Source: Thermovirga sp. (GTDB lineage Bacteria > Synergistota > Synergistia > Synergistales > Thermovirgaceae). From it: 36,686 bases of DNA. Position numbers and translations under genes: made by a program. Below, one piece after another: positions 1 to 36,686 of this stretch (position 1 is its first letter; every line of letters begins with the position of its first letter). The notes below the pieces were generated by a model. That model saw nothing but the letters and a program-made list of their open reading frames with translations. It was not told where the DNA came from and made no database searches. Location: positions 1 to 36,686 of the forward strand of contig NZ_JACDOB010000015.1 in NCBI RefSeq assembly GCF_017656375.1, given 5' to 3'.

Positions 1-39
1 CAAAAGATAGAAGAAAGGCTAAACGAGCTTCAAAATTAA
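1..39 (+). CDS. C-terminal tail of an upstream gene (partial)
   Basis: An open frame enters from the left edge and gives QKIEERLNELQN followed by TAA at 37-39. The stop lies 5 bases before the pfkA ATG, and pfkA has no strong ribosome site of its own, which suggests translational coupling to this gene. The tail looks like the end of a charged alpha-helix. Twelve residues are too few to name a family. Confidence 0.4.
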   Translation, partial: QKIEERLNELQN

Positions 40-44
40 TTATC

Positions 45-1004
45 ATGAAAAAAATTGCCGTTTTGACCAGCGGGGGCGATGCCCCCGGAATGAATGCCAC
101 CATACGGGCCGTTGCCAGGAGCGCCATAGGTGAAGGACTTCTGGTATACGGCTTTATGCGGGGTTACGAGGGCCTGCTGGATAAGGATTTTCGGGTGCTC
201 AGTGCAAGGGACGTAGGAGGCATAATCCACAGGGGGGGCACCATGCTCCAGACTGCCCGAAGCGACAGGTTCATGGACCCATTCTGGCAGGACAAGGCCG
301 CAGAATTTCTGAAAGAAGAGGGCATAGAAGGCCTTGTGGTCATAGGCGGGGACGGTTCCTTTAAAGGGGCGGCCGAACTGGCAAAGCGGGGAATATCTGT
401 GGTGGGTATTCCTGGAACCATCGACAACGACATTGCAGAAACCGACTTGACCATAGGGTTTCGCACTGCCGTTGAGACCGCCCTTGAAGCTGTAAAACGC
501 TTAAGGGACACTGCCTCAAGCCACGACAGGCTCTTTATCGTCGAAGTCATGGGCAGAAGGTCGGGCTTTATAGCTCTTGAAGTGGGAGTGGCAAGCGGGG
601 CAGAGGCTGTCTTGGTGCCGGAAGTCCCCTTTAGCATAGGAATGCTGAACGATAAACTCCACGCAGCGCGAAAGAAGGGCAAGACTCACTCCCTCATAAT
701 TCTGGCAGAAGGCGTAATGCCAGCTCAAGAGCTTCGTGCTCAGCTCAAGGATACGGGAGGATATGAAGCTCGCGTTACCGTTTTGGGGCACATACAGCGG
801 GGAGGAAGCCCTTGTGCTGTCGATGTTATCCTTGCCTCCCAGATGGGCAAATGCGCGGTGGATGCCCTCCTTGAAGGCCAAAAGGCCGTAATGACTGTCT
901 CCAGGTGTGGGAAAGTGGAATATGTGCCTCTGAGCTGGTCGTGGGAAAGGAAAAAGCTTTTAGACCCGGAATTGATGGAACTTGTGGAGGTTTTAAGCAT
1001 TTGA
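45..1004 (+). CDS. pfkA: ATP-dependent 6-phosphofructokinase
   Basis: Phosphorylates fructose 6-phosphate to fructose 1,6-bisphosphate in the cytoplasm, the committed step of glycolysis. The 319-residue length matches the bacterial PfkA group (E. coli 320). Visible motifs are GGDAPGMN at 10-17, GGDGS at 101-105, PGTIDND at 123-129 with catalytic Asp127, the MGRRSG segment, and GHIQRGGSP near the C-terminus. Gly104 and Gly124 are the residues of ATP-using enzymes; PPi-dependent relatives carry Asp and Lys there. So this is called an ATP enzyme even though a PPi-driven pump (hppA) lies in the same window. The ATG has no obvious Shine-Dalgarno, and the preceding gene ends 5 bases upstream. The next gene begins at a TTG overlapping this stop. 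Confidence 0.97.
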   Translation: MKKIAVLTSGGDAPGMNATIRAVARSAIGEGLLVYGFMRGYEGLLDKDFRVLSARDVGGIIHRGGTMLQTARSDRFMDPFWQDKAAEFLKEEGIEGLVVIGGDGSFKGAAELAKRGISVVGIPGTIDNDIAETDLTIGFRTAVETALEAVKRLRDTASSHDRLFIVEVMGRRSGFIALEVGVASGAEAVLVPEVPFSIGMLNDKLHAARKKGKTHSLIILAEGVMPAQELRAQLKDTGGYEARVTVLGHIQRGGSPCAVDVILASQMGKCAVDALLEGQKAVMTVSRCGKVEYVPLSWSWERKKLLDPELMELVEVLSI

Positions 1005-1879
1005 AAATTCTAGCAGAAAGGCTAATTGATGTTGTAGCTTCTAACAACTCAGGAAGACTTGCCCGGGGCATGTGCAAGGTAGAAGATTTGCTTTGCGGAG
1101 CAAGGCTTCTTCAGGCGGCCAAAAATGTGGCTGTCATAACCGGTTTTTATGTTCCGACTGCTGAAGCTCCCGAAACCGATGGCCCTCCAGGTGCAGGTGT
1201 CTTGGCGAGGGCTTTAAGCATTTTGGGCAAGAAAGTAACCATTTATACTGATCCCCTCAACTCCTCGGCAGTAGAGGCCTGCTGCCGCACTCTGCAGATT
1301 GGCGCCCCACAAGTTATAGAAACTCCAGATGAGCTTTTTGAAGAAGATAAGGACCTTTTGGTTTATATCGAGAGGCTTGGTGCGGCTTCAGACGGGTGCT
1401 ACTACAACATGAGGGGCGAAGACATATCTGGCTTTACTGCTCCCCTCGACAAAGGAGCCATTCTTGCCCAAAGCAGGGGCATCCCAGTTCTGGCTGTTGG
1501 GGACGGAGGCAATGAAGTTGGGATGGGCCTCATATATCAGGACCTGGTAAAGGTTGTCCCTTCCTTTAGGAAGTGCCTTTGTGCAATTGGCTGTGATGTG
1601 CTCATTCCTTCAGATGTGTCAAACTGGGGAGCCTATGCCCTGGTGGCTCTCCTCTCTGCACTAAGCGGTAGGTGGCTGGGGCATACCCCTGAAGAAGAAA
1701 GGGCCATGATAGATGCCATGATAAAAGCGGGTGTAGTGGACGGAAAGACATGCCAGGCTGTATCTTCTGTTGATGGTTTCCCTGCATTGGTACATGAAGA
1801 TAAAATAAGGGAAATAAAGGAGCTTTTCACTGAATGGGAGGATAAGAGAAAAGCTCCTGAAACAGTTATTGGTTCGTAA
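1001..1879 (+). CDS. DUF4392 / D-glutamate cyclase-like protein
   Basis: Resembles the DUF4392 family, whose vertebrate member DGLUCY converts D-glutamate to 5-oxo-D-proline. Conserved blocks are ETDGPPGA at residues 58-65, GDGGNEVGMG at 167-176 and SNWGAYAL at 207-214. The frame is open from 905, but I place the start at TTG 1001: it overlaps the pfkA TGA (TTGA), a GGAGG lies at 986-990 with 10 bases of spacing, and family homology begins here. The product is 292 residues with no signal peptide. It is coupled to pfkA. Its 3' end overlaps the convergent ECF gene by 14 bases. The family call is firm; the in vivo substrate in this organism is inferred, and D-glutamate salvage from peptidoglycan turnover is plausible. 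Confidence 0.85.
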   Translation: MKILAERLIDVVASNNSGRLARGMCKVEDLLCGARLLQAAKNVAVITGFYVPTAEAPETDGPPGAGVLARALSILGKKVTIYTDPLNSSAVEACCRTLQIGAPQVIETPDELFEEDKDLLVYIERLGAASDGCYYNMRGEDISGFTAPLDKGAILAQSRGIPVLAVGDGGNEVGMGLIYQDLVKVVPSFRKCLCAIGCDVLIPSDVSNWGAYALVALLSALSGRWLGHTPEEERAMIDAMIKAGVVDGKTCQAVSSVDGFPALVHEDKIREIKELFTEWEDKRKAPETVIGS

Positions 1880-2357
1880 TGTATTTAAAGAGGCGCTTTT
1901 CGAGCATGGGGGTCAGGAATAAAGCGAAAATAGCTCCTGTCCCTGTCTGGAGGACATCGGTGCCGAGCTCAACAGGTGCTACCTTCCAACCGTACAGGAG
2001 CCCAGCCGTGGTTGTGTAGCCGGCTATCATTACAAGGGCGCCTGTCACTATAGCGAGGACCCTGCCCTTTTTTGCAAAGGTACCGACCAGGAAGCCCTCC
2101 AGCCCCTTGATGACGAAGGTTATAGGAGCCCAAAGGGGATATCCAAGGATAAGGTCGGCAAGAGAAGCTCCTATGCTCCCGCATATAGCTCCATACCTTG
2201 GGCCCAAAAGCAGCGCTACGGTGTATATAACTCCTTCCCCAAGGTTGAAATACACCCTTAGGCCGGGCATAGGGATATGGAGCATTGTGGCCAAAGTAAC
2301 TGCCCCGGCTAACATCGCACCGAGAGCTATCTTTTTTGAAGTTATTGTGGTGTTCAA
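1866..2357 (-). CDS. ECF transporter S component (riboflavin-type PF07155 family)
   Basis: Small integral membrane protein of about 163 residues with five or six hydrophobic segments. It resembles the PF07155-type substrate-capture subunit of energy-coupling-factor vitamin transporters. The central block with FNLGEGVIY, GPRYGAI, LADLILGYPLWAP and KGLEGFLVG is the recognisable signature. No EcfA/EcfT genes are in the window, so it would use a shared (group II) energising module encoded elsewhere. The substrate cannot be read from sequence. A GTG at 2366 is possible, but the AAGGGGGTGA at about 2363-2372 looks like the Shine-Dalgarno itself, placing the start at TTG 2357 with about 8 bases of spacing. 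The leader carries two hairpins, described separately. The gene is convergent with and overlaps the DUF4392 gene. Confidence 0.85.
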   Translation of the reverse strand: MNTTITSKKIALGAMLAGAVTLATMLHIPMPGLRVYFNLGEGVIYTVALLLGPRYGAICGSIGASLADLILGYPLWAPITFVIKGLEGFLVGTFAKKGRVLAIVTGALVMIAGYTTTAGLLYGWKVAPVELGTDVLQTGTGAIFALFLTPMLEKRLFKYITNQ

Positions 2358-2417
2358 TGTAATCACCCCCTTGTTTTTATCTAAAATAAGTGTATTCTTT
2401 AAAGAGAGTTCTTTGTA

Positions 2418-2468
2418 GTGCCAGTGATATATGGCACAGTGCCCAAGCTGGCATCATTGAATGACACC
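2418..2468 (-). promoter_or_regulatory. Two-hairpin leader of the ECF S-component gene (unknown class)
   Basis: Read on the minus strand, two inverted repeats lie 50-110 bases upstream of the TTG start. One is at 2450-2468, with arms of about 8-9 bp including two wobble pairs, and contains the palindrome TCATTGAATGA at 2454-2464. The other is at 2418-2437, arms GTGCCA/TGGCAC with an 8-base loop. Vitamin-transporter S components are often riboswitch-controlled, but I do not recognise TPP, FMN, THF, cobalamin or preQ1 consensus here. A protein operator is the alternative. Confidence 0.3.
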
Positions 2469-2523
2469 ACTAACGGTTTCAAATATAAATTACGCAAAAA
2501 AATGGATTTTCAACGTTAGCCCC

Positions 2524-2554
2524 TTGTCAAATAGTGGGTTTACTAGGGTATAAT
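2524..2554 (+). promoter_or_regulatory. Putative sigma70 promoter overlapping the start of the unknown anchored protein gene
   Basis: TATAAT is perfect at 2549-2554 and is preceded by GGG. TTGTCA at 2524-2529 is a possible -35 element but with a long 19-base spacer. Transcription would begin near 2559-2561, at or next to the ATG at 2559, so the mRNA may be leaderless. Confidence 0.4.
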
Positions 2555-2558
2555 GCAT

Positions 2559-2984
2559 ATGAAGAGAATATTACTCTTACTTTCCTTCTTGTTTGTTGCT
2601 CTTTGCGCAGTGCTCTTATGCAGGTGGCGTGGTTATGTTTATCTCACCCAGCCTCCGGAGGTAAGGGAAGTATTTTTGTGCGAAGCTCTCGATGAAAATA
2701 GCAATCCTGTTAATGCCGGCGACCAATTCCGATGGGGGACGAGAAGTGTCTGTTTGCTCTTTAGCTATAGATCGTTTCAACCTAAAACGGCGGTGGATAT
2801 AAAGTGGCTGTATGAAGGACGCATTCTTGCAGAAGAAAGGGTAGAGCTTTTGGATGAAAAAAATTCCTGTGCCTTTTATCTCATGAAGGATGATGGTGCA
2901 CCTCTTCCAATCGGTAACTATGCAGTTGTGATAGAGAGCATGGGGAAATCTCTTTCCAAGAAATTTTTTGTGGTGACCAGGTAA
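2559..2984 (+). CDS. Unknown membrane-anchored or secreted protein
   Basis: I do not recognise a named family. The 141-residue product begins MKRILLLLSFLF, a signal peptide or N-terminal anchor of about 20 residues, followed by a mostly beta-strand domain of about 115 residues. That domain has a repeating pattern (VDIKWLYEGRIL, LPIGNYAVVI, KKFFVV) reminiscent of an Ig-like or beta-sandwich extracytoplasmic fold. An in-frame ATG lies six bases upstream at 2553, but it overlaps the TATAAT box. No Shine-Dalgarno is seen, consistent with leaderless translation. The gene ends 45 bases before fsa and could share transcription with fsa-rho. The predicted location is periplasmic or inner-membrane. 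Confidence 0.7.
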   Translation: MKRILLLLSFLFVALCAVLLCRWRGYVYLTQPPEVREVFLCEALDENSNPVNAGDQFRWGTRSVCLLFSYRSFQPKTAVDIKWLYEGRILAEERVELLDEKNSCAFYLMKDDGAPLPIGNYAVVIESMGKSLSKKFFVVTR

Positions 2985-3029
2985 AATTGTCTTGAATAAT
3001 AAAAACAAGTTTTGAAAGGAGAAATAATA

Positions 3030-3686
3030 ATGAAGTTTTTTATTGACACGGCGGACATAGAGGAAATCCGCACAGCTTATGGGTGGGGAGTGATAAGTGG
3101 CGTTACTACCAATCCTTCTTTAGTAGCTAAAACTGGCAGAGACATGCAAGAGGCAATTCTTGAGATTTGTGACATTGTGGATGGGCCTATAAGCGCAGAG
3201 GTGATATCCCTTGATAGAAAAGGAATGATAGAGGAGGGCAGAGCCCTTGCGGCCTTACATCCAAACATTGTGGTCAAAATCCCCATGACCCCGGAAGGTA
3301 TGGCTGCCACCAGTGCGTTGAGCGCCGAGGGAATAGATGTAAACGTGACGCTTGTATTTTCCCCCCAGCAGGCCCTTTTGGCAGCCCAGGCAGGGGCTGC
3401 ATATGTGAGTCCCTTTGTGGGGCGCCTTGATGATATAGGCGAAGACGGCATAGGCCTTGTTAGTGATATTGCCCATATTTTTAATGTCCACGATATTCCA
3501 GTGGAGATAATAGCCGCAAGCATAAGGCATCCAAAACACATTATGGATGCTGCGTTGGCAGGGGCAGATATAGCTACTGTCCCCTTTGGGGTGCTGGAAA
3601 AGTGTTTCAAACATCCCCTTACAGACAGCGGTATAGAGCGATTCTTGGCAGATTGGGAGGGAGCAGTAAAGGGAAATGGAAGATAA
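3030..3686 (+). CDS. fsa: Transaldolase / fructose-6-phosphate aldolase (TalC/FSA family)
   Basis: Small class I aldolase of the FSA/TalC family, 218 residues (family about 215-220). It acts in the non-oxidative pentose phosphate pathway by transferring or cleaving a dihydroxyacetone unit. Lys83 in NIVVKIPMT is the Schiff-base lysine; GVTTNPSL at 24-31 and [11 protein letters not shown] are family blocks. The VGRLDD block is of the transaldolase-like type, so transaldolase activity is more likely than true FSA activity, but sequence alone does not decide. The ATG at 3030 has AAAGGAG 8 bases upstream; a TTG at 3012 is in frame but lacks a site. The 3' end overlaps rho by 11 bases. Confidence 0.93.
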
Positions 3687-5124
3687 TGCAGAGAAAAATG
3701 TAAATGGTACCCCGGATGTTGCGACCGAAGTAGAAGCAAAGGAAAAACTGGAAAAAGAAAGTAGCGTGCAAGAGACAAAAGAATCCCCTACCGCACCTAC
3801 AGCCACTTCCAGTGGCAGCAAGAGCAGTAATGGGAATAATGGGGCAAACGGGGAATATAAAAAGGTCCCTAAACCCAAGTACACCTACAGCGAGCTGGAG
3901 AACAAGAATATAACCGACCTTCGAAAGCTAGCCAAGAAGATGAAGGTTCACGGCTTTTCCTCTCTTCGTAAGGACGACCTCATTATTGCAATACTAGCCA
4001 AACAGTCAGAGGAAATGGGATTTCGCTTTGGTGGGGGAACACTTGAGATTCTATCTGATGGATATGGTTTCCTAAGGCCTAGGGGGCTTTTGCCAAGTGA
4101 TCATGACATATACATGTCGGCCTCTCAGATCAGAAGGTTCGGCCTGCGCAACGGGGACGTGGTGTGGGGATTGATACGCCCTCCAAAGGAACAGGAACAT
4201 TACGAAGCTCTCTTAAGAGTTGAGGTGGTCAATTTCTCAGACCCTGAGGCAGCTAGAAGGAGACCCCAGTTTGAAAAGCTCACGCCGATTTTCCCCAACG
4301 AAAGGCTTCACTTGGAGACAGCTAAAGAGGAGCTGACTACTAGATTGATAGATCTTTTCGCCCCTATAGGAAAAGGGCAGCGTGCATTAATAGTTTCTCC
4401 ACCAAAGGCTGGAAAGACTACAGTTCTCAAAAAGATAGCAAATGCAGTGACGCAAAATCACCCCGACACCATCCTGATGGTGCTTTTAATAGATGAAAGG
4501 CCCGAAGAGGTTACAGACATGGAAAGGTCTGTTGACGGGGAAGTTGTGGCCTCCACCTTTGACCGCCCAGCAGAGGAGCACCTGAGAGTGGCAAATCTGA
4601 CTCTGGAAAAGGCCAAACGCCTTGTGGAGGTTGGAAGAGATGTTGTATTGCTTTTGGACTCCATAACCCGCCTTGCCAGAGCATCAAACTTGGTAGAACC
4701 CCCTTCTGGCAGGACTCTTTCAGGCGGTATGGATCCAGCGGCCTTGTATTTCCCCAAGCGGTTCTTCGGTGCTGCAAGGAACATAGAGGAAGGCGGTAGC
4801 CTCACTATAATAGGTACAGCGCTGATCGATACGGGTAGCAGGATGGATGAGGTGATATATGAGGAGTTTAAAGGAACGGGCAACATGGAGGTGCATCTCT
4901 CCAGGAAACTATCTGAGCAGCGCATCTTCCCCGCTATAGACATTACTCGTTCGGGCACAAGGAAAGAAGAGCTTTTGATGGATTCCGACGAGCTGCAGAG
5001 GGTTTGGCTGCTTAGGAGAAGAATCGCCAACGTGGACGAGGCTGAAGTATTGAATCTTATCATAAGCAAGCTTAAGGCTACGTCGAGTAATGAAGAATTT
5101 CTTGCCACAATAAAGGTGAATTGA
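3676..5124 (+). CDS. rho: Transcription termination factor Rho
   Basis: Hexameric RNA-dependent ATPase/helicase that terminates transcription. The order is a polar, low-complexity N-terminal extension (about residues 1-65, rich in Glu, Ser, Thr and Asn), the Rho N-terminal helical domain ([18 protein letters not shown] region, 75-120), the RNA-binding cold-shock-like domain (GFLRPRG, about 135-200) and the RecA-type ATPase. Walker A PPKAGKTT is near residue 242 and Walker [15 protein letters not shown] near 322. Its 482 residues exceed E. coli Rho (419); the excess is the acidic N-terminal insert, common outside Proteobacteria. The first codons overlap the end of fsa; GGAGGGAG at 3656-3663 is a distant ribosome site and AAAGGGA sits closer. 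Confidence 0.97.
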
Positions 5125-5162
5125 TAAGCTGAATAGGGTTTGTTTTTGAGAGGAGGAGAAGC

Positions 5163-6584
5163 ATGAAGAGCCAGTATTCCCGCAAAGTTGATTTGTTGTC
5201 CAGTAGGCTGGGTTTTTATCTGGTGATCTCTATTATGTTAGGGATAACGGCATTAGTTACAATTTGTGCTGCCCAGAAAGCCCAAATTGGAGGTTTTGAT
5301 CTTTTTGCCAAGGGAATGCCTGGCGAGGAGAGCATAAATTCAGAAGGCTTTATTGTGATAGATGTTTCCAGCGACGTTTCGGCGGGATATGATCTGGCCA
5401 CTTTAGGGGGCGACTCTTCAGTTAAGGCAGCAGAAGGGATAGGGCCTCTTCCAACATCACCTTCTATTTTTGATGAAGATATTGAGCTGGAAGAGGTAAA
5501 AGAGATTAGCCAGAAAGCTGGCGTATCTAGCGAGGTCGAGGAAAGCAAGGTTGCGCAGGAGGAAGTAGTTCTGGAAGAAGTTAAACCATCTAAAGGCGAT
5601 CTTTTAGCGGAGGAAAAGGAGAAAAGGTGGATAGAGTATTATGTGAATCCCGGGGATACCCTTTATGAATTGGGTAAAAAATATTCAATATCCCCTCAGT
5701 TAATAGCCAAAGCTAACGAGTTGAAAAACCCTGATCGGCTTTCGGAGGGCCAGGAGCTTTTAATACCTTTGAATCCCGAAGATGTCCAGGCTGTCATAGA
5801 AGAAGTCCGAGCCAGAAGGAAAAAAGATTTAGAGAGCAGGGCCAGAAAAGTTGAAGTTACGACTTACAAGGTGAAAGAAGGAGATAGCCTCTGGTCCATA
5901 GCAAACAAATTTAATTTGGACATAAATACCCTGTTTGGGTGTAACGAAATGAAAAACCCCAACTACCTCAGAGTGGGCATGTCACTTAGGATTCCGAACC
6001 AGGATGGAGTGTTCTACAAGGTCAAAAGTGGAGATACACTGGCGAAACTTGCGAGCAAGTATGGAACTACCGTTGCTTTGATACAGCAGGCCAACGGTTT
6101 GGAAGGAACGAGTATAGCTAAGGGTGTTGAGATCTTCATACCTGGTGCAAAACCTGTAGTTTCTGTGTATAAGGCTGCAAGAAGCATATCTGGTTCCAGT
6201 GTTGGGTTCAGATGGCCTCTTAGGGGTAGAATAAGTAGCTCTTTTGGTTGGCGAAGGCATCCTATAACAAAACGCAGAGATTTTCATACAGGGATTGATA
6301 TTGCAAGGCCTTACGGTACAATCATTCGCGCGGCAGCGGCGGGAAGGGTTGTGTACGCCGGTTGGATGGGCGGATATGGACGGGTAGTGGTTATAGAACA
6401 CGGAAAAGGCTATTCTACTCTGTATGCTCACTGTAGCAGATTGCTGGTGAGAAAGGGGCAGAGAGTTTCGTCCGGCCAGGCTATAGGCAAGGTGGGCTCA
6501 AGTGGAAGAGCTACAGGACCGCATTTGCATTTCGAAGTTCGTTATAGAAACAAGCCCATAAATCCCATGAAGGTGTTAAGATAG
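5163..6584 (+). CDS. LysM-repeat M23 family metallopeptidase
   Basis: Cell-wall hydrolase predicted to be anchored in the inner membrane and to act on peptidoglycan in the periplasm. One hydrophobic segment spans about residues 18-38. A Glu-rich linker follows, then three LysM peptidoglycan-binding repeats at about 159-203, 234-278 and 284-327, and a C-terminal M23 (LytM-type) domain at about 348-473. Zinc and catalytic residues are present: His375 and Asp379 (HTGID), His423 (YAH), and His454/His456 (HLHFEV). It therefore looks enzymatically active, not a degenerate NlpD/EnvC-type activator. The start is supported by AGGAGGAG just before the ATG. It follows rho by 38 bases with no terminator seen between them. 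Confidence 0.93.
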
Positions 6585-6633
6585 AAAAGGCTCTTAGCTT
6601 TATTTCATCATTAGCAATAAGGTGTTAAATACG

Positions 6634-6663
6634 CTGGGCCAGATAGTGTTCTGGTCCAGTTTT
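6634..6663 (+). terminator. Intrinsic terminator or attenuator between the M23 gene and pyrG
   Basis: A 10-bp stem (left arm CTGGGCCAGA at 6634-6643, right arm TCTGGTCCAG at 6650-6659, one G-U pair) with a 6-base loop, followed by TTTTGATT. It lies 37 bases before pyrG. It can end the rho-M23 transcript or act as a pyrG leader attenuator. Confidence 0.6.
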
Positions 6664-6669
6664 GATTAA

Positions 6670-8301
<1,632 letters not shown>

Positions 8302-8314
8302 GGAGGGGTAAATA

Positions 8315-9352
8315 ATGAGAAAAGTATTATCGCTTGTGTGTTTAGCGCTTATATTGTTGGTTCCTCAGGTTGTAGTAGCTGAAGAAGCACCACTGCCTTT
8401 GAAAGCACAGGAAAAGATAGAGATCGCTCTATATGGGGAAGCTTTGAGTGGTGGCCTTATCGAGCGACTTGGGAAGGTTGAAAAGGACCTTTTTGGTAGG
8501 GAACTTCCGGGAAGCATATCGGAACGGCAGAGCGGGCTTTTGAATTTCATAGAAAAGGGTACCCTTGGGAATCCGTCCATGTTGTTCAAGCTTTCAGTTG
8601 CCGAGTGGGCAGTGAATCACAAGATAAGCCCCAAGAAGCCTGCAAGTTCTAGGATAGATGATTTGGAGACCTTGCTGGAGGGGAAACCGCAAGTTGATAA
8701 GCCCCTTGCCATGAGGCTTGAAAGGATGTTGTCCTTGCTCTTCCCCGAACCTGTAAAGTGGGTTGAGGTAGAACTACCTGCTAACAATGTTTTTAAGGTT
8801 GCATTTACTGAAACCATACGACCTTCAGAGGCTAAAAAAGGCGACCAGGTAGAACTAACCTTGGCACAGGATTTAATAGTGGATGGGAGCTTGGTCGCGC
8901 CAGTGGGGAGCATGGTACTTGCGGAGATAGACAGCGTCAAGCCTCCCAGGAGCTTCGGTAGGCCTTCGGAAATAAATTTTGCGTTCAAGCATTTGGTTCC
9001 ACTAGGGCCAGAGGTCATTCCTGTATTTATGGGAGATGAGGCCATAGCGTCAAACAAAAAAGATAAAACGATGGCAATAGCTGCTGGGACAAGCGTTGTT
9101 GGGCTGATTGCATTAGGGCCAGTAGGGCTTGCCGGAGGCTTTTTTGTCAAAGGGAACGCAAAGGAAATTCCTGCAGGTACTGCTGTGTACATTGAGACGT
9201 CGCAAGCTATGACAGTCCATGCCTGGCCAGTCCCCCCAGGTCTTGAGGGTATGATAAAAGAAGCCGAGGGTCTGCCTGGAACCGACGAAAATGCCACAGA
9301 TGAAGAAGGATCGCTCTCTGAAGGGGGAGATGTAGATGAGCAGGAAGATTAA
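8315..9352 (+). CDS. Unknown exported protein with N-terminal 20-residue repeats
   Basis: I cannot assign a family. A signal peptide of about 22 residues ends at VVVA/EE. Residues 38-57 and 58-77 form two tandem 20-residue repeats (ALYGEALSGGLIERL and DLFGRELPGSISERQ; shared pattern L-Y/F-G-x-x-L-x-G-x-I/L-x-E-R). A weaker third copy ends near LAMRLERMLSLLF at about 131-143. A beta-rich region of about 155-240 follows, then a Gly/Ala-rich hydrophobic stretch at about 253-278 and IPAGTAVYIET. The C-terminal 30 residues are acidic and low-complexity. It lies 13 bases after pyrG, overlaps the next exported gene by 17 bases, and sits upstream of lptC-lptD, so an envelope role is inferred from context only. 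Confidence 0.8.
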   Translation: MRKVLSLVCLALILLVPQVVVAEEAPLPLKAQEKIEIALYGEALSGGLIERLGKVEKDLFGRELPGSISERQSGLLNFIEKGTLGNPSMLFKLSVAEWAVNHKISPKKPASSRIDDLETLLEGKPQVDKPLAMRLERMLSLLFPEPVKWVEVELPANNVFKVAFTETIRPSEAKKGDQVELTLAQDLIVDGSLVAPVGSMVLAEIDSVKPPRSFGRPSEINFAFKHLVPLGPEVIPVFMGDEAIASNKKDKTMAIAAGTSVVGLIALGPVGLAGGFFVKGNAKEIPAGTAVYIETSQAMTVHAWPVPPGLEGMIKEAEGLPGTDENATDEEGSLSEGGDVDEQED

Positions 9353-9767
9353 AAAGATAATAGCCACTTGCGGCCTATTCCTTACCCTAATCGCAGGAGC
9401 TGCGGCAGCTGTAGATTTGGGTGACCTTATCGGGGTTGTTGGCGGAGGACTGATCGTCAGTGCTCTGGGAGACCAGCTAAATGATTTCATAAACACTATA
9501 ACGTTCAATAAAGGAGTAGGGGTAGAGGAGGAGACCAAGGTCGTACCTATTGTTTCAGTGGGAAGCGGTGTTGCTATAGGTGCTGCACAGGTATCAGGAC
9601 CTAAGGATGCTGTCGCAAAGACCCAGGCTGTGGCTCAGCTTGAGGTGACATTTCAGGACAGGATAAGGATAAAGGTACTGATACCGATAGATTCTAAAAA
9701 CCCGCTGGAGCGTTTCAGAAGGGTTCAGAAGGTTGGTGTATCAGCCATTATAGATTATAAGCTTTAA
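9336..9767 (+). CDS. Unknown small exported protein
   Basis: 143 residues with a signal peptide ending near GAAAA/VD at about residue 25. The mature part opens with a Gly-rich hydrophobic segment (DLIGVVGGGLIVSALG), then a central Ala/Gly/Ser region and a C-terminal half that looks like beta strands (RIRIKVLIPI, VGVSAIIDYKL). No family recognised. The start codon lies inside the previous exported-protein gene (17-base overlap), so the two are translationally coupled and probably act together. lptC follows after 21 bases. Context suggests an envelope or outer-membrane function; nothing in the sequence itself proves it. Confidence 0.75.
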   Translation: MSRKIKKIIATCGLFLTLIAGAAAAVDLGDLIGVVGGGLIVSALGDQLNDFINTITFNKGVGVEEETKVVPIVSVGSGVAIGAAQVSGPKDAVAKTQAVAQLEVTFQDRIRIKVLIPIDSKNPLERFRRVQKVGVSAIIDYKL

Positions 9768-9788
9768 GAGATAATTAGCTAGATTGAT

Positions 9789-10322
9789 ATGAATTGGAAG
9801 AAAGCCTTGCCACTTATCTTAATAGTACTTGTTGCCCTGTGGGTCGTCATGCTTTACAGGGACTTGAAGCTCGTACCTAGTGAGCGGGGAAAGGAAGAGA
9901 CTCCTGATGTAACCCTGGAAAATATAGAGGTCCAAAGGGAAATTTCAGGAGATTTTTGGACCCTGCAAGCTGAGCGGGCCGAAAGGTTTGGAAATAAGAC
10001 CAACCTTGAGGTAATAAAGGTGAAATCTGCTACAAAAGAAGGGCCTCTGTGGTTTATGGATGCTCCACGGGGTACTGTTACCGATGATGGGAATTTAGCT
10101 GAGCTGTGGGAAGTGAAAGGTCATGCTGAAAAGTTTACTCCTGCTTTCAAATGGAGTGGAAGGCACGCACTGTGGGATCAAAAGGGAAAGCGATGGCTTT
10201 TCCCTGAAGGGTTAACCATTCAGGGTGAGGATTTCTTGGCGAAAGGAGCACGGGGTGTGGTGGACATGAGTGGGAAAATAACTTTGGAAGATGGAGCATA
10301 TGCAAGATGGGAAACACAATGA
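9789..10322 (+). CDS. lptC: LPS export periplasmic protein LptC
   Basis: Bitopic inner-membrane protein that passes lipopolysaccharide from the LptBFG transporter to LptA in the periplasm. It has one N-terminal transmembrane segment (about residues 6-23) followed by a periplasmic beta-jellyroll domain of about 150 residues with alternating strands typical of LptC/OstA. The total of 177 residues is close to E. coli LptC (191). The call rests on architecture and on the 16-base overlap with lptD. The ribosome site is weak (AAGAGA region), suggesting coupling to the upstream exported-protein genes. No lptF or lptG is in the window. Confidence 0.85.
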   Translation: MNWKKALPLILIVLVALWVVMLYRDLKLVPSERGKEETPDVTLENIEVQREISGDFWTLQAERAERFGNKTNLEVIKVKSATKEGPLWFMDAPRGTVTDDGNLAELWEVKGHAEKFTPAFKWSGRHALWDQKGKRWLFPEGLTIQGEDFLAKGARGVVDMSGKITLEDGAYARWETQ

Positions 10323-11977
10323 TGAAGCTGTCAAGTTGTCTGATTGTTGCCTTTGCCTCCCTTATGCTTTTATTTCCTTGCATTGGCGTAGGGGAAGCCA
10401 CATCTGGTGGTAACGTGATCCTTGAGGGAGATAAGGTGGTATATGAACAAGCAACTGACACGGCTTATGCTGAAGGCCACGTTAAGATGAAATATGCAGA
10501 TATTCGAGTGTGGGCGATAAAAGCCACCTACCATGTCAAGCTCAACAAAATTGAGGCATTAGGCACTAAGGACGCCCCAATAGTCCTTTTGCAGGGAGCT
10601 CAGAGGATGGAAGGCCAAAGGTTAGAACTTGATCTTGCCAGCGGGGAAGGTTCAATCAGTGAAGCGTATGCCAGTTATCCTGCCGAAAATGGTTTTGCAT
10701 ATGCCAGAGGCGGAAAGGTGAGTACCATAAAAACTCAATCCCTGAAAAGTTCCGGGTGGGTTAAAAAGTCTCCTTCGCCTTCGAAGATAAAGAGTGAAAG
10801 GGTGTACAAGTGGGAAAATACGAGTCTGACCACTTGTCCTGAGCCTGTTCCCCACTACAGCTTAAAGACCAAAAAATTGGTAGTGTTCCCAGGTTATAGG
10901 GCAATAGTTACAAAACCTAGAGTATTTTTGAAGGAACACTTTCTTTTTACTTATCCCTTTGATTACATAGTACCCCTTACCGAAAAAGAGGAGGCCTCTC
11001 CCTTAATGCCCACGCTTGCTTATGACTCTGACAAGGGAGTTGGGATTTCTATAGGTACCACGTATGAAGCAGGAGAAGTATCAGGCAGATGGAAAGCTTA
11101 CTACTGGTCAAAGAAGGATTTTGAGGGAACCCTTCAGGCGAATTGGGCTTTTAATGACAATTTGAAGTTTTTTGCGGAGGAAGATTACAGCTGGGACTCT
11201 GATAGGGATGAAAAACGTTTCCGGCCCAAGTGGGGAGCAATATATGACGATGGAAATTGGTATGCAAAGCTCTTGTGGTCCCAGGCAGAGAACGTGACAG
11301 TGGAAAAAGCGCTGGGGGATACTTTTAAAGGTGTCCTTTGGAGAAAGCCAGAATTTGAACTTCGGACTCCCTATTACGAGCTTGAGGGCATAAAAAGCAA
11401 GTTGGCCTTATATGGCCGGTGGGGAGACTATGAGACATTGGCGTACGACGGAAGCAATGAAGTCTCAATAAAGAGGATAGCCTTCGGAGCGGCTCTTTCG
11501 GGTTCCACAACTATAGGAGACGTAAGGCCTTACTGGTATGTGAGCCAGTGGCACTACGATTACAGTGGAGCAGGAGACTCTCAGGATACAACGTACGTTA
11601 AAGGTGGATTGTCATGGAGTGTTGGCAAGGTTAATTTTTCAAGCACCTGGGTAAGGCGCTGGGTATGGGGAGATTCTCCTATGTCGTGGGACGATTATTC
11701 CGATTCAGAGTCGTTCTACCAGAAGGTCTCTTTCCCGTTAAGTGAAGCCTGGACTGCGACTGTGAGAGGTGGATATAATCTAAGAACGGAGGACCTGGAA
11801 GAGATGTATTATCGTCTTGGTTATTCCAATCACTGTTGCTACAGGTTTGACGTGGAATATAGGGATGACCTAACCAACGAGAACGATGACTGGGCCGGCT
11901 TTGTGTTCGTGTTAGATGCGTTTCCCAGCAACCCCTTCTTTTTCAACACCAGGACTATTCAGGAGTTTGATAAATGA
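10307..11977 (+). CDS. lptD: LPS-assembly outer-membrane protein LptD (OstA), short form
   Basis: Outer-membrane translocon that inserts LPS into the outer leaflet. A signal peptide (about residues 1-31) is followed by an OstA-type jellyroll domain (about 36-125) and a long barrel region rich in aromatic strands. The CC pair at 510-511 (SNHCCYRFDVEYR) matches the conserved C-terminal Cys pair of LptD. At 556 residues it is far shorter than E. coli LptD (784), as in other deep-branching diderms. The mature protein contains only one more Cys (177), so only one inter-domain disulfide can form. ATGs at 10319 and 10322 are alternative starts; the first overlaps the lptC stop as ATGA. The end overlaps ddl by 4 bases. 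Confidence 0.88.
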   Translation: MGNTMMKLSSCLIVAFASLMLLFPCIGVGEATSGGNVILEGDKVVYEQATDTAYAEGHVKMKYADIRVWAIKATYHVKLNKIEALGTKDAPIVLLQGAQRMEGQRLELDLASGEGSISEAYASYPAENGFAYARGGKVSTIKTQSLKSSGWVKKSPSPSKIKSERVYKWENTSLTTCPEPVPHYSLKTKKLVVFPGYRAIVTKPRVFLKEHFLFTYPFDYIVPLTEKEEASPLMPTLAYDSDKGVGISIGTTYEAGEVSGRWKAYYWSKKDFEGTLQANWAFNDNLKFFAEEDYSWDSDRDEKRFRPKWGAIYDDGNWYAKLLWSQAENVTVEKALGDTFKGVLWRKPEFELRTPYYELEGIKSKLALYGRWGDYETLAYDGSNEVSIKRIAFGAALSGSTTIGDVRPYWYVSQWHYDYSGAGDSQDTTYVKGGLSWSVGKVNFSSTWVRRWVWGDSPMSWDDYSDSESFYQKVSFPLSEAWTATVRGGYNLRTEDLEEMYYRLGYSNHCCYRFDVEYRDDLTNENDDWAGFVFVLDAFPSNPFFFNTRTIQEFDK

Positions 11978-12930
11978 TGGATGCGTTAAAAGATATTAAA
12001 GTTGGGGTTGTCTACGGAGGAGATAGCCCGGAAAGAGAAGTATCCCTGGCTAGTGGCAGTGCTGTAGTAGAAGCCTTTGAAAAACTAGGGGTGGATGTTG
12101 AGCCCCTTTTAGTTTCATCTGCTTTGGACGCTTTATCCAAGGTACAGGCTTCTCAAAGCGATGTTTTTTTTATAGCCCTTCACGGTGGTTGGGGTGAGGA
12201 CGGTAGGCTTCAGGGGGCTTTGGACCTCTTAGGTAAAAAATATACAGGTTCGGGACATAGAAGTTGTGCCCTGGCGATGGACAAAAAAGTTAGCAAGGCC
12301 ATTTTTGAAAGGTGCGGTATTCCAACGGCCCCTTATATTAGCATTAATGCTGCTGATCTCTGTAGTGGCTTTGAGGAAGAGCTAAAAAGGCTTTTGGCCC
12401 TTTGGGGAATTATGGTTGTAAAACCTTCAGGGTGTGGAAGCACAGTTGGGGTTAACATAGTCCAAGACATAAAAAGTGCGCTGTCTGCGATCAGAGATGC
12501 TTCCACCTATGATAAGGACGTATTAATTGAGAAATACATTCCAGGTAGGGAAATAACTGTTGCAATTTGGGAAGACAAAGAAGAAGTTATGGCCTTTCCA
12601 GTTATAGAGATTATTCCTGAAAAAGGGTTTTACGATTATAGGGCAAAGTACACTCCTGGCGTCACGAGGTACAAGTGTCCGGCGCATCTTCCAAAGGAAA
12701 TTGAAGTCCGAATCAAAGAGGTCGCTGCAGGAGCTCATAGGGCTCTTGGGTGTTGTGTCTATAGTAGGGTCGATATTAGGCTCTCTCAAGAAGGAACCCC
12801 TTATGTTTTGGAGGTAAACACAGCCCCAGGTATGACCTCCACCAGCTTGGTCCCTAAGGCTGCTTTGGCCTTTGGATGGTCTTTTCCAGAGTTAGTCTCA
12901 AAAATAGTTATAAAGTCTTTGGGTAAATAA
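11974..12930 (+). CDS. ddl: D-alanine--D-alanine ligase
   Basis: ATP-grasp enzyme joining two D-Ala for the peptidoglycan pentapeptide. 318 residues, usual length. Family signatures are VYGGDSPEREVSLASG near the N-terminus, ALHGGWGEDGRLQG, KPSGCGSTVGV, EKYIPGREITVAI, the FYDYRAKY loop and VLEVNTAPGMTSTSLVPKAA at the C-terminus. FYDYRAKY matches the D-Ala-specific loop, with no sign of a D-lactate or D-serine variant. The start overlaps the lptD stop (ATGA). It is the last gene of the pyrG-lptCD operon, and its stop runs into the bidirectional terminator. Confidence 0.97.
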   Translation: MMDALKDIKVGVVYGGDSPEREVSLASGSAVVEAFEKLGVDVEPLLVSSALDALSKVQASQSDVFFIALHGGWGEDGRLQGALDLLGKKYTGSGHRSCALAMDKKVSKAIFERCGIPTAPYISINAADLCSGFEEELKRLLALWGIMVVKPSGCGSTVGVNIVQDIKSALSAIRDASTYDKDVLIEKYIPGREITVAIWEDKEEVMAFPVIEIIPEKGFYDYRAKYTPGVTRYKCPAHLPKEIEVRIKEVAAGAHRALGCCVYSRVDIRLSQEGTPYVLEVNTAPGMTSTSLVPKAALAFGWSFPELVSKIVIKSLGK

Positions 12931-12960
12931 TCAAGGGGGCAGGATCCTGCCCCCTTGATT
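12929..12960. terminator. Bidirectional terminator, 32-bp perfect palindrome, between ddl and greA
   Basis: Two 16-base arms (left arm AATCAAGGGGGCAGGA) meet with no unpaired base and GGATCC at the centre. It begins inside the ddl TAA and ends at the last base of the greA stop, with T-rich flanks downstream on both strands. It can serve both convergent genes. Confidence 0.92.
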
Positions 12961-13448
12961 TAAATTTTTATGTCTTTGATTAAAAGCTTGCGGATTCCTT
13001 TAGGTACTCTCACTTCCACTTGTTCGCCAGGAGCCTTGCCTATTATTGCCTGCCCTACAGGGCTCGCTACAGATATTTTGCCCCCTTTGGGGTCGGCTTC
13101 TTCTGAGCCTACGATGGTGTACGTTAATTCCTTTGAGGTATCAAGGTCCATGAGAGTTACGGTTGTTCCTAGGCTTACTTTGCTTGTGTCTATGTCGGTT
13201 TCGTCCACAACCTTTGCCTTGCCCAATTGATATTCCAGCCATTGAATTCTACTTTCAAGCTTTGCCTGGGCATCTTTGGCTGCGTGATATTCCGCATTTT
13301 CACTGAGGTCGCCAAAACTTCGGGCTTCCTCAAGCATCCTGGATATTTCTTGCCGTCCCTCACTTCTAAGTTTGATGAGCTCCGCCTTTAGCTTTTCGTA
13401 GCCTTCTCTGGTTAGAATTATGTAATCGGCTAGAGTTTGTTCCGACAT
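12960..13448 (-). CDS. greA: Transcript cleavage factor GreA
   Basis: Rescues backtracked RNA polymerase by stimulating cleavage of the RNA 3' end in the secondary channel. From ATG 13448 the protein is 162 residues (family about 158). The N-terminal coiled coil (about 15-80) carries the tip block GDLSENAEYHAAKDAQ with acidic Asp47 and Glu50; the FKBP-like C-terminal domain has GTTVTLMDLD and ISVASPVGQAIIGK. An in-frame extension to 13595 exists, but homology begins at MSEQTLADYI and GAGGAG lies 8 bases upstream of 13448. A promoter is visible at 13492-13520. It is convergent with ddl and shares its terminator. Confidence 0.96.
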   Translation of the reverse strand: MSEQTLADYIILTREGYEKLKAELIKLRSEGRQEISRMLEEARSFGDLSENAEYHAAKDAQAKLESRIQWLEYQLGKAKVVDETDIDTSKVSLGTTVTLMDLDTSKELTYTIVGSEEADPKGGKISVASPVGQAIIGKAPGEQVEVRVPKGIRKLLIKDIKI

Positions 13449-13491
13449 ATAACCAACTCCTCTCAAGAGGCTAATCCCACTTGGTGCAGGT

Positions 13492-13520
13492 ATTTTAGCA
13501 GACAATTGTACAAACAGCAA
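13492..13520 (-). promoter_or_regulatory. greA sigma70 promoter
   Basis: On the minus strand: TTGCTG (13515-13520), 17-base spacer, TAAAAT (13492-13497), with TGC directly before the -10, an extended -10. The leader to the ATG is about 35-40 bases and includes the Shine-Dalgarno. Confidence 0.55.
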
Positions 13521-13621
13521 GAAAACTTTTAACTGTTGCGGAAAGTAGTATTGATACCTTATTTTATCTAAGTAGTCGGAACGAAATTTAGGCACATCTA
13601 CAAAAATATTTTATACTGGGC

Positions 13622-13650
13622 TTGACAGTTACAAAAGGTGCGAGTATAAA
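13622..13650 (+). promoter_or_regulatory. Promoter of the thrC-thrB-lysC-asd operon
   Basis: TTGACA at 13622-13627, 17-base spacer, TATAAA at 13645-13650: a near-consensus sigma70 promoter. Transcription would start near 13657, just before the T-box leader. Confidence 0.8.
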
Positions 13651-13674
13651 TTCACTTAAAATAAAAATTTATAT

Positions 13675-13924
13675 GGCAAAGGCGATGAAGGGGAAGAGTA
13701 CTTGCAAAAGGGCGGCCAGAGAGGGGAATCAATAGCTGAGAGATTCCTTCCGTACCAGGCAGGGAAAACCACCCCGGAGCTGGATCCGAAGCCCACGCAG
13801 TGGGATAAGGTGACGGGGTTCGCCCCTTATAGCGAAAGAGGGTCGTCCTCAATCTTGAGGGCGGAACTGGAGTGGAACCGCGGAAGTCTTTTTCGTCTCC
13901 TGTGAGACGGAAAAGACTTTTTTT
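13675..13924 (+). promoter_or_regulatory. T-box riboswitch, threonine-type (specifier ACC)
   Basis: Leader RNA that senses uncharged tRNA-Thr and controls the downstream operon by antitermination. The Stem I base block GATGAAGGGGAAGAGTA is at about 13684-13700, and the AGAGA / GCTGAGAGA distal segments at about 13719-13743. The specifier region reads GGGAAAACCACCCCGGAGC; by the usual rule (codon followed by AC, then YGGAGC) the codon is ACC at 13768-13770, Thr. The conserved T-box is GGAGTGGAACCGCG at 13869-13882, close to the consensus AGGGTGGNACCGCG. It pairs alternatively to a terminator at 13884-13924. thrC and thrB directly downstream agree with threonine. The region 13449-13958 holds no protein gene. 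Confidence 0.93.
13884..13924 (+). terminator. Regulated terminator of the T-box leader
   Basis: A 16-bp stem (left arm AAGTCTTTTTCGTCTC at 13884-13899, right arm 13904-13919, one wobble pair), loop CTGT, then a run of seven T ending at 13924. The T-box sequence immediately upstream would form the competing antiterminator when uncharged tRNA-Thr is bound. Confidence 0.93.
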
Positions 13925-13958
13925 ATAAGCAGGTTTTAATCAGGAAGGAGGAGAGAGA

Positions 13959-15002
13959 ATGGCTGGATTGCTGGAAAGGTACAAAAATTATTTTCCCATA
14001 ACAGAAAAAACGCCCCTTAAGACCTTGGGAGAGGGAGGAACGCCTCTGGTGAAGCTCCACAAGATAGGGAAAGAATTGGGGATAGAACTTTACGGGAAAT
14101 ATGAGGGAGCCAATCCAACAGGCTCATTTAAGGATAGAGGTATGGTTTTAGCCATGGCGAAAGCCGCAGAAGAAGGGGCTAAAGCTGTGATATGCGCTTC
14201 AACAGGAAACACATCGGCTTCAGCTGCAGCCTACGCTGCTAGATTTGGCCTAAAGTGCTATGTGTTGCTGCCAGCGGGGAAAGTGGCGTTAGGGAAATTG
14301 TCACAAGCCTTGGTATATGGAGCCAAGGTCATATCCATCCGAGGTAATTTTGACAGGGCCCTAGAACTGGCCAAGGGAGCCTCAGAGGAAATGGGCCTGG
14401 CAATTGTCAATTCGGTAAACCCGTACAGGTTGTGGGGACAGCGTAGCGGCGCTTGGGAAATATGCGAAGAGCTTGGCTTCCCGCCGGACTGGATGGTTCT
14501 TCCTGTTGGAAACGCTGGCAATATAACAGCCTATTGGGCTGGTTTTGTGCAGTACAAAAATAAAGGGAAGATAAAGAGTGTACCTAAAATGGTTGGGATC
14601 CAGGCTGAAGGGGCCTCTCCTCTTGTGTCTGGCAAAAGTTGCCCCAATCCGGAGACCGTGGCCACTGCCATTCGAATTGGGCGTCCTGTAAACGGAAAGA
14701 AAGCAACCTGGGCAGTTAGGGTGTCAGGAGGATTTTTCTCCTCTGTATCTGATGAGGAGATCCTACAAGCGCAAAAAGAGCTGGCTTCAAAGGAAGGAGT
14801 TTTTGCCGAACCTGCCTCTTGTGCCCCGCTTGCAGGCCTAAAGAGGGCTAAAAGGGATGGCAAACTTCCTAAAGATATAGCGGTGGTTATGGTTCTTACT
14901 GGAAACGGGCTCAAAGACCCCCAGGCCATCCTTTCCAGGCAGGAGGAAATTTGTGAGATAGATGGAGACGAGGCCCAGCTGAGGGAGGTGTTGATGCGAT
15001 GA
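13959..15002 (+). CDS. thrC: Threonine synthase
   Basis: PLP enzyme converting O-phosphohomoserine to L-threonine. 347 residues, the short (plant/Bacillus-like) class. The PLP lysine is Lys58 in NPTGSFKDRGM; ASTGNTSAS is the substrate/phosphate loop and PVGNAGN the PLP-phosphate loop. AAGGAGG sits 7-8 bases before the ATG. It is the first gene after the threonine T-box and overlaps thrB by 4 bases. The operon has no homoserine dehydrogenase gene, so the homoserine supply comes from elsewhere. Confidence 0.96.
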   Translation: MAGLLERYKNYFPITEKTPLKTLGEGGTPLVKLHKIGKELGIELYGKYEGANPTGSFKDRGMVLAMAKAAEEGAKAVICASTGNTSASAAAYAARFGLKCYVLLPAGKVALGKLSQALVYGAKVISIRGNFDRALELAKGASEEMGLAIVNSVNPYRLWGQRSGAWEICEELGFPPDWMVLPVGNAGNITAYWAGFVQYKNKGKIKSVPKMVGIQAEGASPLVSGKSCPNPETVATAIRIGRPVNGKKATWAVRVSGGFFSSVSDEEILQAQKELASKEGVFAEPASCAPLAGLKRAKRDGKLPKDIAVVMVLTGNGLKDPQAILSRQEEICEIDGDEAQLREVLMR

Positions 15003-15946
15003 TGGAGCCTATGTTTAGGGTGAAAGTCCCAGCCACTTCAGCCAACCTTGGCTCGGGTTTCGACACCATGGGGATAGCACTTAGCCTGTACAATTTCTAC
15101 GATGTGCTGGGGCTTGACGAGCCAGGAGCCTATAAAGTGGAAGTTTACGGAGAAGGAGCAGCGGAACTGGAAAAGGCAGACGTTAACTTGATAATAAAAA
15201 GTTATGAAGGGGCCTGTAGTGAATGGGGAATAGAGTGTCCCGGCCTTACCATAAGGTGCCTTAATGCGATTCCACTGTACAGAGGGCTTGGCAGCAGCGC
15301 CAGTGCCATTGCTGGTGGAGTGATGATTGCCAATGCCATGAGGGATGAGCCTCTTCCAATGGATGAACTCCTGCCGCTTATGGTTAAGATGGAGGGACAT
15401 CCGGACAATATAGTACCCTGCTGCCTTGGGGGAATGGTGGTAAGTTGTATGAAAGGCGATGAGCTTAAGTATGTAAAACTTCCCTCTCCTCCGGAGGAAA
15501 TAAGTGCTGTTGTAGCAGTGCCGGAGGTGCACGTGAGCACAGAGGAAGCGAGAAAAGCCCTGCCGGGGCAGATAAGCCACCAGGATGCAGTATTTTCTCT
15601 CAATAGAGCAGCACTACTTGCTGCATCTTGGGCGGCGGGAAAATGGGAAAATCTCTCTTGGGCCATGGATGATAGATTGCATCAGCCTTTCAGGGCTAAG
15701 TTATTCCCAGGGGGTGAGGAGATCCTCGAGGAAGTGAAGCATGTCAAAGGCTGCCTTGGTGTCGCCATAAGTGGTTCCGGCCCTAGTATGCTGGCTCTGA
15801 CTCATGGATCGCCCAGAGAGGTCGCAGAGGCCATGTGCAGGCTCTTTACAAGAAATAACGTGAGGTCTCGATTTTTCGTCCTCTCCGTGGACGAGGAAGG
15901 GGCGAGGGTAGAGAAGATTTCAAAAAGAGAGGAGGTCGGGGCATGA
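14999..15946 (+). CDS. thrB: Homoserine kinase
   Basis: GHMP-family kinase phosphorylating homoserine to O-phosphohomoserine, the substrate of ThrC. 315 residues. VKVPATSANLGSGFDTMG opens the protein, the ATP-binding PLYRGLGSSASAIAGG is at about 91-106, and the C-terminal SGSGPSMLAL motif is present. The start overlaps the thrC stop (ATGATG; a second ATG at 15002 is possible). GGGAGGTG upstream provides the ribosome site. It is coupled to lysC by another ATGA. Confidence 0.95.
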   Translation: MMEPMFRVKVPATSANLGSGFDTMGIALSLYNFYDVLGLDEPGAYKVEVYGEGAAELEKADVNLIIKSYEGACSEWGIECPGLTIRCLNAIPLYRGLGSSASAIAGGVMIANAMRDEPLPMDELLPLMVKMEGHPDNIVPCCLGGMVVSCMKGDELKYVKLPSPPEEISAVVAVPEVHVSTEEARKALPGQISHQDAVFSLNRAALLAASWAAGKWENLSWAMDDRLHQPFRAKLFPGGEEILEEVKHVKGCLGVAISGSGPSMLALTHGSPREVAEAMCRLFTRNNVRSRFFVLSVDEEGARVEKISKREEVGA

Positions 15947-17160
15947 GCCTTCAAGTATTAAAGTTTGGGGGATCGTCTGTAGCTACTCCAGAGAAGATGG
16001 CATCCGTTGCAGCCAAGATAAAAAAATTCCACCAGTCAGGCGGCCGCACTGTTGTGGTGGTGTCTGCAATGGGAGACACCACTGACAGGCTTTTGCAGCT
16101 TGCCAGGGAGTTCTGCACCGCCTCCAGGCATAGGGAAATAGATCAGCTTGTTGCCACAGGAGAGCAGCAAAGCACGGCCCTTCTTGCAATGGCGCTAGAA
16201 ACCCTTGGCCTCAAGGCCCAGTCTCTTTCAGGCCCTCTTGTGGGCATTAAGGGTAGGGGGCCCTACACAGATGGCAGGATAAACGGAATAGATCCGTGCA
16301 ATATCCTGAAGATTTTGGAAGAAGGTGCAATTCCCGTTGTGGCGGGCTTCCAGGCTGTTAATGAAAAGGGAGACATAATAACCCTGGGTAGGGGAGGTTC
16401 AGACCTGTCTGCTGTTGCCTTGGCAGCGGCGCTGGAAGCGGAGAAATGCTGCATATTTACTGATGTTGCAGGAATTTATACTGCTGATCCTAGAATTGTG
16501 CCCAATGCTCGTAAGCTGGAGAAGGTGTCATATGAGGAGTGCATGGAGATGTCATCTATGGGCGCAAAAGTGATGCAAGCAAGGAGCGTAGAGCTGGCGG
16601 CAAGGTACGAAGTGCCAGTTTACGTCGCCTCTAGCTTCAGTGATGAAAGGGGGACATGGATCGTGCGAGAGGATGTTAGAGAGAACTTTTTGGTGAGAGC
16701 AATAGCAAGCGATACTAACGTTGCCAAGGTTGCCCTTTTGGGTGTGCCTGACGTGCCAGGGATGGCGGCTAAGGTTTTTGAAGCCTTGTCCTCGGGGGGA
16801 GTCAGCGCAGAGATGATAATACAAAGCGTGATGAGAGGACAGATAAATGATATAGCTTTCTTGGTGAAGAAAGAAAGCCTAGGAGATGCTATAGATATTT
16901 GCAGGAATATATCTAAAGAGATAAAAGCTCAGGGAGTGGCCTTCGATACGGAAATAGGAAAAGTCTCCATTATAGGTGCTGGCATAGCAAGCCACCCAGA
17001 GGTCCCAGCGAAGATGTTCTCAGCCCTTGCTGCGGAAGGGATAAATTTAGACATGATATCTTCCACATCCATGTCCATAACATGTGTGGTGGGTGCTAAG
17101 GATGTGGACAGGGCTTCTAGGGTCCTTCACAAAATATTTATAGAGGAGGCGAAGTCATGA
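15943..17160 (+). CDS. lysC: Aspartate kinase with tandem ACT domains
   Basis: Phosphorylates L-aspartate, the first step to Lys, Thr and Met. 405 residues, the Bacillus LysC type. The kinase domain opens with KFGGSSV at 7-13 and carries FTDVAGIYTADPRIV; two ACT regulatory domains lie at about 255-405 (VALLGVPDVPGMAAKVF, VSIIGAGIASHPEVPAKMF). It is probably feedback-regulated by amino-acid end products. It overlaps thrB and asd by ATGA. An in-frame GTG at residue 241 with its own Shine-Dalgarno could produce a separate 165-residue regulatory subunit (see its own entry). Confidence 0.96.
   Translation: MSLQVLKFGGSSVATPEKMASVAAKIKKFHQSGGRTVVVVSAMGDTTDRLLQLAREFCTASRHREIDQLVATGEQQSTALLAMALETLGLKAQSLSGPLVGIKGRGPYTDGRINGIDPCNILKILEEGAIPVVAGFQAVNEKGDIITLGRGGSDLSAVALAAALEAEKCCIFTDVAGIYTADPRIVPNARKLEKVSYEECMEMSSMGAKVMQARSVELAARYEVPVYVASSFSDERGTWIVREDVRENFLVRAIASDTNVAKVALLGVPDVPGMAAKVFEALSSGGVSAEMIIQSVMRGQINDIAFLVKKESLGDAIDICRNISKEIKAQGVAFDTEIGKVSIIGAGIASHPEVPAKMFSALAAEGINLDMISSTSMSITCVVGAKDVDRASRVLHKIFIEEAKS
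16646..16665 (+). promoter_or_regulatory. Candidate internal ribosome site and GTG start in lysC
   Basis: AAAGGGGG at 16646-16653 precedes an in-frame GTG at 16663-16665 by 9 bases. Initiation here would give residues 241-405 (165 aa), the ACT part alone. B. subtilis LysC is known to make a 163-residue beta subunit from an internal in-phase start at the same place in the protein. Inference from position and spacing. Confidence 0.4.
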
Positions 17161-18158
17161 GAGTAGCAGTTCTTGGAGCAACAGGCTTGGTGGGTTCTGA
17201 GATGGTAAAAGTCCTTGAAGAAAGGGCTTTCCCAGTGGACGACCTCGTGCCCTTGGCCTCTGAACGCTCGGCGGGCAGGCAGGTTATCTTCAAGGGCCGG
17301 CCCTATGTGGTGAGAGCTGTCGAGGAGAGCGCCTTCGAAGGGATAGATGTGGCGCTGTTTTCTGCAGGGTCAGGCCCTTCCAGGAAATGGGCCCCTGTTG
17401 CTGCTTCAAAGGGAGCTGTGGTCATAGATAATAGTTCGGCTTGGAGGATGGAAGAGGATGTGCCTCTGGTGGTACCAGAAGTTAATCCACATGCCCTTGA
17501 TAAACACAAAGGCATAATAGCAAATCCCAACTGTGCCACCATACAGGCCCTTGTAGCTTTAAAACCCCTTCACGATGCTTTTGGGCTGAAGAGCATACAG
17601 GTAGTAACATTTCAGTCTGTTTCGGGAACAGGCCTTAGGGCTCTGGATGAATTGAAGGAAGATAGTAAGGCTGTGCTAGAAGGCGACCCTCCCACATGCG
17701 AGCTGTACCCAAAACCTATAGCTTTCAACGTGCTGCCTCATATTGGGAAGATAGATGAAAAAGGAATCAGTGAAGAAGAATACAAGATGATGAACGAGTC
17801 TAGGAAGATAATGGAGCTTTCCAACCTGGCAGTAAGCTGCACTGCTGTGAGAGTTCCAGTGTTTAGGGGACATTCCGAGGCTGTTGTCGCCACTTTTGAA
17901 AAAGATCCTTCGCTGCAAAATGCGATTGAGGCTCTCTCAAAAGCACCTGGCGTGAGCCTAACAGAAGATCCACTTTATTCTTACGTCGTGCCTAGCGAGG
18001 TGGAAGGGAAGGACCCTGTCTTTGTGGGTAGGATAAGAAAGGAGCCGTCTCCTGAAAATTCATTGTCCTTCTGGGTTGTAGCGGACAACATAAGGAAAGG
18101 TGCGGCCTTGAATGCGGTGCAGATAGCAGAGGAATTAATAAAAAGGGAACTTTTATAA
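17157..18158 (+). CDS. asd: Aspartate-semialdehyde dehydrogenase
   Basis: NADPH-dependent reduction of aspartyl phosphate to aspartate semialdehyde, the branch point to Lys/DAP and Thr/Met. 333 residues. GATGLVGSEM at 8-17 is the nucleotide-binding loop. Cys126 in NPNCATIQ is the catalytic cysteine, and RVPVFRGHSEAV carries the later substrate and acid-base residues. It starts within the lysC stop (ATGA). It is the last gene of the T-box-controlled operon, so threonine starvation should raise the whole shared aspartate branch. No terminator is seen in the 90 bases before lptA, so readthrough is possible. Confidence 0.97.
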   Translation: MRVAVLGATGLVGSEMVKVLEERAFPVDDLVPLASERSAGRQVIFKGRPYVVRAVEESAFEGIDVALFSAGSGPSRKWAPVAASKGAVVIDNSSAWRMEEDVPLVVPEVNPHALDKHKGIIANPNCATIQALVALKPLHDAFGLKSIQVVTFQSVSGTGLRALDELKEDSKAVLEGDPPTCELYPKPIAFNVLPHIGKIDEKGISEEEYKMMNESRKIMELSNLAVSCTAVRVPVFRGHSEAVVATFEKDPSLQNAIEALSKAPGVSLTEDPLYSYVVPSEVEGKDPVFVGRIRKEPSPENSLSFWVVADNIRKGAALNAVQIAEELIKRELL

Positions 18159-18248
18159 TGCCTTTGAGTTGTGTATAAGGTAAAATAAAGCTATGGTTTC
18201 TTGCTCTTTGGCGCCAAATAATCTTTAAAAGAAGGGTGAGCGTATTCT

Positions 18249-18911
18249 ATGCGTAAAAGGACAGTACTTTTGGCAATTATTTTCTTGATGTTCTTGGCAA
18301 CATGTGTTTTTTCCAAAGGAGCGATGGAGCTGTTTGCAGACAAACTTCTGTACAATCCCGAGGATGGAACTATAACCGCTGAAGGGAATGTTAATGTAAA
18401 AGGGGACGACATGTTTGCCGAGGCTAAGAGGGGAAAAGCTTCTGCTGATGGAAGCAAGATGGAGCTAGAAGAAAAAGTCATTATTAAATCTGTAAAAGAC
18501 CCTATGCTGATCGAGTGCCAAAGAGCGGAGGCTGTGCTGGTTAAGGGCGGAAGAGAGATAACCTGTTTAAAGGTAAAGAGGTTCCTGCATGAAACGAAGG
18601 GAGTTACTATGAAAGCAGAAAAAGTCATAGGGCTTCTCAAGGAAGGTGTTTTTGATTACATAAAGGCTTTTGGCAATGTAGAGGCCAATATGAAAGATAA
18701 AAATGGTAAGCCGATAAAGGTGACTTCTCAGAGTGCTTATTACGATAGCAAGGAAGGAACAGTGCTTTTTAAAGGGCAGGCTGTCGCAGTAACTGAAGAC
18801 AGGATAGTAGAAGCCCAGGAGTTTACATATTACCTTGCCGATGGGAAGATAAAAGCCGAAGGATCGACTAAGGTCATCTTCAATCTAGGCAATCAGGAGA
18901 AAACGGAATGA
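18249..18911 (+). CDS. lptA: LPS transport periplasmic protein LptA (OstA-like)
   Basis: Periplasmic bridge protein for lipopolysaccharide. A signal peptide of about 22 residues (MRKRTVLLAIIFLMF start) is followed by a repetitive beta-jellyroll of OstA type. Typical phrases are FADKLLYNPEDGTITAEGNV, VTSQSAYYDSKEGTVLFKG and FTYYLADGKIKAEGS. Its 220 residues are a little above E. coli LptA (185). The last four bases overlap lptB (ATGA), which fixes the assignment. lptC and lptD lie about 6 kb upstream in another operon. The ATG is preceded by GAAGGGTGAG at about 18231-18240. Confidence 0.88.
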   Translation: MRKRTVLLAIIFLMFLATCVFSKGAMELFADKLLYNPEDGTITAEGNVNVKGDDMFAEAKRGKASADGSKMELEEKVIIKSVKDPMLIECQRAEAVLVKGGREITCLKVKRFLHETKGVTMKAEKVIGLLKEGVFDYIKAFGNVEANMKDKNGKPIKVTSQSAYYDSKEGTVLFKGQAVAVTEDRIVEAQEFTYYLADGKIKAEGSTKVIFNLGNQEKTE

Positions 18912-19636
18912 GCGAAAAGTACTTGTGGGCAAGAGGCCTTTCTAAGTCATACAAGGGCAGGAAGGTAGTTTCTTCTGTGGACCTTACCGTAAGGCAGGGG
19001 GAGATCGTAGGCTTATTAGGGCCCAATGGGGCAGGTAAAACTACCACTTTCTATATGGTTCTTGGATTGGTCAAACCTGATGGGGGGAGAGTCCTTATTA
19101 ATAATGAAGATGTAACGGATATGCCCATGTACAAGAGAGCGAGAAGTGGCATAGGCTATCTCCCCCAGGAAGCCTCTATTTTCAGGAACCTGACGGTAAA
19201 GGAAAACCTTGAACTTGTTTTAGAGGAGAACGGCATAAGGGGCAAAGAAAAAGAGGAGAAAGTAGATAAACTAATAGATGAATTCAATATTGGCCATGTT
19301 ATTGACATTCCTGGATACGCCTTGAGTGGGGGAGAGAGAAGAAGGGTGGAGATAGCCAGGACTTTGGCAATAGAGCCGGCATTTATATTGCTTGACGAGC
19401 CCTTTAGCGGCATAGATCCCATAGCAGTTTACGATATCCAGCAAATAATACTGGAGATAAGGACCAAAGGCTACGGCATACTTCTCACAGATCACAGTGT
19501 TCGAGAAACCCTGGCTATAACAGATAGGACCTATCTTATCCACCAGGGCAAGATCCTGATAGAAGGAACTCCTTCCGAGGTTGCCGAGAGCGAAGTGGCC
19601 AGGAAATTTTATTTGGGTGAGCGTTTTTCTTGGTGA
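18908..19636 (+). CDS. lptB: LPS export ABC transporter ATPase LptB
   Basis: Cytoplasmic ATPase powering LPS extraction with LptF/LptG. 242 residues (E. coli 241). Walker A GPNGAGKTTTF is at about 38-48, the Q-loop in LPQEASIFR, signature LSGGERRRVEIARTLA, Walker B FILLDEPFSGIDP and the switch histidine in LTDHSVRE. The closely spaced LSGGERRR and PFSGIDPIA phrases are LptB-like. It is coupled to lptA by ATGA. The 3' end overlaps the convergent hydrogenase-protease gene by 28 bases, with no terminator between them. Confidence 0.95.
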   Translation: MSEKYLWARGLSKSYKGRKVVSSVDLTVRQGEIVGLLGPNGAGKTTTFYMVLGLVKPDGGRVLINNEDVTDMPMYKRARSGIGYLPQEASIFRNLTVKENLELVLEENGIRGKEKEEKVDKLIDEFNIGHVIDIPGYALSGGERRRVEIARTLAIEPAFILLDEPFSGIDPIAVYDIQQIILEIRTKGYGILLTDHSVRETLAITDRTYLIHQGKILIEGTPSEVAESEVARKFYLGERFSW

Positions 19637-20085
19637 AGCCAAGGGATTGTGTGCCAGGTTTTGCTGCGGATCTTTTCCTCAATGAAATCGATAGCCCGAG
19701 CTACAGGTTCTGATAGTGGTCTTCCAAGTTCAAGGGAAGCCGGCTGAATGGCGATTAAAATTATTTCTACTGAGTCTTTGTAGGGGGCGAGCATCAACCC
19801 TAGGGGGAGGCCATGAGACGAGAAATTAACGGACTCTTCGTCGTCCAGAGATAGGAGGAGAGTAGAGCCGGGTTCTGCTCCTAGGTCAGCGGCATCAACT
19901 ATGAGGAGCGTCTTGGTGTTTTTGGGGTCTATAGTTTTAAGGAAATTTTCTGGGGTAACTCCGCACTCATACACGGCGCACCAAGAGAGAGGAGCTTTCA
20001 GGAGTTTCCTTGCTAACAAAACTCCTGCCGCGTCATCGCCTAGAAGCTCATTGCCAAGTCCCCAGATAAGTGTATTATTTTTCAT
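19609..20085 (-). CDS. Hydrogenase maturation protease (HycI/HybD type, peptidase M52)
   Basis: Endopeptidase that trims the C-terminus of a [NiFe]-hydrogenase large subunit after nickel insertion. 158 residues, normal size. GLGNELLGDDAAGV at 9-22 is the family signature; the nickel-sensing residues correspond to Glu13, Asp64 (VDAAD) and His91 (SSHGLPL). The usual DDGxG reads DDAAG here, a mild deviation. AAAGGA lies upstream of the ATG. No hydrogenase structural or hyp genes are in the window, so the partner is encoded elsewhere. It is divergent from murJ and overlaps the lptB end. Confidence 0.9.
   Translation of the reverse strand: MKNNTLIWGLGNELLGDDAAGVLLARKLLKAPLSWCAVYECGVTPENFLKTIDPKNTKTLLIVDAADLGAEPGSTLLLSLDDEESVNFSSHGLPLGLMLAPYKDSVEIILIAIQPASLELGRPLSEPVARAIDFIEEKIRSKTWHTIPWLHQEKRSPK
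20051..20078 (+). promoter_or_regulatory. Putative murJ promoter inside the protease gene
   Basis: TTGCCA (20051-20056), 16-base spacer, TATTAT (20073-20078), each one mismatch from consensus. It lies within the 5' end of the divergent protease gene and would start transcription near 20085, about 48 bases before murJ. Confidence 0.5.
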
Positions 20086-20132
20086 GTTACCATCAATCCT
20101 TTCTTTGTTAGTTTTTAAGAGGAGGTTCCTAA

Positions 20133-21698
20133 ATGTCTTCCCGTAGCTCCAGTATGGTTCGCCACTCGATAAAGATGATGGCCGGGACTCTTGTGAGCAG
20201 AATCTTGGGCCTGATAAGGGAGGTCCTCATAGCTTCCCTTTTTGGAGCCACAGGCAAATTAGATGCCTTTTTAGTAGCTTACACGTTAGCAAATCTTACA
20301 AGACGCCTCTTGGCCGAAGGTGCTCTATCGGCCGCTTTCGTTCCTGTTTTTTCCCAGCTTCTAAAAAAAGAAGGCAAAAGCCGGGCTTTTGTTCTGGCAT
20401 CTCAGGTTTTATCCATATTGATAGTTGCAAGTATATTTGTAATACTTTTGGGTGTTTTCTTTGCCCCGACTTTGGTCTCTATTTTGGCGCCGGGTTTTGC
20501 TTCTTTGCACTCTGCTTTAGCTTCACAGCTTACCGTCTTAATGCTGCCTTTCCTTCTATTTATATCTGTTGCGGCGCTTGCTATGGGGATATTGAATTCA
20601 CTCGGGTGTTTTTTCGTGCCCGCAATAGCTCCTGCACTCAGCAACGTTGTCTTTATTATCCTGGTGGTCATTTTAGCACCAAAAATGGAAATTTACAGTT
20701 TGGCGTGGGCTGTTCTTGTTGGAGGGCTGGCCCAGTGTGCCCTTCAGTGGTTCTGGATCAAAAGGTGGGGATTTACATTATTGCCTACAAGGCCTGACAT
20801 GAAGGACGATTCCCTCAAGAGGACTTTGCGCCTGTTTTTGCCCTACGCTGCGGGGCTTTCTATAACTCAACTCATTCCTGTGTTTAGTAGAGTCTTAGGT
20901 TCCTTCCTTCAGGAAGGTTCTATTTCGGTTTTAAATTATGCTGATAGGGTGCTTCAGCTGCCTCTAGGGCTATTTATAATAGCCATTTCCCAGGCGGTAT
21001 TGCCCCTTTTTGCGCATCTTGCCATGGAAGATGAAGCTTCTTTCAAAAAAGGAATAGAGGAAGCTTTGCAATTTGCCATCTTCATAGTTGCGCCGGTAGT
21101 AATAGGTATGGTCATGCTGAACAGGGAGATAGTCCATTTTTTGTTCTTTAGGGGGGCCTTCAGTGCCTGGGCTTGGAGAGGGACGTCTTTAGCCTTGATG
21201 CTATTTGTATTAGGCCTTCCTGGAACTTCATGCCTTACAGTACTCATGAGAGCTTTTTACGCCAAGGGTTATTCACGAGAGCCATTGATACTTTCTGCTT
21301 TCAGCGTGGTGCTTTATGTTGCGTTTGGTGTCTTGCTGATGAAGCCCTATTCATATGGAGGGCTGGCTGCAGCTTCTTCCGTTTCCTTTACTTTGACCGC
21401 TATTCTGGGAGGTGCTCTTCTCGATAAAAGGCATATAAAGGTTCGCCCCTTTAGCTTCTTATGGCTTGCTAAAATCGTCCCAAGCCTTGCCTTAATGGCC
21501 GGGACGGTGTATTTTCTCAAAGAACTGTGGGGTTATCCATTCAGTGGAGCTTTTATATATAAAACCCTCTGGATGCTTTCTGTGATCTCGGCAGGGGCGT
21601 TATCTTACGGGGCTGCAACTTGGATTGCCGGGTGCAGGGAGTGGAAATGGGTAATTGAGGCTTTAGGGAAAAAGGAAAGTAAAAGCGGTGAAAAATGA
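20133..21698 (+). CDS. murJ: Lipid II flippase MurJ (MviN)
   Basis: Polytopic membrane protein of the MOP superfamily that moves lipid-linked peptidoglycan precursor across the inner membrane. 521 residues with about 14 hydrophobic segments. The N-terminus shows the MurJ signature SRILGLIREVLIASLFGAT and the DAFLVAY and RRLLAEGALSAAFVPVF phrases. AAGAGGAGG precedes the ATG. It is followed by an unknown exported protein whose frame begins within its stop, then by a Cys-rich mini-protein and tsaD, probably one transcript ending at the 23495 hairpin. Confidence 0.96.
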   Translation: MSSRSSSMVRHSIKMMAGTLVSRILGLIREVLIASLFGATGKLDAFLVAYTLANLTRRLLAEGALSAAFVPVFSQLLKKEGKSRAFVLASQVLSILIVASIFVILLGVFFAPTLVSILAPGFASLHSALASQLTVLMLPFLLFISVAALAMGILNSLGCFFVPAIAPALSNVVFIILVVILAPKMEIYSLAWAVLVGGLAQCALQWFWIKRWGFTLLPTRPDMKDDSLKRTLRLFLPYAAGLSITQLIPVFSRVLGSFLQEGSISVLNYADRVLQLPLGLFIIAISQAVLPLFAHLAMEDEASFKKGIEEALQFAIFIVAPVVIGMVMLNREIVHFLFFRGAFSAWAWRGTSLALMLFVLGLPGTSCLTVLMRAFYAKGYSREPLILSAFSVVLYVAFGVLLMKPYSYGGLAAASSVSFTLTAILGGALLDKRHIKVRPFSFLWLAKIVPSLALMAGTVYFLKELWGYPFSGAFIYKTLWMLSVISAGALSYGAATWIAGCREWKWVIEALGKKESKSGEK

Positions 21699-21721
21699 GA
21701 AACAAAAGGAGGCAAGAGGTG

Positions 21722-22264
21722 TTGAATAAAAAAAGTTTTCTTACAATTATATTAGCTTGTGTGCTTGTTTTTGCCCTCTGTGGGGGAGCCGTTGCGGCGC
21801 AAGGAGATCTTGAAAAGGTCCTTAATGACAGGGTAGCGACTTTGTATGTTGAAGGGCAGCCATTGGGGAACATGATAATAGGTGCTCGGGCCAAGCTGGA
21901 ATTTATTTATGTTGATGGAGTGCTGGTGAGAGCTGTAAAGGATGATGAGCGAGCGCCATCTTGGCTAGAGTGGCATGTCAACAAGTACGGATCGGACGAA
22001 GCAAAGGGGAAAAAGCTGTTTATTTTGAGAGTAGAGACATTTAAGCCCTTTACTTTGATGCCTGAAATGATTGCTGTAAATGGCTTTCAATTAAAGGAAG
22101 AGAACATTCTTACAAGGAAGGAATTTGCTCCTTTGGGCGAGCTTCCTAGCTCTTTCAAGGGTGCCATGGTGCTGGCGGTCCCAGGGGACCTTGTAAAACC
22201 TGACAAGAAAGTGAGATTTAGCTGTGGGGGTGATGAGGCAGTATGGGTTGTGCCAAAGAAGTAA
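21722..22264 (+). CDS. Unknown exported protein
   Basis: No family recognised. From TTG 21722 the product is 180 residues: a signal peptide (NKKSFLTIILACVLVFALC...AVA/AQ, about 27 residues) and a mature domain of about 150 residues with mixed strands. One Cys occurs in the mature part (FSCGGDEAVW, near the end). The frame is open from an ATG at 21695 that overlaps the murJ stop, but AAAAGGAGG at 21704-21712 lies inside that extension and serves GTG 21719 (6 bases) or TTG 21722 (9 bases), so I prefer the later start. The 3' end overlaps the Cys-rich gene by 22 bases. The position after murJ suggests an envelope role; this is inference. Confidence 0.75.
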   Translation: MNKKSFLTIILACVLVFALCGGAVAAQGDLEKVLNDRVATLYVEGQPLGNMIIGARAKLEFIYVDGVLVRAVKDDERAPSWLEWHVNKYGSDEAKGKKLFILRVETFKPFTLMPEMIAVNGFQLKEENILTRKEFAPLGELPSSFKGAMVLAVPGDLVKPDKKVRFSCGGDEAVWVVPKK

Positions 22265-22440
22265 GCGTTAATCATGTATATAGATGTGCCTCTTGTGGAG
22301 AGAGGTTTTCTTCATCTACTCCTGCATCCCGGTGCCCAAAATGCAGAGGAAAAGTTTTAATACATGAGGAGGGGCCACCGTTGAGGAAGGTTAAAAACTG
22401 TTCTGGGGTCTGTTCTGGCTGCAGTGGTTGTGGAGGTTAA
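22243..22440 (+). CDS. Cys-rich zinc-ribbon mini-protein
   Basis: 65 residues with nine cysteines. CASC (15-18) and CPKC (31-34) form a zinc ribbon like that of FmdB-type small proteins (YRCASCGERFSS...RCPKCRGKV). The tail CSGVCSGCSGCGG has four more cysteines (53, 57, 60, 63) spaced C-x3-C-x2-C-x2-C, enough for a second metal site. The ATG at 22243 lies inside the preceding gene, with GGGGGTGATGA upstream. Its last codons contain the GGAGG used by tsaD, so the three genes are tightly packed and this small frame is very likely real. Function unknown: zinc-dependent regulator, metal chaperone or thiol protein are all possible. Confidence 0.75.
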   Translation: MGCAKEVSVNHVYRCASCGERFSSSTPASRCPKCRGKVLIHEEGPPLRKVKNCSGVCSGCSGCGG

Positions 22441-22446
22441 ATGTAG

Positions 22447-23445
22447 ATGCTTACGTTAGGTATAGAGACTAGTTGTGACGATACAGGCTTGGCATTGCTT
22501 GAGGGGTCTCGTAATGTGCTGGCAGAGGTTCTCTCAAGCCAGACAGAGATTCATGCTCCATACGGAGGAGTGGTGCCTGAGGTTGCCTCCAGGATGCATG
22601 AGGAGAAATTTTTGCCTCTTCTCATAAAGCTGTTGGAATCTGCACAAATTAAGGATCCCTCCAAAGAGATAGGTCTTATAGCTGTGACTGTGGGTCCAGG
22701 GCTCATGGGGTCCCTTCTGGTCGGAGTAATGTCGGCTAAAGGCTTGGCCCAGGCCTGGGGGGTGCCCATGGTTGGGGTCAACCATTTGGAGGGCCACATT
22801 TTTGCCAATGTAATGGCCCACGAAAATTTATGCCCACCCTTTTTGAGCATGGTGGTTTCAGGGGGACATACGGAGATCTACCTGGTCAGGGACTATGGGG
22901 ATTATGAGCTTTTGGGTAAGACGAGGGATGATGCAGCAGGGGAATGTTACGACAAGGTTGCGAAAATTTTGGGCCTCTCGTATCCTGGTGGGCCAGTGAT
23001 AGACAAGTTGGCCCAAAAAGGAGACCCTTTGGCTTTTAAGTTTCCTGTTCCGCTTTCAAGCTCCAATGAGGTGGAGTTCAGCTTCAGCGGTTTAAAGACA
23101 GCGGTTCTTTGGACGATAAAGAAGCTCAAAGCCGAAGGAAAGTTCCTTCCTATAGAGGATTTGTGTGCTTCCTTCCAAAAGGCTGTTGTTGCCTCTCTTT
23201 TGGGTAAGGTGAGACTTGCTGTAAAAAAAACTGGCATAAAGAAGGTAGCCATATCCGGTGGAGTTTCTGCGAATTCAGGCCTGCGAGCGGCATTGAAGGA
23301 AGATGGCGAAATAGAAGCTTTTATCCCTCCCATAAGGATGTGCACGGACAACGGTGCAATGATTGCAGCAGCAGGTTTTAGCAAATACATGCGTGGAGAA
23401 GTAGATAAACTTGATATAAATCCAAACCCTTCGCTGAGATTGTAA
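22447..23445 (+). CDS. tsaD: tRNA N6-adenosine threonylcarbamoyltransferase
   Basis: Transfers threonylcarbamoyl from TC-AMP to A37 of ANN-decoding tRNAs with TsaB/TsaE. 332 residues. LGIETSCDDTGLAL at the N-terminus is the ASKHA phosphate loop; His113 and His117 in NHLEGH bind the metal; VSGGHTE, DDAAGECYDKVAK and a late SGGVSANSGLR/CTDNGAMIA pair complete the fold. The ATG at 22447 has GGAGG 9 bases upstream, embedded in the end of the previous gene. A strong palindrome follows at 23495. Confidence 0.97.
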   Translation: MLTLGIETSCDDTGLALLEGSRNVLAEVLSSQTEIHAPYGGVVPEVASRMHEEKFLPLLIKLLESAQIKDPSKEIGLIAVTVGPGLMGSLLVGVMSAKGLAQAWGVPMVGVNHLEGHIFANVMAHENLCPPFLSMVVSGGHTEIYLVRDYGDYELLGKTRDDAAGECYDKVAKILGLSYPGGPVIDKLAQKGDPLAFKFPVPLSSSNEVEFSFSGLKTAVLWTIKKLKAEGKFLPIEDLCASFQKAVVASLLGKVRLAVKKTGIKKVAISGGVSANSGLRAALKEDGEIEAFIPPIRMCTDNGAMIAAAGFSKYMRGEVDKLDINPNPSLRL

Positions 23446-23494
23446 CCTAAAGCAAAAGGAAGAGAAAAAAAGCATATGCAAGCAAAAAGAAGCG

Positions 23495-23528
23495 TTAACG
23501 GGGAATAATATATATTATTCCCCGTTAA
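23495..23528. terminator. 34-bp perfect palindrome, terminator of the murJ-tsaD transcript
   Basis: Two 17-base arms (left TTAACGGGGAATAATAT) with no interruption. The distal side is followed by TTAATTGCTCTT, a weak T-tract, so termination is likely but not textbook. It sits between tsaD and the groES promoter and insulates the heat-shock operon. Confidence 0.75.
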
Positions 23529-23534
23529 TTGCTC

Positions 23535-23563
23535 TTGAGCTGGGGCACTCCTGCATGTACTAT
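23535..23563 (+). promoter_or_regulatory. groESL promoter
   Basis: TTGAGC (23535-23540), 17-base spacer, TACTAT (23558-23563). Predicted start near 23570, placing the CIRCE operator at about +8 to +34, the usual arrangement for HrcA-repressed operons. Confidence 0.65.
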
Positions 23564-23577
23564 CATTCGCGGTCAGG

Positions 23578-23604
23578 TTAGCACTCGCATTTAGTGAGTG
23601 CTAA
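23578..23604 (+). promoter_or_regulatory. CIRCE operator (HrcA binding site)
   Basis: TTAGCACTC, nine bases, GAGTGCTAA: exact match to the CIRCE consensus. HrcA should repress groESL at normal temperature through this site. hrcA itself is not in the window. Confidence 0.97.
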
Positions 23605-23642
23605 CATAAACAAAAAATAAAGAGATAAGGAGGGAATAGCAT

Positions 23643-23933
23643 ATGAATCTGAAACCACTCGGTGACAGGATAGTTGTAAAAGTTGTAACTCAAGAAGAGA
23701 AGACCAAGGGCGGGATAGTCCTTCCAGATACCGCAAAAGAGAAACCTCAGGAAGGCGAGGTTATTGCAGTAGGTACCGGAAGAGTTTTGGATAACGGCCA
23801 GAGGTTGCCACTTGAGGTAAAGGTTGGCGATCGCGTGATATTCAGCAAATACGGTGGCACGGAAGTCAAAGTAGAGGGCGACGAATATCTCATCTTGAGC
23901 GAAAGAGATATATTGGCAATTCTTGAGAAGTAG
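23643..23933 (+). CDS. groES: Co-chaperonin GroES
   Basis: Heptameric lid of the GroEL folding chamber. 96 residues, usual length. [11 protein letters not shown] at the N-terminus, the mobile loop [17 protein letters not shown] at about 19-35, [15 protein letters not shown] and a C-terminal [14 protein letters not shown] are all typical. AAGGAGGG precedes the ATG. It is controlled by the promoter and CIRCE site just upstream; groEL follows after 47 bases. Confidence 0.98.
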
Positions 23934-23980
23934 TCGTATTTGTAGAGAATTCTTTAAAGAATGAAAGGGGGAAATGATAA

Positions 23981-25600
<1,620 letters not shown>

Positions 25601-25623
25601 TACCACTTAACAAAATAACCATG

Positions 25624-25656
25624 AAAGGGGCCTTCATGTGGCCCCTTTTCTTTTTA
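25624..25656 (+). terminator. groEL intrinsic terminator
   Basis: Nine-bp stem AAAGGGGCC/GGCCCCTTT, 7-base loop, then TCTTTTT. Located 24 bases after the groEL stop. Confidence 0.92.
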
Positions 25657-25718
25657 TGGGCATTTTCTGATAAACTTTAGATGGAGCAATTTCTTAATGC
25701 CGGGAGGATGGGTTCATA

Positions 25719-27275
25719 ATGGAAAGTTCAAGTTCGACTAGAAAAGAAAAAATAATAGTCCTCGACTGCGGTTCCCAATATACCCAGTTGATAGCCAGAA
25801 GAATAAGAGAGCTTGGAGTCTACAGTGAAATACTACCTTGGGACACGCCTTACGAAGAGGTAATGAAGGAAGAGCCCAAGGGCGTAGTAATCTCTGGGGG
25901 GCCGGCCTCTGTAAGGGAGGAGGACTCTCCAACGGTCCCTGAGGGCGTCTTAAGCGGAGAAGTTCCTGTACTTGGGATTTGTTATGGAATGCAGCTTATA
26001 ACTCATCTGCTAGGTGGAGTAGTGAAAAAAGGGTCATTTGCAGAATATGGGAGAGCCATTGTTAATGTGACAGATCCAGAAGCTGTTATTTTTCATAATG
26101 TAAAGTCGCCGCTTCAGGTTTGGATGAGCCATTGGGACTATGTAGACGCTCCCCCTGAAGGATTTAAAGTTGCAGCCCGAAGTGAATCAGGTATGATAGC
26201 GTCCATTTACAACGAGAGCTTGGGGATATGGGCCCTTCAATTTCACCCTGAAGTTTGGCACACTCAAGGGGGAAGCAAAATCCTGGAGAACTTCCTTTTT
26301 AAAGTATGTCAATGCGAGGGATTGTGGGATCTTCAGGGATGGATCGACATGATGGTGGAACAAATAAGGCAGACAGTGGGAGATGAAAAGGTCATATGTG
26401 GACTTTCTGGTGGAGTTGATTCTACTGTCGCTGCAGTCCTTACTCATAAGGCCATAGGTGATAACCTTGAGTGTATTTTTGTTGATAACGGGCTTTTGAG
26501 AATGAATGAAGCTCAGGAAGTCTTAGATGTTTATAAAGACCTTCACCTAAAAGTCCATGCTGCAGATGCATCTGAGGAGTTCTTAAGTGCCCTTAAAGAT
26601 GTAACTGATCCTGAGAGAAAGAGAAAAATCATTGGAGAGGTCTTTATACGAGTGTTTGAGAGGAAAGCAAAAGAGATTGGCGGAGCTAAGTGGCTTCTCC
26701 AAGGCACGGTGTACCCAGATGTAATTGAAAGCGGAAAACGCGGCAAGGATGCTGCTGTAATTAAAAGCCACCATAATGTAGGTGGCCTGCCTGAGGAGAT
26801 GGACCTCAAGGTTCTGGAGCCTTTAAGGGATCTGTTTAAGGATGAAGTCAGGAAAATAGGCGGCATGATAGGAGTACCTGAAGTTATATTAAAAAGACAC
26901 CCCTTCCCTGGCCCTGGATTAGCTGTAAGGTGTTTGGGAGAAATTACTCCAGAACGCCTCGAAACCTTGAGAAAGGCTGATAAGATATTCCTGGAGGAAA
27001 TCAAAAAAGAGGGAATATATGATGATATGTGGCAGGCTTTCTGTGTCCTCTTGCCAGTCAAGACTGTGGGTGTAATGGGAGATATCAGAACTTATGCAGA
27101 GATAGTAGGTTTAAGGGCTGTAAGCTCTCAGGATGGCATGACCGCTGATTGGGTAAAACTGCCCATGGGGCTTTTGGATAGGGTTTCACGGCGTATATGT
27201 AATGAAGTTCCAGGGGCAAACAGGGTAGTTTACGATGTTACCAGTAAGCCGCCTTCTACCATAGAGTGGGAATAG
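25719..27275 (+). CDS. guaA: GMP synthase (glutamine-hydrolysing)
   Basis: Aminates XMP to GMP. 518 residues. The N-terminal class I glutaminase has Cys88 in GICYGMQL and the LQFHPEVWHTQGG histidine/glutamate. The ATP-pyrophosphatase domain has GLSGGVDSTVAAV at about 227-239, and a GuaA C-terminal dimerisation domain follows, ending in the typical KPPSTIEWE. CGGGAGGATG precedes the ATG. Its first eight residues (MESSSSTR) are an unconserved extension. It is followed closely by an AI-2E-family permease and mobB, probably one transcript. Confidence 0.98.
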   Translation: MESSSSTRKEKIIVLDCGSQYTQLIARRIRELGVYSEILPWDTPYEEVMKEEPKGVVISGGPASVREEDSPTVPEGVLSGEVPVLGICYGMQLITHLLGGVVKKGSFAEYGRAIVNVTDPEAVIFHNVKSPLQVWMSHWDYVDAPPEGFKVAARSESGMIASIYNESLGIWALQFHPEVWHTQGGSKILENFLFKVCQCEGLWDLQGWIDMMVEQIRQTVGDEKVICGLSGGVDSTVAAVLTHKAIGDNLECIFVDNGLLRMNEAQEVLDVYKDLHLKVHAADASEEFLSALKDVTDPERKRKIIGEVFIRVFERKAKEIGGAKWLLQGTVYPDVIESGKRGKDAAVIKSHHNVGGLPEEMDLKVLEPLRDLFKDEVRKIGGMIGVPEVILKRHPFPGPGLAVRCLGEITPERLETLRKADKIFLEEIKKEGIYDDMWQAFCVLLPVKTVGVMGDIRTYAEIVGLRAVSSQDGMTADWVKLPMGLLDRVSRRICNEVPGANRVVYDVTSKPPSTIEWE

Positions 27276-27313
27276 CGTTTTAAAAATAGCTTTTAATAGG
27301 AGGCTGTATTAGG

Positions 27314-28429
27314 GTGGTTAAAGAGGGAAGTGATCAAAAAGCCAAAAACATAAGAAAAAGTTATGTTCCCTTCATTGTGGCGTTCGCACTGATGGCCTTT
27401 TTGACTTACAAGGTTGCTTTCCCCCTATTCCGCCCGCTAGCGTGGTCGGCTTTGCTGGCTTTCTTTGCTTATCCAGTGTATCGATGGCTGCACCATGCCC
27501 TTCTACGGGGAAAGCACAAGAACGTTGCTGCAGCCATAACAACGGCGCTCATAGTGTTGCTTTTGGTCGTTCCTGCTGGTTTTTTGGGTACCATTCTTGC
27601 AAAAGAGGGTATAAAAATCTACGGCCAGATTGTAGACCTGCTGTCTAGAAGCAGTGTAACGGATTTCAATGCGCTGCCCGAGAGATTGTCCCAATGGTTT
27701 GCGGCCAGAGGAATCCTCTTGAACGAACATCTTAGTTTTATAGGCGATATTGTCAAGCAGTCAGGCCGATTTTTAGCAACCCAAATAGCGTCTTTCTCCA
27801 GGGGATTGCTTGGTAATGCGTTTAGGATGATCTACCAGTTGATAGCTATCACTGTGGCTACTTTCTTTTTCTTGAGAGATGGGCACGTGGTTTTGGACTT
27901 CATAAAAGATATTTTACCTTTGTCAGAGGAGGAGAAGATTTCCTTTTTTGAGCGAGCCAAAAGGCTTCTGCAGGCAGTGGTTTATGGTATCACCTTTACT
28001 GCAGGTATTCAAGCAACGTTGGGCGCCTTAGGGTGGTGGAAGGCAGGATTGGAGGCTCCGATAATCTTTGGAGCCATCATGTTTGTTTTGGCCATGATCC
28101 CTTTTGTAGGTACACCTATGGTTCTTTTGCCCGGGGCTGCGTATTTGGCTGCGACAGGCAGCTTGAAAGCGGCAATTTATCTTGCTATTTGGGCTATTGC
28201 AGTTGTTAGTACAGTAGATAACTTTATCCGCCCTATCTTTATCTCTGAGGGCAGTAATATTCACATATTAATAGTGTTCGTCGGTGTGGTAGGGGGATTA
28301 GCCGCCTGGGGGTTCATAGGCCTATTCCTGGGGCCTCTAATAATAAGCCTATTTATATTTTTCTTGGATAGTTACAGGAAATTATGGAAAATTTCTTTCT
28401 TAGAGCCAAAGAGGCTACCGAAAAAATAA
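27314..28429 (+). CDS. AI-2E family (PF01594, YdbI/PerM-like) membrane protein
   Basis: Polytopic inner-membrane protein of 371 residues with about eight hydrophobic segments and the long central loop typical of PF01594. The C-terminal blocks IPFVGTPMVLLPGA, DNFIRP and GLFLGPLI are family hallmarks. Members have been linked to AI-2 export or to Na+(Li+)/H+ exchange; substrate cannot be told from sequence. The start is GTG at 27314, with TAGGAGG 10 bases upstream. It lies 38 bases after guaA and 19 before mobB. Confidence 0.88.
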   Translation: MVKEGSDQKAKNIRKSYVPFIVAFALMAFLTYKVAFPLFRPLAWSALLAFFAYPVYRWLHHALLRGKHKNVAAAITTALIVLLLVVPAGFLGTILAKEGIKIYGQIVDLLSRSSVTDFNALPERLSQWFAARGILLNEHLSFIGDIVKQSGRFLATQIASFSRGLLGNAFRMIYQLIAITVATFFFLRDGHVVLDFIKDILPLSEEEKISFFERAKRLLQAVVYGITFTAGIQATLGALGWWKAGLEAPIIFGAIMFVLAMIPFVGTPMVLLPGAAYLAATGSLKAAIYLAIWAIAVVSTVDNFIRPIFISEGSNIHILIVFVGVVGGLAAWGFIGLFLGPLIISLFIFFLDSYRKLWKISFLEPKRLPKK

Positions 28430-28448
28430 ACTTAAAGGAGGAGTTCTT

Positions 28449-29075
28449 TTGCCCTTTGTAATAGGAATTGCCGGCTGGAAAGACTCTGGGAAAACGACTT
28501 TGTGTGGAAAGTTGGTTGAATTACTCCTTTTAAAAGGGTTGAAGGTTGGTTTTATAAAGCACACGGAAAAATCTATATGCCCTAAAGAAAATGCAGATTC
28601 AAATACCCTCTGCAATGTTCTAGGCGAATCTGTGCTATGGGGAGAGGATGGATGGGCTTATACCCATAAAAAAGCTGTAAGTAACCTGAAAGAGATAGTT
28701 TCACGCATATATCCAGGCTACGATGTAGTGATATTGGAAGGAGGCAAACGCTTCCCTTTGCCTAAGATATGGGTTAAGTCTGCAACCCCTCCGGAGGGAG
28801 TGCCTGGAATAATAGCTTATTATGGAGAAGGAACCCAAGAAGGAACTTTACCTAATTTTCTGCCAGGCCAAGAAAAGGCGTTAGCTGATTTTATAGCTGA
28901 TATGGCAGGCAAAAGCGATTCACGTATAGAAGTTTATGTAAACGGTAAACGTTTCCCGATAAAAAAGTTTGTTGGCGAATTTATAGAAGGTGCTATAAGA
29001 GGTATGTTTTCATCCTTGAAGCAAAGGCCAGAAGATACGGAAAATATAAACATTTTTCTCAGGGGCAAAAAATGA
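28449..29075 (+). CDS. mobB: Molybdopterin-guanine dinucleotide biosynthesis protein MobB
   Basis: P-loop GTPase-like adaptor for molybdenum or tungsten cofactor maturation. Walker A GWKDSGKTT is at 9-17; VGFIKHTEKS and VVILEGGKRFPLPKIWV are MobB blocks. The C-terminal 55 residues (VYVNGKRFPIKKFV...IRGMFSSL) form the extra domain found in anaerobe MobB proteins. 208 residues. The start is TTG at 28449 with GGAGG 7 bases upstream; no ATG fits. No other cofactor genes are in the window. It implies Mo/W enzymes such as formate dehydrogenase or aldehyde oxidoreductases, which is inference. Confidence 0.9.
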   Translation: MPFVIGIAGWKDSGKTTLCGKLVELLLLKGLKVGFIKHTEKSICPKENADSNTLCNVLGESVLWGEDGWAYTHKKAVSNLKEIVSRIYPGYDVVILEGGKRFPLPKIWVKSATPPEGVPGIIAYYGEGTQEGTLPNFLPGQEKALADFIADMAGKSDSRIEVYVNGKRFPIKKFVGEFIEGAIRGMFSSLKQRPEDTENINIFLRGKK

Positions 29076-29108
29076 AGTGGAATATATTCATTATGGATTG
29101 ATTCCTAC

Positions 29109-29137
29109 TTGTGTGAGGTAGCATTGAAAGTTATAAT
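29109..29137 (+). promoter_or_regulatory. hppA promoter
   Basis: TTGTGT (29109-29114), 17-base spacer, perfect TATAAT (29132-29137). Start expected near 29144, giving a leader of about 80 bases. Confidence 0.6.
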
Positions 29138-29153
29138 GAAGTTCGCTCTTGTG

Positions 29154-29168
29154 CCCGCCCTAGGCGGG
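29154..29168 (+). promoter_or_regulatory. Hairpin in the hppA leader
   Basis: CCCGCC / GGCGGG with a 3-base loop, about 10 bases after the predicted start and followed by TAACCTTTTG. It may stabilise the mRNA 5' end or cause weak termination. I do not recognise a riboswitch. Confidence 0.4.
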
Positions 29169-29224
29169 TAACCTTTTGTATAGACTTTATGTAAAATAGA
29201 TTATGCAGGGGAGGTATATATGGA

Positions 29225-31183
29225 ATGGAAACGCAAGTGATTCTAATAAGCGGCGTGGCCGGTGCAATAGCTTTGTTGTATGCGATTGTGGCCACTAGTA
29301 AGATCAAGGCCTTCGAAGTTACAAATGAGAAGGTGGTTGAGCTTTCTAACATAATCCAAAGAGGCGCTATGGCTTTCTTGTCGAGGGAGTACAAAGCCCT
29401 TATACCCTTTGTGGTAATAGTGGCAGCTATTTTAGGTTTCAAGATAAGCTACGCTTCGGCAATTTCTTTCTTGCTAGGTGCTTTGTGCAGTGGTTTTGCT
29501 GGTTTTGTAGGTATGAGGGTGGCAACGGGTGCCAATGGAAAGACGGCTTTTGCTGCCTCCGAAGGCGTGAACCCTGCGTTGCGGATAGCCTTTATGGGTG
29601 GAACCGTTATGGGAATGTCCGTCGTAGGCATTGGAATAATAGGCATAATCATCTGTTATTACCTGTTCTCTGATCCTGGGGTAATAACGGGATTTGGCTT
29701 CGGAGCTAGCTCTATAGCTTTGTTTGCCCGTGTGGGTGGAGGAATCTACACCAAAGCCGCTGACGTCGGTGCTGACTTGGTAGGTAAGGTAGAAGCTGGT
29801 ATTCCCGAGGATGACCCACGCAACCCTGCGGTTATCGCTGACAACGTAGGTGACAATGTTGGTGACATAGCCGGGATGGGTGCGGACCTTTTCGAGTCCT
29901 ACGTTAACTCAATAATAGCAGCTATGGCCATAGGAGTGGCTATCTTCGGCAGCTTGGGAGTGGCTTATCCACTTCTTTTGGCTGCATTAGGGATAGTCTC
30001 TGCTGTAATAGGGACTTTCTTTGTTCGAGTTAAAGAAGGAGGAGATCCTCAGTTCGCCCTTAGAAAAGGGACTTTAGTTACAGGGTTTTTAATTATAGCT
30101 GGTTCCTACTTCCTCACTCAAAAGTTGTTTGGCGATATAACTCTTTTCTGGGCGGTTGCCGCTGGTGTCGCAGTAGGCGTAGTGATAGGGCTTATAACTG
30201 AAATATACACCTCTGCTGCTTATGCTCCTGTAAGGCAGATAGCTGCTTCATCGGAGACTGGTACGGCAACAAATATACTTGCCGGATTGGGCGTTGGAAT
30301 GAAATCTACTGCTTTGCCTGTTCTGCTTATATGCGCTGCCATACTGGTAGGTGTCAAATTTGGTGGGCTTTTCGGCATTGCTTGTGCTGCTGTGGGGATG
30401 CTGTCCATAACAGGTATGACCCTCAGCGTTGACGCGTACGGCCCTATTTCTGATAACGCTGGAGGTATAGCGGAGATGAGCCACATGCCTCCAGAGGTTA
30501 GGAAAATTACTGACCGTTTGGATGCTGTAGGTAACACCACAGCCGCTATAGGTAAGGGGTTGGCTATAGGAAGTGCGGCCCTTACTGCCTTGGCTCTCTT
30601 CGCAGCGTATGCTACAGCGGTTGGGCTTGACTCCATAGATCTCAACAACCCCAAGGTTATGGTGGGGCTTTTTATAGGTGGCATGCTGCCTTTCCTCTTC
30701 AGTGCCATGACCATTCAAGCTGTCGGTCGTGCTGCTTCTAAGATGATAGACGAGGTAAGAAGGCAGTTTAAAGAAGTCCCAGGAATTCTTGAGGGCACCG
30801 GCCGGCCTGAGTACGAAAAGTGCATTGATATCTCTACGGCCGCTTCGCTTAAAGAGATGGTCCTGCCAGGGCTTCTAGCCGTCATATGCCCCATAGCCGT
30901 AGGTTTGGTTTTGGGAGCAGAGGCTTTGGGAGGCCTTTTGGGCGGTGCTATAGTTACTGGAGTCATGATGGCCATATTTATGTCCAATGCCGGTGGCGCT
31001 TGGGATAACGCAAAAAAATATATTGAAGAAGGGCATCATGGCGGGAAGGGATCTGGAGCCCATGCGGCCGCAGTTGTAGGAGATACAGTTGGTGATCCTT
31101 TTAAAGACACTGCAGGTCCTAGCTTGAATATATTGATAAAATTAATGTCTGTGGTAGCCTTGGTTCTAGCACCGCTGTTTTAA
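29225..31183 (+). CDS. hppA: Membrane-bound ion-pumping pyrophosphatase (K+-dependent, probably Na+-type)
   Basis: Integral membrane pump using PPi hydrolysis to move Na+ and/or H+ out of the cell. 652 residues with about 16 hydrophobic segments. The substrate-site acidic cluster is [23 protein letters not shown] and NVGDNVGD at about 180-214; [14 protein letters not shown] is near the C-terminus. Ala440 in [10 protein letters not shown] marks the K+-dependent class (Lys in K+-independent enzymes). Glu224 in ADLFESYV sits where Na+-transporting enzymes such as that of Thermotoga maritima carry the ion-gate Glu. GGGGAGG precedes ATG 29225; an ATG at 29220 runs into a stop. It has its own promoter and is followed by a strong hairpin. 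Confidence 0.95.
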
Positions 31184-31208
31184 AGAGCCTCGCACAAAGA
31201 TTGAGGTT

Positions 31209-31251
31209 ACGACAAAGGGGAGAGCTGCGGGGCTTTCCCCTTTGTCGTTTT
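31209..31251 (+). terminator. Strong intrinsic terminator between hppA and dnaG
   Basis: Thirteen-bp stem (left ACGACAAAGGGGA at 31209-31221, right at 31236-31248), with extra inner pairing, followed by TTTT at 31248-31251. It ends 13 bases before the dnaG ATG and abuts its ribosome site, so no promoter fits between them. Confidence 0.9.
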
Positions 31252-31264
31252 GAGAGGTGGTCAA

Positions 31265-33043
31265 ATGGTACGGGGCCAGATAGATGAGATCAAGGAAAAG
31301 CTGGATATTCTGGAAGTGATAGGCGATTATGTCCCTTTGAAGAAGGTGGGGAAGAATTACAGAGGCTTGTGTCCATTTCACAGCGAAAAAACCCCTTCTT
31401 TTTATGTTTCCCCTGAAAGGCAAACCTATCACTGTTTTGGGTGCGGCAGGGGGGGCGATGTGTTTTCCTTCATAATGGAGAAAGAAGGGCTGACTTTCCC
31501 TGAAGCATTGAGGTTTTTGGCAGAGCGTGCGGGAGTCAAGCTTGAGGAAGGCAAAGGGCCTAGAAAAAACGATGATATTGGCATCTTTGACGTAATGGAG
31601 GAAGCTTCTAAGTTCTTTAGAGATCAGCTTTGGTCTGATGCCGGTATTGCCGCCTTGAAGTATCTTGCAAGAAGAGGCTTGAAAAAGGAAGATATTTTGG
31701 CATTTGAAATTGGATGGGCTCCAGATAGTTGGGATAGCCTGAAGAGATACCTGGAAAGAAAAAATGGCAAAAAAATTGTATCTATTGCTTTAGATGCGGG
31801 CCTTCTTATAAAAGGGCCCAAGGGAATATACGATAGGTTTAGAGGAAGGGTCGTCTTTCCGATCAGGGATGTCAGAGGAAAGCTCATAGGTTTTGGAGGG
31901 CGTATAATCTCAGGAGAGGGAGTCAAATATATAAACAGTCCTGAAAGCCCTATATTTATGAAAAGATCGTCGTTATTTCTCCTAAATAGGGCAAAAGGCC
32001 ACATAAGGGAGAAAAAAAGGGCTATATTAGTTGAAGGTTACATGGATGCCCTGAAACTTCATATAAAGGGATTCCCTGAGTCTGTTGCCACATTGGGAAC
32101 GGCTGTTACAGAGGAACAGGCTGCGTTGTTGAAAAGGTTCACCGAGCGGGTTTTTTTGTGTTATGACGCCGATGTAGCCGGTCAGGAGGCCAATCTCAGA
32201 GGTATGTACGTACTTCAGCGAATGGGACTGGATGTGAGGATTGTGTCTCTTCCGGTTGGCAAAGATCCTGATGACTTGCTTTCTACTGAAAAAGGGGGGG
32301 AAGATTTTAGGAAACTTTTAGATTTGGCTCTTCCATTGCCTCTTTATCACGTAAAGTTGAAAGAACCGGAACTAAGGGATGAATCATTGAGGACCAGGGC
32401 GAGAAGAGAAATATTGGAAGGATTGGCATCCCTTCCATCTTTAGAGGCCAATAGCTACCTGCCCGAGGTGGCGCGAGGGCTTGGTATGGTGTTGTCTGAA
32501 GTTATAAGAAGCCTTGAGGAGTTCAGGAAAAATATAAAAAATGAATCAGTAAAAAAAGGGTTTTTGAACACTTCGTACGTAAATATAAATGTAAAACCTT
32601 CGAGTGATGTAGATAAGAAGTCTAATATCCACCCTCTGGAGGCAGTTTTGTGCTACATACTTTGGACGGATGAAAAGAGAAGATCCAGCGAAGCTCCAGA
32701 AAGGCTTTTACCGTTATTTAAGCAGGAGGAAGCTAAGGCTATAGCTTTAGCCTTGTTACAAGGAGAAGAGCCTGAGGAGTTAAGAGAAAGATGGCTTGAG
32801 GCAGGAGATACTTGGCCCTTAGCCTTGTTGGCAGCTGGGGCGGCCCATATAGAAGAATACCCACAGGAGAGAGTTTATGAAGTTGTAGTCGAAGCTCTAG
32901 AGCGTAGAGCCAAGATGAAAAGATTTGAAGTTTTGAAAAATAAAAAGGCTCGAGGAGAAGCTACGATAGAGGAAATAATAGAGTTCTCTAAATTGGCAAA
33001 ATTCCTAAAAGGGGGGCAAGGAAAGCATGAATCAGGAAAATAA
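31265..33043 (+). CDS. dnaG: DNA primase
   Basis: Synthesises RNA primers at the replication fork. 592 residues from ATG 31265, preceded by GAGAGGTGG; an in-frame TTG at 31250 falls in the terminator and has no site. The CHC2 zinc-binding domain has Cys36, His39, Cys57 and Cys60. The TOPRIM catalytic core shows [12 protein letters not shown] and CYDADVAGQ, and the C-terminal part is the helical helicase-binding region. It overlaps rpoD by 17 bases, as in the macromolecular-synthesis operon of many bacteria, but with hppA in place of rpsU upstream. Confidence 0.97.
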
Positions 33044-34154
33044 AGGACACGATACTGAGGCTACAAACAAAGAAGTGATGCAGTACATAGAAAATTTTAA
33101 GGACCTTTTCCACATGGGTAGAGAAAAGGGATTTTTGACCTATGAAGATATAGAAAAGACTTTACCTCAAGAAATATTGAATGCTGAGACCCTCGATAAT
33201 CTTTATTTCAACTTGATGGAGCTCGGTATCGACCTGGTGGATGAAGAAAAAGGTAAAGAAGAAGCGGGGAGTGGAAGCGCTCAATCATCGGAGTTGGCAG
33301 AGGATTTAGGCCAGCTGGAGGACCTTCCTTTATCTGATCCAGTAAGGATGTATTTGAGGGAAATAGGTAAAATTCCTCTCCTTACACCTGAAGAAGAAGT
33401 AGAATTAGCAAAGAGAGTCGAAGCCGGAGATCCTGAAGCAAAGGCGAAACTTATTGAGGCCAATTTGAGGCTGGTTGTAAGCATAGCTAAAAAATATATA
33501 GGGAGGGGAATGCTCTTCCTCGATTTGATTCAGGAAGGCAACTTGGGGCTTATAAGAGCCGTAGAAAAATTTGATTATCGTAAGGGATTTAAATTCAGCA
33601 CCTACGCGACATGGTGGATACGTCAAGCCATAACCAGGGCCATTGCAGATCAGGCTAGGACAATACGCATACCAGTTCACATGGTTGAGACCATTAATAA
33701 ACTGATAAGAGTTTCCCGCCAGCTGGTCCAGCAGCTGGGCAGGGAACCGACTGCAGAGGAGATTGCTGCTGAGATGGGCATTGCTCCAGAAAAAGTGGAA
33801 GAGATCCATAGGATAGCTCAGGAACCCGTATCCCTGGAAACACCAATAGGAGAAGAAGAAGACAGTGAATTAGGAGATTTTCTAGAGGACAAGGATATTC
33901 CAAGCCCTGAAGAAGCTGCCGCGAGCCAGCTTTTGAGAGAACAGCTTGATGAAATGTTGGAAGAGCTCACCGATAGAGAGAGGGAAGTTTTAAGATTGCG
34001 CTTTGGCTTGGAAGATGGCCACCCATACACGCTGGAGGAAGTGGGCCGAAGGTTTGGAGTAACCAGAGAGCGTATAAGACAGATTGAAGCAAAAGCCCTT
34101 AGGAAACTAAGGCATCCGAGCAGAAGCAAAAAGCTGAGGGATTACCTAGATTGA
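33027..34154 (+). CDS. rpoD: Primary RNA polymerase sigma factor (RpoD/SigA)
   Basis: Housekeeping sigma70. 375 residues, the short SigA type with a short linker instead of the large E. coli non-conserved region. Region 1.1-like N-terminus, region 1.2 ([20 protein letters not shown]), region 2 ([14 protein letters not shown], the -10-contacting [13 protein letters not shown]), region 3 and region 4.2 ([20 protein letters not shown]). It starts inside dnaG; AAGGAAAG precedes the ATG. The extended -10 and TTGACA/TATAAT promoters seen in this window fit this factor. A terminator follows. Confidence 0.98.
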
Positions 34155-34187
34155 TTTAATTAACAAACATTTTCAACAACTATATCC

Positions 34188-34211
34188 GGGGCCTTTTAGG
34201 CCCCCTTTTTT
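34188..34211 (+). terminator. rpoD intrinsic terminator
   Basis: GGGGCC / GGCCCC stem, 5-base loop, then C and TTTTTT. Located 34 bases after the rpoD stop. Confidence 0.92.
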
Positions 34212-34254
34212 GTACAAATTTTATTAGATACGACCTAGTGTACTTCGATTAATT

Positions 34255-34263
34255 TGGTATAAT
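34255..34263 (+). promoter_or_regulatory. Extended -10 promoter of rqcP-eno-rex
   Basis: TGGTATAAT: TGn plus a perfect -10 hexamer. No good -35 is seen 16-18 bases upstream. Start expected near 34270, about 19 bases before rqcP. Confidence 0.55.
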
Positions 34264-34288
34264 CAATATTGTTCATGGAGGCACAAAG

Positions 34289-35925
<1,637 letters not shown>

Positions 35926-35959
35926 GTGATATTTTCGAAAAGTGGAAGGAGGAAGGCCG

Positions 35960-36592
35960 ATGAAGGTTGCAGAGCCTACAATAGAAAGGTTGGTCCAGTA
36001 TTACAGGCTTCTAACACAACTTAAAGAGGAAGGGCGGCGGGTTATTTCATCACAGGAAATTGGCGAGATGTTGGGGCTTAAGGCCAGCCAGGTCAGAAAG
36101 GATCTTTCCTATTTCGGGGAGATAGGAAAGCGTGGTGTGGGTTATCACGTTGATCGCCTACATGATCACGTTAGCAAAATTTTGTCTCACCCTAACGTTT
36201 GGAGAATAGGTTTGGTGGGCGTGGGAAGGCTTGGTGAGGCGCTTTTAGGCCATAAATCTTTAAGGAGCGATAAGTTTGGTATAGAGGCCGTTTTTGATGT
36301 AGACCCGAACAAAGTAGGGAAAATGATAGAAGGAGTTCCCTGTTTTCATGTAGATGACATGCCAAAGATATTGAAGGAGAAGAAAATTGAGATAATCATT
36401 TTGACAGTTCCTGCCCAAGCGGCGCAGCAGGCTGTCGATAAAGCAGTGGCTTCAGGGGTTGTTAGAGGCATTCTTTCCTTTGCTACTGCTCCTTTAGTTG
36501 TGCCTCCAGATGTATTGGTATATGGTGTAGATATAGCGGCGGAGCTAGAAAAACTCCTTTTTTATCTTAAAAGCTCTACAAGTAAAGAGTAA
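35960..36592 (+). CDS. rex: Redox-sensing transcriptional repressor Rex
   Basis: Repressor that senses the NADH/NAD+ ratio and typically controls fermentation and hydrogenase genes. 210 residues. The N-terminal winged helix has SSQEIGEMLGLKASQVRKDL, followed by FGEIGKRGVGY; the Rossmann domain starts with GLVGVGRLGEALL and has VFDVDPNKVG; the C-terminal swapped helix ends the protein. A GTG at 35942 is in frame, but AAGGAGG at 35946-35952 serves ATG 35960 with 7 bases of spacing. I did not find a clear TTGTGAA-N6-TTCACAA operator by eye in the window. Confidence 0.96.
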   Translation: MKVAEPTIERLVQYYRLLTQLKEEGRRVISSQEIGEMLGLKASQVRKDLSYFGEIGKRGVGYHVDRLHDHVSKILSHPNVWRIGLVGVGRLGEALLGHKSLRSDKFGIEAVFDVDPNKVGKMIEGVPCFHVDDMPKILKEKKIEIIILTVPAQAAQQAVDKAVASGVVRGILSFATAPLVVPPDVLVYGVDIAAELEKLLFYLKSSTSKE

Positions 36593-36620
36593 GTAAGGAT
36601 TCCCAATAGAGGGATTATCG

Positions 36621-36629
36621 TGGTAGAAT
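36621..36629 (+). promoter_or_regulatory. Possible extended -10 promoter after rex
   Basis: TGGTAGAAT (TGn plus TAGAAT) in the space between rex and the next ribosome site; no clear -35. Start would be near 36636. Confidence 0.35.
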
Positions 36630-36674
36630 GAGCAGTGCAAAAAATAATGAACATAAGAAGAGTAAGGAGGCGTC

Positions 36675-36686
36675 TTGATTGCAGCA
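36675..36686 (+). CDS. First codons of a downstream gene (partial)
   Basis: AAGGAGG at 36664-36670 is a strong ribosome site in the last 25 bases. Two candidate TTG starts follow: 36675 (4 bases of spacing, reads MIAA) and 36679 (8 bases of spacing). The window ends before either can be tested, so the product is unknown. Confidence 0.35.

Follow-up and report, generated by a model that had tools for sequence, protein, structure and literature searches.

A gene pair of no recognized family lies between pyrG and the LPS-transport gene lptC in Thermovirga sp., and it raises the question of what two exported-type proteins, here called P1 and P2, contribute beside genes that serve the outer membrane. 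How LPS is inserted in diderms outside the proteobacterial model is an open question: an eLife 2016 study reports no clear LptD/E in diderm Firmicutes and leaves a non-homologous system open (PMC5007114), and another study, whose tree sets Synergistetes aside, reports that the atypical diderms it covered lack lptD and lptE (PMC8871954). The preliminary description of the window (the whole stretch of 36,686 nucleotides that we analyzed) had proposed that P1 and P2 act together at the cell envelope, possibly in outer-membrane assembly specific to this lineage. The reading we came to prefer, with a probability of roughly 45%, centers on P1, which may be an outer-membrane-anchored, VirB10-like scaffold for outer-membrane/LPS assembly, its fold being predicted and its role inferred.

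Gene layout around P1 and P2

Both ORFs (P1, 345 aa; P2, 143 aa) were confirmed in the window and overlap by 17 bases, as had been described, within the gene order pyrG–P1–P2–lptC–lptD-like–ddl. The features of this region are:

6633..6660, + strand: terminator-like stem 5' of pyrG, 11 pairs, 6 of them G-C, tail TTTGATTAAG
6700..8301, + strand: pyrG, CTP synthase, the usual neighbor upstream of P1 (NCBIfam 853.5 bits, cut-off 308)
8315..9352, + strand: P1, exported-type 345-aa protein with a helical domain and a VirB10-like barrel (predicted)
9336..9352, + strand: P1–P2 overlap of 17 bases, from the ORF coordinates
9336..9767, + strand: P2, exported-type 143-aa protein, optional
9789..10322, + strand: lptC (PF06835 28.6 bits, cut-off 21; TIGR04409 32.9 bits, cut-off 38)
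10307..11977, + strand: divergent lptD-like gene with a weak OstA-type N terminus (LptD_N below cut-off)
11974..12930, + strand: ddl, D-alanine--D-alanine ligase (Pfam and NCBIfam)
12929..12960, + strand: long terminator-like stem 3' of ddl, 14 pairs, 8 of them G-C, tail TAAATTTTTA

The identities of PyrG and Ddl were clear in Pfam and NCBIfam, and LptC was backed by Pfam, yet fell under the NCBIfam cut-off. The product of the lptD-like gene scored 13.5 bits against LptD_N (cut-off 20.4 bits, E 0.088) and 16.4 bits in a genome search. The pyrG–lptC–lptD–ddl context given in the preliminary description thus holds clearly for pyrG and ddl and by Pfam for lptC, and only weakly for lptD.

P1 begins 13 bases after the end of pyrG, P2 ends 21 bases before lptC, and lptC overlaps the lptD-like gene by 16 bases, which in turn overlaps ddl by 4 bases; intergenic gaps across the operon therefore span −17 to +21 bases. 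A terminator scan found no terminator-like site on the + strand from 6661 to 12727. Since the whole scan returned 12 such sites where 11.2 would be expected, we give weight only to the two long stems that frame the operon. With these gaps and these stems, the earlier suggestion of one transcript from pyrG to ddl is plausible at the level of sequence.

A purine-rich ribosome-binding-type site precedes each of P1 and P2, and each protein starts with a signal-peptide-like stretch lacking a lipobox (both read from the sequence); in each, this start is also the most hydrophobic 19-residue stretch. Neither protein matched a family in Pfam or NCBIfam at E≤1, which bears out the description of the pair as belonging to no recognized family, and a search of PDB sequences gave nothing usable (best E 0.12).

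Elsewhere in the window, we noted a second lpt pair at 18249-19636, consisting of an lptA-like gene, which exceeds the LptD_N cut-off in two stretches, and then a gene that by reading is of lptB type. A nameless 143-aa exported-looking protein is encoded at 2553-2984, and its place before tal/rho is kept in many Synergistota loci. A 189-aa exported-looking protein without a Pfam match is encoded between murJ-like and tsaD-like genes at 21695-22264.

P1 keeps its place across Synergistota

A protein search found P1 homologues in 170 of 185 Synergistota genomes, including 113 of the 115 good genomes (≥90% complete, ≤5% contaminated), and P2 homologues in 93 of the 185 (69 of the good ones). Since homologues of both are found this widely in the phylum, we conclude that P1 and P2 are real genes. 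A contig scan of named genomes gave 94 P1 relatives, and the 80 listed are the basis of our named-locus counts; they are assigned to Synergistota, Synergistales, Synergistaceae or member genera, among which we take Candidatus Caccocola to be a member of Synergistota.

Of the testable named loci, 66 of 69 have pyrG upstream of P1, the misses being L127 and L129 (Pyramidobacter) and L171, and 53 of 57 have an lptD-like gene no more than 4.5 kb downstream (misses L148, L155, L168 and L171); these counts omit the named loci with a short flank, 11 of 80 upstream and 23 of 80 downstream. In the deepest family (f11), pyrG and P1 are followed by a gene of 415-427 aa and then by an lptD-like gene, with a small gene at the lptC place in two of three loci (L211 and L213); these middle genes are named by position only.

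A third exported-type protein and a divergent LptD-like gene

Between P1/P2 and lptC, 57 of the 80 named loci (80 of 94 relatives) carry a gene for a third exported-type protein, X, typically of 350-415 aa, which had no match over cut-off among profile families. The operon in the window lacks X, and the X of the same genome is on another contig (L257 1713-2870). There it sits beside flagellin-, csrA-, fliW- and flgG-like genes, which were named by reading.

The weak LptD_N score in the window recurs in related genes. Of seven lptD-like relatives, one exceeded the LptD_N cut-off (L066, 24.5 bits), four matched weakly (L079, L088, L091 and L214) and two had no match (L072 and L212); the lptD-like gene of L320 likewise had no match to LptD_N. 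The reported absence of lptD in atypical diderms may be partly due to such divergence.

P1 outside Synergistota

A profile search of 204 genomes outside Synergistota found full-length P1 in three (E 4.5e-42 to 8.9e-65), and nine weak matches covered the barrel only (E 4.5e-9 to 0.003). With the three full-length finds as centers, we found P1 in 35 of 50 genomes of phylum A, 28 of 39 of phylum B and 4 of 4 of phylum C; we assume that phylum A is possibly Atribacterota and phylum B possibly Riflebacteria. The 28 P1-bearing genomes of phylum B include some with the barrel only and one with the helical domain only. That last case, a 152-aa open frame without the barrel (L313, G439:C262:6157-6537, E 1.1e-9), was seen once. 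Two of the barrel-only relatives in phylum B (L352 and L353) lie directly before very long ORFs, of 2033 and 1533 aa.

For phylum A, we read 21 loci: 20 of the 38 listed places (20 of the 35 genomes), picked by choice, and the locus of genome G325 (L214), also among the 38. X-like and/or LptD-like genes lie downstream of P1 in 12 of the 21, with an LptD-like gene in 11 of these 12; L319 ends after the X-like gene, and the X-like frame of L323 was not called by the gene caller. The other nine loci have an SLH-domain gene just upstream of P1. In one of these nine (L327), the SLH-domain gene, split in two frames, stands behind genes for Omp85/BamA, OmpH, FabZ, an LptB-type ABC protein and DUF3084.

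For phylum B, we read 13 full-length loci and L215, 14 in all, excluding the barrel-only L352 and L353 and the partly covered L354. A similar SLH-domain gene lies about five genes upstream of P1 in 9 of 14 loci, and lgt lies just downstream in 8 of 14. No outer-membrane neighbor was recognized in the remaining five (L349 differs, L343 is cut, and in L340, L344 and L347 P1 was uncalled by the gene caller, these three being scored as misses), nor in the four P1-bearing genomes of phylum C. The SLH domain was confirmed in both genes tested (L215 and L327). P1 thus has outer-membrane neighbors in two of the three other phyla read, some of these neighbors having been identified by inspection or by blastp against window genes instead of profiles.

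Profile comparison showed that the X of Synergistota (58 sequences) is homologous to the X-like proteins of phylum A (11 sequences; probability 97.4, P 9.6e-12). The LptD-like gene of phylum A is linked to the window gene by blastp only (21%, E 7e-9) and has a weak DUF3769 match. Because X is homologous across two phyla, the P1–X–LptD-like row looks like one that is older than Synergistota or was passed between phyla, and we regard X as a better-supported partner of P1 than P2 is. These distributions also removed the idea of a lineage-specific system: P1 occurs in three more phyla, and P2 in scattered others.

The SLH-domain neighbors suggest another role, in which P1 is a general outer-membrane scaffold or tether working with SLH-domain outer-membrane proteins, outside LPS transport. 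We take these proteins to be of the OmpM type, 'porin' being our inference. This role is favored by the SLH-domain genes, which in 9 of 21 phylum A loci stand just upstream and in 9 of 14 phylum B loci stand about five genes upstream, but in Synergistota and in the other 12 phylum A loci the neighbors are lptC, X and LptD-like genes instead. We consider the tether role a serious alternative, although somewhat unlikely. That P1 adjoins LPS-export or other outer-membrane genes in at least three phyla suggests an overlooked part in building the outer membrane, consistent with the scaffold that we prefer.

Predicted structure of P1

An AlphaFold2 model of P1 built from 80 sequences (pLDDT 85.7, pTM 0.81), read together with the sequence, divides the protein as follows:

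8315..8380, + strand: signal-peptide-like stretch, residues 1-22, without lipobox (hydropathy 2.77 over residues 4-22; cleavage putative)
8396..8740, + strand: helical domain, residues 28-142, with six helices in the model and the best conserved block at 61-75, GRELPGS
8762..9232, + strand: barrel, residues 150-306, VirB10-like in the model (Foldseek, VIA-align)
9068..9151, + strand: Gly-rich hydrophobic hairpin, residues 252-279, positioned like the antenna of VirB10 (hydropathy, conservation; low pLDDT)

Two short helices belong to the modeled barrel, as does a stretch of low confidence at about 241-274. In a Foldseek search of the PDB with this model, ranks 1-13 were all chains of type IV secretion outer-membrane complexes (E 6e-4 to 0.032), named CagY, TrwE/VirB10 or TraF-type, pKM101 among them, with poor overall superpositions (TM by target 0.28-0.38, rmsd 13.7-22.4 Å). 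In VIA-align, the 14 best entries were likewise VirB10-family components of type IV secretion outer-membrane complexes, matching residues ~150-306 with Z 9.3-5.8: 6gyb (9.3; 3.5 Å over 118 residues), 7o3j (9.0), 6x6k (9.0), 3jqo (8.9), 8rt6 (8.9), 6x6s (8.8) and 6odi (8.5), with ComB10, Dot/Icm and F-plasmid entries after them, the lowest at 5.8. The VirB10-homologue chain was taken from entry titles, lengths and residue numbers. The aligner's own note cautions that best Z values of 7-8 are often reached by proteins that are not truly related, and only 7 of the 14 rows are above 8. The next row was an amylomaltase matching helices only (Z 4.9), followed by 3.2; the gap between 5.8 and 4.9 makes the VirB10 match credible. 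On the predicted model, P1 therefore appears to carry a C-terminal VirB10 barrel fold. We make no claim that the fold of the helical domain is new, as the fold search barely probes that domain.

The hydropathy of P1 after residue 30 peaks at 1.97 over 19 residues (260-278), and the block at 256-270 is the best conserved in the barrel half (conservation 0.74). A GP(I/L/V/A)G hairpin motif is present in all 80 named Synergistota P1 proteins (80 of 94 relatives listed). All 39 P1 homologues of other phyla have GP.G or NP.G, with GP(I/L/V/A)G after residue 150 in 29 of the 39 and NP(I/L/V/A)G in nine SLH-linked phylum A proteins; the short L352 has GPVG nearer its start (read from the sequence). 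In VirB10, the antenna consists of two helices that form an outer-membrane pore, according to PMC6536674. The P1 hairpin has about 28 residues and is of low confidence in the model. Because this length is short for two full membrane spans, we read it as membrane-entering and not as a proven pore; a pore through this hairpin is doubtful.

Sequence comparison with TrbI

The window P1 had no match to the Pfam TrbI family at E≤1, short of the gathering score of 35 bits. Pfam TrbI matched 2 of 20 P1 members weakly (best 0.00053), one rescanned member gave 0.017 (15.4 bits, residues 157-265 on profile positions 1-99), and a barrel-only relative gave 0.0039. When P1 was compared by profile with 28 true TrbI proteins (from 30 loci, minus L241 and L246, which are broken or in a wrong frame), the result was not significant (P 0.019), and for this reason we do not class P1 in the TrbI family. 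Across 389 genomes, the TrbI model at E≤0.1 listed no P1 locus. TrbI proteins over cut-off were present in 45 of the 389; of these genomes, 34 belong to the Synergistota families f6 and f9 and 11 lie outside the phylum. The window's own genome had no TrbI match at E≤0.1, which means that P1 does not accompany a known VirB10 in this genome.

The same predicted barrel fold, together with a hydrophobic hairpin at the antenna position, would also suit an outer-membrane channel in its own right, through which P1, like VirB10 in type IV secretion, would export a polymer or a protein. We judge this quite unlikely: the ~28-residue, low-confidence hairpin is short for two membrane helices, the neighbors in the window are not secretion genes, and the genome has no TrbI match.

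P2 is an optional neighbor

P2 was absent from all 43 genomes of genus g21, most of which have P1. Counted by eye, P2 follows P1 in 54 of the 93 P2-bearing genomes and was not seen beside P1 in the other 39, which include three without a P1 match (G131, G162 and G166) and one with P2 at a contig end (G043). Where it stands apart from P1, P2 lies among unrelated genes in the loci read. Among the named loci (80 of 94), 25 have P2, each time beside P1; depending on the start chosen, the gaps are −47 to +69 bases. In two loci of family f11 (L089 and L090), P2 is surrounded by catabolic-looking genes, in a cluster that follows an IclR-type regulator (identified by reading).

Outside Synergistota, a profile search found P2 in 8 of 204 genomes, seven of them strong (E 2.8e-23 to 1.2e-44), and we recognized no lpt neighbor in the seven outside loci read, where neighbors were identified by inspection or by blastp against window genes; in L189 and L190, the gene caller kept a frame other than that of P2. 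Homologues scattered without a link to lpt genes thus describe P2 and do not describe P1. The P2 model was poor (pLDDT 57.9, pTM 0.34), a fold search with it gave nothing below E 1.6, and profile comparisons of P2 with P1 and with X were not significant. We conclude that P2 is probably a small exported-type accessory, often adjacent to P1 and not required.

The proposal that P1 and P2 act together is accordingly not well supported. A dedicated two-protein complex specific to the lineage would fit the overlap, seen in the window and some relatives, and the adjacency in 54 of 93 P2-bearing genomes, but many genomes keep P1 without P2, P2 is relocated or alone elsewhere, and both proteins occur in other phyla; we hold such a complex to be improbable. 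Although P2 is small, exported-type and near an lptD-like gene, and lptE is absent from atypical diderms according to PMC8871954 (Synergistetes being set aside in its tree), a role for P2 in place of LptE, the partner of LptD, is very hard to credit, given that P2 lacks a lipobox (read from the sequence), has no match to an LptE family in Pfam or NCBIfam at E≤1, gives a poor model and is missing from 92 of 185 genomes of the phylum.

Discussion

The link to the cell envelope made in the preliminary description is upheld for P1 by its constant place between pyrG and lptC/lptD-like genes in Synergistota, its predicted type IV secretion outer-membrane fold and its outer-membrane neighbors in two of three other phyla. 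In the scaffold model, P1 would be exported by Sec to the periplasm and would sit at the outer membrane. Its C-terminal half, by prediction a VirB10-type β-barrel domain, would place the hydrophobic Gly-rich hairpin in the membrane from the periplasmic side. By analogy with VirB10, the barrels probably form a ring, and this ring would keep the helical domain, acting as a platform, in the periplasm. Judged by gene order in two phyla, P1 would help to build the outer membrane; its most likely task would be to deliver or insert LPS jointly with X and the divergent LptD-like protein. Elsewhere, its neighbor is an SLH-domain gene instead of X/LptD-like genes. P2 would be a small exported accessory, often adjacent and not required. 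Against this scaffold, the hydrophobic start of P1 could be an uncleaved inner-membrane anchor.

A bolder version, which we think unlikely, is that the LPS-insertion machine of atypical diderm phyla contains, as a core component not seen before, a VirB10-type ring working as P1–X–LptD-like, and that the P1 family and the type IV secretion outer-membrane ring share an ancestor, maybe one for outer-membrane building. The P1–X–LptD-like row in two phyla and P1 near SLH-domain outer-membrane genes in a third provide genes to test, and such a row would also show a VirB10 barrel at work outside secretion systems. Among open-access papers, we found none on the P1 family, which does not show it to be unpublished.

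Comparison with known systems

With the Lpt transport genes, P1 shares one gene row containing lptC and the LptD-like gene, whereas P1, P2 and X themselves match no Lpt family. The barrel-only relatives L218, L221, L222, L223 and L225, from other phyla, resemble P1 in a weak P1-profile match over the barrel (E 4.8e-8 to 0.003), but lack its helical domain. Four of these five have Gly-zipper matches, over cut-off in L223 only, and a copper amine oxidase N-terminal domain is joined to the barrel in L222 and L225. Seven of the nine weak barrel-only proteins were scanned, those in G310 and G378 being uncalled by the gene caller. L222 combines a P1-like barrel, the copper amine oxidase N-terminal domain and a weak glycine-zipper match.

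The closest likeness is to the C-terminal domain of VirB10/TrbI/CagY/ComB10/DotG, which P1 resembles in its predicted barrel over residues 150-306 (Z up to 9.3), in a hydrophobic insertion that falls at the equivalent point of the strand order (our own reading of the sequences) and in being of exported type. P1 differs in falling under the TrbI cut-off, in having a helical domain before the barrel and in its shorter hairpin. VirB10/TrbI proteins have an N-terminal inner-membrane anchor and a linker. The hydrophobic start of P1 resembles a cleavable signal (read from the sequence), and the helical domain comes after it. In place of type IV secretion genes, P1 has outer-membrane-building neighbors, and in the window it lies among pyrG, lptC, the lptD-like gene and ddl.
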